DNA of 64,000 nucleotides. Origin: Alicyclobacillus sp. SO9. GTDB taxonomy: Bacteria > Bacillota > Bacilli > Alicyclobacillales > Alicyclobacillaceae. The stretch is taken from contig NZ_CP066339.1 of the NCBI RefSeq assembly GCF_016406125.1, positions 2,852,001 to 2,916,000 of the forward strand. Reading direction: 5' to 3'. The notes under the pieces are model-generated. The model searched no databases and had not been told where the DNA came from. It was given only the letters and a program-made list of their open reading frames with translations. The position numbers and the translations under genes were made by a program. This document shows positions 1-64,000 of this stretch, piece after piece. Position 1 is the first letter of the stretch, and every line of letters starts with the position of its first letter.

Positions 1-72
1 GTAGATCTTCGGTTTTCGCACTCCCAGACGATTCAAGTTGGGGCCGTTTAACAGCAGTATATACGGACGCAT
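1..72 (-). CDS. aroQ: 3-dehydroquinate dehydratase type II, N-terminal fragment (runs off window)
   Basis: Only the first 24 codons are in the window. They read as the start of type II dehydroquinase, the shikimate-pathway enzyme that converts 3-dehydroquinate to 3-dehydroshikimate: the family signature LLLNGPNLNRLG sits at residues 6-17, and its Asn and Arg belong to the active-site region. The ATG is at 70-72 and is preceded by an AAAGGA ribosome-binding site about 8 bases upstream. Upstream is an extended -10 promoter. aroQ lies near the gcv genes in B. subtilis too, which fits. The rest of the protein cannot be judged. Confidence 0.85.
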   Translation of the reverse strand, partial: MRPYILLLNGPNLNRLGVRKPKIY

Positions 73-112
73 ACTCTCGTCCTTTCTACGCATCGATGAG
101 TAAATCGGTGTC

Positions 113-121
113 ATTGTACCA
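113..121 (-). promoter_or_regulatory. Extended -10 promoter for aroQ
   Basis: On the minus strand the sequence TGGTACAAT gives a TG-n extension in front of a TACAAT -10 box, about 40 bases before the aroQ start. The -35 region is poor, as is usual for extended -10 promoters. It separates aroQ from the gcv genes transcriptionally. Assignment is by sequence only. Confidence 0.5.
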
Positions 122-183
122 TAAGGATGGATGAACTGGAACTGCCTTATCGGCGTTATCTGCCGGAGCTACCATGAGACGCA

Positions 184-215
184 CCGGGTCTGCCATCGTT
201 GCACAACAGACCCGG
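184..215. repeat. 9-bp perfect inverted repeat between gcvPB and aroQ
   Basis: The arms CCGGGTCTG (184-192) and CAGACCCGG (207-215) are perfectly complementary around a 14-base loop that itself holds the palindrome TTGCACAA. It lies just past the gcvPB stop on the minus strand. No T tract follows on either strand, so it is not a classical intrinsic terminator. It may stabilise the gcv mRNA 3' end, act as a weak terminator, or be an operator. Confidence 0.55.
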
Positions 216-243
216 ACTTTCCTGCTACGACGTGGTCTTTGCG

Positions 244-1716
244 TCACACAGACTGTGAAAAATCATATCTCAACACTGGCGATCTCGCTGCCTTCACCTC
301 GTCCAGCCGCCCAATTACCGTACTGTGGGGTGCACTCGTCACAAGCTCAGGGCTCTCTTCTGCTTCTTTGGCAATTCGCAGCATGATGTCCGCAAACGCA
401 TCGAGGGTCTCAAGACTCTCCGTCTCGGTTGGCTCAATCATCAAACACTCCTCCACAATTAATGGAAAATAGATTGTCGGAGGATGAACACCGAAGTCCA
501 GCAGTCTCTTGGCAATATCCAATGTTTTGACTCCAGCCTTTTTCTGCCTTCGCCCAGACAGTACAAACTCATGTTTGCAAATATGATTAAAGGGCAGATC
601 ATAAGCGCCTTCCAGTTTTCGCATGAGGTAATTCGCAGATAAAACCGCTGTCTCGGAAACTTCCTTTAGTCCATCCGGCCCCATCGTGCGAATATAGGCG
701 TAAGCCCGTGCCAAAATTCCAAAGTTTCCATAGAATCCCTTGACTTTTCCAATGGACTGCGGTCCGTCGTAATGGAATACATAGGTACCATCCTCGGCGC
801 GTGCTACTGTCGGTTTCGGCAGATACGGAATCAAGAGGGATTTCACGCCCACAGGACCAGCACCCGGACCCCCTCCCCCGTGAGGTGTTGAAAAGGTTTT
901 GTGGAGATTCAGATGTACCACGTCGAAGCCCATGTCTCCCGGGCGAGCGTACCCCAGAATTGCGTTGGCATTGGCGCCATCGTAGTAGAGGAGTCCTCCG
1001 GCTTCGTGAACAATCTGGGCGATTTCAATGATTTGCGACTCAAACAGACCCAACGTACTTGGATTCGTAAGCATTAACGCCGCTGTATCCGGTCCAACCG
1101 CCTTTTTAAGTGCGTCCATGTTGACAGAACCGTCTTCATTTGACGCCACAGTGACGGCTTTCAACCCTGCCATCTTGACACTGGCTGGATTGGTCCCGTG
1201 AGCGGAATCAGGCACAATCACCTTATCACGGTGTTCACCCCTGTCACGGTGGTAGGAAGAAATCATCATGAGTCCTGTCCACTCGCCTTGAGCACCTGCT
1301 GCCGGTTGAAGACTGACTGCGTCCATGCCCGTAATCTCACCCAAATCCGTTTGCAGTTGATATAGAAGCTCCAACGCCCCTTGGACAGTTGACGCGGGCT
1401 GAAGTGGATGAATGTTGGCAAGCCCGGGAAGCTTAGCATATTTCTCGTTGCGTTTTGGGTTGTACTTCATGGTACAGGAGCCTAATGGATAAAACCCGGA
1501 ATCGACGCCGTGATTTCGGGTCGACAAGGCTGTATAGTGACGGATGACATCTACTTCGCTGACCTCAGGAAGATTTGCCGCTTTCTCTCGAACAAATCCC
1601 TCGATGCTGTCAAAGGACGCCTCAGGTACATCCAACTCAGGCAGACTGTATGCCTGCCTCCCCGTCTCTCCCAGTTCAAAGATTAACGCTTGCCGATTCT
1701 CTACTTGTGCACTCAT
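244..1716 (-). CDS. gcvPB: Glycine dehydrogenase (decarboxylating) subunit 2, P-protein beta half
   Basis: One half of the split P-protein of the glycine cleavage system, which decarboxylates glycine and passes the aminomethyl group to lipoylated H-protein in the cytoplasm. At 490 residues it has the normal length. The pyridoxal-phosphate lysine is K273 in the motif [17 protein letters not shown], and the [10 protein letters not shown] and TNPSTLG cofactor-pocket motifs are present. The ATG overlaps the gcvPA stop by 4 bases (ATGA), so translation of the two subunits is coupled. It is the last gene of gcvT-gcvPA-gcvPB. No H-protein gene is in the window. Confidence 0.97.
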
Positions 1717-3065
1717 AGCAGTCCCTCCAATTCTTCGCAGACTGCGTCCATCTCTTCCCGCGTCCGCATTTCGGTAACGTTAATGAGCAAGGTCCGTTCT
1801 AACTCCGGATAGTAGTCGTCTAAACGCAGTCCGAAGAAATATCCTCTCTCCAAGAGGGCATCCTGCAAAACTTTCGTGTCCGTTGGTACGCGAATAGTAA
1901 ACTCATTAAAGAACCCGTTCTTGAAGACGGTCTCGACGCCTTTAATGCTGTTCAGACGCTGCTCCAAATAATGAGCTTTGTGATAGTTCTGGGCAGCTAG
2001 TTCGTGCATTCCCGATGGTCCCATATACGCTAGAAACACCGTAGCCACCAGAGCATTCAGGGCTTGGTTTGAGCAAATGTTTGACGTCGCTTTTTCGCGT
2101 CGAATATGTTGTTCCCTTGCTTGCAGCGTGAGCACATACCCACGTTTGCCATCCGCATCGGTGGTTTCGCCGACAATGCGACCCGGCAAGCGTCTCATCA
2201 GTTCCTTTTTAGCGGCCATAATGCCAAGATACGGACCGCCGAAAGCCATCAGATTACCAAGGGCCTGGCCTTCTGCAATAACGAGATCGGCGCCTAATTC
2301 TCCAGGCGTTTTTAAAAGACCCAGTGCAATCGGATAGGTCGCAGCGACTAACAGCGCACCTTTCGCATGAGCCGTGTTCGCAATGGCTTCCAGGTCTTCA
2401 ATCCCACCAAAGAAGTTTGGGTATTGTACCAAAACGCCTGCGGTATCCTCGTCACAAATTTCTTCAAGAGTGTGACGGTCGACCCTCCCGTCAGACGCAT
2501 ACGGCAACTCTACAATTTCAATCGACTGGCCGGACGCATACGTCTTTACAACCTCTCTGTATTCTGGATTCACATTCTTAGCGACAATGAGTTTGTTGCG
2601 GCGGGTGTGTGCACAACAAACCAATCCCGCCTCAGCCATTGCGGTCGGACCATCATACATCGAAGCATTGGCCATGGCCATGCCAGTCAACTCGGATACC
2701 ATCGTCTGGTATTCGAAGATTGCCTGCAACATGCCCTGACTAATCTCAGCCTGATAGGGCGTATACGAGGTATAGAACTCGGACCTGCCTGCAATTGCAT
2801 CTATCACACTGGGCTGAAAGTGTTCATAACTTCCGGCGCCGAGAAAACTCGTAACGTGTTGAAGGTCTGCATTCTTTTCAGCAAGTTTAGCCATATGCCT
2901 GTCCAAGGTTATTTCAGACATGGCAGCTGGCAAATTTAACGGTGTTGTCATGCGAATGGATTCCGGAATATCCGAAAACAGTTCACCAATATTTGATAAT
3001 CCTAGATATGAGAGCATTTTTTGACGGGTCTCGTCCGTATGGGAAATATAACTAAATTGACTCAA
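1713..3065 (-). CDS. gcvPA: Glycine dehydrogenase (decarboxylating) subunit 1, P-protein alpha half
   Basis: Partner of GcvPB; the two form the active P-protein heterotetramer of glycine cleavage. About 450 residues, full length for the family, with the typical [11 protein letters not shown] and [10 protein letters not shown] segments in the N-terminal third. The open frame allows a TTG at 3071, but the ribosome-binding site GGGGAGG lies only 2 bases from that codon and 8 bases from the next in-frame TTG at 3065, so the second is chosen; both are TTG. It sits 57 bases after gcvT and overlaps gcvPB by 4 bases. Confidence 0.95.
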
Positions 3066-3122
3066 ACTCAATTCCTCCCCCGTTGGCGAAGTTATTTTCG
3101 CCGTCTCTATGCACTTACAGTA

Positions 3123-4211
3123 TTAGCTGCGCTTGTAAAAAGGGGTTTCCACTACCTTTGCAGGTATCTCTCGATTACGAATACGGACACTGACTATGGT
3201 CTCGAGTTCGCTGAAGGAAACATCAACGATTGCCAGCGCAATCGGAACGCGCAACGTCGGCGACATTGTACCCGAAGTTACGTGTCCAATTTCCAGTCCA
3301 TCCTTGAGAACCGTGTATCCCTCTCTCGGGATTCCCCGTTCGAGCACCTGCAGGCCGACGACCTTCTTTGACAAGCCGTTCTCCTTCTGCTGCGTCAGCG
3401 CATCCTTTCCAATAAAATGATGTTTCTTTGTTTTTACCGCAAATCCAATTCCCGCCTCCAACGGACTAATATCTGCGGACAGTTCGTGCCCGTACAGAGG
3501 CAGCCTAGCTTCAAGGCGCAAAGTGTCTCGAGCACCCAGACCGCAAGGTTCAATACGCTCATCCGATTGCAGAATTGTTTTCCACAAGTGCTGTGCGTCA
3601 TTGGCATCCACATAGAGTTCAAAACCGTCTTCACCGGTATAACCAGTCCGAGAGACAATCGCAGTTCTTCCAGCGACTTTTAGTTCCTTAAACCGGAAAA
3701 ACGATATATCCGCTAAGTCTTCTTCTACATGTGCTTGCACGACCTCTTGGCTCAGTGGACCTTGGACCGCCAGTAATGCAATTTCGCTTGACTGATTCGT
3801 GAGGGCTACGTCAAAGCCGTCCGTATGTTCTTGCAGCCAATCGAAATCCTTCTCAATGTTACCAGCGTTCACTACAACCATGTAGTGCTGGTCACCTAGA
3901 CAATATACCAAGAGGTCGTCCACAGTACCACCATTTTCGTAGCACATTGCCGTGTACATGGCCCTGCCCGGATGAATCCGAGACAAGTCATTCGTCACCA
4001 GTGTTTGAAGAAAGCTGAAAGCATCTTCTCCTCTTACATCGAATTCTCCCATATGTGAAACATCAAACAGTCCCGCCTTCGTACGAACTGCTTCATGCTC
4101 CTGAATAATACCGGAAAATTGGACTGGCATATCCCAGCCTCCGAACTCAACGGTCTTCGCACCGCTTTCCTTATAAAGTGGAAAAATCGGCGTTCGCTTC
4201 AGCTCTGACAT
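3123..4211 (-). CDS. gcvT: Aminomethyltransferase, T-protein of the glycine cleavage system
   Basis: Transfers the methylene group from aminomethyl-lipoyl H-protein to tetrahydrofolate, releasing ammonia. 362 residues, the usual bacterial length. The N-terminal folate-binding fold carries [10 protein letters not shown], the [10 protein letters not shown] segment and the [11 protein letters not shown] motif; the C-terminal barrel starts near residue 280. The ATG has a GAGGGAGAG ribosome-binding site. First gene of the gcv operon, divergent from the SNF2 helicase gene. Only 122 bases separate the two starts, and I see no glycine riboswitch there (see findings). Confidence 0.97.
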
Positions 4212-4333
4212 CTACGTCTCTCCCTCTTTAGTCAAAGTGTTCCGCAGGGCCTTCATGAAATTCCCCAGACTTGATAATACTAATCACGCAGTCAGGTAGG
4301 GCATCGTGACTTAGTTTCCAAGGAGGCGCCTTT

Positions 4334-6061
4334 ATGGAACCGCAAGAAACCAGACTGGATTCTCCTGTCCCCGAAATCGTATGGCAGGATAATCATCTTA
4401 TCTCAGCGCTTACAGCATACAAAGAAAACGATTACCTTGGCAATACCAGTTCTGACCTCTGGTCTTTGTTTCAATTGGCGGTTTCTGCTAGAAAGGCGCA
4501 GTTAGCCAGTCACTTTGACGAATTATTGACATTAGATCACATTGATGGATTCAAACCCATGCGGCACCAAATTGAAACTGCCCAAAAAGTCTTGCAGCAA
4601 CTCCATGGTCGAGCAATTTTAGCAGATGAAGTGGGACTTGGAAAAACCATCGAAGCGGGACTCATTTTAAAGGAGTACATGTTGCGGCAAATGGTCAAAA
4701 AAGCCTTAATCCTTGTACCCGCATCCCTCGTGTTGCAGTGGACTCGGGAACTCAGTCAGAAATTTAACATTCGCTGTTTTGCGCAGCGCAATGAATGGAG
4801 TTGGAGTGAACACGACATCATAATTGCCTCTCTGGATACGGCCAAGCGAGAGCCTCACCGGGAAATTGTACTTCAACAGTCATGGGACTTGGTCATTATA
4901 GATGAAGCCCATAAACTAAAGAACACCAAAACGAAAAACTGGCAGATGGTGAACCAGATTCCAAACAAGTTCATGCTCCTGCTCACCGCTACACCAATCC
5001 AAAACAATCTCAAAGAACTCCACACGCTCGTGACGCTGTTAAAGCCAGGTCACTTAGGAAATCCTGTGGCGTTTCAAAAAGAACATTTGCAGTCGTCAAG
5101 AGTTCCAAAGGATGCCGCATTGCTGAAAGAACAAGTCGGTCACGTTATGATTCGCAACCGGAGAATGGACGGGGAAACCAATTTACCGCCTAGAGAGGTA
5201 CAGTCCATTCCTATTCGACTGGGGGCTGACGAGAGAGAATTGTACGATGCAGTACAGGTCTTCCTGAAGGAAGAATATGAGGAGCGCCAGCAAACGAGAG
5301 CTTCGGTACTTCCGCTCATCACGCTTCAGCGTGAAATTTGCAGTTCTCCTTATGCAGCCATGATTACGCTTCAAAAGATGTTGAAAAGAGCAAAGTCTGA
5401 GCAGCGCATAGAGGCACTGCAGCGTCTGATGGCAATGGCTGAGAAAGTCGGCAGCTACACGAAGGTAAACCGCGTGCTTGAACTTTTGCAACAAATCGAT
5501 GACAAATGCATCGTGTTTACAGAGTATCGAGCAACACAGGATTTTCTCTTGTACCTGCTGCGTAAAAATGGCATTAGTGCTGTCCCGTTTCGGGGAGGAT
5601 TTGGACGCGGCAAAAAAGACTGGATGAAAGACTTATTCGCTCGCAAAATGCAGGTTCTGGTTGCAACCGAATCAGGCGGTGAAGGGATTAACCTGCAGTT
5701 TTGTCATCATATGATTAACTTTGACTTGCCGTGGAACCCAATGCGTTTGGAACAGCGAATCGGGCGAATTCACCGACTGGGTCAGCAAGAGAACGTTCAT
5801 ATCTATAATTTGTCCACCGAAGACACGATTGAAGAACATATTGTGCATCTGCTTCAGGAGAAGATTAAAATGTTCGAGCTTGTCATTGGCGACTTGGACT
5901 TTATTGTGGGAGACATTGAAATTGGCGACAAATTCGATAAACAGGTGTTGGATTGGGTTATGACAAGCAACAGTAAAGCAGATCTACAGGAAAAACTAGA
6001 CACATACGGCAATCAGTTGCTCACACAACTAGACCGTTCAAACAAGGAGGCAAATTCGTGA
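4334..6061 (+). CDS. yqhH: SNF2-family DEAH helicase/ATPase (YqhH type)
   Basis: A superfamily 2 ATPase expected to translocate on duplex DNA; its cellular job is not established. 575 residues. Visible motifs: Q-motif region near 75, Walker A DEVGLGKT at 98-105, DEAH at 190-193, TATP at 218-220, and a helicase-C domain with the SNF2 motif VI stretch QRIGRIHRLGQ around 480. No extra DNA-binding domain is obvious. ATG at 4334 has the ribosome-binding site AGGAGG 7 bases upstream. It overlaps yqhG by 4 bases and diverges from gcvT, the same arrangement as yqhH-yqhG in B. subtilis. The symbol follows that homology. Confidence 0.92.
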   Translation: MEPQETRLDSPVPEIVWQDNHLISALTAYKENDYLGNTSSDLWSLFQLAVSARKAQLASHFDELLTLDHIDGFKPMRHQIETAQKVLQQLHGRAILADEVGLGKTIEAGLILKEYMLRQMVKKALILVPASLVLQWTRELSQKFNIRCFAQRNEWSWSEHDIIIASLDTAKREPHREIVLQQSWDLVIIDEAHKLKNTKTKNWQMVNQIPNKFMLLLTATPIQNNLKELHTLVTLLKPGHLGNPVAFQKEHLQSSRVPKDAALLKEQVGHVMIRNRRMDGETNLPPREVQSIPIRLGADERELYDAVQVFLKEEYEERQQTRASVLPLITLQREICSSPYAAMITLQKMLKRAKSEQRIEALQRLMAMAEKVGSYTKVNRVLELLQQIDDKCIVFTEYRATQDFLLYLLRKNGISAVPFRGGFGRGKKDWMKDLFARKMQVLVATESGGEGINLQFCHHMINFDLPWNPMRLEQRIGRIHRLGQQENVHIYNLSTEDTIEEHIVHLLQEKIKMFELVIGDLDFIVGDIEIGDKFDKQVLDWVMTSNSKADLQEKLDTYGNQLLTQLDRSNKEANS

Positions 6062-6999
6062 GCACTTCAGCTTCTGCTCGTATACCGCTGCGTCTAAAAG
6101 ACGAAAGAATCACCTTTTGTGACCAGTTCTTTGCAGCAGTAAAGGCTAGTACTAGATACCGCGCGCCGAATTACAGAGAGTACGAATTACCGCGCGATGT
6201 TGACAAAGAGCTCACTGACAGACCCTATTATTGGCTGTGGGTTGAGCAGACAGGTCAAGAAGTTGAGCCTACGAGATTAAGGTTGGCGTTTACGTCTGAG
6301 GCCTTGGAGCGGGAAAACGAGAGACTTCATGATGAAGCCTGGGCGAACGTGAATGCTGAAACCATGACTGACGTCGAACGCATGTTTTTCCGTCCTCCCA
6401 CAGCAGAGTTGTTATCGCTGGGAGGATTTCGCCTCGATAAAATCATAAATTCAGTGTTGGGTCGAGGTCAGGTAGCCTGTGTGCGTCCGAAACACTGTAC
6501 TGATGATGTCGCCCTTGTCCCATGGCTGCTGCTTAATGCAGTGGTCTCATACAAATGCGATTTTACAAAACAAGAATTCGTATCACTGGGTGTCTGCCTT
6601 CTCAACCAGCAAATTGTGGATGGGTTTTTCGACGCCATTTCCCACATACCCATGGAAAGCGTAACAGTTCAGACGCTTGCGGGCCAAAGTCCAGGGATAA
6701 AAGGAGATGCTGCAAGCTTACTTGAGGATGGTTTTCTGCTGTTGCAGCAACACCTGAACCGCAAACTAGTGCATCAGCCCCACAGATGGGCAGAAGAGGC
6801 CAGGCAGCGGCTTGATGACGATCTCGAACAATTAGATGTATATTACGCAAGCCTTCTGTCGAGCGATCCAGAGGCTGATGAACCGGTAATCCGAGCCGAC
6901 CACCAAAGGAAGCGCCGTGAACTGATTTCAAGAGCAGAACCCAAAATTGAAATCAGTATAAGCCAGGCAGCAGTTGTCGGTCTCGTAGAAAAGGCGTAA
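6058..6999 (+). CDS. yqhG: YqhG family protein of unknown function
   Basis: 313 residues, soluble, with no signal peptide, membrane segment or catalytic motif that I recognise. The sequence resembles the YqhG family, which in Bacillales follows the SNF2 helicase gene; no activity is established. GTG start overlapping the helicase stop by 4 bases, with GGAGGC upstream inside the helicase gene, so the two products are probably made in linked amounts. The C-terminal quarter is charged and likely helical. A role as partner or substrate adaptor of the SNF2 protein is inference from the coupling only. Confidence 0.85.
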   Translation: MSTSASARIPLRLKDERITFCDQFFAAVKASTRYRAPNYREYELPRDVDKELTDRPYYWLWVEQTGQEVEPTRLRLAFTSEALERENERLHDEAWANVNAETMTDVERMFFRPPTAELLSLGGFRLDKIINSVLGRGQVACVRPKHCTDDVALVPWLLLNAVVSYKCDFTKQEFVSLGVCLLNQQIVDGFFDAISHIPMESVTVQTLAGQSPGIKGDAASLLEDGFLLLQQHLNRKLVHQPHRWAEEARQRLDDDLEQLDVYYASLLSSDPEADEPVIRADHQRKRRELISRAEPKIEISISQAAVVGLVEKA

Positions 7000-7122
7000 C
7001 AGCAGCCATCATCGTACAACCTTATGCAGGGTGCCCGTGATTCTCTGATATGACACTCTGGGTGCATCACTCAGCGAAGACCACGTGTTTCCCAAATTCC
7101 GTTCAGAGGTAAGGGATGGTGC

Positions 7123-8043
7123 TCAGGTAAGCGATTCGAGATTCCGCTGACGGGCGTCTTCCCCATCCACCTTGGCCAGTTTGCTCATCTGCATGATACG
7201 GCTTCGAAGCGGTCCAACCGACTCCAGAATATCCTCTCCATTGCGTTTATAGATATTTGGCGGTGCGTAGTTGCTCGTAAACCAGGTTGGTAATCCAGCG
7301 TGAAACCGTGTGTTCACAATGCGAAATAACTTCTCAAGCGTGAATTCATTGGCGCGTTCTTGAGCGAATTCATCAATGCCGAGAACAGGTACACTGGAGC
7401 ACGTTTCGAGAAATGCCTCCAGGTCTCCTCCCTCCGCAACGATTTGCCGCATTCTGTCGAAAATTGTATCAGAGCGGACAAAAAGACAAGGAATGTCCCG
7501 ACTTACCAGCTTATTCAAGACAGCCAACATTAAATGAGTTTTTCCAACTCCCGGCGGTCCAAACAAGTATACACCGGACATCTCTGCCCCAATTTCGTAA
7601 CGATTCGCAAATCGTTCAGCGAAAGACAGCAGCTTTGGATATTTGCGTCTTTGCTCTGTCGGAAAGTTCGCAAATTGAAAACTAGTGTCTTGAGGCAATG
7701 CCCCAGCCACATTGAACCACTTGCGCAGTTTCTGCCGTCCCCTGTGGTCTGCAAACGGCTGGCACCTGTCCACTCGTACAGTCACCTGGTTGCCATACTG
7801 TTCAAGTGTCTGCTCAAAACCTTTCATGTCACCCTCTTTGCCGCACCGGTTGTATCCCTGACAGAGTGCGCAAATCGACTTTTGTCTTAAGTACTCAAAC
7901 AATAAGGCTCGCCTTCGAAGTATCTCCTCATCCGGAACACTCCATAAATCCAACTCTGGAATCCGTTGGCGAAAGTACTCCGAATTGTATCTGTCATTGA
8001 CTTTTCTCCATTCAGGCGGAATCATTTCCTTAATGTGCTGCAT
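7123..8043 (-). CDS. DnaI/DnaC-like AAA+ helicase-loader protein
   Basis: 306 residues with the architecture of the primosomal helicase loader DnaI: an N-terminal region with a possible zinc site (C58, C61, C67, C94) followed by an AAA+ domain with Walker A GPPGVGKT at 162-169 and Walker B ending IDE at 223-225, plus a probable arginine finger near SRIMQ in the C-terminus. DnaI delivers the replicative helicase DnaC/DnaB. In B. subtilis dnaI sits beside dnaB elsewhere, so this could be the loader itself at a new place or a paralogue. ATG with AAAGGAGG 8 bases upstream. It lies 39 bases after aroK. Confidence 0.8.
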   Translation of the reverse strand: MQHIKEMIPPEWRKVNDRYNSEYFRQRIPELDLWSVPDEEILRRRALLFEYLRQKSICALCQGYNRCGKEGDMKGFEQTLEQYGNQVTVRVDRCQPFADHRGRQKLRKWFNVAGALPQDTSFQFANFPTEQRRKYPKLLSFAERFANRYEIGAEMSGVYLFGPPGVGKTHLMLAVLNKLVSRDIPCLFVRSDTIFDRMRQIVAEGGDLEAFLETCSSVPVLGIDEFAQERANEFTLEKLFRIVNTRFHAGLPTWFTSNYAPPNIYKRNGEDILESVGPLRSRIMQMSKLAKVDGEDARQRNLESLT

Positions 8044-8082
8044 CGGAGCATCCTCCTTTCACCGCAATGTGCACTGCAAACA

Positions 8083-8607
8083 TCAACAAAAGTCACGTAT
8101 CTGTTTACGGATCTCCGTTACAATATCAGACGGAGTCAGGTGGTCTGCATCAACTGTGTAGTGGGCTGTCTGTGTGTAAATTGGATTTCTATATTCTAAC
8201 AACTCTCTCATATGATTGAGAGGATGTTCTGCATTACTTAACGGCCGGTCAGTGTCATCCTGCTGAATGCGCGACAGCGCCGTTTGGGCGTGAACGCGCA
8301 GGAGGACAACATAGAAATGCTTCGCCAGTAATTCTCTGCTGGGTTCGTAGGTAACGATTCCTCCGCCTGTTGCGCAGACTAAGCCACATTCTCTTTTTAT
8401 AACTGATGCCAATGCCGCTTGCTCGCACTCGCGAAAAAAGGATTCCCCTTTTTGGCGAATAATTTGTCCTGGTGTCATACCCGCCGCGCGAGTGACTTCT
8501 TCATCTGTATCTATAAACTCACAACCAAGTTGCGCAGCTAATTCTTTGCCAACCGTTGACTTTCCAGATGCCATAAAACCAATCAAAGCCACAGGACGCA
8601 TGCCCAT
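8083..8607 (-). CDS. aroK: Shikimate kinase
   Basis: Phosphorylates shikimate at the 3-hydroxyl with ATP in aromatic amino-acid synthesis. 174 residues, normal. P-loop GFMASGKST at 10-18, the DTDEEV shikimate-binding Asp segment near 34-39, the GGG motif of the shikimate site near 81-83 and the lid region with DRPLS. Start ATG at 8607 with GGAGGT only a few bases upstream; a second ATG two codons later has better spacing and cannot be excluded. It follows comGG, as in B. subtilis. Confidence 0.95.
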   Translation of the reverse strand: MGMRPVALIGFMASGKSTVGKELAAQLGCEFIDTDEEVTRAAGMTPGQIIRQKGESFFRECEQAALASVIKRECGLVCATGGGIVTYEPSRELLAKHFYVVLLRVHAQTALSRIQQDDTDRPLSNAEHPLNHMRELLEYRNPIYTQTAHYTVDADHLTPSDIVTEIRKQIRDFC

Positions 8608-8657
8608 TATACCTCCAGTCCTATTATCCTATCACAGGCAAAAGGTGTCGAATAGAG

Positions 8658-9119
8658 TTATTTAACTGTAATCCGCAGATCGCTGTCCGTCCATTGAACA
8701 ATCTTCCGTTTCAGCAAATTGTATTGAAACGAGATTGTGTGAAATGCCTTTCCCTGAGAGGCTTGCACGAGCACTCTGACGACGCCGACATCCGATGCAT
8801 TGTCGATTCGGACTTGAATATCCCCGCTTTTTCCTTGTATATCAGGAGACTCGATTTCTCGTCGGTAGCCTGCTGACACTTCACCACGAGACAACTTGTT
8901 TAAAACAATATTCGTCTCACTCCGAGCAAGGTAGTACGCTGTATCGGCGCTTTGTTCCATGAAAACAACATCCAAAATAGATTTTGACATTAATGCAAAA
9001 AGCGATATGAGAATAGACATGCTCACTAAGAAACCAAGTACAGAGAGGAGCACACTTCCGTTCGTCCACCCTAAGCGCTGTCGATTTTGTTGTCGTTTCG
9101 TTTGCCGGTCTGTATTCAC
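8658..9119 (-). CDS. comGG: ComGG-like minor pseudopilin
   Basis: Last gene of the competence pseudopilus operon. 153 residues: a basic leader of about 20 residues, one hydrophobic segment at roughly 22-45 (VLLSVLGFLVSMSILISLF), then a soluble domain. The glutamate at position 5 of normal pilins is not present after the NGS sequence, as is also known for ComGG of B. subtilis. GTG start overlaps the comGF stop by 4 bases (GTGA). Assigned mainly by position after comGF and before aroK; sequence similarity alone would be weak. Confidence 0.75.
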   Translation of the reverse strand: MNTDRQTKRQQNRQRLGWTNGSVLLSVLGFLVSMSILISLFALMSKSILDVVFMEQSADTAYYLARSETNIVLNKLSRGEVSAGYRREIESPDIQGKSGDIQVRIDNASDVGVVRVLVQASQGKAFHTISFQYNLLKRKIVQWTDSDLRITVK

Positions 9120-9649
9120 GACACCTGCCTCAGTGCGTCTACTGTCTTGTTCAATGCACGCGATGTCTTGTGTAATTTGTCTTGTTTCGTTACATACAGC
9201 CGCGAGGCCTGAATCATTTCATCATATCCATTCCTGAAATGTACAGTAATTTGCAGCACTCTGCCACGGTCTTCTGCAGTGAGAGTCCGGACGCCATCCG
9301 CCAATACGGTAGTACCTCCTCCGATTCGCACCCTAACACACTGTCCATTGCTATTTACATAATAGCGATAGGTGTCACCATTGACCCACAAAGTGAACGA
9401 GGTCCGACCCATCCCTACTTTAGACGCGGCGTGAATATCCTGCGTCAGCGAACGTCTGAGTGAAATACCCATAATCAGCGTTTGAACGTGACGGTCTGAC
9501 CCTGTGTATCCCTGCCACAGTGTTAAATAGAAGACCAGTGCAGAGGACAAAAAGACGGCGCCCAAAAACAAGGACACCGTGACTTCAAGCAGGGAAAAAC
9601 CGGTCTCCGGAGTTCCCTTACACGGCTGATAGCACCCATTTGGTGACAA
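9116..9649 (-). CDS. comGF: ComGF-like minor pseudopilin
   Basis: Pilin-like protein with the leader sequence ending ETG followed by FSLLEVTVSLFLGA, that is, a prepilin peptidase site and a Glu at mature position 5, then a soluble beta-rich domain. The open frame extends back to 9802, but that start would overlap comGE by 185 bases. The only start codons between the comGE end and the pilin motif are a TTG at 9649 and an adjacent CTG at 9652, so 9649 (about 177 residues) is chosen. Its ribosome-binding site is weak, suggesting translational coupling to comGE. The start is uncertain; the gene is not. Confidence 0.8.
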   Translation of the reverse strand: MSPNGCYQPCKGTPETGFSLLEVTVSLFLGAVFLSSALVFYLTLWQGYTGSDRHVQTLIMGISLRRSLTQDIHAASKVGMGRTSFTLWVNGDTYRYYVNSNGQCVRVRIGGGTTVLADGVRTLTAEDRGRVLQITVHFRNGYDEMIQASRLYVTKQDKLHKTSRALNKTVDALRQVS

Positions 9650-9956
9650 CAGCCTTGCCGGTACGAGTAACAATCTCTTCCCATACACCGCCATGCGCTG
9701 AGAAATCTGATATAACCTGCACCTTACAGGAGGAATCATTGAGACGACGCTCCCCTTCGTTTTTTCCAGGTACCTTCGGTACAATCGATGTATCACCTGC
9801 AATCAGGGCTTCAGCTGTGTTGTCAGCACACAGGTTTGCCTCGTTTAATTCACTTGCAAACTCGATTTCATTCATACAACTTGTCCATGCAGAACCACAT
9901 GCCGTGACACCCACAGCCATTATCAAAATCGATACTGTCACCTCCATCAGGCTCAT
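9618..9956 (-). CDS. comGE: ComGE-like minor pseudopilin without a leader peptide
   Basis: 112 residues. It begins MSLMEVTVSILIMAVG, which is the hydrophobic pilin N-terminus with Glu at residue 5 counted from the initiator Met, so no leader peptide precedes it. The ATG overlaps the comGD stop by 4 bases (ATGA). Upstream in the same frame a TAA occurs 12 codons earlier with no ATG, GTG or TTG between. The C-terminal domain contains three cysteines beyond the membrane helix. Identified as ComGE by order and pilin pattern. The lack of a leader is discussed in the findings. Confidence 0.78.
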   Translation of the reverse strand: MSLMEVTVSILIMAVGVTACGSAWTSCMNEIEFASELNEANLCADNTAEALIAGDTSIVPKVPGKNEGERRLNDSSCKVQVISDFSAHGGVWEEIVTRTGKAVVTKWVLSAV

Positions 9957-10402
9957 CGGTGGAGTTCCCCTTCCTCTGCCAAACCCGAATTAAGGTACAG
10001 AATAATATCCAATTCGTCAGATTGTTTGTCTGTCAATCTGATGGTACCGCCAATATGACTCACTCCGTTTACGCCATATGTGACTCTTCCACTTCCCAAT
10101 GCAAGATATCCACCCTTATACCCGATGCCGTCTGAAAACTGGTAACGGTGAAGAACTTTCCACTGGTTTGCTACATCGTAAACCGGTGTGTAAGGATACA
10201 AGTGCACCATCGTGAAAGCATCTTGCTCATATGCCTTCACCTGGGCCCATCGGAAATTCTGGAGAAGCAGATCTCTATTCCACAACAAGTGCTGTTCGTC
10301 TACAATTCGAAGTACACTGTGGCCTACTGTAATTGACGCCAAAGCGGTAATCAGCAACGCGAAAGTTAATTCGAGCAGTGTAAACCCCTCATCGTGCTTC
10401 AC
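9953..10402 (-). CDS. comGD: ComGD-like minor pseudopilin
   Basis: Pilin-like protein of the DNA-uptake pseudopilus. After a short basic leader the class III signal EGFTLLELTFALL appears, with cleavage expected after the Gly by the prepilin peptidase encoded at 26512-27279, followed by a single hydrophobic helix and a soluble domain of about 110 residues. The frame extends to an ATG at 10429, but GTG at 10402 overlaps the comGC stop by exactly 4 bases (GTGA) and has a GGAG about 10 bases upstream, so it is preferred (149 residues). Confidence 0.82.
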   Translation of the reverse strand: MKHDEGFTLLELTFALLITALASITVGHSVLRIVDEQHLLWNRDLLLQNFRWAQVKAYEQDAFTMVHLYPYTPVYDVANQWKVLHRYQFSDGIGYKGGYLALGSGRVTYGVNGVSHIGGTIRLTDKQSDELDIILYLNSGLAEEGELHR

Positions 10403-10770
10403 ACGCCCAACGCTCCGTGAACAGAGCACATCACCACGACCTGAGTTGGGTCCGTATCATCAATCTCGTACGACCCTCCAGACGGCTCTTTGGGAACCGA
10501 TTCCAGTAGTTTGTCTTCGACCAGCGTTTGTAACTGTTCGCTCGTGTCACCGGCTGGATACTGATGGTAAATCAGGTAGTACTCTGTGAGTGCTCCGCGA
10601 ATTGCCTTTTGATTCTGTGCACACGCAGCCTTATCAGCTCTATCCCCAATGCCGGTAAGGTGTGGCACGATAACCGCAGTCATCACAGAAACAATCAACA
10701 CAGCGACAACCATCTCCAACAGCGTAAAGCCTTCTTCTGCTTTTCTTTTGCGGCTGCTTCTTCTAAACAT
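10399..10770 (-). CDS. comGC: ComGC major pseudopilin
   Basis: Major subunit of the competence pseudopilus that carries DNA across the wall. 123 residues. Basic leader of 13 residues, then the prepilin signal EEGFTLLEMVVAVLIV with Glu at mature position 5, a hydrophobic helix to about residue 37, and a short globular domain with two cysteines (C49 and a Cys near 116) that could form the disulfide known in ComGC. ATG at 10770 with GAGGAG about 11 bases before it. Ends 4 bases inside comGD. Confidence 0.93.
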   Translation of the reverse strand: MFRRSSRKRKAEEGFTLLEMVVAVLIVSVMTAVIVPHLTGIGDRADKAACAQNQKAIRGALTEYYLIYHQYPAGDTSEQLQTLVEDKLLESVPKEPSGGSYEIDDTDPTQVVVMCSVHGALGV

Positions 10771-10821
10771 GACGACACCCGCTCCTCTACCAAAGTAGTC
10801 AATAGTGTTTTTGTCACCCTA

Positions 10822-11907
10822 TCAAGGGGCTACAGTTCCTGCGGAAACAGATGACACCAACTGATACATGGGAACAAACAAAATGTACATTGTTGTGGCA
10901 ACAATAACGCCCAAAATGACGATTAGGCTGGGTTCGATCCATCTAATTACCGCGCCCATGGTTTCCAGTACCTGTTGGCGAAGATAGACCGCAGTATGAT
11001 TGATTGCACCTGCCAGGTCCCCGGTTTTGTCTGCTATACGCAGTGAAGCGGACAAAACCGGGTCTAAATCGGTAGCAAAGGCACTGGAGAGTGTCTCTCC
11101 TGCTAATAGACTAAGGTGAACTTCTTTACACTGTTCTGACAGCCATTTTGGGCCATTGCAACGATAGAGCTGCGTCAGAGCGTCTAACACGGGGAGGCCG
11201 CTATCCAAAAGCACACCAAGCAATGTACAAAATCGCTGTGTACGCTGAGCCCAGACTACTCGCTTGCCAGGTACACTCCTACGAATCCGCTCCCACCACA
11301 CTGGCACGGATTTTCTAATCCCGAGGAGTGCAGCTATTACGACAACCACAAGTAGTAGAGTGAGTGTTTCCAAAAGGGGCAGGACCTGTACAAGGTCCAT
11401 AAGCAGTCCTGATGCAGGACTTAGCTGAACGTGTACAGCACTGTACATCATTCTAAAATCTGGGATGACAAACCACGCCAAAATCATCTGCACTGCAGCG
11501 TTCCCCGCCATCAGGAACAAGGGGTATGAAGAGACTTTTACAAGTTTTTCAACCCATTCCCGCTCTGAACTCCGTTCTGTTACCCACACTTTCATAACTT
11601 GGGGAAGACGACCTGCGCGCTCTCCCGTTTCCAAGACAGTAATCGCTAAATTGGACAACATAGGTGCCCAAGCAGCAGCAATCAACTCTCCCCTGTTCAC
11701 TGCGCCTCCTGCAGTCGTCAACAACAATTGCTCCTCATTGGATTTACGCCGCCCCGAAAGGTAATGGACGGCCTCGTCGATATCCACACCCGCATCTAAC
11801 AATTGTGCTAGTTCCTTAGCCAGTCGCAAATAAGCCGCTTCAAACTTTCTCTTTTTCCACCTTTTCCAAAGGAACGTAACCGCGTCTGACTGGCGCACAT
11901 TAGCCAC
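10822..11907 (-). CDS. comGB: ComGB, polytopic membrane platform protein of the pseudopilus machine
   Basis: Type II secretion F-family inner-membrane protein, the platform on which the pseudopilus assembles. 361 residues with two T2SSF domains (about 20-130 and 220-345) and three membrane segments (about 125-150, 175-197 and 325-350), the family's usual plan. GTG start at 11907 overlaps the comGA end by 8 bases; another GTG at 11898 has slightly better ribosome-binding-site spacing. Second gene of comG. Confidence 0.92.
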   Translation of the reverse strand: MANVRQSDAVTFLWKRWKKRKFEAAYLRLAKELAQLLDAGVDIDEAVHYLSGRRKSNEEQLLLTTAGGAVNRGELIAAAWAPMLSNLAITVLETGERAGRLPQVMKVWVTERSSEREWVEKLVKVSSYPLFLMAGNAAVQMILAWFVIPDFRMMYSAVHVQLSPASGLLMDLVQVLPLLETLTLLLVVVVIAALLGIRKSVPVWWERIRRSVPGKRVVWAQRTQRFCTLLGVLLDSGLPVLDALTQLYRCNGPKWLSEQCKEVHLSLLAGETLSSAFATDLDPVLSASLRIADKTGDLAGAINHTAVYLRQQVLETMGAVIRWIEPSLIVILGVIVATTMYILFVPMYQLVSSVSAGTVAP

Positions 11908-12919
11908 CCTTTCTCAACGTCCTTACTTCCGACACAGCGGGCAGTATAGTGCGCAGTTTCTGCCGAACGCGCGGCCAAGGTAAATCGGATAAAAGCAACT
12001 CGTACACATCATCCCCGATTGGATAGACTTCAAAGACAGCAGGGGTCATTTGTGACAGCAACGTCCCTGGACCCCGCTTCGCGTAAGCTCCGTTTGGCAA
12101 CCGCTGAATAATCACACCGCGGAAGACTTCGGCCAACATGGCGCGGGGCACGCCGAACTCCGTGAGCCGTGCGAAAGCTCCAACAAAATCGGTCGCATGC
12201 GTGGTGGAAAACACGAGGTGACCAGTTAGCGCTGCTTGCAGAACTATCTTAGCTGTCTGTGCATCCCGTATTTCTCCTACCATAAGAGCGTCTGGGTCCT
12301 GTCGCAGTAATGCCTTAAGTCCCGTCGCAAATGAAATACCCTTGTCCTCACGAACTTCCAGCTGGGAAAAGTCATTTGAGGGAATTTCAACTGGGTCTTC
12401 TACGGAAACAACGCTGTCACCCCGCTCGGACACCATTCGCATCAAAGTGTACATGGTAGTGGTTTTCCCAGCTCCCGTAGGCCCGGCAACCAGTATCAAT
12501 CCAGGTGTGCCCTGCAAGAGTCCCCTAACAGCTTCTTCTTGTTGCGGTAACATACCCAGTTCGAGCAAACTTAAATGTAGTCTGTATTGGGGGAGCATTC
12601 TCAAAACTGCCGATTCACCGGTTGCCGTTGGCAGTGTGGCGACACGCACCGACACAGTCTGATTCGTTATTTTAGTCTGAAATGCGCCGTTTTGTGGGAT
12701 TCGATGTTCAGCAATATCCATTTTTGCCAAGGCCTTTATCCTCCTGACCATGGCCCGTGGATTTTGTTCGGATTGAAGATAAGGAACAAGTCTGCCCTGA
12801 ATGCGAAATTGAACAGCCAGGTTGTCCGGGGTACTGTGGATGTGAATGTCTGTACACTCCTGCTTCAGTGCATCCGACAGCATTTGGTCTAACAAAAAGA
12901 CGGCTGATGTATCCTCCAA
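11900..12919 (-). CDS. comGA: ComGA, traffic ATPase of the competence pseudopilus
   Basis: Cytoplasmic hexameric ATPase (GspE/PilB family) powering pseudopilus assembly. 339 residues. Walker A GPTGAGKT at 146-153, the Asp box and Walker B region MVGEIRDAQTA near 215-225, and the His box with STTHATDF. The N-terminal zinc and N1 domains of longer GspE proteins are absent, as in other ComGA. The frame opens directly after a TGA with TTG at 12919 (AAAGGA about 11 bases upstream), the only start that keeps the conserved DIHIH segment at its usual distance from the N-terminus. First gene of the operon. Confidence 0.93.
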   Translation of the reverse strand: MEDTSAVFLLDQMLSDALKQECTDIHIHSTPDNLAVQFRIQGRLVPYLQSEQNPRAMVRRIKALAKMDIAEHRIPQNGAFQTKITNQTVSVRVATLPTATGESAVLRMLPQYRLHLSLLELGMLPQQEEAVRGLLQGTPGLILVAGPTGAGKTTTMYTLMRMVSERGDSVVSVEDPVEIPSNDFSQLEVREDKGISFATGLKALLRQDPDALMVGEIRDAQTAKIVLQAALTGHLVFSTTHATDFVGAFARLTEFGVPRAMLAEVFRGVIIQRLPNGAYAKRGPGTLLSQMTPAVFEVYPIGDDVYELLLSDLPWPRVRQKLRTILPAVSEVRTLRKGG

Positions 12920-13070
12920 TCATACCCATCCTTTCTGAGCGCTTTTTCCACTCTGAACGAGTATTCGGCAGGAGTTCATCGGCCGCCTGTTTTCAAGTGC
13001 AATATACAATATAACTATGTAACATTATTACAAAATCATATTCTTTTGTCCTTTTTCCATCTTCCTTGAT
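12920..13070. other. AT-rich upstream region of the comG operon
   Basis: The roughly 150 bases before comGA are much richer in A and T than their surroundings and presumably hold the competence promoter. I looked for the ComK site pattern AAAA-N5-TTTT and found only a looser AAAA-N8-TTTT around 13033-13048. No -35/-10 pair with good spacing stands out among several TATATT-like boxes. Regulation by a ComK-type activator is therefore not shown. Confidence 0.4.
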
Positions 13071-13071
13071 T

Positions 13072-13473
13072 TTATTTGTCCGTCTTCACAGTACCCCAGA
13101 CAAAGTCCCAATCATATGTGTCAGCTGTCATCACACACAGCAGATGCCAATCTCCCCACCAACGCAAGGCCCCATCAGCGTCAGAAAAAAAACTATTTCT
13201 GCCCCTCGGGTGGCTGTGGACCGTACCAAGCAGAATGCCGTTTGTGGCCTCGACAGCGTATGCTGCGTTGATGACTGCTTGCGGGCTTACGAAGAAATCA
13301 TCCGCACTCTGTCGGACCGTCTGTGCTGCTAGAGATTTTATCCCTACACTTCTATCCCGCGCCTTCTGCAATACAAACAGGCCGATAAACTCGTTTGGAT
13401 AACTGTCATCGGCCAACTCAATCACATTGTTTCTTAAATCAGGATTCCACCAATCGGGTCCCTCATTCGACAA
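13072..13473 (-). CDS. Predicted JAMM/MPN-type metalloprotease-like protein, function unknown
   Basis: About 133 residues. It carries the core of a JAB1/MPN zinc peptidase: Glu28 in NEFIGLF, then TVHSHPRG with H86 and H88, and S97 and D100 in SDAD. The spacer between the second His and the Ser is 8 rather than the canonical 7 residues, so zinc binding and activity are uncertain. No membrane segment or signal. The frame opens at TTG 13494, but GGAG lies 7 bases before the in-frame TTG at 13473, which overlaps the obg end by 11 bases, so the two are translationally coupled. I do not recognise a named family. See findings. Confidence 0.75.
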   Translation of the reverse strand: MSNEGPDWWNPDLRNNVIELADDSYPNEFIGLFVLQKARDRSVGIKSLAAQTVRQSADDFFVSPQAVINAAYAVEATNGILLGTVHSHPRGRNSFFSDADGALRWWGDWHLLCVMTADTYDWDFVWGTVKTDK

Positions 13474-14770
13474 AGTCAAACTCCATGTCTGCAATTCTAA
13501 TCACGCTGCCTTCCGCAGCCCCTCTCTTTCTCAGGGCATCATCAATGCCTCTGTTTTTCAAAATCATTTGGAACCGTTTTACAGCGTCATACTGTTCGAA
13601 GTTTGTCATGAGAACGAGTTTCTCTAAATCATCTCCTGTAACGATAAAAGTGTTCCCATCGCGAGTGATGGCAAAGGGTTTCTCTGCCTCAAAGCGATAT
13701 ACTTTGTGCTCAGACGGATTCACCTCGTTGTTCTCGACCACATCTGGTTCCGCTGGGATCTCGTTCAGCTTCTTCAAAGTCACTCGCATTAGTGTTTGGA
13801 CACCTTGTCTCGTTGCGCCAGATATCGGATAAACCTCGAGTTCCGGAAATTCAGCTTCAAACTCCCTCAAGTGCTGCTCTGCTTCGGGCACATCCATCTT
13901 GTTTGCGACGACAATTTCCGCGCGTTCCAATAACTTCGGTGAAAATTCGCCTAATTCTCTCCGAATGATTCGGTAGTCCTGAATCGGATCTCTGCCTTCG
14001 CTAGCTGACATATCCAAGACGTGCAGCAGAATTCGGGTACGCTCGACGTGCCGCAGAAACTCGTGACCTAGCCCCTGTCCGCTTCCTGCTCCTTCAATCA
14101 GCCCAGGAATATCCGCAAGTACGAAGCTCTCCCCGTCATCCACTTCAACAACTCCGAGTTCCGGCTGCAAAGTCGTAAAGTGATAGGCTCCAATTTTGGG
14201 GCGTGCCGACGAGACCACGGACAACAAGGTCGACTTTCCTACGCTCGGAAAACCGATGAGACCGACGTCAGCAAGAACTTTCAGTTCGAGGTTTATCCAT
14301 CGTTCTACACCAGGTTCACCTTTTTCAGCCAAATCAGGTGCCTTGTTTTTTGCCGACGCGAAATGTGTGTTGCCTCGTCCGCCTCGACCTCCCTCTGCTA
14401 CCACCAAGATTTGCTGGTTTCGCGTAAGGTCTCCCAAAAACTCTCCTGTGTCGTCGTCTCGAACAACCGTTCCAGGCGGTACCTTCACGACTAAGTCCTT
14501 TGCACCCTTACCGTGTTGGTTCTTGGATCGTCCATTTTCTCCTGCGTGCGCCTTGAAGTGTCTTTGATATCTAAAGTCAACCAACGTTCGCAAGCCTTCG
14601 TCAACAATAAACACTACATTGCCGCCGTGGCCGCCGTCGCCTCCAGCCGGCCCCCCAAGAGGGACGTATTTCTCGCGGCGGTATGCAACCATTCCATTGC
14701 CGCCGTCTCCGCCTTTTACATAAATTCGTGCGTGATCGTAAAACAACTTAGTTCGACCTCCGGTCTCCAT
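13463..14770 (-). CDS. obg: Obg GTPase, ribosome assembly and stress/sporulation regulator
   Basis: Essential large-subunit assembly GTPase, also linked to Spo0A phosphorelay control in B. subtilis. 435 residues. Glycine-rich Obg fold at about 10-165 (KGGDGGNG, GGPAGGDGGHGG), G domain at about 168-335 with G1 GFPSVGKST, G3 DIPGLIEGA and G4 NKMD, then the C-terminal OCT domain at about 360-428. ATG with AAGAGGA upstream gives 7 residues before the usual N-terminus. Next to spo0B as in B. subtilis. Confidence 0.97.
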   Translation of the reverse strand: METGGRTKLFYDHARIYVKGGDGGNGMVAYRREKYVPLGGPAGGDGGHGGNVVFIVDEGLRTLVDFRYQRHFKAHAGENGRSKNQHGKGAKDLVVKVPPGTVVRDDDTGEFLGDLTRNQQILVVAEGGRGGRGNTHFASAKNKAPDLAEKGEPGVERWINLELKVLADVGLIGFPSVGKSTLLSVVSSARPKIGAYHFTTLQPELGVVEVDDGESFVLADIPGLIEGAGSGQGLGHEFLRHVERTRILLHVLDMSASEGRDPIQDYRIIRRELGEFSPKLLERAEIVVANKMDVPEAEQHLREFEAEFPELEVYPISGATRQGVQTLMRVTLKKLNEIPAEPDVVENNEVNPSEHKVYRFEAEKPFAITRDGNTFIVTGDDLEKLVLMTNFEQYDAVKRFQMILKNRGIDDALRKRGAAEGSVIRIADMEFDFVE

Positions 14771-14807
14771 GCACAGATCCTCTTCTTTTCACGAACCAGA
14801 CCTGTTT

Positions 14808-15323
14808 TTATACTTTTGCCTCATCTAGTACTATCCGTACTCCTGGTAAAGACGACAAGCTTTCCAACCCTTCTCTAGCTTGCACCAAATCCACAAATCC
14901 TTTCGGCCATAGGACCCTAATCTGAATCGGGACATGCCTTTCTGAGGAGTTTGCTGCAATCTTCAGCATCACCTGCGCCACATCCAACTCGGTAGCGACA
15001 TCTTCGAGTCTTTGCCACAGCACTCTCATGGACCAAATCGAGTCCGCGTCTATGGCCGTGCTGCCGCACCATTCCTCGACGATAACATGGGGACAGGTCA
15101 TGGCAACTTGAAACAACGTGACTGCTGATTCAGGAAGGTGTGACTGCAACAGAGAAAGACTGTGAAGCCATCTTGAAAGCTTGTGCAGAGAAGTCAGCGC
15201 TGCACCTGTTCTTTCCAACTGAAGGTAGCCCTGAACAAGTTGCAAAGAATTTAAAACGTCGTGACGGTGCTTCTGAAAACTCTTCAGCCACGATGCATCC
15301 TTCTCTTCAGACACGTCCATCAT
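14808..15323 (-). CDS. spo0B: Spo0B-like sporulation initiation phosphotransferase
   Basis: Predicted to pass phosphate from Spo0F to Spo0A in the phosphorelay. 171 residues, close to the family's ~190. The phosphoacceptor segment QKHRHDVLNSLQLVQGYL is at residues 17-34; His21 followed by Asp22 matches the active His. The long helical hairpin is followed by a divergent kinase-like C-terminal fold without ATP motifs. Position between rpmA and obg is that of spo0B in B. subtilis, which strengthens a weak-sequence family call. Two ATGs occur in a row; GAAGGG lies immediately before them, next to the terminator. Confidence 0.85.
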   Translation of the reverse strand: MMDVSEEKDASWLKSFQKHRHDVLNSLQLVQGYLQLERTGAALTSLHKLSRWLHSLSLLQSHLPESAVTLFQVAMTCPHVIVEEWCGSTAIDADSIWSMRVLWQRLEDVATELDVAQVMLKIAANSSERHVPIQIRVLWPKGFVDLVQAREGLESLSSLPGVRIVLDEAKV

Positions 15324-15327
15324 CCCT

Positions 15328-15366
15328 TCAAAAAAGGGCCCGGCAATAACGCCAGGCCCTTTCCCA
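15328..15366 (-). terminator. Intrinsic terminator between rpmA and spo0B
   Basis: On the minus strand a GC-rich hairpin (GGGCCTGGC / GCCGGGCCC, 6-base loop) is followed by six T residues. It ends the rplU-prp-rpmA transcript. The T tract ends only about 10 bases before the spo0B start codon, so it also lies in the translation-initiation region of spo0B. Confidence 0.85.
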
Positions 15367-15421
15367 AATATGGTTAACTTATACTGGTCAAAACGCGATG
15401 ATCGCGTTCTTCAAGCAACCT

Positions 15422-15724
15422 TTAGGCTTCTGCGGCAACTGGCTGCTCAACCGGATAAACGCTGACGCGCTTACGGTCTTTCCCATACTTTTCAAACCGA
15501 ACTCGACCTTCAATTTTTGCAAACAAGGTATCGTCTTTACCAATGCCAACATTAGTTCCGGGATGAATTTTGGTACCGCGTTGGCGAACAAGAATACTTC
15601 CCGATGTCACCAACTGCCCGTCTCCGCGTTTCACACCCAGGCGTTTTGAAATGCTGTCACGCCCGTTACGTGTGCTTGATACGCCCTTCTTATGAGCAAA
15701 CCGTTGCAGGTTTAATTGTAACAT
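15422..15724 (-). CDS. rpmA: Large ribosomal subunit protein bL27, precursor with N-terminal extension
   Basis: Component of the 50S subunit near the peptidyl-transferase centre. About 100 residues. The N-terminus MLQLNLQRF followed by AHKKG is the Firmicute-type extension that the protease Prp removes before Ala10; the mature tail AHKKG then reaches the tRNA site. The frame allows GTG at 15733, but AAAGGAG lies 8 bases before the ATG at 15724, which is used. The prp gene lies directly upstream. Confidence 0.97.
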
Positions 15725-15729
15725 GGTAA

Positions 15730-16053
15730 TCACTCCTTTAGGGATTCAACTTTCAACTCAACATGACGTGGATACTCATCAGCCATTTGCTGAAGACCAA
15801 ACACCATGCTCTCGAACAACAACTGTATCTCATCAGAATCCGGATTGTTCAGCACGCAGATGAGATCTCCATCTTCCTCTGTTACATCTGGAACAACCTT
15901 CAAAAGCGCCTCACAGCTGTTAATCGCATTTGTCGCTAGTACAGACACTGCGGCACACACAATATCGTTGCCAAGAGCAGCGAATCCAGCGTGGCCCTGA
16001 ATCCTGAATCTCTGAACCCGGCCCGCCTTTTTCACAATTTCGCACCGAATCAT
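15730..16053 (-). CDS. prp: Ribosomal-processing cysteine protease Prp (YsxB)
   Basis: Cleaves the N-terminal extension of ribosomal protein bL27. 107 residues, normal. The catalytic His21 in GHAGFA and Cys33 in DIVCAAVS are both present with the usual spacing. ATG one base after the rplU stop with GAGG upstream; 5 bases before rpmA start. Lying between rplU and rpmA is the conserved Firmicute position and keeps the protease with its substrate. Confidence 0.96.
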
Positions 16054-16054
16054 A

Positions 16055-16366
16055 TTAGGCCTCTATGGATTCAATCCTTAGCTTTGTGTAGGGTTGACGA
16101 TGACCTTGCTTCTTGTGATAGTTTTTCTTTGCTTTGTACTTAAACACTGTAATTTTCTTGCCGCGTCCGTGTTCTTCCACCTTTGCCGTAACCTTTGCTC
16201 CGGCCACAGTCGGCTGACCGACCTGGACGCCGCTCTCGCCGCCAATCAAAAACACCTTGTCCAAAGTTACGGTCTCTCCAACTTCGGCGGTCAATTTTTC
16301 GACGTAAACAGCATCTCCCTGAGACACTTTTAATTGCTTACCGCCAGACTCAACAACTGCGTACAT
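16055..16366 (-). CDS. rplU: Large ribosomal subunit protein bL21
   Basis: 50S subunit protein, 103 residues, exactly the family length when started at ATG 16366 ([11 protein letters not shown]), which has AAAGGAG 8 bases upstream; the frame itself opens 6 codons earlier at 16384 and that start is rejected. The C-terminal [18 protein letters not shown] stretch is the signature of the family. First gene of rplU-prp-rpmA, with a probable autoregulatory leader and promoter upstream. Confidence 0.97.
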
Positions 16367-16384
16367 GTAAACGCTCCTTTGCAC

Positions 16385-16485
16385 CTAGACTCGCTGCCAT
16401 ACGGTACTTGTCTGTGGTTCCAAACAAATCTGAATACTACAGCCAAGGTTTTAAACCTGTGACAGGCGGTTGAAGTACTGCATCT
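16385..16485 (-). ncRNA. Probable ribosomal L21 leader
   Basis: The rplU 5' untranslated region contains the paired stretch AGGTTT / AAACCT and flanking bases (CCGCCTGTCAC, CCTTGGCTGTAG) that resemble the L21 leader seen before rplU in Firmicutes, where the protein is thought to repress its own operon. I compared it from memory, not with a covariance model, so the call is tentative. Confidence 0.5.
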
Positions 16486-16490
16486 TTTCT

Positions 16491-16520
16491 ATAGTACCAC
16501 GACACAAATACCCATGGCAA
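16491..16520 (-). promoter_or_regulatory. Sigma-A-type promoter of rplU-prp-rpmA
   Basis: On the minus strand TTGCCA (16515-16520) and TACTAT (16491-16496) are separated by 18 bases. Transcription would start near 16484 and give the leader described above. Nothing else in the spoIVFB-rplU gap looks like a promoter. Confidence 0.65.
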
Positions 16521-16578
16521 GTATTGTGCTCGCAGGCTTCCCATTAAGACGTGTACGTTTCTGGCTCTTGTATAAACA

Positions 16579-17478
16579 CTAACTTCGAACCTCTCCCAGC
16601 GTACTCAACCACCTTCCGGCAAATACAGCACTCAGCAGCTCGTCCTCTTCAATCTCGTCAATAATGCTTCCTTTGTCGTTCAAGACATATACGACATGAT
16701 AACGGTTTGGTCCGAAGCGACGAACCACGTCCCGCACAGTGGACATTTCGTTAACCGCCAACAACCTCACTTCGTCAATACCGCCGTTTTGTCGCCTTTT
16801 CGCATCGAGAAAACGTACGGTTTCCATTCGTAAACCACGAATTCCCATCCACGAACTGAACAACAGAAAGACAGCCAAGATGATTAGACCAACGTGGGCA
16901 TAACCCGCCCATATAGCAACAACTCCAAGAACCAGCAGGACAAGTCCAAGTGACAGGCCCAAGCGATACGCCTCCACTGTTGCAGTCTCGAAACCGATGG
17001 AGCGGGACCTTGCAGCTCGCAGGATCCTTCCTCCGTCCAGGGGCATTGCAGGCAGTAAGTTGAACAACGCGATCCACAAATTCATATGTACCACAGTCAG
17101 AAAAAACGAATGACTCCAGAAATGTGTCAACCAGAGGATGTAAGACACGAAAATGAGGAGAAAGTTCACGACGGGTCCCGCAATGGCAATAAAAGCCTCG
17201 TGTCGAGGCATGAACCCAATGTTGCCTAAAGACATTTTGGCGACACCGCCAAATGGCAGCAGGGATACCTCTTCCACTTCGTATCCAAGGTACTCTGCCA
17301 CCGCAGCGTGTCCTAATTCATGCAGCATCACGAGCAAAAACAGCACGACGACGCTTTTCCACAACCCCACTCCAACTGCCAAGGCAACGAGTCCGAGCAA
17401 GAGCGGATGAAGTCGAACTTTCCCCAACACGCCTAATTTCAGTGAAAGACGGTTTTGCAGAACTCGCGTACTTCTCAT
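16579..17478 (-). CDS. spoIVFB: Stage IV sporulation intramembrane metalloprotease SpoIVFB
   Basis: Site-2 protease that cleaves pro-sigma-K in the mother cell's outer forespore membrane. 299 residues. Zinc ligands HELGH at 53-57 in the second membrane segment and the third ligand in LPAMPLDGGR (D148), plus the conserved FGGVA motif near 77-80. Six membrane segments, then a CBS-like C-terminal domain of about 90 residues which binds ATP in the family. ATG overlaps the spoIVFA stop by 4 bases. Confidence 0.95.
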   Translation of the reverse strand: MRSTRVLQNRLSLKLGVLGKVRLHPLLLGLVALAVGVGLWKSVVVLFLLVMLHELGHAAVAEYLGYEVEEVSLLPFGGVAKMSLGNIGFMPRHEAFIAIAGPVVNFLLIFVSYILWLTHFWSHSFFLTVVHMNLWIALFNLLPAMPLDGGRILRAARSRSIGFETATVEAYRLGLSLGLVLLVLGVVAIWAGYAHVGLIILAVFLLFSSWMGIRGLRMETVRFLDAKRRQNGGIDEVRLLAVNEMSTVRDVVRRFGPNRYHVVYVLNDKGSIIDEIEEDELLSAVFAGRWLSTLGEVRS

Positions 17479-18449
17479 GAATTCTTGGCTGGAAAGTGAA
17501 TGTAGTCATGCGGGTTGACAAATTGTCCATTATGTTCGAACCCAAATTGGAGCGCTGGGTTCCCCGACGCGGGCAAATGTCCGATTACCTGTCCGGAGGA
17601 CACGTACTGTCCAACCTTTACACCGACACTCACGACACCAGTATAGACACTTTCACCGACCTTACCGTGGTTGATGATGATAATTGACCCTGTGTCACCC
17701 TTCGTGATGCGAACTACATTTCCGGACCCTGCCGCAAGAACAGACTCGTTGGCAGTTCCGCGAAGCGTAATTTCAGGGTGATCCACTGAGTAGTCGTGGA
17801 CAATTTTTCCTTTCAGGGGCACATGCAAGTGAATGGCACTCGAAGGATTCCATTCTACGGGCAAGTTAACGTGGTGATTTTGGAGAAAGGTTTCCATAGC
17901 AGGCACGGCTTTGCTGGAATAGTCTTGGGTAAAGGCATCACGGTAGACCCCGTCGACCTGCTTGACGAAGGGCCCCTGAGCGTGACTTACGTAAAGCCCG
18001 CCTGCGACCAGGGCAACGGCTGCAAGACTCTGCAAAAGCCATGTCGATCCCGTTGCAGACCGTGACTTCACCCCAGGCGTTTGTCCCTGCCACCTAGAAC
18101 CGGTCCCTGAGCGCGCATTGAAGCCTTTCTTGGATGGTTTTCCGAATGCTCGGCGCCAATTGGCACTATCCACCTGCTTTAGTGTTCCGTCTTCATCGGA
18201 AAACCCGTAGGGTGAACCATCATCATACAACCATCTACCTCGCGGCGACTGCGCGTTCCGACTTTTATCGGAGTGAACATCGTCCGGCTGCTCTCCACGC
18301 GTCTGAAACCATGGATTGTCTTCCACACTCTCATATTCTGTTTCAGACTCATGTTCCGTCTGATGTACTGTGTTACCGCCGGACTTAGAGAATAATCTAC
18401 CCCATGCGAATTTAGAAGCGTTTTTATCTTGACCGTCACGATTGGACAT
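17475..18449 (-). CDS. spoIVFA: SpoIVFA-like regulator of SpoIVFB, with degenerate LytM domain
   Basis: Membrane-anchored inhibitor/scaffold of SpoIVFB. 324 residues: a long hydrophilic cytoplasmic part (1-150), one membrane helix near 140-160 (WLLQSLAAVALVAGGLYV), then an outside M23/LytM fold at about 215-318 (AGSGNVV, VKVGQYVSSGQVIG). The peptidase zinc ligands are not intact: the final HxH motif reads LQFGF. It is thus a non-catalytic LytM protein, as known for SpoIVFA. A sigma-E-like promoter lies upstream. Overlaps spoIVFB by 4 bases. Confidence 0.9.
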   Translation of the reverse strand: MSNRDGQDKNASKFAWGRLFSKSGGNTVHQTEHESETEYESVEDNPWFQTRGEQPDDVHSDKSRNAQSPRGRWLYDDGSPYGFSDEDGTLKQVDSANWRRAFGKPSKKGFNARSGTGSRWQGQTPGVKSRSATGSTWLLQSLAAVALVAGGLYVSHAQGPFVKQVDGVYRDAFTQDYSSKAVPAMETFLQNHHVNLPVEWNPSSAIHLHVPLKGKIVHDYSVDHPEITLRGTANESVLAAGSGNVVRITKGDTGSIIIINHGKVGESVYTGVVSVGVKVGQYVSSGQVIGHLPASGNPALQFGFEHNGQFVNPHDYIHFPAKNS

Positions 18450-18481
18450 AGTCGTCGTCCCCCCTGTACGCTCGTACCAAA

Positions 18482-18509
18482 TCTATATGACAGGGGATGG
18501 ACGAGTATA
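18482..18509 (-). promoter_or_regulatory. Sigma-E-like promoter of spoIVFA-spoIVFB
   Basis: Minus strand: -35 core ATA (18506-18508, in GTTATACT), 16-base spacer, then CATATAGA (starting at 18489), similar to the sigma-E consensus ATA-N16-CATACANT. It lies 33 bases before the start codon. spoIVF is mother-cell expressed in B. subtilis, which fits. The match of the -10 is 5 of the 7 fixed bases. Confidence 0.5.
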
Positions 18510-18525
18510 ACTCGCACACCGGAGA

Positions 18526-19323
18526 TTACGACTTGCCGCCAATCAATTTTTTAAATCTTCCCCATAAACCAGGCTGTTCGTCCAGCACCAAGAGCGGAAC
18601 CGAATCGCCCAGGATTCTGCGCGCCATGTTGCGATATGCCAATGCAGCTTTTGTGTCCGGGCGCATGACGGTGGGCTCGCCCTTATTGGCATTGCGAATG
18701 ACGCCTTCGTCATCAGGTACAATGCCTAAGAGGTCAATGGCCAGGACTTGCACAATCTCGTCAATATCCAACATGTCACCGTCTTTGACCAATTTTGGAC
18801 GAATACGGTTGATAACGAGTTTGGGCGATTTTATTTCCTCAGCCTCAAGCAGACCAATCACCCGGTCTGCGTCACGTACAGCCGGAGTTTCCGGTGTCGT
18901 AACAACAATTGCTTGGTCTGCCCCTGCAACAGCTACCTTAAAGCCGTGCTCAATTCCTGCTGGGCAGTCGATAATCACATAGTCGTAGGACTGCTTCAGC
19001 TCGTTCACGATTTTTCGCACGGTATCTGCATCCAGCGCTGTCTTGTCCTTTGTTTGCGATGCTGGAAGAAAGGACAAGTGCTCGAAGCGCTTGTCCTTAA
19101 TAAGCGCTTGCTCCAGTCTGCACTGTCCGCTTGCTACATCTACGATGTCGTAAATAATTCTATTTTCAAGGCCCATGACAACATCCAGATTACGCAAACC
19201 AATATCTGCATCGACAAGACAAACGCTTTTTCCCAAAAGTGCCAGTGCCGTTCCAATATTCGCTGTAGAGGTGGTTTTTCCTACTCCGCCTTTACCAGAG
19301 GTAACTACAATTCCTGTCCCCAT
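18526..19323 (-). CDS. minD: Septum site-determining ATPase MinD
   Basis: Membrane-bound ParA/MinD ATPase that recruits MinC to block division near poles. 265 residues. Deviant Walker A GKGGVGKTT near residues 10-18, DADIGLRNLD switch I, DCPAG switch II, and a basic amphipathic C-terminal helix (LWGRFKKLIGG) for membrane binding. ATG at 19323. Follows minC by 46 bases. Confidence 0.97.
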   Translation of the reverse strand: MGTGIVVTSGKGGVGKTTSTANIGTALALLGKSVCLVDADIGLRNLDVVMGLENRIIYDIVDVASGQCRLEQALIKDKRFEHLSFLPASQTKDKTALDADTVRKIVNELKQSYDYVIIDCPAGIEHGFKVAVAGADQAIVVTTPETPAVRDADRVIGLLEAEEIKSPKLVINRIRPKLVKDGDMLDIDEIVQVLAIDLLGIVPDDEGVIRNANKGEPTVMRPDTKAALAYRNMARRILGDSVPLLVLDEQPGLWGRFKKLIGGKS

Positions 19324-19369
19324 TTAGATCCCCTCCGTCTCCCAAACGCGCCACAATCTGCTAAGTCTC

Positions 19370-20074
19370 TTACCTGTCAAGTTCGCGCTCCTGCAAATAG
19401 GATGATAAGAATTTTAATTTATCTACAGCCAGAGCCTCATTTTTCACATAGGCGAATTCCATTAGGGTTCTCAGCGGTTTTCCGTCTTCTTCTGGCGCAT
19501 ATCCGACAAAGTCAGCGATTCTCAACTGCATTGGCGCAAAGTCGGTGGCGGCAATCACTGCTTTAGGATTCCCATGGCTGCCTGCGTGCGCAATGCCGTA
19601 AAGTCTTCCGAAAATATATATGTCACCGGTGGCTGACAGCTGAGCACTTGGATTCACATCTCCAACGACAATGACATCTCCCTCAAATTGCAGGTCCTGT
19701 CCAGCTCGGATTGTCCCTTTGTACAAAGAATAATCTGGAGTTTTCTGCTGGGTGTTGGTAAAGAGCGAACTTCTTGCTGACGTCCTCGATGACCATTCAC
19801 GAATAATAAAATTTTCTTGTTTCATAAACAGTTCTAATAACGTTCGGTTTTCGTCACGGGATAATACTCTAGAGCCATAGTCTACGAAGACACCAATTTC
19901 CGCACCTGCAAACAAGGCCGACTTGTCGCCAAAGAGGAGCTCGGACAGTCCGTTGGTGAGGGCCTCGAAGTCGCAATGTTCGTCCAACATAAACAGGAGC
20001 CCATGCTTCGTACCTTTTACTGTGACAGGAGGTTTGGCCCCCAATTTTGCTTGGTGAATAGTTTTCGTTGTCAC
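19370..20074 (-). CDS. minC: Septum site-determining protein MinC
   Basis: FtsZ assembly inhibitor. About 234 residues: N-terminal FtsZ-interacting domain (1-105), then the beta-helical C-terminal domain with GDVNPSAQLSATGDIYIFGRLYG that binds MinD. The frame opens at GTG 20101, which has no ribosome-binding site; GTG at 20074 has GGGAGGGAG immediately upstream and gives the usual N-terminus, so it is chosen. Confidence 0.95.
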   Translation of the reverse strand: MTTKTIHQAKLGAKPPVTVKGTKHGLLFMLDEHCDFEALTNGLSELLFGDKSALFAGAEIGVFVDYGSRVLSRDENRTLLELFMKQENFIIREWSSRTSARSSLFTNTQQKTPDYSLYKGTIRAGQDLQFEGDVIVVGDVNPSAQLSATGDIYIFGRLYGIAHAGSHGNPKAVIAATDFAPMQLRIADFVGYAPEEDGKPLRTLMEFAYVKNEALAVDKLKFLSSYLQERELDR

Positions 20075-20313
20075 AAGCTCCCTCCCAAGTTCATAGCACA
20101 CCGAGACGTTATTCGCTATTACTCAGATGAATTCCTCCCACCAGAGTGCGTGTCCTATGTAAATACAAGAAGGAACCGCCAGAAATCAACTTCCGCAGTC
20201 CCCTCTTGTACGTCTATTCGGCTTCTTCATTCTTCTTTCCTTGTACTTAATCTCCGCTATGATGACCTATCCGTGACATCAAATCTCATCTCATCGTTAC
20301 GACACTGTAAACG
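20075..20313. other. Gap between mreD and minC without a recognised gene
   Basis: About 240 bases. The minus strand has a possible promoter TTGATT-N16-TGTATT around 20154-20182 that could serve minCD independently of mreBCD, and a 14-codon reading frame with no supporting evidence. Nothing else is seen. Confidence 0.4.
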
Positions 20314-20835
20314 TTACATCATATCTTCGTGAGAAGATGCGTAACTCCTTTTTTCAGGCGGCACCAGCAACTTGGTCAAGAGCGGATACAGCAACAGGAG
20401 AAACACACCATTTACCATCATCTGCCATACGGTCTGCGTCATCGCGGTATTCCACGCAAACCCCGTGATGTCAAACAGCCTTGTAAAGCCAAATGTCATC
20501 CATTCTTGCACGAAGGTGAACACCACTGTAAACAAAAAGGTAATGGCGATGTTTCTCTGTAAAAACTGAGATAATACGGTTGCTGCAAAATAGGCAATAA
20601 ATCCATAGGTAAAGGCGTCAATACCTATGAAACTCCCAAAATCAACGTCCTGGACCAGCCCAATGAGAACACCTAGCACAAGCGCTGTCCGCGGACCCCG
20701 CGTTACCGACACGACCATGAGTATAATCAGCACCAAATTTGGTTGAATTGTATCCAAAGGCGGAATTTGAAAGAGGCTGGATTCAATGACAAGGCCCAAC
20801 CACAACAGCAGAAAAGCAATAATGTTCCGCAACAC
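20314..20835 (-). CDS. mreD: Rod shape-determining protein MreD
   Basis: Integral membrane member of the elongasome with MreB and MreC. 173 residues and about five membrane helices, the usual size and topology; low sequence conservation is normal for the family. GTG start directly after the mreC TAG stop, with GGGGAAG upstream. Identified from topology plus place after mreC. Confidence 0.93.
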   Translation of the reverse strand: MLRNIIAFLLLWLGLVIESSLFQIPPLDTIQPNLVLIILMVVSVTRGPRTALVLGVLIGLVQDVDFGSFIGIDAFTYGFIAYFAATVLSQFLQRNIAITFLFTVVFTFVQEWMTFGFTRLFDITGFAWNTAMTQTVWQMMVNGVFLLLLYPLLTKLLVPPEKRSYASSHEDMM

Positions 20836-21699
20836 CTACTTCTTCCCCTTTTTAGTCACTACAAAAACATCCTGCAGGTAGCGAAAATTGGCAGCTGGAG
20901 TAATGATGGCCGTTTGTGTGAGGCCCTGGGCACCTCCGGAAATCGATTTGATTTTCCCAATCACAAGGCCCGCTGGATATATCTGTCCAAGACCCGAGGT
21001 CACTACCACATCTCCAGTCTGAATCTTCGCCAAGGGAGAAAGAAAGCTCATCTGCAATTGTCCAGGTTTGTTGACAGCACCCCGAACGATACCGAATTCT
21101 TTGCCTTTCGGATTGGTCAACACTTCTGATGACACACCGTCTCCCACTTGCGTGTCTGTCAAAAGGATGACTTTTGCGCTGTGCTGCGCCGCAACAGCTA
21201 CTTTCCCGACCAGATTTCCGTCGGCAGCCACAACAGCAGAGTTTTGGCCGACACCGTCTGCACGTCCCAGGTCAATGGTAATCTCAGAACTCCAATGCGA
21301 CGGATCCCGGCTAATGACCTGTGCGAATTTCTTATTGTACTTCTGCCCTTGCTTGGATTGTGTAAAAGCCACGGCCTTTTTCAACTTCTGATTGTTTGCC
21401 TCTTCCAACTGCAATCGAGCTTTCAGCGCAGAGTAGTTTTGCAATTCTGTCTTAAGTTGCGCATTCTCCTCGTACATCTGCCGGAGGTTGTGAATTCCCT
21501 GGAGAAACGCCGTAACTTTACTAACAGGCTTGTAAATCCAGCCCGCCACTGTATTTTGGGCATCCATAATGAGCCGCTCAGGTAAACTGGCTGACTTCGT
21601 TGTACCCCGAATGCTCACTCCAGCAATAACAATGACAATGATAAAGCTTCCCAGTAAAATAAATAACCTACGATTTGTAATTAATCGGGACACCCGCAT
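20836..21699 (-). CDS. mreC: Rod shape-determining protein MreC
   Basis: Single-pass membrane protein linking the cytoplasmic MreB filaments to the wall synthesis enzymes. 287 residues: short cytoplasmic tail, membrane helix at about 11-28, coiled coil near 65-115, then the two beta-barrel domains with ISRDPSHWSSEITID and VVTSGLGQIYPAGLVIG, both typical. ATG at 21699, 34 bases after mreB. Confidence 0.96.
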   Translation of the reverse strand: MRVSRLITNRRLFILLGSFIIVIVIAGVSIRGTTKSASLPERLIMDAQNTVAGWIYKPVSKVTAFLQGIHNLRQMYEENAQLKTELQNYSALKARLQLEEANNQKLKKAVAFTQSKQGQKYNKKFAQVISRDPSHWSSEITIDLGRADGVGQNSAVVAADGNLVGKVAVAAQHSAKVILLTDTQVGDGVSSEVLTNPKGKEFGIVRGAVNKPGQLQMSFLSPLAKIQTGDVVVTSGLGQIYPAGLVIGKIKSISGGAQGLTQTAIITPAANFRYLQDVFVVTKKGKK

Positions 21700-21733
21700 C
21701 CCACATCCTTATAGCCACAATCGGCTGAGAAAT

Positions 21734-22768
<1,035 letters not shown>

Positions 22769-22811
22769 TCAATTCTGTCTCCTCTCGAATCACTAGATAC
22801 CTGGCCCTGTC

Positions 22812-23495
22812 TTACATGTAACCCTGTGCCTGCAGACTGATATAGCGATTGTCACCAATTACAATATGGTCAATCACGTCGATACCAAGAAGTTTCCCCG
22901 CTTCGCAAAGCCGCTTTGTCACTGCAATGTCTTCGGGACTAGGAGAGGGATCTCCGCTTGGGTGGTTGTGGACACAAAGAATGGCCGATGCGCTTCTCTT
23001 GACGGCCGACTTAAAAATTTCTCTTGGATGTACAATTGACGAATCCAAGCTGCCCACAGATACTATCTCGTCTCCAATAACACAGTGTTTCGTATCCAAG
23101 TGCAAGGTCACAAATTGTTCCTTTTTAAGGTGCCTCATCCTGTCCATAACATACCCGGCAGCGTCACTTGCTGAGCTAATTTGGAATTTTTTCTGAGCTG
23201 GCTTGCGAATGACTCTGCGGCCAAGTTCAATAGCAGCCGTGATTTGCAGGGCTTTGGCAAGTCCAATACCTCGTACTTCCATCAATTCTTCAGCTGTAAC
23301 ATCCAGCAGTCCGTAGATTCCATTACATGAAGCGAGGACTCGTTGCGCCAGTTCATGGACGGAAAGGCCTCGACCGCCAGATTGCATGAGCACGGCCAAC
23401 AGTTCATCGTCCCTTAGCGATTGCGGACCTTCCGTGAATAAGCGTTCCCGCGGTGTATGAAATGTTCGTTGAGGCAGTGTCCTGACCTCTGTCAT
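22812..23495 (-). CDS. radC: RadC family JAB/MPN-domain protein
   Basis: 227 residues. HhH-like helical N-terminal part (RERL, DDELLAVLMQSG, VRGIGLAKA), then a JAMM domain with HNHPSGDPSPSPED near the C-terminus holding the zinc ligands. The name reflects an old DNA-repair assignment now doubted; its substrate is unknown. The open frame runs back to 23657, but ATG 23495 has GGGAGGG 7 bases upstream and a TATAAT box lies at 23622-23627, downstream of the longer start, so the short form is chosen. The maf gene usual before it is absent. Confidence 0.93.
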   Translation of the reverse strand: MTEVRTLPQRTFHTPRERLFTEGPQSLRDDELLAVLMQSGGRGLSVHELAQRVLASCNGIYGLLDVTAEELMEVRGIGLAKALQITAAIELGRRVIRKPAQKKFQISSASDAAGYVMDRMRHLKKEQFVTLHLDTKHCVIGDEIVSVGSLDSSIVHPREIFKSAVKRSASAILCVHNHPSGDPSPSPEDIAVTKRLCEAGKLLGIDVIDHIVIGDNRYISLQAQGYM

Positions 23496-23621
23496 CGCAA
23501 ACCCTCCCTGGTTCATCCGTAAAATCGCTCGCTGCGTCATCTCATGGATAGAAGCGACAGGCCTGAACGATTTCGCTAGATTCAACATAGGGGAAGGGAG
23601 GGTCAGAGGCAAACCCATTAC

Positions 23622-23627
23622 ATTATA
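23622..23627 (-). promoter_or_regulatory. -10 box (TATAAT) before radC
   Basis: A perfect TATAAT on the minus strand about 130 bases before the radC start. No good -35 at 17 bases; upstream lies the A7T7 palindrome at 23653-23672, which could serve as an UP-like element or protein site. Confidence 0.45.
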
Positions 23628-23652
23628 AAACTTTCTCAGTCTAATGGATGTA

Positions 23653-23672
23653 GTCAAAAAAATTTTTTTGAC
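23653..23672. repeat. Perfect 20-bp palindrome built on A7T7
   Basis: GTCAAAAAAATTTTTTTGAC reads the same on both strands. It lies between the DUF4321 gene and the radC -10 box. It might be a regulator site, a curved-DNA promoter element, or a weak terminator for the upstream gene. Confidence 0.8.
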
Positions 23673-23694
23673 GATTCACGGCGTACTTGACTGT

Positions 23695-23940
23695 CTACTT
23701 CGCTCTTCTACCAAGAAAGTATCCAACCAGGACACCAAGCAGAGTTAACCAGTTTACTCGAAAAGTTATGGTAAGGTCATAGCTGACCACACCGAGATTG
23801 GCTTGTGGATGCCAACGCACCGCCGTTTCATGCCCGAGAATGGGTACCTGATGAGCTAACAACTGTCCAGCCAACGTACCCACAACAGCGCCGGCTGCAA
23901 TCCACCCAACAAGTGCTTTCCCTGAACGTGAACCGCGCAA
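23695..23940 (-). CDS. Small two-helix membrane protein, DUF4321-like
   Basis: 81 residues with two membrane helices at about 9-28 and 63-78, joined by an outside loop of about 35 residues, and a basic C-terminal end (GRRAK). The pattern resembles DUF4321 proteins found near radC/mreB in Firmicutes; no function is known. Starts with ATG, preceded by GGAGG. It occupies the place of maf between the SpoIIB-like gene and radC. Confidence 0.75.
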   Translation of the reverse strand: MRGSRSGKALVGWIAAGAVVGTLAGQLLAHQVPILGHETAVRWHPQANLGVVSYDLTITFRVNWLTLLGVLVGYFLGRRAK

Positions 23941-24045
23941 ACAACTTCCTCCATTCTGTGGGTCCCATGTAAATTAGCATAACAGACAACAAATTACGAA
24001 GTTCGACATTTCATGCCTTCATCCTGCCTACCGAAAAAATTTGCA

Positions 24046-24080
24046 CAAAAAAAATTATACCCAGCCAATGAGCTGGGGTA
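24046..24080 (-). terminator. Intrinsic terminator after the SPOR-domain gene
   Basis: Minus strand: hairpin TACCCCAGC / GCTGGGTA with a 6-base loop followed by ATAATTTTTTTT. It lies about 60 bases beyond the stop at 24138. Confidence 0.85.
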
Positions 24081-24137
24081 CAGACTTGCCATAATTTTAG
24101 ATAGACATTCAATCCAATGCGGCTCCATTGCGAGTAT

Positions 24138-25223
24138 TTAGTTGTGATTTTGGAGCCCCAACAATGCTGCATAAGCCAGCAGACTTTCCTGTTCTGCGAC
24201 GGAAGCATGTTTTTTGGCGAGTGCGCTGTAAGCGGCCTGCCAATGCTGCTTGAACAATACCAACTGCGTTCCGTTTACGGCTTTCTTTAAAATGCTTGTC
24301 GAGGGCGCGAGCTTCAGCGCCGCATCGTAGGTCGCCTTTGCGTCTCTCTGAGGCTCTCCATTTGCAGCGGCAGCAGTAATGGTATTGAGCGAACCCACAG
24401 TGCTTGTGAGCCAAGTTGTGATTGTTCGCGCTTGCCCTCCAGAAAGTCCGCTTTGTAGAGGGACCTTGGTAACACCATAATTCAAGGTTATCACCGACCC
24501 TGGTGTTCCCGTCTTCTGTTTCAGGTCCGCTTGTGCCTGCTTCAGCGAACCATTGTACATAGAATCTCCTGTTAAGACATCAAACTTATGATTAACTGGC
24601 ACGACAGCAGACCATATACCTTGCTTGTGCAGCTTGTTCTTAAGGCTGATTGCTGCCTTCTCCGTACTGTAACTGCCTGCATTGAGAGAATAGAGGTGAA
24701 ATGCCGGAAGTGTCAGAGCCGCGCTTCCGACCGGAACAGTAGTTCCGACAGATCCGTTGGATTGCGGAGGAAAACTCACTTTTCTTGATGCGCTTCCAGC
24801 TCCGGTTGCAGGAACCATTTGATGAAACAGAACTAGACTCATACAGCCCAGAAGCAGACCCGCTATAAGTCCAAACTGCAGGCTGTCGCGAAATCTTCTG
24901 GAATGAGCCCGACTCCCAGCTGCAGCAGTATTTTTTCCAAAAAAGTATTGTGCCAGAAAGGTCTCTCCGCTCCGCCATAGCTGACGCAGCCAAGTCTCAA
25001 CTAAGTATCTAATCTGAACCGAGTACTTACTTTTGCGCCGAAACTGGCGCGCAGCCCTCTCCCAATCTACTGACGACTCGTCGTCCGATTTGCCGTCAAC
25101 AGCATCTTCGCTGTCTCCAATATGCCACGACTCTTTCCCAACACGGACCAGGACTGTCCAGTTTGGAGACGAGTTCGTATTTGGGGCCGATTTGTCCACA
25201 TCTTCTCTCTGTTGCAAACTCAT
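24138..25223 (-). CDS. SPOR-domain membrane protein, SpoIIB-like
   Basis: 361 residues: a charged cytoplasmic part (1-110), one membrane helix at 117-135, then a peptidoglycan-binding SPOR domain at about 175-250 (FHLYSLNAGSYSTEKAA opens it) and a helical tail. SPOR domains bind denuded glycan at septa. SpoIIB of B. subtilis has the same layout, sits in the same position near comC and maf, and helps septal thinning during engulfment, so that role is inferred. ATG overlaps nothing; GGGAGCAG upstream. Confidence 0.8.
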   Translation of the reverse strand: MSLQQREDVDKSAPNTNSSPNWTVLVRVGKESWHIGDSEDAVDGKSDDESSVDWERAARQFRRKSKYSVQIRYLVETWLRQLWRSGETFLAQYFFGKNTAAAGSRAHSRRFRDSLQFGLIAGLLLGCMSLVLFHQMVPATGAGSASRKVSFPPQSNGSVGTTVPVGSAALTLPAFHLYSLNAGSYSTEKAAISLKNKLHKQGIWSAVVPVNHKFDVLTGDSMYNGSLKQAQADLKQKTGTPGSVITLNYGVTKVPLQSGLSGGQARTITTWLTSTVGSLNTITAAAANGEPQRDAKATYDAALKLAPSTSILKKAVNGTQLVLFKQHWQAAYSALAKKHASVAEQESLLAYAALLGLQNHN

Positions 25224-25256
25224 GATTTACTGCTCCCTTCGAGGGACTATTAGTAC

Positions 25257-25284
25257 AATCTATGAATCTGCATGAGAATCTATG
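25257..25284 (-). promoter_or_regulatory. Ambiguous promoter region of the SPOR-domain gene
   Basis: Two direct copies of CATAGATT lie 20 bases apart on the minus strand (25277-25284 and 25257-25264). Read together they give ATA-N16-CATAGATT, which looks like a sigma-E promoter; the overlapping TTCTCA-N17-TACTAA could be a sigma-A promoter. The sequence does not decide between them. Confidence 0.35.
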
Positions 25285-25298
25285 AGTGCATAAAATAT

Positions 25299-25335
25299 AA
25301 AAAAAAACAAACCCCGGAACATGCCGGAGTTTGTT
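25299..25335 (-). terminator. Intrinsic terminator after the G5/3D-domain gene
   Basis: Minus strand: hairpin AACAAACTCCGG / CCGGGGTTTGTT with a 6-base loop and one mismatch, followed by at least seven T residues. It isolates the 3D-domain gene from the SPOR gene. Confidence 0.9.
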
Positions 25336-25368
25336 CAACCCTCTTCCCTTGTCTCTTCCCCGTAAGAA

Positions 25369-26346
25369 CTATTTCTTAACGTAGACCGTCATGTAGCGTA
25401 TGCCCCACCTGCGTGCCTGCGCTTGTGTCGCCAGGCAAATATCGATGTGGTGCCCCACGATACCGCCGCCAGTGTCTCGCGCAACTACCGTTCCATATCC
25501 TGGAATAGTAATGCGAGAACCCAGCGGAATGATTGACGGGTCAACTGCAGCCTCTCCAGGCTTTGCCGGTGCCCCGGTGGCAGTGTGTCCCCCGGCCGAG
25601 TACGCCGTCACTTCGACGCGCATCGTGACTACGTTTGCTGCTAAAGGATTCACGCCTCTAGAAGCCAAATGACGAATTGGCCTCGCTTTCGTTCCTACTT
25701 CGATTACCTCGTTTACAGGTTGCTTCGTCACTGTTTTATCGACGGTTTGGCCTGTTTTTCTCCCATTGACGTACGTGACTGTTGTTTTAATCTCTTGTGT
25801 CCCTTTCACACCGTGCGTCACAACGCGTGTCTGTCCTTTGTACAAATTCCCAGTCTTCTGATGCACGGTTTGAAATGGCAGTTGTTTGTGCTGTACGTCA
25901 ACTTTCTTTTGAATGCGCTCAATTCGTATGTTCTCGCCGTTAACCAATTTTGAATCCAGTTGTACATTTGTCTTATCCAGAGACGAAAGCTGAATGCCCT
26001 GCCGCTGAAACAATTCCCCTACTGTATCCACAAAGGTGTGATACACCGTTTGGTGCTGACCGTCATCGACCGTAATCTGCTTTGGCTGACGAATGACAAT
26101 TTTCATTCCGTCTGATACCGGTACCGCCGGCTTGGGAATCACCTTTGCGTCATGCGAATACATTATTTGTTTGTTTGCTAGAAAGTCTTTTACGTTCCCA
26201 AATGTAAATCCATGAAGTACTCTCTGATGACCGTTGTCTTGCACCGTGACCGTTTTGTAAGCTGCATCGGCAGTAACCCCGGTAGCACCGAGCAGACCAA
26301 ACACAGCGGCAAAAACGTACAGCGCCTTCGACTTCGGTGTTCGCAC
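25369..26346 (-). CDS. Cell-wall protein with DUF348, G5 and 3D domains (YabE-like)
   Basis: About 325 residues: signal/membrane helix at about 5-25, DUF348 repeats (about 30-130), a G5 domain (about 140-220) and a C-terminal 3D barrel (about 235-323) with the three Asp motif residues in VDPSIIPLG, ARDTGGGI and HIDI. This is the layout of Rpf/YabE-type proteins, probable lytic transglycosylases acting on the wall. The frame opens at 26409, but GTG 26346 follows AGGAGAGGTGAT and places the signal peptide at the N-terminus. Single-gene unit with its own terminator. Confidence 0.85.
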   Translation of the reverse strand: MRTPKSKALYVFAAVFGLLGATGVTADAAYKTVTVQDNGHQRVLHGFTFGNVKDFLANKQIMYSHDAKVIPKPAVPVSDGMKIVIRQPKQITVDDGQHQTVYHTFVDTVGELFQRQGIQLSSLDKTNVQLDSKLVNGENIRIERIQKKVDVQHKQLPFQTVHQKTGNLYKGQTRVVTHGVKGTQEIKTTVTYVNGRKTGQTVDKTVTKQPVNEVIEVGTKARPIRHLASRGVNPLAANVVTMRVEVTAYSAGGHTATGAPAKPGEAAVDPSIIPLGSRITIPGYGTVVARDTGGGIVGHHIDICLATQAQARRWGIRYMTVYVKK

Positions 26347-26511
26347 TCCATCACCTCTCCTCGTTTTTTGGCGAGAAAAGGAAGAACCACAAGGTTGTAG
26401 GTTGGCCATAGTATAAATGGAGTTTGCGATAAATGCAATACAGTTTCATCCAGTCTATAAGTCTGCGAGCCAGCCCGAGGGTGCGTAACCATCCACACCT
26501 CGGCTGGAATC

Positions 26512-27279
26512 TTAGTATCCTCGATAGAGTACAAGCTGAATATACCAATTCAACAGCTGACTTCCAAAAAACACCGATACAATGACTCCAATCGCTATGT
26601 GTGGAACAAAAGGGACATACTGACGCTTTTTCAACAGCTTGAAAGCGCGCAGAGTCAGGCCTACAACACTGCCCGAAAAGGCAGCAACGACCAGTGACAG
26701 AAGACCCGCCCAAGGTCCAAGGACGACCCCGATGACTCCGTACAGTTTGGCGTCTCCCATCCCCATCTTACCTCTAGTTCCAATCGACAAGAAAAAGAGC
26801 AGGCCGAAATTTACCACAAAACCAATGAGGGCCATTTTGACGGATTGAATTCCTGTCAATACGGTTAAAATGAAGAATATAAGCACACCAGGATAAGTCA
26901 GCACGTTGGGCACTTTCATATAGAGGATATCTGTTTCAACGAGAACCAACAAAAAGAGCCAAAACACGGCAAATACGGCACGCTGGGGCCAACCGGGTAC
27001 ATATAAGTACGTGGCAACCCACAGACACCCGCCGAGTAACTCAAAGGCTGGATGCCGAATAGAAATTGGCGTGCTGCAGCTGCGACATTTTCCACGCAGC
27101 CCAAGCCAGCTTACAATCGGTATAAGTTCAAAGAAGTTCAGCGACCTTTTGCAATTTGGACAGTACGATCTAGGTGAGACAATCGACTGCTTTTGCGGCA
27201 GCCGCGATGCAACAACGCTGCCGAATGAGGCAAAAACGGATCCATACGCGAATACTAGTAGTGAAACCAACGTAAGCAA
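26512..27279 (-). CDS. comC: Type IV prepilin peptidase / N-methyltransferase
   Basis: Aspartic membrane protease that cuts the leaders of the ComG pseudopilins. About 255 residues with eight membrane helices. The cytoplasmic loop has both cysteine pairs (CPNC and CRSC) of the zinc-binding, methylating type; catalytic Asp residues are in the DILYMKVPN and GMGDAKLYG motifs. The frame opens at GTG 27294, but that lies before its own GGAGGT; TTG 27279 sits 6 bases after it and is chosen. Lies near folC as in B. subtilis. Confidence 0.94.
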   Translation of the reverse strand: MLTLVSLLVFAYGSVFASFGSVVASRLPQKQSIVSPRSYCPNCKRSLNFFELIPIVSWLGLRGKCRSCSTPISIRHPAFELLGGCLWVATYLYVPGWPQRAVFAVFWLFLLVLVETDILYMKVPNVLTYPGVLIFFILTVLTGIQSVKMALIGFVVNFGLLFFLSIGTRGKMGMGDAKLYGVIGVVLGPWAGLLSLVVAAFSGSVVGLTLRAFKLLKKRQYVPFVPHIAIGVIVSVFFGSQLLNWYIQLVLYRGY

Positions 27280-27512
27280 ACATTCACCTCCCACCGTCCA
27301 CGACTCCTACAGTCATACAGGAGTATTCGCCTTTATGTCCGGAATTCCTGTAGACGGTGGTACGCAGAGATTGGCAAAAATCTTCATATATCGCCGGATT
27401 CCGTGGTATTCCGTGTCGAAACGGATGGCATATGGTATACTGGAAGTAACGGATAGGACTTGGCATGGACAAGCTGTGCGAAGTCAATCGTTGTAAGAGA
27501 GGAGGCCAAAAG

Positions 27513-27692
27513 ATGGATCTCATTCGTACCACAGCGATTGTTGTAACTTCTGTCGTACTTTTTATCCTGTTGATGGTCTTTATCGGTCTCTTCCTCAAGA
27601 TAGCAGTCGCCTTGGCCTTGTTGGCACTGGCCTATTACTGGTTTACGAGAGCTACCGAACAGCGACGCAGGCGCTACAAACGCTGGCGTTAA
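27513..27692 (+). CDS. Small single-gene membrane protein, 59 residues, unknown
   Basis: One of few plus-strand genes. Two hydrophobic stretches (about 6-28 and 30-44) separated by Lys29, then a strongly basic tail with ten Arg/Lys in the last 15 residues. The ribosome-binding site AGAGGAGG is 7 bases before ATG 27513 and is the best argument that the gene is real; the longer frame from 27465 lacks one. Divergent from comC. No family recognised. Confidence 0.65.
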   Translation: MDLIRTTAIVVTSVVLFILLMVFIGLFLKIAVALALLALAYYWFTRATEQRRRRYKRWR

Positions 27693-27780
27693 TAAATGAG
27701 GGCTGCCCCTCTTCGTAAAGAACTTCGGAGGGATAGCCCTAGTTACAAACAAAACTCACATCTTACACAATTCGTTCTTG

Positions 27781-29175
27781 TTATACAATGGCATTCTTGG
27801 CTTGAGTTTTCAAAGACTCCCCTAGGCGCACAGCAATGGTCCATACATCCCCTGCACCCATCGTCAAAACCAGATCTCCTGCAGACACGGTCTCACTCAA
27901 GTAGTTAAAAACATCATCCTTGGATTGCAGAAAACGCACATTCGGATTGGAATGGGCTTTAATCTCGCTCACTAAACGTTTGGCACTCACGCCTTCAATC
28001 CGTTTCTCTCCAGCGGGCGAGTAGATGTCCGTAATGATGACCTCGTCTGCCCCTTTGAACGCTCTGGCAAATGCGTCAAAAAGAAAAAAGGTTCGAGTGT
28101 ATCGCTGCGGTTGAAATACAGCAACCAGTCTTCGATTCGTGGCTTGGGCGGCCGCAATTGTTGCACTGATTTCCGTCGGATGGTGTGCATAATCATCGAT
28201 GACCAGGACATCGGCCGCCTCCGCTATGACTTGAAACCGCCGTTTTGCGCCGTGAAACTGAGCGAATGCCTCAGCTACCTGTTCAAATTTCAGACCAGAC
28301 TCCAACGATACCGCAATAGCTGCAAGGGCGTTCATGATATTATGTCGGCCTGGCAACGCCAATGTCAGTTCTCCCAAGTACGTGTCCTGATGATATACTC
28401 TGCACTGACTGCTCCTGTCTTGGAGTTTGATATCTTCAGCCCGATAGTCCGCATCCGTGTCTGAGATCCCAACTGTTTGTACACGGCAGGGCGCAAAGTG
28501 TCGCATCGCTCTCAGGTGCTGATCCTCGGCCGAACAGACCAGTAAGCCGTGGGTGGGGATTTGCTGAATAAACTGTTCGTATGCTTTCAACAGGTTTTCA
28601 AACTTACCGTCATAGTGCTCAAGGTGATCGGCTTCAACATTCGTTATTACTGCAATTTCGGGATGGTAGTGCAAGAAAGACCCGTCACTTTCGTCGGCTT
28701 CAGCTACTACATACTGGCCGCCGCCAGCTTTTGCATTATCCCCAATATTACTGACTACCCCGCCAATGACAAATGTCGGGTCAAGTCCACATTGTTCCAT
28801 CACATAGGACACCATCGACGTCGTTGTTGTTTTGCCGTGTGCTCCGGTCACTGCAACACCAACGCGATTTGACATTAAGCGCGCTAGCATTTCCGAGCGG
28901 TGGATAACTGGAATGTTGCGGGACTTGGCTTCCTGAATCTCTACGTTGTCTTGAGAGAGTGCCGTACTATACACAACCACATCTGCTCCGTCAATCTGGC
29001 TGGCCCGATGCCCTTTATAAACACGGGCACCTCGCTCTGTCAAACGCTCTGTGAGTTCCTGACTCGTTACATCGGAACCACTCACTTGAAACCCCATATC
29101 CAACATGACACGGGCGATAGCACTCATCCCATAACCGCCAATTCCGACAAAGTGTACATGCTCCGAGTCTTTCAC
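27781..29175 (-). CDS. murC: UDP-N-acetylmuramate--L-alanine ligase
   Basis: Adds L-alanine to UDP-MurNAc, the first peptide step in peptidoglycan synthesis. 464 residues, normal. N-terminal Rossmann motif HFVGIGGYGMSAIA at 8-21, ATP P-loop TGAHGKTTTT near 114-123, and the DDYAHHP motif near 327-333. GTG start with AAGGCGGTG upstream; 17 bases after folC, so probably co-transcribed with folC. murC beside folC is different from B. subtilis. Confidence 0.97.
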   Translation of the reverse strand: MKDSEHVHFVGIGGYGMSAIARVMLDMGFQVSGSDVTSQELTERLTERGARVYKGHRASQIDGADVVVYSTALSQDNVEIQEAKSRNIPVIHRSEMLARLMSNRVGVAVTGAHGKTTTTSMVSYVMEQCGLDPTFVIGGVVSNIGDNAKAGGGQYVVAEADESDGSFLHYHPEIAVITNVEADHLEHYDGKFENLLKAYEQFIQQIPTHGLLVCSAEDQHLRAMRHFAPCRVQTVGISDTDADYRAEDIKLQDRSSQCRVYHQDTYLGELTLALPGRHNIMNALAAIAVSLESGLKFEQVAEAFAQFHGAKRRFQVIAEAADVLVIDDYAHHPTEISATIAAAQATNRRLVAVFQPQRYTRTFFLFDAFARAFKGADEVIITDIYSPAGEKRIEGVSAKRLVSEIKAHSNPNVRFLQSKDDVFNYLSETVSAGDLVLTMGAGDVWTIAVRLGESLKTQAKNAIV

Positions 29176-29192
29176 GCGCTACACCGCCTTCT

Positions 29193-30506
29193 TCAAGAAT
29201 CCCCAATAATATCGTGTATAGTTTTCCGCGCCTCCGTGACCGTATACAGTGAACCCCAGCAACAGACTGGTCGTCTGCTCTGCAATGCTTTGAATACAGC
29301 GTGAGAAACGCTGGGTGCAGCAGCAACCCGAATCTTCCGTGACGCCTTCTTCACTTTCTCTTCGAGCGTGGTTACAGGCAAAGCACGCCCATTATCAGGC
29401 TCACAAACCACCACATCGTTAAGCCATGGGCGCATGACATCAATCATCGTACCAACTTCCTTATCTTCAAGGACCCCGATAATCATAAGCCATGGACTAT
29501 CTATTCGACAAAGCTGGCTAAAATCCTTGAGAGACTGTGACAATGCCCTTGCTGCAGCCTGGTTGTGAGCGCCATCTAGAACAACAGGTGCTACGCCATT
29601 CCACAAGACCTCGAAACGTCCCTCCCAACGCAACCCTTCGAACGACCTCCGAACTTCAGTCAGACGCAGAGGTGGCAGAATTCCTTTCTGTACCAACAGT
29701 TCATATGCAGCCAAAGCCAAGCCCGCATTGCTTTGCTGATACGTACCGAGAAGCGGCAGCGGCAAACGATAGAAGTCGTCAAAGAGACCCCGGTACGTAA
29801 TCGTTTGTACAGTTCCGTAGGTGTCACCAGTGACCGAAAACGCCGCCGGTGCATGAAACACGCTTACACCCTTTTGTTCCGCGATTTGCTGTACAACAGC
29901 TAGAGCAGCATCCGTTGCACCAGTTATGACGGGCACTGTCTCTTTGATAATGCCTGCTTTCTCCCTGGCGATATCTGGTATCGTGTGACCCAAAATACCC
30001 TGATGGTCCAGACTTACATTTGTAATCACACACAACACCGGGTGCACCACGTTAGTGGAATCCGATTTACCGCCGAGCCCAGCTTCCCATACGACAATGT
30101 CTGCACGTTTCTGAACAAAGTACAAAATCGACATAATCGTTAAAGCCTCAAATTCTGTGAGCGGGTCGTCTTTGCTAATAACCTGCTCGGCAGCCATAAC
30201 CGCTTGTGCAGCCTTGGCAAAATCCTCCGTCTCCACCAATCGTCCGTTAACCGAAAAGTCCGCGCGCAGCCCCTCGAGTCCAGGCGATGTAAAGGTACCG
30301 ACGCGAAGGGAATTCTGCAACAAAGAAGTTAAAATCTTGCTTACTGACCCCTTCCCGTTCGTTCCGGCTACATGTACAAAATTGAGCTCTCTTTCCGGAT
30401 TGTGAAGCGCCCGCAGAACCTCTCTCATACGTTTCAGCCCCGGCCTCACACCGAGCGAGGCACGGCTGTGCAACCATTTGAGAGCATCACTGTATCCTAC
30501 GGACAT
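29193..30506 (-). CDS. folC: Folylpolyglutamate / dihydrofolate synthase
   Basis: Mur-ligase-family enzyme that adds glutamate to folates. About 437 residues. P-loop VAGTNGKGSVS near 45-55, the omega-loop region FTSPGLE, and the LDGAHN motif near 316-321. The frame opens at 30536, but ATG 30506 has AAAGGAG 8 bases upstream and gives the family N-terminus. 83 bases after valS; in B. subtilis valS-folC-comC is the same order. Confidence 0.96.
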   Translation of the reverse strand: MSVGYSDALKWLHSRASLGVRPGLKRMREVLRALHNPERELNFVHVAGTNGKGSVSKILTSLLQNSLRVGTFTSPGLEGLRADFSVNGRLVETEDFAKAAQAVMAAEQVISKDDPLTEFEALTIMSILYFVQKRADIVVWEAGLGGKSDSTNVVHPVLCVITNVSLDHQGILGHTIPDIAREKAGIIKETVPVITGATDAALAVVQQIAEQKGVSVFHAPAAFSVTGDTYGTVQTITYRGLFDDFYRLPLPLLGTYQQSNAGLALAAYELLVQKGILPPLRLTEVRRSFEGLRWEGRFEVLWNGVAPVVLDGAHNQAAARALSQSLKDFSQLCRIDSPWLMIIGVLEDKEVGTMIDVMRPWLNDVVVCEPDNGRALPVTTLEEKVKKASRKIRVAAAPSVSHAVFKALQSRRPVCCWGSLYTVTEARKTIHDIIGDS

Positions 30507-30589
30507 AATGTATTCTCCTTTTCGTAAAATGGTCACTGGAGACCAATTGCCTTTTCACGTCAGTGCATCTGACAGGGTTTTGTGCCAAG

Positions 30590-33250
30590 TTACTGAAGGC
30601 TGTCAAAGCGTTCTATCACTGCCTGAAGTTTCGCCTCATAATCATCCAATTTTGTACGTTCGCCAGCGACCACAGAGGCCGGTGCCCTCTCTACAAACTT
30701 CGAATTTGCGAGTTTCTTTTTGACGCGGTCTACCTCCTGCTCCAATCTGCTCCTCTCTTTCTGCAGCCTCTCTCGCTCCACATCCAGGTCTACGAGACCG
30801 GCAATAGGCAGATAGATTTCTGCCCCAGTGACTACAGCCGTCATTGCTTTTTCGGGGACCTGTGCCTGCTCGTCAATCACCAGCTCAGACAACTGACAGA
30901 AGCGAACCAGATATGAGCGCACCGATTCGAACAAGTTCGAAGTCTCCTTGTCCTGCGTTTTGACGGTCATGGCCACCTGCCGGGAGGGAGCCACCTGAAG
31001 TTCTGCCCGTATATTTCTTACCGCGCGAATCGCGTCCTTGACAACTCCTATCTGACGCTGTGCAGCCTTATCGCTCCACTCTTCACTGTAGGCCGGCCAC
31101 TCCGACACAATTAGGGCCTTACCGGTACCCGGCAGTGCCTGCCAGATTTCCTCCGTGACAAAGGGAATAAACGGGTGCAGCATACGCAACAGACGGTCCA
31201 GAGTATAAACCAGCATTCCTTGCGTGCGGACTTTACGCTCTTCATCGTCACCGTACAGCGATAGCTTTGAGAACTCAATGTACCAGTCACAAAACTCATC
31301 CCAACTGAAGTCGTATAACGCTCGGCCGGCTTCTCCAAAATCGTATCTGTCCAAGTGTTCAGCAACCGACTTTGCGGTCTCGTTCAGCCGATGTAGTATC
31401 CAACGGTCCTCGACATCCAATTTTGCATCAGCCGGGTTAAATTCACCAAAGCCGTCGGTCGGTACGTTCATGAGCACAAACCGAGATGCGTTCCAAATCT
31501 TATTAATAAAGTTGCGGGCGCTTTCCACTCTTTCCCACTGAAAACGCTGGTCGTTCCCTGGAGTGGTCCCGTTAGACAGCATAAACCGCAGCGCGTCCGC
31601 GCCGTACTGCGAAATGACCTCAATGGGATCGACACCATTCCCTAAGCTCTTCGACATTTTTCTCCCATCCGCAGCACGAATCAATCCGTGCAGAACAACG
31701 TCTGCAAAGGGCATCTGTCCGGTAAACTCGACGCCCGTAAAGACCATCCGCGCAACCCAGAAGAAAATAATGTCGTAACCGGTCATCAACGCATTTGTCG
31801 GATAATAGCGCTTCAAGTCTGCTGTCTCTTGCGGCCAGCCCATCGTTGAAAAGGGCCATAAAGCGGATGAGAACCAGGTGTCAAGGACATCCACTTCTTG
31901 ATGGATATTCTTCGAATGACAGTGAGAGCACTCTGAGGGGTCTTCCATCGACACCGTGATATCATCGCAGTCATCACAATACCAAGCTGGAATGCGATGG
32001 CCCCACCACAATTGGCGAGAAATACACCAGTCCCGTACGTCCTCCAGCCAATGTACAAATACCTTTTCAAAACGCTCTGGGACAAACCTGAGCTGGTTAT
32101 CCTCGACACGTTGCAGCGTATTTTTGGCAAGTGTATCCATCCGCACAAACCACTGCAGAGACAAGAATGGTTCAACCACCGTATCACAGCGGCTGCAGTG
32201 GCCCACTGCGTGCTCAATTTCTTCCTCTTCCTGCAAGTATCCTTGAGCCTTTAAATCCTCCGCCACAAGCCGGCGCGCTTCTTCTCGGCTCAAGCCGGTG
32301 TATCCGCCAGCAAGACGATTCAGACGTCCGTCCGGGTCAATACACTGAGGCATCTCCAAACCGTGTCTTTGGCCGACCTCAAAATCGTTCGGATCATGTG
32401 CCGGGGTAATCTTTAAGCAACCCGTACCAAACTCTCTATCGACGTAGCCGTCAGCAATAACGGGAATTTCTTTATCTGTAAGCGGGAGTTTCAGCATTTT
32501 GCCAACCAGGTGCCGGTAACGGTCGTCATCTGGATGCACTGCTACTGCCACATCTGCAAACATCGTCTCAGGCCGGGTGGTCGCGATAACGACCCCCTCA
32601 CCGCTGCCGTCTGCCAAGTCGTAACGGACGTGATACAGTTTCGCCTGTACATCCACATGTTCCACTTCAATATCGGACAGTGCTGTAGCGCAACGCGGAC
32701 ACCAGTTGATGATACGCTTTCCTCTGTAAATGAGTCCTTTGTCATAGAGTGTCACAAACACTTTTTTAACGGCGTTGGAGAGACCCTCATCCATGGTAAA
32801 CCGTTCACGGGACCAGTCGCACGATGCACCAAGTTTGCGAACTTGATTGGTAATAATGTTGCCGTACTCCTCTTTCCACGCCCACACACGTCGAGTGAAC
32901 TCCTCGCGGCCTAAATCGTGTCGACTCACGCCTTCTTCTTGTTTGATACTTTTCTCTACGCGTGTCTGGGTAGCAATGCCGGCGTGATCCGTTCCAGGGA
33001 CCCACAGCACATCATAGCCTCGTAACCGCTTGTATCTTACAATGATATCCTGAAGTGTGTTGTCCCAAGCATGACCAATATGAAGTGATCCCGTTACGTT
33101 CGGCGGCGGCATAACGACCGAAAAAGCTTCATTTTCATTGGGGGTTGCAGGCTTGAAATAGCCCCCATTCTCCCAAAACTGATAGATTCGCTCCTCAACC
33201 GTTGTCGGGTCGTAAACTTTGGATAAAAGATTCTCATTTGTTTCAGTCAT
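30590..33250 (-). CDS. valS: Valyl-tRNA synthetase
   Basis: Class Ia synthetase charging tRNA-Val. About 886 residues. HIGH-type motif HIGH in SLHIGHAWDN near 58-61, editing domain (CP1) about 190-340, KMSKS loop near 530 (GRKMSKSLGN), anticodon-binding domain and a C-terminal coiled coil (about 820-886) as in bacterial ValRS. The frame opens at 33298; ATG 33250 with GGGAGAA 7 bases upstream is used. Controlled by the T-box leader just upstream. Confidence 0.98.
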   Translation of the reverse strand: MTETNENLLSKVYDPTTVEERIYQFWENGGYFKPATPNENEAFSVVMPPPNVTGSLHIGHAWDNTLQDIIVRYKRLRGYDVLWVPGTDHAGIATQTRVEKSIKQEEGVSRHDLGREEFTRRVWAWKEEYGNIITNQVRKLGASCDWSRERFTMDEGLSNAVKKVFVTLYDKGLIYRGKRIINWCPRCATALSDIEVEHVDVQAKLYHVRYDLADGSGEGVVIATTRPETMFADVAVAVHPDDDRYRHLVGKMLKLPLTDKEIPVIADGYVDREFGTGCLKITPAHDPNDFEVGQRHGLEMPQCIDPDGRLNRLAGGYTGLSREEARRLVAEDLKAQGYLQEEEEIEHAVGHCSRCDTVVEPFLSLQWFVRMDTLAKNTLQRVEDNQLRFVPERFEKVFVHWLEDVRDWCISRQLWWGHRIPAWYCDDCDDITVSMEDPSECSHCHSKNIHQEVDVLDTWFSSALWPFSTMGWPQETADLKRYYPTNALMTGYDIIFFWVARMVFTGVEFTGQMPFADVVLHGLIRAADGRKMSKSLGNGVDPIEVISQYGADALRFMLSNGTTPGNDQRFQWERVESARNFINKIWNASRFVLMNVPTDGFGEFNPADAKLDVEDRWILHRLNETAKSVAEHLDRYDFGEAGRALYDFSWDEFCDWYIEFSKLSLYGDDEERKVRTQGMLVYTLDRLLRMLHPFIPFVTEEIWQALPGTGKALIVSEWPAYSEEWSDKAAQRQIGVVKDAIRAVRNIRAELQVAPSRQVAMTVKTQDKETSNLFESVRSYLVRFCQLSELVIDEQAQVPEKAMTAVVTGAEIYLPIAGLVDLDVERERLQKERSRLEQEVDRVKKKLANSKFVERAPASVVAGERTKLDDYEAKLQAVIERFDSLQ

Positions 33251-33369
33251 CGCAAATTCTCCCCATCTCTGCACAATATATGGAAACTCGCACCGCAATT
33301 TAGTGCGGTCGAGCGCACCGTCGCCACTTGGCGAACGCTGTAGTCACGCACATTTTCAAGTCCAGCAAA

Positions 33370-33632
33370 CGTAAAAATACTTCCGTCCCATCAGGACGGA
33401 AGTATTTCCGCGGTACCACCTGACTTCCTGAGCAAGCAGGCTCTGGCCGCTCGCTCAGGCTGCTCAGCCATTGTTAACGAAATGACCCGCCTGCTATAAT
33501 TATCCGGGCGACGTTCGGATACACCTTGCAGGCAATTTCCAGCCTAGATTGCCCTCTCTACTCCATTGTACCGGATGTACAAGGCCTGTATCCTACTCCT
33601 CCGCGGCAACAGTAAATCTTCAGTTCGAGCTT
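33370..33632 (-). promoter_or_regulatory. T-box leader of valS, GUC specifier
   Basis: Minus strand. The 5' part holds Stem I with AGTA opposite GAACGTC, where GUC would be the valine specifier, above the pairing GGATACA / TGTATCC. The T-box sequence CAGGTGGTACCGCGG covers 33406-33420, and a strong terminator hairpin (ATACTTCCGTCC / GGGACGGAAGTAT followed by TTTT) lies at 33370-33406. Uncharged tRNA-Val should stabilise the antiterminator and allow valS, probably with folC and murC, to be read. The 441 bases between valS and the next gene hold only this leader and its promoter. Confidence 0.9.
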
Positions 33633-33639
33633 ACACAGT

Positions 33640-33669
33640 ATAGTACTCATGTAGCCAATGCCCTGTCAA
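33640..33669 (-). promoter_or_regulatory. Sigma-A promoter of the valS T-box transcript
   Basis: Minus strand TTGACA (33664-33669), 18-base spacer, TACTAT (33640-33645). Perfect -35 hexamer; the start would lie near 33633, just before Stem I of the T-box. Confidence 0.75.
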
Positions 33670-33691
33670 GCTGGAGCGACAAAAGCAACGC

Positions 33692-34198
33692 CTAGCGTTT
33701 CTTGCGTTTCTTGTTCTTTGCAGAATGATGACGCCGCTGGGGCGCAGATGTGCTGCTGCTCGCAGCTTTCTGACTTCTCTTCGTGTCCAACTCTGCACGT
33801 TTTCTCTGTGACCAATTTGTCAGTCTCAGATATAAATAAGCCATTATAATTCCCACTACCAGCGTCAGTCCGTCTGTCTGTAGAATCCCCATCATTCCGA
33901 CGGGACGCGGCGGTTTGCCTATCATCGCGTTCTGCTCGTGCAGCGCCATTTGTAGTATGAAGCCAATAATAACAGTCGCAACGACCCCAACGATGGCATT
34001 GGCAAGTTTACGTTCTTCGATTCGCGGAATCACCCAGTAGCTTACCACCATGACCCCAAGCATCAAACTTGAAATAATCTGGGTTTTCACTGTGATAACA
34101 GCGATGAATTCCAAGGCTGAGATAACCAAGACTGTGAGTCCAACAAGGCGCCATGCCCATCCATTCCAAATTCCTTTTCCTGTCGTATACTCTCTCAA
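33692..34198 (-). CDS. Four-helix membrane protein with basic tail, unknown function
   Basis: 168 residues: membrane helices at about 17-37, 42-58, 65-86 and 101-125, then a cytoplasmic tail of about 40 residues ending in a run of Lys, Arg and His. TTG start at 34198 with GGAGGA 6 bases upstream. I do not recognise a family. It sits alone between valS and the plus-strand small gene, in the spore-coat cluster, but no promoter type could be assigned. Confidence 0.75.
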   Translation of the reverse strand: MREYTTGKGIWNGWAWRLVGLTVLVISALEFIAVITVKTQIISSLMLGVMVVSYWVIPRIEERKLANAIVGVVATVIIGFILQMALHEQNAMIGKPPRPVGMMGILQTDGLTLVVGIIMAYLYLRLTNWSQRKRAELDTKRSQKAASSSTSAPQRRHHSAKNKKRKKR

Positions 34199-34326
34199 AA
34201 GACGTCCTCCATCTATCCGTTAGTCACTTCTATCTTACCAAACTCCAACAATACTTGACCAGAAGGGTTGCATCAGGCATATCCGTGCATATGTATAACA
34301 ATAAGACAATTGGAGGGGGCGCCGAC

Positions 34327-34488
34327 ATGAGTTTTTTCTACGCAATGGCGAGATTTGTAAAGCTCTTACTAGCCGTAGCCATTTTTCTTTTATTCCTCCG
34401 CGCCCTGTTTTGGCCAAGTGCATTAGACCTGTTCGTCTTATTTATCCTGTTTATTGTCTTTGCCACGATGTTCATCGGAGGACCATAG
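34327..34488 (+). CDS. Small membrane protein, 53 residues, unknown
   Basis: Hydrophobic throughout: helices at about 9-26 and 32-50 with a short loop (WPSALD). ATG at 34327 follows GGAGGGGGC, a strong ribosome-binding site. A possible TTGACC-N17-CATATC promoter precedes it. The frame starting at 34153 is longer but lacks initiation signals. Divergent from the four-helix membrane protein gene. No family known to me. Confidence 0.6.
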   Translation: MSFFYAMARFVKLLLAVAIFLLFLRALFWPSALDLFVLFILFIVFATMFIGGP

Positions 34489-34614
34489 TCGACGTGTTCG
34501 AGCCTCACCCCATAACTAATAGACCCGCAGACTGGACGAGGCCAGTACGCGGGCCCTATTTTCAGATCCTTGTCACCTTCCTTTTCACAGCTTCAAATTC
34601 GCTTGTTACAAAGT

Positions 34615-35961
34615 CTATTCGCCAGGATGTTGAGCATCTCCCCACAAACGCGCAGGCCTTGATGTATCCGCAACGTCCTCGCTTGAAGACGTTCGTCTAG
34701 TCGGTTTGGGTCGGTACTTTCGAACACGAATCTGCGTCATCTCCCGTTGCGGCTTTCTACGCCTTGTCTGCTTTCGGGACTCCTGTCTGTTTGCTTCAAC
34801 CTTTGCATCCGCTCGTTGCGTTTCGAGCTTAGCTACTTGGGCTGCAACCTCTGCACCGTCGTCTTGCCGCGTTCGCAAATCTGCATGCACGACTTCCTCA
34901 TCGTTCACTGATAAATCATGGTTTTGGGCTAAAACAGAGCTTTCGGCCTGACTGAGCTGTTCAAGCCCCTTACTTTTCGTCTCGAGCAGTTCGAGAGAGT
35001 GTTCAAGCACATCCGAAAACAGTCCTTCATCTTTGAAATCCTGCGACTGATAAATCTCCACTAGTTGCAAAATGTCTAAGGGCGCTCTCAGCATGGCAGC
35101 GATATAGACACCCCAGTCATCTGCTCCGCTGACTTCACGAAGGTAGGTCTCCACCAGTTCCTTCAACAGCCCAGCATCCCAGGCGTGTTCGTTCATATGG
35201 CTGTTCATAAAATAAACCAAGTCTGACAAAGGGGCGCCAGGACCCACACTGTCGTAGTCAACAATGGTGTAGAACTCTCCATCATAGCGAATGTGCGCCG
35301 CGGAAAAGTTGCCGTGACAGACCCACCCCATTGCACACATTTGCGTTTCGTGCGTTGCAAAATCAAGCGCAGTCAGCCTATCCATGGCTTCCTGCGTACG
35401 AAGCAGCACATCTTGAGCAAAACCGAGAAAGAGACGCTCAAACTCCGTCCTTTCTGTCTTTTCTCGCACGTCTTTCCAAAATGATGCGGACTTGTCGTAC
35501 AAGCGTTGGAGCTTTTCCTGGAATCCTTGTGCAGGTCTGACACTGTCTCCTGTGCCAAGAGCCCCCATGGTGTTCCGTTGCCACAGCGCAAGTTCTTCAA
35601 CGGCCCGCGCCATGTGTTCTTTGTGACGGACTTCCAATGCACGCCCGCCGATCCAATCAGTCATATAGTAGAACCGGTTCCCGTCTCGTACGTAGGGGTC
35701 TCCATACCGATTTCGGATAAACCGGGGAACTCTGGGAACACCCTGTCCGGCTAGGTATTCCGTCACGGTAAAGGCATTTTGTACGTTCGCCAGCCTTTCC
35801 GAAACCGCCTTAACAGCTCTGGCTCCGAACATCGTCTGTAGTTTCACTGTGTCTCCCACCCGACGGATTCGCACCGGAACGCAGTCATATTCTTCGACAA
35901 TATCCGCCGGGATCCCATAAGAGTGAAGCATGCGTAGTACACTTGACTGAACGTCCCTCAC
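34615..35961 (-). CDS. CotS-family spore-coat kinase-like protein (YsxE-like)
   Basis: 448 residues. Aminoglycoside-phosphotransferase/CotS fold: N-lobe to about 105 (FYYMTDWIGGRAL hinge), catalytic loop at 216-225 and metal site VDYDS at 234-238. The catalytic loop reads HGN with a His at the later Asn position, so the usual catalytic Asp is replaced by Asn218. A basic, low-complexity C-terminal extension (about 340-448) is rich in Arg, Lys and Gln. Third gene after the SpoVID-like gene, the position of ysxE in B. subtilis. Spore-coat or spore-cortex role is inferred. Confidence 0.82.
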   Translation of the reverse strand: MRDVQSSVLRMLHSYGIPADIVEEYDCVPVRIRRVGDTVKLQTMFGARAVKAVSERLANVQNAFTVTEYLAGQGVPRVPRFIRNRYGDPYVRDGNRFYYMTDWIGGRALEVRHKEHMARAVEELALWQRNTMGALGTGDSVRPAQGFQEKLQRLYDKSASFWKDVREKTERTEFERLFLGFAQDVLLRTQEAMDRLTALDFATHETQMCAMGWVCHGNFSAAHIRYDGEFYTIVDYDSVGPGAPLSDLVYFMNSHMNEHAWDAGLLKELVETYLREVSGADDWGVYIAAMLRAPLDILQLVEIYQSQDFKDEGLFSDVLEHSLELLETKSKGLEQLSQAESSVLAQNHDLSVNDEEVVHADLRTRQDDGAEVAAQVAKLETQRADAKVEANRQESRKQTRRRKPQREMTQIRVRKYRPKPTRRTSSSEDVADTSRPARLWGDAQHPGE

Positions 35962-35973
35962 TGAGTTCCCTCC

Positions 35974-36960
35974 TCAGCCTCGTGTTTTATCAAGAAGCCT
36001 GTTGCTCACTGATTTCTGTTGTTCCATTCGGCGCTTCCATGCTGAGTCACTTGAAAGATTTACACGACCTGTTCGAACACCGTGAAGCATCCGCAGGCCT
36101 TGATGAGGAAAGGCGACAAACGCCAGTACCATGGTTTTTTCATCCTCATCAATGGGTTGATGGAGCGCATAAGCGTCCATTGCTTCCATGACGCCGTCAA
36201 CATGTCCAGACTCAGACACATCTAGACACAAGGAAGCTAAATCATACAAAGGAGTATCACGAACTGGTGCGGAAACCTGGTTGACTGCCATCCGTCCGTC
36301 TGGCAAGCGAAGGAGACTGGACAGTCTGTAACCGTTCCATGCAATCCCACCGGGTTTACTTGCGGACCATTCGTTGTAGCCTTGCTTTTCAAGTAATTCG
36401 ACGGCACGGCCGCTCACGTCGATCCAACTGTCAACCAAGTCGCTCCAAGCTTTTGTATCTTGTCGACGAACCCTATCTCTGGCAAAAGTCCTCTCGGTGA
36501 CAAACAACTCCTGCGCCGACTTTAAACTCTCTATCCACGACCCTAATCGGTTGTGCATGACATTGCGGTAAGGCTGGAGTTCGGCTCGCCCTTCTGCCAA
36601 CGCAGTGTGGAGAAGACCCAAGTTTTCACCAGCCTGCAAAACATCGTATGGTGTGACCTGCAGAGGTCTCCCCTCAAAAACATTGCTCACATACATGACT
36701 CTTCCTTCATTCACCCTCCGCGCCCGCTCTTGGTAGACATTCTTCAAGTGGCGCTGCACGAGCCGTTGCCCCTGGTGTGCCAAAAGGTCTCCCGCAGTTC
36801 TCTTTACGGCGGCCTCGTTGACGGAGGCAAGCACAGCTTCAAATCTGCCCTGCCTCCCCTTTAGTTGGACTCGTTTTGAATCTACTGGAACGATGTTTGT
36901 GACAGCGAGCTCGTACGTATCCACGTGCGGACCAAGGGTTTGCCACAACTCCTTTGCCAC
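35974..36960 (-). CDS. CotS-family pseudokinase paralogue
   Basis: 328 residues, distant relative of the gene that follows it. The helical C-lobe pattern is kept, including the TPLYDLASL segment at 236-244, but the catalytic loop position reads GIAWNGYRL (205-213) without His-Gly-Asp, and the metal-binding Asp is replaced by Asn227. It should lack phosphotransfer activity. Lies 45 bases after the SpoVID-like gene and 12 bases before the YsxE-like gene, so part of one operon. Alternative: a diverged structural coat protein. Confidence 0.7.
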   Translation of the reverse strand: MAKELWQTLGPHVDTYELAVTNIVPVDSKRVQLKGRQGRFEAVLASVNEAAVKRTAGDLLAHQGQRLVQRHLKNVYQERARRVNEGRVMYVSNVFEGRPLQVTPYDVLQAGENLGLLHTALAEGRAELQPYRNVMHNRLGSWIESLKSAQELFVTERTFARDRVRRQDTKAWSDLVDSWIDVSGRAVELLEKQGYNEWSASKPGGIAWNGYRLSSLLRLPDGRMAVNQVSAPVRDTPLYDLASLCLDVSESGHVDGVMEAMDAYALHQPIDEDEKTMVLAFVAFPHQGLRMLHGVRTGRVNLSSDSAWKRRMEQQKSVSNRLLDKTRG

Positions 36961-37005
36961 GTTGCAGAACCCCCTTCTGTCTGACAGACAACCTTCCCGT
37001 TTTGC

Positions 37006-38502
37006 TTACGCTTCTTGTTGCTGTTCAGATTCCGGAACTGCCAGTGACTGACCAGGATGGACCACAGTATCCCGGGTCAAGTGATTCATCTGTACTAACT
37101 CATCAGCAGAACAATTCAAGCGCACAGAGAGGTCTTCCAGTGATTCCTCGTCCTCCACTATCACGAAACGAAGAGTATACTGTGTATCCGGCCCGTCAAA
37201 GTCCACAAACGACCACATATCTGACGACATGGACACAGATTCCGCCCTCGTCTCGGCTTCGTCGTCAGACTCTCTCAGAACTACTTCGGGAGTCTCCCCA
37301 TCGCCAGCTTCTTCGCTGACAGCATTGCGATGACTTGCCTGGTGCTCGTTCTGTGTCTCTTCAGGTTGTACTGCGCCGACATCGGGAACCTGGTGCTCAA
37401 AATCGAATTCAACGACATTGTCGTTGTCAGGCTGCTGCTGCAGTTCGTCCAGCGAAGGCTCTGCTACATGGCGATGCTCCTGAGAGAATGCTTTGTAAAC
37501 AGCAGAACTTTCGCCTGGATGGCCCTCCTCAGAATCCGAGAGGTATCCCTCCCTCTGCTGGCTTGCCTCTGTCTGCGGTGAACGTTCCGCTCCAAACAAT
37601 CTGTCGAGTCTGTGCAACTCGGAGCTGGAGAAATTCTCCGACTCATCCCCTTCTGGAGACGGCCTGCCAACTTGCGTCTCTGCCATCTCCTGACCGCCTC
37701 GTGCTTCACTGACTCTGTCCGCGTCTCCCACGTCGGATGTGTGCCTCATATCAGGGTTCTCATCATGCTCTGCATCCGTATAGGCTGGCGTAACATCCAT
37801 ATCGTCCTCTGACCCTCTGGTAAGCTGCAGTTCGTCTGCTGCGTCTGTCTGCCATTGCGGAGTCTCATAGGGGGAGTCATATGGCTTCCGTTCATCCTCA
37901 GGATGCGACATCCCAGGATTTGCGCCGCTAGGATTTGAGGCGTCGAGAGGAGGATCATTCACTTCGTAAGCATCATCGTAGAATTCAGGTCCCTTGCTGG
38001 AGGCTTGGTGGAACAACAGGTCTCCTTCCTCTTGAGCTCCGCATTCAAAATGGTATCCCTTGTCTCCGTTTAAACCGAGTATGGATAAGTCACCGATGAT
38101 TCGAATCCACCCTGCGCCAATGACCTCCAACTGCCACGAGGAAATTCGACTGTTGACATTGACAATACCGCGAGGTTGTGCCTTTACAGGAACTCTGAGT
38201 ATAAATGGGAGTCTATGATGGAGATGATTGACACCATTGCTGGCCATCCCAAACGACAATGCGTCAGACGCCTCCTCTAGGTTCTCGCTCCCAGTGTCGC
38301 TCTCCGCACTTGATGGATTTTTTGTATACCCGGCAAAAACGATGGCTCCTTCCAGTACATAGGCATCTCCGACGCGGTCAAACAAGGTTACCTCTGTTGC
38401 TACGGTAGCATCCTCGACAATATCTCCGTCGACTACTGAATCTATAAATACTTCTTGATCGATCTCGAGTTGAATTTGTGGACTACGGTCCGAATCTCCC
38501 AA
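37006..38502 (-). CDS. spoVID: SpoVID-like spore-coat encasement protein with C-terminal LysM
   Basis: About 498 residues in three parts: an N-terminal beta-rich domain (about 1-165, ending FILRVPVKAQPRG and following residues), a long acidic low-complexity middle full of Glu, Asp, Gln and Ser, and a LysM domain at about 443-491 (DLSVRLNCSADEL). SpoVID, which guides coat layers onto the spore, has this plan. TTG at 38502 is chosen because AAAGGAGGG lies 7 bases upstream; the frame continues to 38628 without initiation signals. First gene of the coat operon, behind a sigma-E-like promoter. Confidence 0.85.
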   Translation of the reverse strand: MGDSDRSPQIQLEIDQEVFIDSVVDGDIVEDATVATEVTLFDRVGDAYVLEGAIVFAGYTKNPSSAESDTGSENLEEASDALSFGMASNGVNHLHHRLPFILRVPVKAQPRGIVNVNSRISSWQLEVIGAGWIRIIGDLSILGLNGDKGYHFECGAQEEGDLLFHQASSKGPEFYDDAYEVNDPPLDASNPSGANPGMSHPEDERKPYDSPYETPQWQTDAADELQLTRGSEDDMDVTPAYTDAEHDENPDMRHTSDVGDADRVSEARGGQEMAETQVGRPSPEGDESENFSSSELHRLDRLFGAERSPQTEASQQREGYLSDSEEGHPGESSAVYKAFSQEHRHVAEPSLDELQQQPDNDNVVEFDFEHQVPDVGAVQPEETQNEHQASHRNAVSEEAGDGETPEVVLRESDDEAETRAESVSMSSDMWSFVDFDGPDTQYTLRFVIVEDEESLEDLSVRLNCSADELVQMNHLTRDTVVHPGQSLAVPESEQQQEA

Positions 38503-38545
38503 GGCTGTTCCCTCCTTTTGCTGAATTAGACAGGATTCCACCATA

Positions 38546-38572
38546 AATTTATGCCCTGTTGAACTCTGATAT
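38546..38572 (-). promoter_or_regulatory. Sigma-E-like promoter of the spoVID operon
   Basis: Minus strand: ATA (38570-38572, within GACATATCAG), 16-base spacer, CATAAATT (38546-38553). This matches the sigma-E pattern ATA-N16-CATACANT at all but one fixed base. It lies 44 bases before the TTG start, downstream of the hem terminator. Confidence 0.65.
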
Positions 38573-38578
38573 GTCCGC

Positions 38579-38614
38579 ACAATAAAAGCCCGTGTGCAGA
38601 CACAACTGCGCACG
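38579..38614 (-). terminator. Intrinsic terminator of the hem operon
   Basis: Minus strand: CCCGTGCGCAG / CTGCACACGGG with a 6-base loop and one mismatch, followed by CTTTTATTGT. It lies 54 bases after the hemL stop and separates the hem genes from the spore-coat operon. Confidence 0.85.
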
Positions 38615-38667
38615 GGCCCATAAACCATCGACAGTATTTTAAATCAGGAGGTTGCGGTACACCTGTT

Positions 38668-39957
38668 TTACAACTGCTGAAAAGCCGCTTTCATTGCTGC
38701 TTGCGTGTATTCTAGTTCCCGAGTTGTATGAACTGCAGAGACAAAACCTGATTCCAACTGCGAGGGAGCTATGGACACACCTTCTGTCAACATTAACTGA
38801 AAATACTGTCCGAAGCGTTCCTTGTCTGACTCCATCGCTGAATCAAAATCAGTAACAGGTCCGCTGTGAAAGAACAAGCCAAACATTGCACCCATTGCAT
38901 GTCCATAGACAGGAATTCCTTTTTCACGGCCCAATGAAACAAAGGTGTCCACCAAGGCTTGCCCATAGTCCTGCATTTTCTGATAAACGCCTTGTTGGTC
39001 GGCATCCTTTAACATCTGCAGCGACTTCAATCCCGCTGCCATCGCCAAGGGATTTCCAGACAGCGTACCCGCTTGATAGACTGGGCCCGCCGGCGCCACT
39101 TGTTCCATAATATCTCGACGACCTCCGTACGCACCAACCGGTAATCCTGCTCCAATTACCTTTCCAAGAGTGGTTAAGTCGGGCTTCACGTTGAAGCGTG
39201 CACCAGCACCTCCTAAAGATACGCGAAAACCGGTCATGACTTCGTCAAAAATCAACAGACTCCCGTAGGCCTCCGTAAGCGTTCTGATTCCCTCAAGATA
39301 GCCTTCGTTTGGCAAAACACACCCCATATTGCCAGCTACCGGTTCGACAATCACGGCGGCAATGTCTGATCCATATTTTTGGAACAGACCGTTCAGTGCT
39401 TCCAAATTATTGTATGGAACAGTCAAAGTAGCATTGGCCGTACCACCTGGAACACCTGGGCTGTCAGGCAACGCAAACGTGGCAACACCTGAGCCAGCCT
39501 TGACCAACAGGCTGTCAGCGTGACCATGATAACATCCCTCAAATTTCACAATATAGGGGCGATTGGTATAAGCTCTAGCCAACCGGAGTGCGCTCATAGT
39601 GGCTTCGGTTCCGCTGTTGACCATTCGTACGACTTCGATGGAAGGAACAAGTGAAACAACCATTTCAGCCATTTGCGTTTCCAGCTCAGTCGGCATTCCA
39701 AAACTTGTTCCTTTAGCCGTAACTCTCGTTACTTCCGACACAATCTCCGGGTGAGCATGCCCCCACATCAACGGACCCCACGACAACAGGTAATCGATGT
39801 ACCGATTACCATCAATATCGTAGACGTAGGGCCCTTCGCCGTGGTCCGCAAAAACTGGTGTTCCGCCAACGGCACGGTATGCTCGAACAGGACTGTTTAC
39901 CCCGCCCGGCATCACTTTTTGTGCAGCTTCATATGCTTTCGCAGAACGCTCTCGCAC
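38668..39957 (-). CDS. hemL: Glutamate-1-semialdehyde 2,1-aminomutase
   Basis: Converts glutamate-1-semialdehyde to 5-aminolevulinate, the last step of the C5 route. 429 residues, normal. Pyridoxal-phosphate Lys lies in [18 protein letters not shown] near 265; VNSGTEATMSALRLAR and LIFDEVMTGFR are also typical. GTG start with GAGGAG 10 bases upstream. Last gene of hemAXCDBL. Confidence 0.98.
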   Translation of the reverse strand: MRERSAKAYEAAQKVMPGGVNSPVRAYRAVGGTPVFADHGEGPYVYDIDGNRYIDYLLSWGPLMWGHAHPEIVSEVTRVTAKGTSFGMPTELETQMAEMVVSLVPSIEVVRMVNSGTEATMSALRLARAYTNRPYIVKFEGCYHGHADSLLVKAGSGVATFALPDSPGVPGGTANATLTVPYNNLEALNGLFQKYGSDIAAVIVEPVAGNMGCVLPNEGYLEGIRTLTEAYGSLLIFDEVMTGFRVSLGGAGARFNVKPDLTTLGKVIGAGLPVGAYGGRRDIMEQVAPAGPVYQAGTLSGNPLAMAAGLKSLQMLKDADQQGVYQKMQDYGQALVDTFVSLGREKGIPVYGHAMGAMFGLFFHSGPVTDFDSAMESDKERFGQYFQLMLTEGVSIAPSQLESGFVSAVHTTRELEYTQAAMKAAFQQL

Positions 39958-40031
39958 AGATCTTCAACTCCTCTGCATAACTCTATTGCCTCAACGTCGT
40001 TTGCGGATTCTGCCTCAGGAAATCCCCTTTC

Positions 40032-41006
40032 CTATAGGTCTTTACGCCACACAGCCGCCTCTTTGGCATGATAGGTAAGAATAAAATCTGCACCCGCTCT
40101 TTTGAACGACGTCAGTATTTCCGGAATCATTGCCCTTTCATCAATCCACCCCTTGGCTGCGGCCGCCTTTACCATGCTGTATTCAGCGCTGACATTGTAA
40201 GTGGCAAGCGGAACATTGAACTGCTCACGAATCGTGCGCGTCACATCAAGATAGGAGAGTGCCGGCTTTGTCATGAGCATGTCCGCGCCCTCAAGTATAT
40301 CCGACTGGGCCTCGCGAACCGCTTCCCGAACATTAGGCGGATCCATTTGATAGGTACGCCGGTCACCAAACGAGGGGGCGGAGTGCGCAGCGTCGCGAAA
40401 CGGACCGTAAAATGCAGAAGCATATTTAACCGCATACGACAAAATTACTACATTGTGAAACTCCTCTTCGTCAAGTATTCTCCGAATCGCCTGCACCCGC
40501 CCGTCCATCATATCAGAGGGAGCTACGACATCCGCACCTGCCCGTGCGTGAGACAAGGCGGTTTGAGCTATGTAATTGAGACTGGGGTCATTGACAATCT
40601 CTCCGCCTCGTACAACACCGCAGTGACCTGCCGGATTATATTGGCATAGGCAGACGTCTGTCATGACCAGCAACTCAGGATTTTCCTCCTTTGCCGCGCG
40701 AATAGCCTGCTGTACAATACCGTTTTCCGCGTACGCGCCGGAACTCTCATCGTCCTTTTCCTGGGGAATCCCAAACAGAATGATACCAGGAATAGATAGC
40801 TCACTAATCTGTCCAATCTCGCGACGGAAATCGTCCAAACCATGATGGTAGATTCCAGGCATGGCATTTATCTCTTCGGACCCGCTTAAACCCTCCTGCA
40901 CGAACATCGGGTAAATCAAGTCGCCCACATTCCACTCATGCTCTCGAATCAGGTTCCGCATGGCCTGACTGCTTCTTAGACGGCGATGACGTTGAAACCC
41001 TCCCAT
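40032..41006 (-). CDS. hemB: Delta-aminolevulinic acid dehydratase (porphobilinogen synthase)
   Basis: Condenses two 5-aminolevulinate molecules to porphobilinogen. 324 residues. Two Schiff-base lysines: the one in YAVKYASAFYGPFR near 194-200 and the one in MLMTKPALSYLD near 248. The cysteine cluster C118, C120, and a following Cys in VCLCQYNPAGHCG indicates a zinc-type enzyme. ATG with AGGAGG upstream. Confidence 0.98.
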   Translation of the reverse strand: MGGFQRHRRLRSSQAMRNLIREHEWNVGDLIYPMFVQEGLSGSEEINAMPGIYHHGLDDFRREIGQISELSIPGIILFGIPQEKDDESSGAYAENGIVQQAIRAAKEENPELLVMTDVCLCQYNPAGHCGVVRGGEIVNDPSLNYIAQTALSHARAGADVVAPSDMMDGRVQAIRRILDEEEFHNVVILSYAVKYASAFYGPFRDAAHSAPSFGDRRTYQMDPPNVREAVREAQSDILEGADMLMTKPALSYLDVTRTIREQFNVPLATYNVSAEYSMVKAAAAKGWIDERAMIPEILTSFKRAGADFILTYHAKEAAVWRKDL

Positions 41007-41050
41007 TTTGCATTTCCTCCTTCTATACCTCTCTGAGTTTCGTTCTGGAT

Positions 41051-41881
41051 TTAAAACTTGTCCTGTCGATCCTTCACCCGTTTCACTTTTGGCCGCATAA
41101 CATCTACCACAGCATCAATGACACTTTCAGAACTGGGGTGTTCAGCAACCGCAGCAACTTCCAGCTCCAGTTTTTCGCAAGCTTGCTTTGTGGTCTCACC
41201 CACTACCACAAATTGCACATTGCGCTGTTTAAAGTGCGCTGGACCCACTTGCTTCAGCAGACTCTTCACGGCCGACGGACTGAAGAGCAGGATAGCAATC
41301 CGTTCTGCTTTGAATAAGTCCTGCCACCTTGCTCGTGGAACATGGCATTCGACGGTATCATAACAAATGCACTCATCCACTGCATAACCTGCATCACGGA
41401 GGTTTTCTATGAATTGAGTGTCCGATAAATTGCCCCGCGGTACAAGAAATCGCGTGTTAGGTTTCCCTGCAAAGGATTCAATCATGTGATGAGCTAGTTC
41501 TACACTGCTGCGCACACCGTGGTAAACCTCGGCAGCAATCCCGTGATTTGCTGCAACCTCTTTTGTTTTCTCAGAAATAGCAATCCAAGTAATACTACTT
41601 TCCGGAAGCTGCCGGCCCACTCGCTTTGCAGCAGCATCCAAGGAACGAACCGTGTTTGCAGAAGTGAGAACCACAACGTCATAATCTGATAGATTTTGAA
41701 TCATCTGGTCTACACGTGCATTGTCACGATAATGAATTTCAATTACCGGAGCAATGTGAGGCACACCGCCCAAGTCACAGATTCTCTCAATCATTCCCTC
41801 AGCTTGTTGTGAAGGACGTGTAATGATAACGTCAACGCCCTTCAGCGGCAAACTCACACCGTTTTTCTCTCCGGATTTCAT
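41051..41881 (-). CDS. hemD: Uroporphyrinogen-III synthase
   Basis: Closes hydroxymethylbilane with inversion of ring D. 276 residues with the two alternating HUP-like domains and typical weak conservation; the ITRPSQQA start, VVLTSANTVR and LLFSPSAVKSLL segments fit. ATG overlaps the hemC stop by 4 bases (ATGA). Identified by these segments plus place in the operon. Confidence 0.94.
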   Translation of the reverse strand: MKSGEKNGVSLPLKGVDVIITRPSQQAEGMIERICDLGGVPHIAPVIEIHYRDNARVDQMIQNLSDYDVVVLTSANTVRSLDAAAKRVGRQLPESSITWIAISEKTKEVAANHGIAAEVYHGVRSSVELAHHMIESFAGKPNTRFLVPRGNLSDTQFIENLRDAGYAVDECICYDTVECHVPRARWQDLFKAERIAILLFSPSAVKSLLKQVGPAHFKQRNVQFVVVGETTKQACEKLELEVAAVAEHPSSESVIDAVVDVMRPKVKRVKDRQDKF

Positions 41882-42804
41882 GAATCGCTCACCCTCACTG
41901 CGTTCAGGATTTCCTCTGCCCCCTGGTCTCGCAATCTGGCTGCAACCTTTTGACCAAGTTCCGAAGCGTTCCTGCCGCGGTCTTCTGCCCGGATAACTGT
42001 AGTTCCGTCCTCCGCCGCGACCAGGCCTTTTAAATGAATGTCTCCATCTTTGTCAACGGTCGCAAATCCCGCTAAAGGAACTTGGCAACTGCCGTCTAAG
42101 GCTGCTAGCAAGCTGCGTTCTGCCAAAGCCGCAGTCTGGGCAGCTTCGTCCGTCAAACGAGCCAAGAGCTCCAACACGTAATCGTCGTCTTTACGACATT
42201 CGATTCCGAGAATCCCCTGTCCCACCGCCGGAAGACAATCGTCTGGTTCCAAATACTGCGTAATGCGTTTCGACCAGCCCATACGAGCAAGTCCAGAGGC
42301 TGCAAGAAGAATGGCATCGAAATCTCCACGCTCCATTTTTGCGATGCGTGTATCAATATTTCCGCGGATGGACTCGACGCGAATATCAGGTCTTAACGCC
42401 CTTATCTGCGCCATTCTACGTAAGCTTGACGTACCTACTACGGCCCCTTGAGGAAGCTTTTGCCAAGGTACTTCGTCTCGGGATAAGAATGCGTCTCTAG
42501 GGTCTTCTCGTTCCGGCACGCCTCCAAGGGCGAGTCCGTCCGCCAACCGGGCAGGCATGTCTTTCATGCTGTGCACAGCCAAGTCAGCTTCGTTGCTCAA
42601 CATTAGCTGCTCAATTTCTGAAACGAATAAGCCTTTTCCGCCCACCTTAGACAATGTGACATTTAGAATCGTATCTCCTCTGGTTGTCACAGGCACAATC
42701 ACAAACTGCGTGTCCGGTGCGAGCTGTTGCATTTTCGAAATGACCCATTTTGTTTGAGTCATCGCCAAGGCGCTTTTTCGTGATGCCACGCGAATCGTTC
42801 TCAT
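41878..42804 (-). CDS. hemC: Hydroxymethylbilane synthase (porphobilinogen deaminase)
   Basis: Polymerises four porphobilinogens on a dipyrromethane cofactor. About 308 residues. Cofactor Cys in LDGSCQVPLAG near 238-248, catalytic Asp in HSMKDMPA near 80-87, and GTSSLRR. The frame opens at 42888, but ATG 42804 (MRTIRVASRKSALA) has GAGAGGA 6 bases upstream and is the family start. Confidence 0.97.
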   Translation of the reverse strand: MRTIRVASRKSALAMTQTKWVISKMQQLAPDTQFVIVPVTTRGDTILNVTLSKVGGKGLFVSEIEQLMLSNEADLAVHSMKDMPARLADGLALGGVPEREDPRDAFLSRDEVPWQKLPQGAVVGTSSLRRMAQIRALRPDIRVESIRGNIDTRIAKMERGDFDAILLAASGLARMGWSKRITQYLEPDDCLPAVGQGILGIECRKDDDYVLELLARLTDEAAQTAALAERSLLAALDGSCQVPLAGFATVDKDGDIHLKGLVAAEDGTTVIRAEDRGRNASELGQKVAARLRDQGAEEILNAVRVSDS

Positions 42805-42884
42805 AACTAGTCCTCTCAATCCTTCATTCTTAAAAGCTTGTCCTCTAGCAAGCAGTTGCCTTATATTACAGTGCTCACGAGTGG

Positions 42885-43697
42885 TCAATTACCATGATGA
42901 AACACGGAGATATTGCTTACAATTAAGAAATTAACGACAACCCCTATAAAGCATATCAAACTATACCCCGCTAAGCGACGTCCGCCCCATCCCGACCGCA
43001 ACCGCAACATCAAGTAAACACCGTACATAATCCATAAAACTACAGTGGCAATGGGCTTAGGATCCCAAAATTGAAACTTCCCTATACTAATATTCGCCCA
43101 AATCATACCTAGTAGCATGGATATAAGCAACAGCGGCAGGCCAACAACAATTGACCCAAAACTATAGCGATCTAGGACATCGAGGGCAGGCAAGCGAAAA
43201 TACCACGCACTCCACTGCTTCTTCCTCAGCATGCGCTCTTGAATCAAATACATGACGGAAAACAAGAAAGCAAATGCAAAAGCAGCATAACTCAGTGCAG
43301 CCGTTGCGATGTGCAAAACCAGCAGGTCTCCCTGTCGATGGGGATAAATCACGTCGGTTCGACCCACAATATCAAAGACAACCATAAAAAAAACGAGAGC
43401 GTTTGCAAAGAACAGAAGCATTCCAACTTGAAAAAAGGTTTGCACGACGACAGCAACGAGCAAGATAATCCATGACAATAGAAGCAACAAATCAAACCGG
43501 TTGTATACCGGAGGTGTTCCAAACCGCTCCAAACGAAGGAGCAGGTACGCCGTCAACAGCCCGAAAACAGCAAATAACAAAATAAGCGCCGTTCGATTAA
43601 TCGTCCGGCGCGGTTGTATAGAGTCCATAAAGAATAAAACCAAACTCGCAGCGTACAGGATAATCATACCATCATACAGAAGTCGACTCCAAACCAT
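42885..43697 (-). CDS. hemX: HemX, CcsA-like membrane protein of the hem operon
   Basis: 270 residues with about eight membrane helices and the CcsA/CcmC-like core (the segment GMIWANISIGKFQFWDPKP resembles the tryptophan-rich haem-handling motif). In B. subtilis HemX limits the amount of glutamyl-tRNA reductase HemA. Located between hemA and hemC as there; starts with ATG 11 bases after hemA. The role is inferred from that. Confidence 0.93.
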   Translation of the reverse strand: MVWSRLLYDGMIILYAASLVLFFMDSIQPRRTINRTALILLFAVFGLLTAYLLLRLERFGTPPVYNRFDLLLLLSWIILLVAVVVQTFFQVGMLLFFANALVFFMVVFDIVGRTDVIYPHRQGDLLVLHIATAALSYAAFAFAFLFSVMYLIQERMLRKKQWSAWYFRLPALDVLDRYSFGSIVVGLPLLLISMLLGMIWANISIGKFQFWDPKPIATVVLWIMYGVYLMLRLRSGWGGRRLAGYSLICFIGVVVNFLIVSNISVFHHGN

Positions 43698-43708
43698 TGC
43701 TGCGCTCC

Positions 43709-45151
43709 TTAGCGAAGTACCGGATGCAGTTGCAGTTCGTCACCTTGCCCATTTTCTTCTGTTAACAATGAATCCCGCCATTTTCGCAGCATATCTATAA
43801 ATCCCGGCTCTGCCAGCTCGGTAAGGCGAACATCACCCGTGTTCGACTGAGCAAGAATGTTGCCCTTCGCAGCTTCCAGCAAATCCGTCGACGCGATTCC
43901 AAACAACTGAGCAAAGACGCTTATCTGCCTTGTGCCACCCGGAGTATTTGCCAAATCTTTTAAATTCTTGACCGGATCTCTCAATAACTGATTGACAATG
44001 CTCATCGTGTGTTTGTTAATCAGTTTTAGTTCCCGCTCAGACAAATCCGGAAGCTTACGCTGTAAGCTTTCCATGACTTCCGACTGAACCCTGGTGCCTT
44101 TGTCACGAATTGCAGTGATAAGCGGTACTACTTCTTGTTCAGACAGCCAGTGTGAATACTCTCGCAAGACACTCTGTATCATATCGTCCACTATAACCGA
44201 TTGACGTTTTCTTTCTTCCACATTGGCAGCGACGACACCTTGTAGATCATCAATATCATACAAATAGACATTACGCAAGTCCCCCACAGCCGGGTCAACG
44301 TCTCGAGGCACTGCAATATCGATGACAATCATTGGCCGATTGCTGCGCGCCTTCAATGCCGACATCACTTGATGCTGAGCCAGCACCATTGACTGAGAAC
44401 GCGTGGATGAAATCACAATGTCCGCTTCGCTCAAACACTTATCGAGCTCATCCCATGGATATGCTGTTCCTTGAAACTGCGAAGCCAACTCCTTCGCTTT
44501 TTCAAATGTTCGATTCACCACCGAGATGTCATAAACGCCGTTTGCATGCAGGTGCTGTGCTGCCAGTGCGCTCATTTTTCCTGCGCCAACCACCAATACC
44601 CGCTGCCCCGACAAGTTGCCATATATCTTCTTTGCCAATTGCACCGCTGCATAGCTCACGGAAACAGGGTTCTTACCAATGTCCGTTTCCGTCTGAGCCT
44701 TCTTTCCGAGTTCTATCGCAAGTCGAAATAATCGATTAAGTAAAAGACCGGTATTACCACTGTCTGAGGCAAGCAAATAAGCGTTGCGCACCTGTCCCAG
44801 AATTTGCGTCTCACCTATTATCAAGGAGTCCATCCCGGATATCACTTTCATTAGATGAACGACAGCTTCTTCACCCCGATGAACGTATAAGTGCTGTTCC
44901 AGTTCTTGTCGAGAAATCCCAGCGCGTTTCGTCAACAAGGACTTTAAGTAATCCTCGCCGGCTTTATAAGAACTTACTACTGCATAGATTTCAGTCCGAT
45001 TGCATGTAGAAAGTACGACACTTTCCAAGACAGTACTTGTGTTGCGAATCTGCTCCAACACTTCATCCAAATCCACATCGGAGAGGCTGATGCGTTCGCG
45101 CACATCGACAGTTGCAGTATTTTGATTTAGACCTAGAGCTACAATATGCAA
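43709..45151 (-). CDS. hemA: Glutamyl-tRNA reductase
   Basis: First committed step of tetrapyrrole synthesis: reduces glutamyl-tRNA to glutamate-1-semialdehyde with NADPH. 480 residues, slightly long at the C-terminus. Catalytic Cys in LSTCNRTEIYA near 48-58, NADPH fold VLVVGAGKMSALAA near 185, dimerisation helix C-terminal. The start is TTG at 45151 with GGAGGTG 8 bases upstream; a weak start codon would lower synthesis of this rate-limiting enzyme. First gene of the hem operon. Confidence 0.97.
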   Translation of the reverse strand: MHIVALGLNQNTATVDVRERISLSDVDLDEVLEQIRNTSTVLESVVLSTCNRTEIYAVVSSYKAGEDYLKSLLTKRAGISRQELEQHLYVHRGEEAVVHLMKVISGMDSLIIGETQILGQVRNAYLLASDSGNTGLLLNRLFRLAIELGKKAQTETDIGKNPVSVSYAAVQLAKKIYGNLSGQRVLVVGAGKMSALAAQHLHANGVYDISVVNRTFEKAKELASQFQGTAYPWDELDKCLSEADIVISSTRSQSMVLAQHQVMSALKARSNRPMIVIDIAVPRDVDPAVGDLRNVYLYDIDDLQGVVAANVEERKRQSVIVDDMIQSVLREYSHWLSEQEVVPLITAIRDKGTRVQSEVMESLQRKLPDLSERELKLINKHTMSIVNQLLRDPVKNLKDLANTPGGTRQISVFAQLFGIASTDLLEAAKGNILAQSNTGDVRLTELAEPGFIDMLRKWRDSLLTEENGQGDELQLHPVLR

Positions 45152-45196
45152 CTTGCGAACACCTCCGTTTCAGAACTAACTTACAATCTATCACCC

Positions 45197-45205
45197 ATTA
45201 TATCA
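45197..45205 (-). promoter_or_regulatory. Extended -10 promoter of the hem operon
   Basis: Minus strand TGATATAAT, that is, a TG-n extension before a consensus TATAAT, about 46 bases before the hemA start and inside the 85-base gap after engB. No good -35. No obvious PerR or Fur box was seen overlapping it. Confidence 0.7.
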
Positions 45206-45236
45206 CGCTGTAGAAAACCTACATGGCGAGAGTTTG

Positions 45237-45857
45237 TCAGTTCTTTGGCAGATTTTCAGCTTCTGTTCCTGTGTTGTCATCCTGTGTCGCACTTTGAATA
45301 TATTCCCACATTTCGTCTATTCCGATACTTTTTGCTGCCGAGACACCTAAAACAGGATAAGGAGACGCCAATACCGTTCGAATCCGTTGTAAGGAAGCTT
45401 TCACTTTTGTCTTAGGCAGCTTGTCTATTTTGGTTGCGACAACAACAATTGGAACCCCTGTATCAAGCAGCCATTTGTGTCGCGCGATGTCGTCTTTTGT
45501 CGGGTCATGACGACTGTCAATGAGATGAAATACAAGACGGAGTACATCGCGTTTTGACAAGTACGTATCCATCATCCGAAGAAACTGGCTTCTCTGCTGC
45601 TTGCTGACTTGAGCATAGCCGTACCCGGGTAAATCACCAAATCGAATTTCCTGATTGACTCGATAGAAATTAATCTGCTGCGTTTTACCTGGTTGCGATG
45701 AAATTCGCGCTAAGGACTTTCGCCCCAACAATTTGTTTAGGAGTGAAGACTTCCCTACATTACTGCGACCAACAAACGCAACTTCCGGAAGCCCATCCAG
45801 CGGCCACTGGGACGGCCGCACAGAGCTGATCTCAAATTCTGCACTTCGTATTTTCAC
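45237..45857 (-). CDS. engB: Ribosome-biogenesis GTPase EngB (YsxC)
   Basis: Essential GTPase of 50S assembly. 206 residues. G1 GRSNVGKSS near 31-39, G3 DLPGYGYA, G4 TKID and the G5 SA motif VSAAKS. ATG overlaps the lonA stop by 4 bases, the same lonA-ysxC arrangement as in B. subtilis. Confidence 0.97.
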
Positions 45858-48271
45858 TGGTGTGCGTTCTCCCCCGACGAGTAGTCTTCATGTACCAGAT
45901 TGTGAATTGGGGCTTCCTGAGCAGCGTAGCCCGTACCGCCTGCTTCTTTCTCAAGCGCTCGTCTCAAGACCTGATCCATACGCTCTACCGGTATAAAATC
46001 AATTTGGTCGCGAATTGACTGCGGAATATCCCTTAAGTCTTTTACATTATCTTGCGGAAATAAAATGGTCTTGATGCCTGCTCTGTGTGCCGCAAGACTT
46101 TTTTCCTTCAATCCGCCAATCGGCAGAACACGGCCTCGAAGCGTAATTTCCCCCGTCATGGCAACCGTGCGGTCCACACGCCTGTTAGAGAGTGTGCTCG
46201 CAATGGCTGTTGCCATGGTAATCCCAGCTGAGGGACCGTCTTTCGGAATGGCGCCCTCCGGCACATGCACGTGGATATCTGTGGTGTCGGCGAAATCTAC
46301 GGAAATCCCCAAATCAGCCGCGCGGGAGCGGACATATGATAAAGCAGTTTGAGCACTCTCCTTCATCACATCTCCCAGATGGCCAGTCAGCACAACCTTC
46401 CCTTTTCCAGGGACAGTGGTGACTTCAATGGTTAAGGTGTCTCCGCCTGCCGCCGTCCATGCTAATCCAGTGACAACGCCAACCTCATCTTGCTCCTGAA
46501 TTTCCCCATGGCGGAAGATTGCCGGGCCAAGGAAGTCAACCAGCACCTCGCCGGTCATTTGAACCCTTTTTTGCTGGCCCATTGCGATGCGCTTGGCGGT
46601 TTTTCGGGAAACAGACGCTAAGTACCTGTCAAGTTGTCTGACCCCGGCTTCACGGGTATAGTCGCGAATTAACTGCAGGAGAATTTCATCTCCAATTCGC
46701 AGTTTGTCGCCTTTAAGCGCATGGTCTTCCTTTTGTTTTGGCAACAAATGACGCTTCGCTATTTCCAATTTTTCCAATTCGGTATAGCCTGATATCTGAA
46801 TGATTTCCATTCGATCACGAAGCGGCCCCGGAATTTGCGACAAATCGTTGGCTGTGGTGATAAACAGTACGTCTGACAAGTCAAAAGGTATCTCTATATA
46901 GTGGTCTGAAAAGGAATGATTCTGCTCAGGGTCGAGAACTTCAAGCATAGCCGATGCGGGATCACCTCGAAAATCGCTCGCCATCTTGTCAATCTCGTCA
47001 AGTAGGAATACGGGATTCTTAACACCCGCCTGTTTCATTCCCTGAAGGACTCTACCGGGCAAAGCCCCAATGTAAGTCCGCCGATGTCCTCTTATTTCCG
47101 CTTCGTCTCGTACTCCGCCAAGAGATACTCGAACAAAGGGGCGCTTTAAGGACTTCGCCACCGACTTCGCCAAGGAAGTCTTACCGACTCCCGGGGGACC
47201 TGCCAAACAAATGATGGGCCCCCGTTGCTTTGAAGCCAGTTGCTGAACAGCAAGAAACTCGAGAATTCTGTCCTTGACTTTTTCAAGTCCATAGTGGTCC
47301 GCTTCCAGGACTTTTTCAGCTCGTTGCAACTGCACCTTGGACGCAACCTGTTCAGTCCAGGGCAAGGCTAAAAGCCAATCTATGTAGGTCCTTGCCACTG
47401 TACCTTCTGCTGACGCCGTGGGGATCCGTTCCAGGCGTTCGAGTTCCTTCTCAAGGCGCTCTTGCACTTCTTCAGGCAGTTTCTTATTGGCCGCTGTTTC
47501 GCGAAGCTCGGCGACTTCCTGGCTACGCCCTTCTTTCTCTCCAAGTTCCTTCTGAATCGCCTTCATTTGTTCCCGAAGGTAGTATTCCTTTTGTGTTTTT
47601 TCCATCTGCTTTCGAACGCGTTGGTGGATTTTCTTCTCAAGCTCGAGAACTTCCCGTTCGTCCGATAAAATTTGAAGCAGGCGCTCTAAGCGTGTATGAA
47701 CACTAAAGCACTCCAGGATTTCCTGTTTATCTTTAATCTTTAACGGCAGGTGTGAAGTGATGACGTCAGCCAGCCTGCCAGGTTGCTCAATATCAAGAAC
47801 GGAGTGATATATCTCTTGGTCGACCTTTTTCGATAACTTGACATAATGTTCAAACTGCTGAAGAACGCTTCTCATCATGGCCTGACTTTCCGAATCTGGG
47901 GCTTCACTTTCATTATCCGGTACCCGACGCACGCGTACCTCAAACCACTCGTCCAACTTTACAAATTCACCGATTTGAACGCGTTCCATGCCCTCTACCA
48001 ATACACGAATGGTACTGTTTGGAAGCTTCATCATTTGCTTTACGCGGACTAGCGTACCGGTCTGATACAGGTCTTCCCGCTCTGGACTATCGACTTGACC
48101 ATCTTGCTGAGAAGCAAGCACAAGTATGTGTTCATCCAACATGGCTTTCTCCAGTGCCTTAACGGATTTTTCGCGTCCTACGTCAAAATGCAATACCATT
48201 GACGGGAAAACTAGAAGACCTCGCAGCGGTAACAGTGGATACACTTCCATTTTGTCGTTCTTTGTTGGCAT
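45854..48271 (-). CDS. lonA: ATP-dependent protease LonA
   Basis: Cytoplasmic AAA+ serine protease for damaged and regulatory proteins. About 805 residues: substrate-binding N-domain with [10 protein letters not shown] near 12-21, coiled coil (about 200-300), AAA+ with Walker A GPPGVGKT near 355-362, and protease domain with the Ser in [11 protein letters not shown] and the Lys in [10 protein letters not shown]. The frame opens at 48343; ATG 48271 with GGGGGTGGAG upstream is the family start. Followed by engB. Confidence 0.97.
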
Positions 48272-48444
48272 TACTCCACCCCCAGAAAGCAAACAGTGAC
48301 GAGACATCTTCACTGAACAGCTTGTATTCTTACAATAGGTCACCGTAACCTAGTTGGCATACATTGTACAAAATCAGCAGTTCAAAGTCTAATTTCTACA
48401 ATAGTATCGACTCACTGCAGCAACCCTATGTTAAACAAGTCTCT

Positions 48445-50136
48445 TTACTGTATGCTGTTAACCGTCCCAGCGCTCGAAAGGGGATCCACAACCTTAACGC
48501 TGTTTTTGAGGAAAGAGGCTTCCATTCCTCCAGATAGAGCCAAGCGGAGGACGTCTTCGAATCTTTCCACGGGTACAATTTTAATATTCTCATATTGCGT
48601 AAAATTTTGCTGCCAGTTTTCTCTTGGAATCAAAACTACATCAATACCAGCGTCTAGTGCCGCATCAATTTTGGCAGGAACTCCGCCCACTGGTTTGACC
48701 AGTCCGCGGATGGATATTTCCCCAGTCATGGCTACCGATGGGAGCACAGGCACTTGTCGAATCGCGGAGAAAATGGCAGCAGCCATGGACACGCCAGCAC
48801 TTGGCCCGTCTACAGGCATACCGCCAGGGAAATTGATATGCAAGTTGTACTCGGTCGTATCAATTCCCGCATAGCGGCGCAGTGTCGTTAAAACATTGTC
48901 CAAAGAAGCCTTAGCCATTGACTTGCGGCGCATTGACCTATCCCGGCCATTCATTGTCTCTTCTTCAACCAGTCCCGTAATCGTTAAGGTTCCTTCTTTG
49001 CCTGGTGAAGGGCTCGCTTCCACTTCGATTTCCAGCAAAGTTCCCATGCTGGGACCGTAAACTGCCAATCCGTTGACAACGCCAATCTGTGGCTCAGACC
49101 CAACCTTGACATCGGGTCGCGGGTTGAGTTGGCTAAACTGAATGACCCACTGAACATCCGCTTGTGCAATGTTACGGCGAGATTCGGTCAATGCCAAGCC
49201 TCCTGCTATTTGCACGATATTAACAGCGTCACGTCCATTGGTAGCATAGCGAGTGACTTCCTCTATCGCAGATTGGTCCATGGGCATTGAAACCTTTACG
49301 GCGGCCTTCTCCACTATAACCCCAATTTCAGTCTTAGTGAGAGGCTTAAAAAAGACTTCCATGCAGCGCGAACGGACTGCCGCCGGAATTTCCTCAGGCG
49401 ACCGAGTTGTTGCACCGACCAAGCGAAAGTCTGCCGGCAACCCATTCTGAAAGATGTCATGGACATGCATAGGAATGGAATGGTCTTCTGAGCTATAGTA
49501 AGCGCTCTCCAAAAACACCTTTCGGTCCTCTAACACCTTTAACAGCTTATTCATTTGGATTGGATGCAACTCACCTATCTCATCAATGAACAGCATGCCG
49601 CCGTGAGCTTTTGTCACAGCCCCCTGTTTCGGTTGGGGAATCCCTGCTATGCCCATGGCTCCGGCACCTTGATAAATCGGGTCATGTACCGACCCAATTA
49701 ATGGATCCGCAATCCCACGTTCATCAAATCGCGCCGTGGTGGCATCAATCTCTACGAACTTGGCATCACTCTTAAACGGAGAACCCACGGTATGTTTCGC
49801 TTCTTCCAACACGACCCTTGCTGCAGCAGTTTTTCCGACTCCAGGAGGTCCGTAAATTAGAACATGTTGAGGATTTGGCCCGCACAGTGCCGCGCGCAAG
49901 GCCTTCAGCCCGTCCTTTTGCCCGACAATATCTGCCAGGGAAGCAGGCCTCGTCTTTTCCGACAACGGCTCGCTGAGTGACACGGTACGCAGTTTCCTTA
50001 ATTTATCCAGTTCCTTACGAGATTCACGTTCAATTGCGTGACGATTACTATTTTGTTGCTTTAACAGGTTCCAAAAATACAAGCCGACAACCACGGCGAA
50101 AAACACTTGAATTACCGCGAGAATTGTAGTGGTCAT
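48445..50136 (-). CDS. lonB: Membrane-anchored Lon-type protease LonB
   Basis: Forespore-type Lon protease. About 563 residues: one N-terminal membrane helix (about 4-22), AAA+ domain with Walker A GPPGVGKT near 92-99, and Lon protease domain with Ser in PVDGPSAGVSM and Lys in GGVPAKIDAA. The long N-terminal domain of LonA is missing, as expected. ATG 50136 has GGGAGGGG 5 bases upstream; the frame's longer start at 50181 is rejected. Sits between clpX and lonA as in B. subtilis, where sigma-F drives it; no sigma-F promoter was seen by eye. Confidence 0.95.
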   Translation of the reverse strand: MTTTILAVIQVFFAVVVGLYFWNLLKQQNSNRHAIERESRKELDKLRKLRTVSLSEPLSEKTRPASLADIVGQKDGLKALRAALCGPNPQHVLIYGPPGVGKTAAARVVLEEAKHTVGSPFKSDAKFVEIDATTARFDERGIADPLIGSVHDPIYQGAGAMGIAGIPQPKQGAVTKAHGGMLFIDEIGELHPIQMNKLLKVLEDRKVFLESAYYSSEDHSIPMHVHDIFQNGLPADFRLVGATTRSPEEIPAAVRSRCMEVFFKPLTKTEIGVIVEKAAVKVSMPMDQSAIEEVTRYATNGRDAVNIVQIAGGLALTESRRNIAQADVQWVIQFSQLNPRPDVKVGSEPQIGVVNGLAVYGPSMGTLLEIEVEASPSPGKEGTLTITGLVEEETMNGRDRSMRRKSMAKASLDNVLTTLRRYAGIDTTEYNLHINFPGGMPVDGPSAGVSMAAAIFSAIRQVPVLPSVAMTGEISIRGLVKPVGGVPAKIDAALDAGIDVVLIPRENWQQNFTQYENIKIVPVERFEDVLRLALSGGMEASFLKNSVKVVDPLSSAGTVNSIQ

Positions 50137-50196
50137 TCGAACCCCTCCCTCATAACATACACTAGAAGTCAGTATGTCCACGGCAAAAGGGAGGTA

Positions 50197-50229
50197 AACA
50201 AAAAACTCGCCGGAAGTACCGGCGAGTTT
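50197..50229 (-). terminator. Intrinsic terminator after clpX
   Basis: Minus strand: perfect hairpin AAACTCGCCGG / CCGGCGAGTTT with a 5-base loop, followed by TTTTTTGTTT. It separates clpX from lonB, so lonB needs its own promoter in the 60 bases that follow. Confidence 0.93.
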
Positions 50230-50253
50230 CCAAGTGCCTATTACATCAGCACC

Positions 50254-51531
50254 CTACGCTGTTTCTTCAGATTTCCTCATTACCTTCGTGGTCTTACCAT
50301 CTTTGCCCAAAAGCAATGGTCCTTGTTCATCACGCGCAGCTTCCGCCGTGATAATGCACTGCTGTACATCATCTCTCGACGGCAGTTCGTACATTACGTC
50401 TAGCATGATACCCTCAATGATGGAGCGCAATCCTCTCGCCCCGGTACCACGTTTAATCGCTTCTTTCGCGATTTCTTCCAACGCATCCTCACGGAACTCA
50501 AGCTCAACCCCGTCAATCTCAAGCAACTTCTCAAACTGCTTAACCAAGGCATTTTTTGGCTCCACCAGGATTCTCTTCAAAGCGTCATCATCAAGCGCAT
50601 CCAACGTACTTACAACAGGAAGCCGTCCAATGAATTCGGGAATGAGCCCAAACTTCAACAGGTCTTCCGGGAGCACCTTTGATACGACAGAACGCTTCGA
50701 GTTCTCTAGTGGATTTTCGGATTGTTGACCAAAACCAATCACTTTGTTCCCAAGTCGACGCTTAATAATTGGTTCGATACCGTCAAAAGCACCGCCACAA
50801 ATAAACAGTACATTGGTGGTATCTATCTGAATAAACTCTTGGTGAGGATGTTTGCGTCCGCCCTGTGGAGGCACACTTGCAACAGTTCCCTCAAGAATTT
50901 TCAGCAGTGCTTGCTGAACGCCTTCCCCAGACACATCTCGAGTAATAGACGGATTCTCCGACTTACGTGCAATTTTATCGATTTCATCGATGTAGATAAT
51001 CCCGCGTTCAGCCTTTTCTACATCATAATCGGCCGCCTGAATCAATTTCAATAAGATGTTCTCGACGTCTTCGCCAACATAGCCTGCCTCTGTCAAAGAA
51101 GTCGCGTCAGCAATTGCAAAAGGCACGTTCAAAATACGAGCAAGTGTCTGCGCCAAAAGCGTTTTTCCGCTTCCAGTCGGCCCAATCATCATAATGTTAC
51201 TCTTTGCGAGCTCCACATCATCGTTCTTTGTGCCCGACGCGTTGATGCGTTTGTAGTGGTTGTACACTGCCACAGATAAAGACTTTTTCGCCGCATCCTG
51301 ACCAATTACATAGTCGTCAAGAATTTCCCTTATGCCTGTCGGTTTTGGAATATCCTTGAGCTCAAAGTCCTCTTCCTCACCGAGTTGCTCTTCGACAATT
51401 TCATTACACAACTCAATACACTCGTCACAAATATAGACGCCGGGACCAGCCACAAGCTTCCTCACCTGTTCCTGCGTTTTACCACAAAAAGAGCACTTCA
51501 ACTGTCCTTTTTCCTCGTTAAACTTAAACAC
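50254..51531 (-). CDS. clpX: ClpX, ATPase subunit of the ClpXP protease
   Basis: AAA+ unfoldase feeding ClpP. 425 residues. N-terminal zinc-binding domain with CSFC and CDECIELC (about 14-43), Walker A GPTGSGKT near 119, Walker [11 protein letters not shown] near 180, IGF loop in NKVIGFG for ClpP docking. ATG with GGGAGGG upstream. 129 bases after clpP, with its own promoter. Confidence 0.98.
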
Positions 51532-51614
51532 AAAGGTCCCTCCCTCATAAGAACCAATCTACCCCGGAGGGCCAAGGCAAGAACGCCGACTGTGGACAAA
51601 CTCGCCTTGAAATT

Positions 51615-51650
51615 GCATCGATTATAGCATTACCGATGCGAACACTCCAA
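51615..51650 (-). promoter_or_regulatory. clpX promoter with inverted repeat around the -10 box
   Basis: Minus strand TTGGAG (51645-51650), 18 bases, TATAAT (51621-51626) with a TG-n extension. The arms GCATCG (51634-51639 complement) and CGATGC (51615-51620 complement) flank the -10 box symmetrically, as an operator would. They may also form a small hairpin. Confidence 0.6.
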
Positions 51651-51660
51651 TACCTCTGGA

Positions 51661-52245
51661 CTATGATGCAGAGGTGATGACTTCATCGATAATGCCGTAT
51701 TCCTTTGCCTGATGGGCGGACAAAAAGTTGTCCCTATCCGTATCCTTTTCCACACGTTCATATGGCTGACCCGTGCGTTCAGAAAGAATTCGATTTAACT
51801 TTTCTTTTGTCTTTAGAATCCAATCCGCATGGATTTTAATATCGGATGCCTGACCTTGAACGCCTCCAAGCGGCTGGTGAATCATGATTTCACTGTTGGG
51901 CAACGCATACCGCTTTCCTTTGGCTCCAGCAGCCAAAAGAAACGCGCCCATACTAGCCGCCAATCCGACACACATCGTGGAAACATTTGGCTTAATGTGC
52001 TGAATCGTATCGTAAATTGCCAAACCGGCAGTCACAGAACCACCAGGGCTGTTGATGTACAATTGAACATCACGGTCCGGATCATCTGCCGCCAAAAACA
52101 GCAATTGAGCAACTACTGAATTTGCAACGTAGTCATCAATGGGCGTTCCCAATAGGATGATTCTATCCCTTAACAAACGGGAGTAAATATCGTACGAACG
52201 CTCACCACGACTTGTCTGTTCGATAACAATAGGTGTCAAACTCAA
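51661..52245 (-). CDS. clpP: ATP-dependent Clp protease proteolytic subunit ClpP
   Basis: Serine peptidase barrel that partners ClpX and ClpC. 194 residues. Catalytic Ser in [11 protein letters not shown] near 97, His in MIHQPLGG near 122, Asp in DRDNFLSA near 171. TTG start at 52245 with AGGAGG 7 bases upstream. Lying between tig and clpX is common in clostridia and others but not in B. subtilis. No CtsR operator pattern found in front. Confidence 0.98.
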
Positions 52246-52291
52246 GGCTGGCCCTCCTCATATCGATTCCAAACAGGATATTACCCGTTTG

Positions 52292-52321
52292 AGAAAACAA
52301 GGCACGAAAACGTGCCTTGTT
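52292..52321 (-). terminator. Intrinsic terminator after tig
   Basis: Minus strand: perfect hairpin AACAAGGCACG / CGTGCCTTGTT with a TTTT loop, followed by TTTCTC. It lies between tig and clpP. Confidence 0.88.
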
Positions 52322-52355
52322 CCTATACGTTGCTCTCTTATTATTGTACACCAAA

Positions 52356-53648
52356 TCATGCTACTTTGCTATTCTCAACCAAAAAGTCAATGGTTTTTCG
52401 ATTTCTCACATCGTTCTTAAGTCCGGCTAACCCTGGGTCTCTCATATTCAGCATTTGCTCAACGCGTTCAACTTCGAGCTGAGCCGACTCAGCAATTTTC
52501 TGGATTTCGGCTTTCACTTCGTCCTCAGTTGGCTCGAACTTCTCCGCCTCCGCCACAGCCTCAAGAACAAGCCCGGTGCGAACACTCTGCTCTGCACCCT
52601 CCTTAAACTGAGAGCGAACCTCTTGCTGAGACATTCCTGTAAACTCAAGATAGGCATCAAAAGGAATGTTCTGCATCTGCAACTGCTGAGAGAAGTTCTC
52701 TACTTGATGGTCAATTTCGTGCTCAATCATCGCCTCAGGAATGTCAACTGTAGCATTGGCGACGACGGCCTTGACGACTTCATCCTCAAGGTAGCGTTTG
52801 TGGTCTTGCTCGAGTCGCTCTGCAAGATTCTTCTTCACATCGGCTACATACTCGTCAACAGTCTCAAAGTCACTGACTTCCTGAACAAATTCGTCATTCA
52901 ACTCACGGAGTTTTTTCCGCTTGACATCATGAAGTGTAACGTGAAACACAGCTTCTTTGTTAGCCAAAGATTTAACATGGTATTCTTCCGGGAATGTCAC
53001 GTTAATGTCTCTCTCGTCTTCGGGCTTCATTCCGACGAGTTGTTCCTCAAACCCGACAATGAACGACCCTGAACCAATCTCCAGTTGATAGTTCTCGGCT
53101 TCGCCGCCTTCAAACTCTTCTCCGTCTACTTTGCCGACAAAGTCGATACTGACCGTGTCGCCGTTTTGTACTTCCCCATCTTCGACCACTTCAATTTCCG
53201 CGTGATTCGACCGGATACTGTCAAGTTCCTCATTGACTGCTTCATCCGTCAGTTCAAAGGGCTTATCCTCGATTTCAAGGCCTTTGTAATCGCCAAGCTC
53301 GACTTCCGGCTTCACCGTGACGGTAGCTTTGAAAATGAATGGTTTACCATTTTCAAGTTGCACTACGTCGACAGACGGCTGTGCCACGGGTTCGATTCCC
53401 GTCTCTTCAACAGCTCCTTCATAGGCGCTTGGCAGCATATAATCTACTGCGTCTTGAAATAGGGACTCCACGCCAAAACGGGCCTCAAATATTTTTCGGG
53501 GAACCTTGCCTTTTCGAAAGCCTGGCAGGTTAACGTCCTTTACTACTTTCTTAAAAGCATAGTCTAACGCTTCTGAAAATCGTTCGTTTGAAACTTCAAC
53601 TTCCAGTACACCAACGTTTTTGTCGGTTTTCTCCCATTTCGCTGTCAT
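52356..53648 (-). CDS. tig: Trigger factor, ribosome-associated chaperone and prolyl isomerase
   Basis: Binds nascent chains at the ribosomal exit. About 430 residues: ribosome-binding domain with the signature PGFRKGKVP near 40-48, FKBP-type isomerase domain about 160-245, and a helical C-terminal domain. The frame opens at 53771, but ATG 53648 with GGGGAGGA upstream gives the family N-terminus. Single-gene unit with a terminator. Confidence 0.97.
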   Translation of the reverse strand: MTAKWEKTDKNVGVLEVEVSNERFSEALDYAFKKVVKDVNLPGFRKGKVPRKIFEARFGVESLFQDAVDYMLPSAYEGAVEETGIEPVAQPSVDVVQLENGKPFIFKATVTVKPEVELGDYKGLEIEDKPFELTDEAVNEELDSIRSNHAEIEVVEDGEVQNGDTVSIDFVGKVDGEEFEGGEAENYQLEIGSGSFIVGFEEQLVGMKPEDERDINVTFPEEYHVKSLANKEAVFHVTLHDVKRKKLRELNDEFVQEVSDFETVDEYVADVKKNLAERLEQDHKRYLEDEVVKAVVANATVDIPEAMIEHEIDHQVENFSQQLQMQNIPFDAYLEFTGMSQQEVRSQFKEGAEQSVRTGLVLEAVAEAEKFEPTEDEVKAEIQKIAESAQLEVERVEQMLNMRDPGLAGLKNDVRNRKTIDFLVENSKVA

Positions 53649-53761
53649 GCGATTGATCCTCCCCAAACAACAGATGTTCAATGTGTGCTTCGCTTGGACA
53701 CGGTGACGTTTGGGCCGACTAACCCGCATTACGCTCGACGCTATGACCAAACAACTCCTGC

Positions 53762-53792
53762 AAAAAGGCATCTCCGAGATGCGGGAGATGCC
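53762..53792 (-). terminator. Intrinsic terminator after the tRNA pair
   Basis: Minus strand: hairpin GGCATCTCC / GGAGATGCC with an 8-base loop followed by TTTTTG. Twelve bases beyond the tRNA-Arg 3' end. Confidence 0.85.
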
Positions 53793-53803
53793 CTCGCTTG
53801 AAG

Positions 53804-53880
53804 TGGCGTCTCAGGAGGGATTCGAACCCCCGGCCCACAGCTTAGAAGGCTGTTGCTCTATCCAGCTGAGCTACTGAGAC
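53804..53880 (-). tRNA. tRNA-Arg (anticodon TCT)
   Basis: 77 bases on the minus strand, cloverleaf complete: acceptor GTCTCAG / CTGAGAC with discriminator G and encoded CCA, D arm GCTC / GAGC, anticodon stem ACAGC / GCTGT with loop CTTCTAA, and T arm with GTTCGAATC. Reads AGA codons (and AGG by wobble). Confidence 0.96.
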
Positions 53881-53883
53881 ATA

Positions 53884-53957
53884 TGGAGCGGGTGATGGGA
53901 ATCGAACCCACGCGACCAGCTTGGAAGGCTGGAGTTCTACCATTGAACTACACCCGC
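53884..53957 (-). tRNA. tRNA-Gly (anticodon TCC)
   Basis: 74 bases on the minus strand: acceptor GCGGGTG / CACCCGC with encoded CCA, anticodon stem CCAGC / GCTGG with loop CTTCCAA, T arm with GTTCGATTC. Only three bases separate it from tRNA-Arg, so the pair is made as one transcript. Confidence 0.96.
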
Positions 53958-53984
53958 ACGACTCATCGAAAATGGCACCTGTAT

Positions 53985-54014
53985 AGTTTAGACGATTCTA
54001 CATTAAAAAATCAA
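53985..54014 (-). promoter_or_regulatory. Possible tRNA operon promoter
   Basis: Minus strand TTGATT (54009-54014), 18 bases, TAAACT (53985-53990), ending about 27 bases before tRNA-Gly. The -35 overlaps the stop codon of the phosphodiesterase gene. Confidence 0.45.
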
Positions 54015-54565
54015 GCATCATCTTCATTTGTTGCGAACTGAACCCGGAGTATTAAGTCGGCCAGTGATTCTCCGTGAAGGGTGAAGTGCTGTGCGCGTAC
54101 GTCATAGGCTTGGCCGTCTTCTGCCAAATCTATATCGAGAACGGCATACGTGCGCTCCGTTCTGCCCCGAGGTTGCGAAAGGCTCCCTGGGTTCAAGAAC
54201 AGCTTACCGTCTCGTACCAATGACACAGCCTGATGGGTATGTCCAAACACAACAATGTCTGCGCCCGCAGACCTTGCTTGAAGCAAAAGGCTGCCCACGC
54301 CGTCCTTCACCCCAAATGTGTGTCCATGAACGAGAAATATAGAAGGTCCGTACTGTGTCAACGCCATGTATTCCGGATACTCTCCTGCAATGTCCCAGTT
54401 TCCGGCTACGCCGTAAACATCCCAGTCAACCTTCTCTTTCAGCCAGTCGACGTCAGACGTTTCGTCCCCTGCGTGGAGTACTGCGTCTAATGGTTGCGAG
54501 TTTTTCACCGCCTGAAGCAGTTCGTGACGATGTCGATGCGTATCACTCACTACGCACAAACGCAC
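54011..54565 (-). CDS. YsnB/YfcE-type metallophosphoesterase
   Basis: Calcineurin-like phosphodiesterase, about 184 residues. Metal-binding motifs in order: SDTH near 7-10, LHAGDE, GNWD, VHGHTFG and FGHTHQ, a complete set. Physiological substrate unknown. The frame opens at 54718, inside rdgB; GTG 54565 with GGGAGGGAGG upstream gives the family N-terminus (VRLCVVSDTH) and overlaps rdgB by 23 bases. Same neighbour order rdgB-ysnB as in B. subtilis. Confidence 0.9.
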   Translation of the reverse strand: MRLCVVSDTHRHRHELLQAVKNSQPLDAVLHAGDETSDVDWLKEKVDWDVYGVAGNWDIAGEYPEYMALTQYGPSIFLVHGHTFGVKDGVGSLLLQARSAGADIVVFGHTHQAVSLVRDGKLFLNPGSLSQPRGRTERTYAVLDIDLAEDGQAYDVRAQHFTLHGESLADLILRVQFATNEDDA

Positions 54566-55157
54566 GCCGCACGCCTCCCTCCCACACAGAAGACAAAGCT
54601 TGTACTGCACGTCGGCGATGAGAAACCTCATTTTTCTCATCCATGGATAAATCAGCGAATGACTTCCCAAGCGGCGCGTAGAAAAAAAGCGGGTCATAGC
54701 CGAATCCGGACTGACCACTTGGCTGGCGCAGGATTGTGCCTTCCACTTGGCCGCGCACTGTTAGGCCAGTTCCAATCTGGTCATTCCAGAGGGCTATGCT
54801 GCATATAAAAAATGCCGTCCTGCGATCATTTGGAACGGTGTCCAAACGCTGCAGCAACTTTCGATTGTTTGCACTATCATCTCCGTGTTCCCCAGCATAG
54901 CGCGCGGACCGTACTCCTGGCTCCCCGTTCAACTCGGGAACGCTTAACCCGGAATCGTCCGCGAGCACCCATCCTTTCATCGTTCGACTGTAAAATACCG
55001 CTTTCTCCATTGCATTCGCCTCGAAACTATGAGCGTTTTCCGGACACTCGTCTATGTCATCAGGCAGGGGCAGAACACTCCATCCAAGCGGTTTTAGCAG
55101 TTTGCGATACTCCTGCACCTTGTGCGCGTTCTTGGACGCTATGTAGACTTCCAGCAA
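54543..55157 (-). CDS. rdgB: XTP/dITP diphosphatase (RdgB/HAM1 family)
   Basis: Hydrolyses non-canonical purine triphosphates to keep them out of DNA. About 204 residues. ASKNAHKVQEY near the start, VLADDSGLSVPELNGEPGVRSARYAG substrate motif split over about 65-90, GFGYDPLF near 150-157, SHRRRA near 180. ATG 55178 contains the ribosome-binding site AAGGAGG inside its first codons, so TTG 55157 (or CTG 55160) after it is chosen. Confidence 0.94.
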   Translation of the reverse strand: MLEVYIASKNAHKVQEYRKLLKPLGWSVLPLPDDIDECPENAHSFEANAMEKAVFYSRTMKGWVLADDSGLSVPELNGEPGVRSARYAGEHGDDSANNRKLLQRLDTVPNDRRTAFFICSIALWNDQIGTGLTVRGQVEGTILRQPSGQSGFGYDPLFFYAPLGKSFADLSMDEKNEVSHRRRAVQALSSVWEGGVRRAFVRSE

Positions 55158-55244
55158 CAGACCGCAACCTCCTTGCATTCCCGATTTTTCCTGTCATTTT
55201 ACCTCACCGGCAACTATGAGGACAAATCCTCCAAGACTTTCACG

Positions 55245-56078
55245 CTATCGCGGCGCTGTTAATAGAACGTCGACGTCCACCGTCTGAATGCACTCTTGTA
55301 TTTCTTCTTCCGTTGCATTCATCCAAGAGTGCAGAACCTCAGCCATCCTATCGCCGTTTCCTGTGGTGAAGTAACGGTTGGGGCCAAGACGATGCTCACA
55401 GAGTCCCGCCTGTTCAAGAAGCAGTCGGTGAACTTCCAGAGCTGTCTCATCTGCGGACGAAATAAGTCGTACTGACGGACCAAGAACCTTTGCAATGGGC
55501 TGTTCAAGCAACGGGTAATGTGTGCACCCGAGAATCAGTGTATCAATTTCTAACGCACGAAGCGGCTCTAGCGAATTGTGCACAATCGATTCTACCTCTT
55601 GTCCAGAACATTTGCCCTGCTCAACCAAAGGAACAAAGGCTGGACAGCCAAGACTATAAACGCTAATGTTTGGATCAGCAGCGTGAACTGCCAACTCATA
55701 TGCCCCACTGGCAATGGTGACAGTCGTGCCGATGACACCCACGCGCCCACTCTCCGTCTCCTTTGCAGCAGCTCTCGACCCTGGCTGAATTACACCTATA
55801 ATCGGTATGTCGAAGCGACGCCTCAGTTCTGGCAAGGCTGTAGCCGTGGCCGTGTTACAGGCCACGACGATCATCTTTACGCCAAGTTGCAGCAGATACT
55901 CCACTATTTGAACAGAAAATTCTGTAACTTCCTTGCCGTTTCGATTTCCATAGGGACACCTTGCCATATCCCCAAAATAAAAGATCTGCTCGTTCGGCAA
56001 GGTCTTTGCAATGGCTGACGCGACAGTTAGCCCGCCAACCCCAGAGTCAAAGATGCCGATTGGCAAGTCATGCTGCAC
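55245..56078 (-). CDS. murI: Glutamate racemase
   Basis: Makes D-glutamate for peptidoglycan. About 277 residues. Substrate and catalytic motifs: GIFDSGVGGLTVA near 9-21, VACNTATA with the first catalytic Cys, LGCTHYPLL with the second. GTG 56078 with GGGGGAG 6 bases upstream is chosen over the longer frame from 56144. Position after the MarR gene equals racE in B. subtilis, but gerM and rph, which follow there, are missing. Confidence 0.96.
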   Translation of the reverse strand: MQHDLPIGIFDSGVGGLTVASAIAKTLPNEQIFYFGDMARCPYGNRNGKEVTEFSVQIVEYLLQLGVKMIVVACNTATATALPELRRRFDIPIIGVIQPGSRAAAKETESGRVGVIGTTVTIASGAYELAVHAADPNISVYSLGCPAFVPLVEQGKCSGQEVESIVHNSLEPLRALEIDTLILGCTHYPLLEQPIAKVLGPSVRLISSADETALEVHRLLLEQAGLCEHRLGPNRYFTTGNGDRMAEVLHSWMNATEEEIQECIQTVDVDVLLTAPR

Positions 56079-56145
56079 ACTAATCTCCCCCAACTCTTTA
56101 TCAAACAAAAGCCGAGCGTTACGCATTCTGCGCAACGCGTGCACC

Positions 56146-56580
56146 TTACCCCATCATCGCGGTTAGGAGTTCCAGCGCGTGGAGGATCTCCTTCTTTTCG
56201 TCAAGACTCAAAGATTCCAACACAGCATCTAAATAGGCGCGACGTGCATCCAAGACTTCTTCAATGAGGTGTGCACCCGCAGGCAGCATTTTCACATGTA
56301 CGACTCTGCGGTCATCCTGGCTGCGTTGTCGAACAACGAAGCCAGCTGCAACGAGGCGGTCAACGAGATCGGTCGTTGTACTATAAGCAAGAAAGAGACG
56401 GTTGCTCAGGTCTCCAATGGTCAACTCCCCTTCTTTATGCAAGATGAGGAGGGCGTCGAATTGAGGCGGGGTAATACCGTATTGTTCCAACAAGGTACGA
56501 CCGCGGCGGCGAACAGTTCTGGCAATCTGACGCAGTTTTTGCTCCATATCTACTACACATTCCGGAATTTCCGGTTTCAT
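56146..56580 (-). CDS. MarR-family transcriptional regulator (YsmB-like)
   Basis: 144 residues with the winged-helix core at about 30-105 (ITPPQFDALLILHKEGELTI region, recognition helix LAYSTTTDLVDRLV, wing RQRSQDDRRVVHV) between dimerisation helices. Ligand and target unknown. ATG 56580 has GAGGTG 6 bases upstream. Lies 67 bases before murI and follows gerE, the place of ysmB in B. subtilis. Confidence 0.92.
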   Translation of the reverse strand: MKPEIPECVVDMEQKLRQIARTVRRRGRTLLEQYGITPPQFDALLILHKEGELTIGDLSNRLFLAYSTTTDLVDRLVAAGFVVRQRSQDDRRVVHVKMLPAGAHLIEEVLDARRAYLDAVLESLSLDEKKEILHALELLTAMMG

Positions 56581-56683
56581 GTATTGCACCTCATTCAGGG
56601 AGATTCTCAAAAATTGTAGCACCCTCCCCGAGGACCGTCAACGCTGAAGCCTAGCCTAGCCGTCTCATCCATCATCTCCGTCG

Positions 56684-56911
56684 TCAAATTGCCAGTTCTC
56701 CCAGTCGCACTAGTTCGACTACTGCTTGAGAACGACCCTTGACATTTAGTTTCTTCATTACATTAGAGATATGGTTCCGGACCGTTTTCTCGCTGACAAA
56801 CAATTGTGCCGCAATCTCTTTCGTCGTCTTATCTTGAACCAGTAGTTCAAAAACTTCCCGTTCGCGATTGGTAAGCAGTGACTTGACTCGCATGTCTTTC
56901 TCTAAGGACAT
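56684..56911 (-). CDS. gerE: LuxR-type regulator of late spore-coat genes, GerE
   Basis: Small DNA-binding regulator acting in the mother cell with sigma-K. 75 residues, essentially a single helix-turn-helix: LTNREREVFELL, KEIAAQLFVSEKTVRNHISN and LNVKGRSQAVVELV, the full GerE pattern with the conserved length (74 in B. subtilis). ATG with AAGGAGGG upstream and a sigma-K-like promoter. Confidence 0.95.
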   Translation of the reverse strand: MSLEKDMRVKSLLTNREREVFELLVQDKTTKEIAAQLFVSEKTVRNHISNVMKKLNVKGRSQAVVELVRLGELAI

Positions 56912-56963
56912 TCTCTTATCCCTCCTTGTTGTGAAGGTTCACAAGTACGGGATACAGTCAGGT

Positions 56964-56991
56964 TATCGTATGTAAAGGCGGCAATGAGCGT
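56964..56991 (-). promoter_or_regulatory. Sigma-K-like promoter of gerE
   Basis: Minus strand: AC (56990-56991), 17-base spacer, CATACGATA (56964-56972), which fits the sigma-K pattern AC-N16/17-CATANNNTA. It lies about 53 bases before the gerE start and overlaps the start of the divergent J-domain gene. gerE is sigma-K dependent in B. subtilis. Confidence 0.65.
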
Positions 56992-57766
56992 TCCGCCTTC
57001 AGGAGAACATAGGCAGTTACAACAGAATGTTGTATTGTTAAGACAGGTAGAAATGAAGGAGTTGACTGAGGAAGTGGCATCGAACGTCCATGCATTGCAG
57101 ACTCAGAGCCTTATTTTGCGACGGTGTAGCACCTGCAAAAGAATCAACAGGGTGCCCTTTCAACACGCCACGACCGCCCGTTGCGGAATCTGTGCAGGGG
57201 AACTGAGCCTATCCTACTACGACATTCTCGGGGTTGTGCAGTCTGCGGGTCCCGATGAGATTAAAAAGGCCTTTCACGGTGCTGTGCAAAAATGGCATCC
57301 TGACAAACGCCGAGACAATGACTCGCGCCAACAGCACTTTCAACGAATTGTCGCAGCCTATCAAACCCTCAGGGACCCGCAGCGCAGAGATTCTTATGAT
57401 AAAAATGAAGTGATCCGCATTCACGTTCACATACAGCAGACCGACACACGCTCTTCGGCAAAAGCTGCCGCGTCACCATCGAGTTCAGAAAATCAGACGG
57501 CCAGACATGACAGTTCTCCATCTACAAGCACGCATCCGAATCCAGCCCCGAGTACGGAACCGACCACCTCGTCCCGCACCCAAATTGACGCCACGCGACA
57601 AACAGTCCACTTGGTGGCAACAACGTCCATCATGCTCCTCGGAGTGATTTTATGGGCACTTTTTCAAAGGACCTCAACCAATTCAAATCCTTTGCTGTTA
57701 TGGATAGCCATTGCAACTGGGTTGTTTGGAGTGGGAAAATTCCTATTTCTTTTGTCTGACCGCTAA
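56984..57766 (+). CDS. Membrane-anchored J-domain protein with zinc ribbon, unknown role
   Basis: 260 residues on the plus strand. Order: helical N-terminus, a four-cysteine zinc ribbon (C48, C51, C67, C70), a J domain at about 77-142 with the HPD motif at 105-107, a Ser/Thr/Pro-rich linker, and two membrane helices at about 200-222 and 232-256. Expected to stimulate a DnaK-type chaperone at the membrane. ATG 56984 has AAAGGCGG upstream; a later ATG at 57053 is possible. Divergent from gerE with 72 bases between. Not in the B. subtilis cluster. Confidence 0.82.
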   Translation: MSVPPSGEHRQLQQNVVLLRQVEMKELTEEVASNVHALQTQSLILRRCSTCKRINRVPFQHATTARCGICAGELSLSYYDILGVVQSAGPDEIKKAFHGAVQKWHPDKRRDNDSRQQHFQRIVAAYQTLRDPQRRDSYDKNEVIRIHVHIQQTDTRSSAKAAASPSSSENQTARHDSSPSTSTHPNPAPSTEPTTSSRTQIDATRQTVHLVATTSIMLLGVILWALFQRTSTNSNPLLLWIAIATGLFGVGKFLFLLSDR

Positions 57767-58389
57767 AGCAGGTGATTTTCCTGCAGCAATTGTTGTTCGG
57801 CAGGGGTCAGTTGGCCCTCTAACTGCTTAAACGCCTGCTGTAACAGCGAGACGTCTACCGGGCCAAACGGCTTATTTCCAGCCAAATGCGTCGCCACCCA
57901 AGCCTCGTCAGATGGTGTGAGATACTTGTGTGCGGTGGTCATGAGTACGATTTGAGCCTGCCGCTCGCTGCCCTGAGTCAAAGCCTGTTCAATGTTGTTC
58001 CAGTCGGCTGGTGTTAAAGAATGTACCAGCTTGTCTGTGATTTCAAGAAACCGCTTTGTATCTGCTGCTGACCAGTTTTTCACAATACTACTGTCCGACG
58101 GAGCACCAGATGAAATGGGCGCAGCCGTCGTATGCACACCATGTACGGTTGAGTTTTGACTTGATGCTGCTGCAGGAGCAGTTCCGTGATTTGCAACAGA
58201 CCGACCCGCTTTCAACACGCCTGCTGACGTTTGACCTGGGGACTGAAATACTTGTTGCAGATTCTGGTTCATTATCTTCGCAGCCGTACTACGTATCTGT
58301 AGACTTCGGTTATGAATTATGGTAGCAGCAGTTGAAACTGTCACAACCGTGACAGCCGCCACTAGAACGGCTTCCACTATCTTTTTCAT
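57763..58389 (-). CDS. Exported or membrane-anchored repeat protein, unknown function
   Basis: About 208 residues: basic start MKKIVEA, hydrophobic helix at about 4-26, a Ser/Thr/Ala-rich linker (about 50-100), then a helical domain with three units that each begin LTP followed by Ala/Ser and Asp/Glu (residues 125, 157 and 194). A weaker fourth unit may start at WSAAD near 106. ATG 58389 with AGAGGTGA 8 bases upstream; a GTG 4 codons earlier is too close to it. Convergent with the J-domain gene, overlapping it by 4 bases. No family recognised. Confidence 0.72.
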   Translation of the reverse strand: MKKIVEAVLVAAVTVVTVSTAATIIHNRSLQIRSTAAKIMNQNLQQVFQSPGQTSAGVLKAGRSVANHGTAPAAASSQNSTVHGVHTTAAPISSGAPSDSSIVKNWSAADTKRFLEITDKLVHSLTPADWNNIEQALTQGSERQAQIVLMTTAHKYLTPSDEAWVATHLAGNKPFGPVDVSLLQQAFKQLEGQLTPAEQQLLQENHLL

Positions 58390-58491
58390 GCAACTGTTCA
58401 CCTCTCATCCATCTCTCAGTATGACCACAAATAATATGGTTAAAACAAGGGATGTCATCGGCGCACAGCGAATCTCAGATGAGGTCAAACA

Positions 58492-58564
58492 ACAAAAAGA
58501 CTGTCCCAAGCTGCCGCACTGAACTTTGCGTCAAAGCAAATGTTCCGCGGCAGATGAGACAGTC
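58492..58564 (-). terminator. Long intrinsic terminator after sdhB
   Basis: Minus strand: GGACTGTC...CTGCCGC pairs with GCGGCAG...GACAGTC across a loop that contains a smaller hairpin TTTGC / GCAAA, and is followed by TTTTTGTTGTTTG. It ends the sdhCAB transcript. Confidence 0.8.
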
Positions 58565-58604
58565 CATTCGTTTCAGTCTTTCACACGCTAAAAGTCACGA
58601 GACT

Positions 58605-59369
58605 TTACTTCTTTAGCCAAGACCCAATGGCGTGGTACGTTACTTGGCGGTTCATCGCAGCAATCGAGGTCGTCAGTGGGATACCCTTAGGACACACTTG
58701 CACACAGTTCTGCGCATTACCGCACTCATGAATCCCGCCTTCTCCAGCCAAGGCTTCCAAGCGCTCTTCCTTATGCATGGCACCCGTAGGGTGCGCATTA
58801 AACAACCTGGCCTGCGATAAAGCAAACGGCCCAATGAAGGAAGTCCTGTCATTCACATTGGGACACGCCTCGACACAAGCTCCACATGTAAAACACCTTG
58901 ACAGTTCATAAGCCCACTGCCGGTCTTTTTCCGGCATTCTGGGCCCTGGGCCCAAGTCATAGGTGCCGTCTATGGGAATCCAGGCCTTAATCTTCTTAAG
59001 TGCGTCGAACATTCGACTGCGATCGACGACCAAGTCTCTGACAACAGGAAATGTCCGAGCAGGCTTTAACCGAATCGGCTGCTCTAATGTATCCACCAAG
59101 GCTGTACAGGCCTGTCTGGGCTTTCCGTTAATCACCATGGTACAGGCTCCGCAAATTTCCTCCAAACAGTTCATCTCCCACGTCACGGGAGCCACTGTTT
59201 CACCTTTCTTATTCACGGGATTGCGCTGTATTTCCATGAGACAAGCAATCACGTTCATCCCAGGACTATAGGGAACCTCAAACTCATCTTTGTATGTCGG
59301 CGAATTTGGATTGTCCTGCCGTTCGATTATCAGTTGCACGGTTTTTGTTGCTGTCGAAGACTCTGCCAT
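58605..59369 (-). CDS. sdhB: Succinate dehydrogenase iron-sulfur subunit
   Basis: Carries electrons from the flavoprotein to menaquinone in complex II. 254 residues. [2Fe-2S] ligands in CLEEICGACTM and a Cys in RQACTA; [4Fe-4S]/[3Fe-4S] ligands in CFTCGACVEACPN and NCVQVCPKGIP. ATG overlaps the sdhA TGA by one base. Last gene of sdhCAB. Confidence 0.98.
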   Translation of the reverse strand: MAESSTATKTVQLIIERQDNPNSPTYKDEFEVPYSPGMNVIACLMEIQRNPVNKKGETVAPVTWEMNCLEEICGACTMVINGKPRQACTALVDTLEQPIRLKPARTFPVVRDLVVDRSRMFDALKKIKAWIPIDGTYDLGPGPRMPEKDRQWAYELSRCFTCGACVEACPNVNDRTSFIGPFALSQARLFNAHPTGAMHKEERLEALAGEGGIHECGNAQNCVQVCPKGIPLTTSIAAMNRQVTYHAIGSWLKK

Positions 59370-61126
59370 CAGGAAGTCGCCTCCTTGTTTACAGCGTAGT
59401 TTCGTAAACGGGGTTTTATCAAAGACACGTCAACATCTTCGTACTCGAGCAAGGGGCCGTCCTTTGTCCAGGAAGCCTTGGTCGTCTTCAACCAGTTCTC
59501 GTCGTCTCGGTTCGGAAAGTCTGGTTTGTAGTGTGCTCCGCGACTCTCATCTCGAGCCAACGCACCGAGTGTAATGACACGAGCCAACTCAAGCATGTTC
59601 CACAGTTGCCGAGTAAACGGGGCCATTTGGTTCTCCCAGCGAGATTTATCTACGAGGCCGATGTTTTTGTAGCGCTCCATCAGTTCCTGAATTTTTTCAT
59701 CGGCTTCTTTCAATTTGTTGTTGTAACGCACAACGGTCACGTTGTCTGTCATAATCTTGCCAAGTTCGCGATGCAGTTGATAGGGGTTTTCGTCCCCGTC
59801 CATCTTGAGAATACCCTCGAATTTATCTTCTTGCTCTTTGCGACATCCTTCAAACACCTCATCAGAGATATCTGCAGCAGCAGTTTTCAGGCCCGAAGCA
59901 TACTTCACGGCATTAGGTCCAGCCACCATTCCATCATAAATGCAGGAAAGCAAAGAGTTGGCACCTAGACGATTGGCACCATGGTACTGATATTCTGCTT
60001 CACCAGCCGCAAACAAACCTGGGATGTTCGTTTGCTGATTAATATCCACCCAGAGGCCACCCATACTGTAGTGCATCCCGGGGAAAATTCTCATCGGTAC
60101 CTTACGTGGGTCATCGCCAACAAATTTTTCGTAGATATCCAGAATGTTTCCCAACTTCACGTTCAATACGTCTGCGGGAATGTGTGACAAGTCCAAGTAG
60201 ACCTGATTTTCGCCGTCAACGCCTAATCCCATTTCCACACATACTTTGAAAATAGCCTGTGTTGCAACGTCACGGGGTACCAGGTTTCCGTATTCAGGAT
60301 ACATCTCTTCAAGGAAGTACCAAGGCTTCCCATCCTTATACGTCCACACTCGACCGCCTTCACCACGTGCGGATTCCGACATCAGCCTGAGTTTATCGTC
60401 CCCTGGGATGGCAGTGGGATGGACCTGAATGAACTCACCATTGGCATAATAGACACCTTGTTGATATAAGGCAGACGCGGCTGTACCGGTATTAATCATT
60501 GAATTTGTACTTTTACCGAAAATCATACCAATGCCGCCAGTGGCCATTATCACAGCATCTCCGCGAAAGGAATGTATCTCCATCGACCGGAGTTCCTGAG
60601 CTGTAATGCCCCGGCATGTCCCCTCGTCATCTAAGACCGCACTGAGAAAATCCCAACCTTCATATTTGGTCACAAGCCCCTGTGTCTCATAGCGGCGCAC
60701 CTGCTCATCAAGCGCGTACACTAATTGCTGACCTGTGGATGCTCCGGCAAACGCTGTACGGTGATGTTTCGTCCCGCCAAACCGACGGAAGTCAAGGAGG
60801 CCTTCTGGTGTTCTGTTAAACATGACGCCCATTCTGTCCATCAAGTGAATAATTCCAGGCGCGGCCTCGCACATAGCCAGAACCTGTGTCTGATTGGCAA
60901 GGAAGTCTCCACCGTAAATTGTATCGTCAAAGTGCTCCCACGGAGAGTCTCCTTCCCCCTTCGTGTTTACAGCTCCGTTAATACCGCCTTGCGCACAGAC
61001 GGAATGAGACCTCTTCACGGGTACAAGCGAGAACAAATCCACGTGCATTCCCGCTTCGGCTATTTTAATTGTCGACATCAGACCAGCCAGTCCGCCGCCA
61101 ACAACGATAATCCGTTGGTCACTCAT
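59369..61126 (-). CDS. sdhA: Succinate dehydrogenase flavoprotein subunit
   Basis: Oxidises succinate to fumarate with covalent FAD. 585 residues. FAD fold IIVVGGGLAGLMS at 5-17, FAD-attachment His in SVCAQGGINGA near 42-52 region with the HSVCAQGG motif, active-site residues in HPTAIPG and the MGGLWVD segment. ATG with AAGGAGG upstream; 62 bases after sdhC. B. subtilis-type enzyme by length. Confidence 0.98.
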   Translation of the reverse strand: MSDQRIIVVGGGLAGLMSTIKIAEAGMHVDLFSLVPVKRSHSVCAQGGINGAVNTKGEGDSPWEHFDDTIYGGDFLANQTQVLAMCEAAPGIIHLMDRMGVMFNRTPEGLLDFRRFGGTKHHRTAFAGASTGQQLVYALDEQVRRYETQGLVTKYEGWDFLSAVLDDEGTCRGITAQELRSMEIHSFRGDAVIMATGGIGMIFGKSTNSMINTGTAASALYQQGVYYANGEFIQVHPTAIPGDDKLRLMSESARGEGGRVWTYKDGKPWYFLEEMYPEYGNLVPRDVATQAIFKVCVEMGLGVDGENQVYLDLSHIPADVLNVKLGNILDIYEKFVGDDPRKVPMRIFPGMHYSMGGLWVDINQQTNIPGLFAAGEAEYQYHGANRLGANSLLSCIYDGMVAGPNAVKYASGLKTAAADISDEVFEGCRKEQEDKFEGILKMDGDENPYQLHRELGKIMTDNVTVVRYNNKLKEADEKIQELMERYKNIGLVDKSRWENQMAPFTRQLWNMLELARVITLGALARDESRGAHYKPDFPNRDDENWLKTTKASWTKDGPLLEYEDVDVSLIKPRLRNYAVNKEATS

Positions 61127-61188
61127 GTTGCTGCCTCCTTTGCGGCCCTATCAAAAATCTCCTGCGTCAGATTCCCGTCACAAGTTCA

Positions 61189-61815
61189 TCAAGCAACAGG
61201 TGTACTTGCCAAAGCGTACAGGGCTGCAATACCTATTCCTGCCAAAGCCACAAAAACAACGACCATCGTGTACGCAGAGACGCGCTGTGCTCTGGCGCCT
61301 ACCGTGATGCCCCAGTGAATCAGAAACGACCACAGCCCGTTTGAAAAGTGGAACGTCGCTGCAACCACACCAATAATCATAAACCAGTAGTATGCCGGGT
61401 CTGCGTTGAGCAGATTGTGCATCATTGCAAAAGTCGGTGCTTTACCCGAAAAACGGGTTGTCCACAAATGGAACACAACAAAAATGAACGTGATGACACC
61501 TGTCATGCGTTGCAGGACAAACATCACATTTCTCGTCCATGAGTATTGTCCTGCGTTATACCCGGATGTAAACGCTACATACAAGCCGTATACGCCGTGG
61601 TAAGTCAGCGGAACAAAAATGAAAAAGAACTCCACAAAATGTAGAAACGGTATCTGTTGAATCGTCCGAACAGCGTTGTTATACGCGGACGGGCCGTCGG
61701 TTGCGGTTGCGTTGGTAAAGAGGTGTTCGAGTAGAAACAGGCCTACCGGAATCACCCCTGCCAACGTATGTAGTCGACGAAAGACAAACTCTGAATGATT
61801 TTCCGTCTGTGCCAC
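61189..61815 (-). CDS. sdhC: Succinate dehydrogenase cytochrome b558 subunit
   Basis: Membrane anchor with haem groups and the quinone site. About 208 residues with five membrane helices; haem-ligand histidines lie in HTLAGVIPVG, LHFVEF, LTYHGVYG and ATFHFSNGLW. Fits the single-anchor, dihaem type of Gram-positives. The frame opens at 61863; GTG 61815 with AGGGAGG 7 bases upstream is chosen. First gene of sdhCAB. Confidence 0.95.
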   Translation of the reverse strand: MAQTENHSEFVFRRLHTLAGVIPVGLFLLEHLFTNATATDGPSAYNNAVRTIQQIPFLHFVEFFFIFVPLTYHGVYGLYVAFTSGYNAGQYSWTRNVMFVLQRMTGVITFIFVVFHLWTTRFSGKAPTFAMMHNLLNADPAYYWFMIIGVVAATFHFSNGLWSFLIHWGITVGARAQRVSAYTMVVVFVALAGIGIAALYALASTPVA

Positions 61816-62212
61816 GCATTTGCCTCCCTTCAGAAAATGACTCCCGAAGCTACCCTCGGACATATGTAAGGGCAGTCTCGTATGACTGCCTGCCGAAACG
61901 GGTCCTTCATTTGTCTAACACTCACAAATTTTAATGATTGTCCAAAGATACGTCAAGAAAGTTTGTCGACTTCATACAACAAGTTTCGCAATTCTTTTGG
62001 ACTGAGATCATGCCAGACAGAGTGACAGACGCATTCTGAGCACAGACTCGATACGTCCGTTTTGCAGTCAGAATGCGCCCTCGATGCCAGTTGTTAACCG
62101 TGCCTCCACTTTCAAGACCCGGACAATGTCCTCAAAACAGGCGGCTTACTGATGAAAAAGTCTATCCTCTGGTTTCATGGGAAGCACGTGTTGTAACACA
62201 AGTGACTATTTC
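61816..62212. other. 397-base gap between uvrC and sdhC
   Basis: Contains the sdh promoter and leader, including a perfect hairpin GGCAGTC / GACTGCC at 61871-61890 near the sdhC start. The part next to uvrC (about 61990-62212) shows no gene and no clear terminator; an imperfect palindrome CACGTGTTGTAACACAAGTG is at 62186-62205, without a T tract. Confidence 0.5.
61928..61956 (-). promoter_or_regulatory. Sigma-A promoter of sdhCAB
   Basis: Minus strand TTGACG (61951-61956), 17-base spacer, TAAAAT (61928-61933): five of six bases match in each hexamer with ideal spacing. The transcript would have a leader of about 105 bases with a hairpin. Confidence 0.8.
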
Positions 62213-63985
62213 TCATAGAGATTCTTGAATTGTACGGGCTAGTTTTTCCCCAATCCCTATCTCTTTAAACGCATCAACATCAGCGGACTTTATGGCGTTG
62301 ACGGATTTGAAATGTTTCAACAGTTTTTTCTTTCGCCCTGGCCCGATTCCTGGAATGTCATCGAGAACGGACCCAAGCCCTGTTTTTTTCCGGGTTTGCC
62401 GGTGAAACGTCACAGCAAAACGGTGGACTTCGTCCTGAATTCTCTCTAAGAGATAGAACGCAGGTGAATGACGTTCGATTCTCACAGGTTGATCCTCGTC
62501 TTTAAAGAATAGTTGACTCGTTCTGTGCCGGTCGTCCTTTGCTAAACCACAAACAGGAATATCTAAATCCAATTCGTTTTCGAGAATGTCCATGGCAGCC
62601 GAAAGCTGACCTTTGCCGCCATCAATCACGATTAAATCTGGCAAAGGCAGGTGTTCCCGCAGGGCTCGCAAGTAGCGTCTGCGAATCACTTCCCGCATGG
62701 ATTCATAATCATCTGGACCCTGAACAGTCTTAATCTTGTACTTTCTGTACTGGTTCTTAGCAGGCTTCCCGTCAATAAAACAAACCATCGCAGCTACAGC
62801 GTCACTGCCCTGTAAATTGGAGTTGTCAAACGACTCGATGCGCCGTGGACGCTCAATGCCGAGAATATCCCCCAAAGATACGACGGCTCCGAGCGTCCGG
62901 TCCATATCCTTATCCATAAGCTGCAACTTCTCAGACAAAGCAAGCTGAGCATTCTCCACTGCCATTTGTACAAGTTTGCGCTTTTGTCCGCGCACGGGCT
63001 GTAAGCATTTTGTATCGAGCCAATCCTCCAGTGCACCGCTCGGTACACCCTCTGGCAACAGAATCTCCTTTGGAATATCCGAGTGTTGGAAATAAAACTG
63101 TTCAACGTAAGACATGAAGTCTTCTTCCGGAACGCCGTAATGCGGTACTGTCGTAACCGACCGCTCAATTAGTTTTCCCTCACGCACATAGAACACCTGC
63201 ACACAAAGGTAACCCCTGTCCGCCGCATAACCAAAGACATCCCTGTTGATTCCGTCGGTCACAGTAACCTTTTGCTGTTCCATGACTCTTCCAATATGCT
63301 GGATTAAGTCACGGTATTCTGCAGCCCGCTCAAAGTGCATTTGTTCAGATTCCTGATGCATTTTCTCTTCCAGTTCCTTTTGAACGGCCTTATGACCTCC
63401 GTTCAGGAATTGAGTGATTTCTCCAACAATATCCTTGTAGGCATCCTGAGACACTTCAAATTCACAGGGAGCCAGACATTGCCCAATATGGTAGTAAAGA
63501 CAGACTTTCTTCTTTAGTTTTCGACATTTACGCAGAGGATAGAGCCGTTCCAAAAGTCTGCGCGTCTCTGTGGCTGAACTGGCATTCGGATATGGACCAA
63601 AGTACTTGGCTTTGTCCTTTTTAATCTTTCGAACAATGTCCAAACGCGGATGTTCCTCGTTCGTAATCTTAATATACGGATACGCCTTGTCGTCTCGAAG
63701 CATGATGTTGTACTGAGGGTTGTACTGCTTAATTAGATTGCATTCCAACAGCAGCGCCTCAACGACGGTGTCTGTAACGATGTATTCGAAATCGGCAATA
63801 TTCGAGACAAGCAGTTGCGTCTTGCGGTCGTGGCTGCCGGTAAAATACGAACGGACACGGTTGCGCAAAACCTTTGCCTTACCGACATAAATCACTTCAT
63901 CAAGCCTGTTTTTCATCAGGTAAACACCTGGCTTTGCAGGCAGCAGGGCTAACTTATCCTGAATCGGTTTGACTGTCACTGACAT
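62213..63985 (-). CDS. uvrC: UvrABC excinuclease subunit C
   Basis: Makes both incisions in nucleotide excision repair. 590 residues. GIY-YIG nuclease domain at about 15-95 ([17 protein letters not shown]), UVR helix near 200-235 for UvrB contact, RNase H-like endonuclease domain ([28 protein letters not shown]) and C-terminal helix-hairpin-helix pair ([13 protein letters not shown]). ATG with AGGAG upstream. Adjacent to sdh as in B. subtilis. Confidence 0.98.
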
Positions 63986-64000
63986 TTCACTCCTAGAAAA

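Follow-up and report, generated by a model that had tools for sequence, protein, structure and literature searches.

Gene order and candidate promoter at the spoVID locus

In the window, by which we mean the whole 64,000-nucleotide stretch of the Alicyclobacillus sp. SO9 genome analyzed here, the open reading frames give the minus-strand order hemL, spoVID, P2, P1, valS; P1 and valS are separated by a small frame (33692-34198). P2 and P1 are our labels for two genes encoding kinase-fold proteins. The genes and the candidate promoter are as follows.

34615..35961, minus strand: P1, a YsxE-clade kinase-fold pseudokinase of 448 residues (open reading frame, NCBIfam, predicted model, tree)
35974..36960, minus strand: P2, a kinase-fold protein of 328 residues whose catalytic loop is erased (open reading frame, NCBIfam, predicted model, tree)
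37006..38502, minus strand: SpoVID-like LysM gene (NCBIfam spore_VI_D, Pfam LysM)
38546..38574, minus strand: sigma-E-like promoter, ACATATC-N14-CATAAATT, upstream of the spoVID-like gene (pattern match, recurrence)

The gaps measure 45 bp between SpoVID and P2 and 12 bp between P2 and P1, and a purine-rich ribosome-binding site can be read by eye at the GTG of each of the two genes. Gaps of this size bear out the original prediction that the pair follows the SpoVID-like gene without room for a promoter. The upstream gene matched NCBIfam spore_VI_D (3.3e-14; 53 bits, cut-off 170) and Pfam LysM (1.4e-05). Both downstream proteins matched the NCBIfam CotS model TIGR02906 significantly, P1 at 1.4e-28 (99.8 bits) and P2 at 8.3e-13 (47.9 bits), yet below its curated cut-off of 172.7. 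P1 also matched the YsxE model TIGR02904 at 4.3e-17; because its 62.3 bits do not reach the curated cut-off of 263.55, we place it in the YsxE clade without calling it an NCBI equivalog. Pfam APH matched P1, and P2 matched neither a Pfam family nor an NCBIfam equivalog. The link of P1 and P2 to sporulation is given by context, namely the upstream SpoVID-like gene and the sigma-E-like box.

The longest spoVID open reading frame starts at 38628. A TTG at 38502, after AAAGGAGG, is the likely start, preferred for its good ribosome-binding site and for the position of the promoter, with the sigma-E-like box lying about 43 bases ahead. The box was called with what we take to be the sigma-E consensus. 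The pattern ATATY-N13-15-CATAHAHT matched once in the window against 0.06 matches expected from shuffles. A looser promoter score returned 26 sites in the window, one of them equally good and inside hemL; since that score is unspecific, the strength of the promoter call lies in recurrence over 29 named loci, which belong to Alicyclobacillaceae (two are unclassified Bacillota) and came from a SpoVID scan, so that SpoVID is present in each by construction. Of the 28 loci showing both hemL and spoVID, 20 had a CATA-type site after hemL and 8 had none; the spacing was 14 every time, though 13 to 15 was allowed. From this recurrence we infer that 38546..38574 may act as the promoter of spoVID, P2, and P1.

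At 33330-33640 on the minus strand, before valS, a GGTGGTACCGCGG stretch, which we take to be a T-box motif, stands with a terminator-like stem, as in T-box leaders; Rfam gave nothing at gathering score there or elsewhere in 29000-43000.

Active sites, predicted folds, and selective constraint

The argument for loss of catalysis begins with two short stretches.

35308..35316, minus strand: P1 residues 216-218 (His-Gly-Asn), at the HxD motif position (alignment to solved relatives)
36322..36348, minus strand: P2 residues 205-213 (GIAWNGYRL), the ex-catalytic loop, strongly conserved in Alicyclobacillaceae (alignment)

The original prediction had described both catalytic loops as broken, and its residues and numbering are correct: H216-G217-N218 replaces HxD in P1, with metal-site D235 and D237 retained, and P2 has lost the loop, reading GIAWNGYRL at 205-213, and carries N227 at the metal position. 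In alignments to 4pdy (CHLD) and 2q83/YtaA (CHQD), the catalytic Asp falls on P1 N218, the loop Asn (N244 of YtaA) on H223, and the first metal Asp on D235. The catalytic-loop Asn is thus also gone from P1, a change that the original prediction overlooked. No other Asp fills the catalytic position of P1, a possibility that had been raised with the prediction and that both alignments rule out. In YtaA numbering, the full D239/N244/D257 set is therefore absent from the window pair: P1 reads N, H, D at these positions, and P2 has no loop and N227. With D235 and D237 remaining, metal or nucleotide binding by P1 is possible.

This pattern extended to relatives. Survey alignments used two intact paralogues as reference and YtaA numbering, and families are given by code (f1, f2, and so on), f1 being taken to be Alicyclobacillaceae. 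The loop alignment over many homologues that the original prediction proposed found the complete D239, N244, and D257 set in 0 of 101 P1/YsxE proteins and 0 of 61 P2 proteins. Among the P1 rows, D239 was kept in 5 (two of f9, three of f1) and lost in 96, N244 was kept in 53, and D257 in 52 (lost in 49); in 44 rows D239 alone was missing, with N244 and D257 present. H237 was retained in 100 rows and the fold-holding D269 in 97. For P2, D239 aligned in 13, N244 in 17, and D257 in 8 rows, in a loop alignment made uncertain by how little of the loop remains; D269 was retained in 57 of 61. The P2 counts leave aside G128, whose frame is interrupted by a stop, G072 and G174, which the wider profile alone picked up, and G037, G049, and G051 of f2. 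A relative with HxD and DxD intact, which the original prediction had named as evidence against it, does occur once among the 101 P1 proteins: G007 retains HGD and DxD (D239, D257), but its loop Asn is lost. Judged by these residues, this P1 might be active. Since the loss recurs across the class, it is not special to the SO9 genome and goes beyond chance.

Inactive members of the CotS family are already in print, and the losses in P1 and P2 agree with that account. Scheeff et al. (2009) predicted five inactive classes of bacterial spore kinase (BSK) that have lost D239 and proposed a common non-enzymatic function for them; in the available text, the YsxE pocket is very poorly conserved and probably ligand-free (PMC2860764). 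That text does not name YsxE as one of the five classes, but YsxE is probably among them.

Structure prediction, also proposed originally, was carried out on P1 and P2 as single proteins from eight-row alignments and gave the whole YtaA/CotI kinase fold for both. The P1 model had a mean pLDDT of 77.7 (about 90 over most of the domain, below 50 at residues 342-373 and 391-448), and the P2 model had a mean of 90.7. The top two Foldseek matches of both models were 4pdy and 2q83, and the fold matches covered both lobes. By VIA-align, P1 matched 4pdy with Z 30.8 (rmsd 2.9, 324 aligned) and 2q83 with Z 28.7 (3.4, 326), and P2 matched 2q83 with Z 27.4 (3.8, 319) and 4pdy with Z 27.2 (3.1, 312), a range of Z 27 to 31. 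A search of solved structures with an eight-protein P2 profile returned one match, a small tautomerase at E 0.17, which we took as chance.

P1 additionally carries a C-terminal extension with a recurring motif.

34618..34941, minus strand: P1 C-terminal tail, residues 341-448 (pLDDT below 50 at 342-373 and 391-448)
34636..34647, minus strand: P1 residues 439-442 (Leu-Trp-Gly-Asp), end-of-tail motif (recurrence in P1 tails)

The model suggests that the tail is probably mostly disordered. Of 30 P1 tails of f1, f2, f29, f36, and f37, 26 have a Leu-Trp-type end motif, where shuffling gives an expectation of 1.5; none of the 71 P1 tails of other families has it. The pattern was picked after inspection of the tails, and the rows are related to each other. 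The tail is poorly conserved overall, and the end motif reaches the 58th percentile only. A tie between the motif and the presence of P2 was rejected: by the wider profile, G037 and G049 (f2) have P2, and their P1 proteins are without the motif.

Both genes evolve under purifying selection. Across eight close pairs for each gene, dN/dS was 0.08 to 0.28; in one of the eight pairs HemL gave 0.056 and SpoVID 0.284. The frames compared were mostly stop-to-stop, and some include extra residues before the true start, which touches these values. Constraint also reached the former catalytic regions. For its length, the P2 ex-loop (AWNGYRL) stood at the 100th percentile of conservation in Alicyclobacillaceae (8 rows) and at the 89th in f1 and f2 together (16 rows), and the P1 catalytic-loop stretch (21 rows) stood at the 98th percentile despite the missing Asp.

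Phylogeny and distribution of P1 and P2

In a 65-row tree, P2 formed one side of a branch with support of 100/99 (99 in a quick tree). When YutH rows and other paralogues were added in a 67-row tree, P2 remained separate (100/97), as did YutH (100/99; seven rows, six over the NCBIfam cut-off and one below). The CotS and CotI labels in this tree were assigned by us to TIGR02906 matches. P2 thus belongs by tree to neither YutH nor another known BSK class, and a transposed YutH is excluded as its origin. Recent tandem copying of P1 was likewise rejected, since P2 is a single clade, with the reservation that fast branches could still group degenerate proteins. In the 67-row tree, P1 and the YsxE proteins over the NCBIfam cut-off formed one clade (97/90); in the 65-row tree with two outgroup rows, the P1 rows did not (10% of bootstrap trees). 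At E ≤ 1, 13 of the 16 P2 proteins of f1 and f2 matched the CotS model, 3 YsxE, and 3 CotI; CotS was also the best match, under its cut-off, of four P2 proteins from other families. Our search of open papers recognized no paper dedicated to the P2-type gene. P2 appears to be an old sister group that has not been named, although the supplementary tables of PMC2860764 may list P2-like proteins. Judged by its residues, the pair is pseudokinase/pseudokinase, and P2 is the part worth following.

Several known proteins resemble the pair. P1 is like YsxE in lying downstream of spoVID and upstream of valS (with P2 inserted), in its clade, and in retaining HG with the catalytic Asp lost; it differs in its score (62 bits against a cut-off of 264), in its tail of about 100 residues ending in the Leu-Trp motif, and in being preceded by P2. 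YutH is a spore coat protein of the same family and is called catalytically inactive in the available text of PMC2860764, but its seven rows form a clade of their own, apart from P2. CotI/YtaA (2q83) and A. acidocaldarius 4pdy share the predicted fold over the whole domain but keep the catalytic loop and metal Asp.

Searches with the window proteins over 61 genomes, its own included, matched 48 genomes for P1 (many matches being other paralogues) and 18 for P2. A YsxE profile at E 1e-10 matched 110 of 200 genomes of the class; best-hit neighborhoods were taken for 80 of these, and the remaining 30 comprised 15 f1 genomes and 15 others with mostly low scores. At 79 of the 80 loci, all chosen by the YsxE profile alone, the neighborhood showed a SpoVID-like gene. 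A second BSK frame was present at 45 loci and absent at 35, and each coded family was uniform in this respect (11 with, 15 without). In 13 coded families, f1 and f2 included, P2 separates spoVID from the YsxE-type gene, and one of the 13 (f41) rests on a single weak match of 39.6 bits; 15 coded families have a P1-type gene and no P2 in the neighborhood. In 18 genomes of these 15 families, a profile built from f1 and f2 P2 proteins, perhaps too narrow to reach a distant P2, detected no clear P2 elsewhere: at E 0.001 it matched 3 genomes, two through P1 itself and one (G096) through a 281-residue frame.

Of the 29 named loci, 19 carry neither gene and 6 carry both; one locus, that of A. fastidiosus, has only P1, another has P2 where its contig ends, and 2 were unscored, with valS out of view. 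SpoVID does not, therefore, need P1 or P2, and the pair is dispensable at those 19 loci. A 25-row HemL-ValS tree requires at least four changes in the presence of P2 and five in that of P1. About three of three independent pairs agreed in joint loss, a number too small for significance, and a single deletion can remove both genes.

P2 is split into two frames in L148 (G128) and L024 (G051), by true loss or sequencing error. A mannose-1-phosphate guanylyltransferase-like gene stands between P2 and P1 at eight loci (L156-L161, L164, and L167; seven of f37, one of f29), an insertion that recalls the published link of cotS and ytaA with nucleotide-sugar genes. Through the named loci (L168-L196), many Alicyclobacillus species are seen to carry a SpoVID-like gene between hemL and valS. 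A 2012 survey, in its available text, reported spoVID missing from A. acidocaldarius and Kyrpidia tusciae (PMC3533761); both species fall outside the 29 named loci, and the genes seen here qualify the published view of a family without spoVID.

Possible roles of the pair in the spore coat

We favor, with a probability of about 0.62, the reading that P1 and P2 are non-catalytic coat adaptors, anciently diverged CotS-family pseudokinases made together with SpoVID. The original prediction had offered structural scaffolds or a kinase/pseudokinase complex. Active-site loss, predicted fold, and purifying selection support the non-catalytic, scaffold-like half of this; a kinase/pseudokinase complex of P1 and P2 themselves is not supported, with a full active site in none of the 101 P1 or 61 P2 proteins. 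Assembly by the SpoVID-like LysM protein, also part of that prediction, draws its support from operon linkage and the shared sigma-E-like promoter, and would have to be absent at the 19 named loci that have SpoVID and neither gene. As for the two proteins working as a pair, the recurrent order in 13 coded families is consistent with it, and the 15 families without P2 and the lone P1 of A. fastidiosus speak against it; in f37 and f29, moreover, another gene interrupts the order. Under the adaptor reading, a sigma-E-type promoter would drive P1 and P2 along with SpoVID in the mother cell; the two proteins would no longer transfer phosphate and would serve as folded adaptors in the inner coat or the basement layer. 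P1 (the YsxE side) and P2 may use conserved surfaces, including the re-used loop region of P2, to bind one another or a further coat protein, and the P1 tail, which ends in the Leu-Trp motif, could be a docking peptide. Published observations bear on such roles: CotSA requires CotS for assembly into the spore (cited in the available text of PMC2860764), and a B. anthracis ysxE insertion gave normal-looking spores with a strong sporulation defect, according to the accessible part of PMC12700454. In the view of Scheeff et al., as far as the available text shows, the family supplies coat enhancements and not core structure (PMC2860764). This view and the conserved P1 loop slightly lowered our confidence in the adaptor reading.

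The conserved loop stretch (98th percentile) would fit with P1 binding a nucleotide or other ligand as a sensor, or performing an atypical transfer via Asp235/Asp237, with P2 as its regulator. We consider this doubtful. The metal-site Asp is present in the window P1, but D239 and N244 are not; D257 is found in 52 of 101 P1 proteins, and in 44 only D239 is missing, but its absence from the other 49 indicates that the group does not preserve the site. The guanylyltransferase-like gene at eight loci would suit a sugar-related ligand, and the available text of PMC2860764 allows that BSKs may bind nucleotide-sugar-type reactants, but the same text holds the YsxE binding site to be probably ligand-free.

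Equally speculative, and unlikely on balance, is a bolder form of the adaptor reading, in which P2 is an ancient undescribed third component of the spoVID operon. P2 and the YsxE-type protein would then pair as two pseudokinases into an adaptor serving coat or sugar-modification enzymes, and single-gene lineages would have lost P2. If this form were true, the standard model would have missed P2 because the single-gene lineages, whose arrangement is the one published for B. subtilis, had lost it.

We regard as improbable that the two genes are decaying relics surviving by chance in some lineages and on their way out. Their absence from 19 of 29 named loci, the repeated change in P2 presence (at least four times on the HemL-ValS tree), the free variation of active-site positions, and the broken P2 of two genomes would all fit decay, but dN/dS is well below 1 for both genes, and P2, with a single origin and long branches, persists in 13 coded families (one by a weak match). 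Very improbable, finally, is a kinase/pseudokinase complex in which the third, intact BSK of the SO9 genome does the catalysis and is activated by P1 or P2: this paralogue (C1:825863-826753, L052) has HLD, N, and DxD intact and exceeds the CotS cut-off, but it lies about 2 Mb off on the same contig, and nothing in the analysis ties it to P1 or P2. In its own right, the paralogue is a candidate active spore kinase, with a loop motif like that of 4pdy (a motif comparison, outside the trees).

Spore pseudokinases occur widely as coat proteins of no known mechanism. The presence of a second, separately evolving pseudokinase between spoVID and the YsxE-type gene in many families makes a non-catalytic job of the fold testable, as single-gene and double-gene lineages can be compared and P1 and P2 can be co-expressed.

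A conserved Trp stretch (MWSFVDF) was also seen in the window SpoVID, just before LysM, at about residues 471-490 of the 540-residue open reading frame. According to the available text of PMC6282716, SpoIVA is bound in B. subtilis by region A of SpoVID; the Trp stretch sits where region A lies, and the P1 tail, whose motif may be related to it, likewise ends in Leu-Trp.
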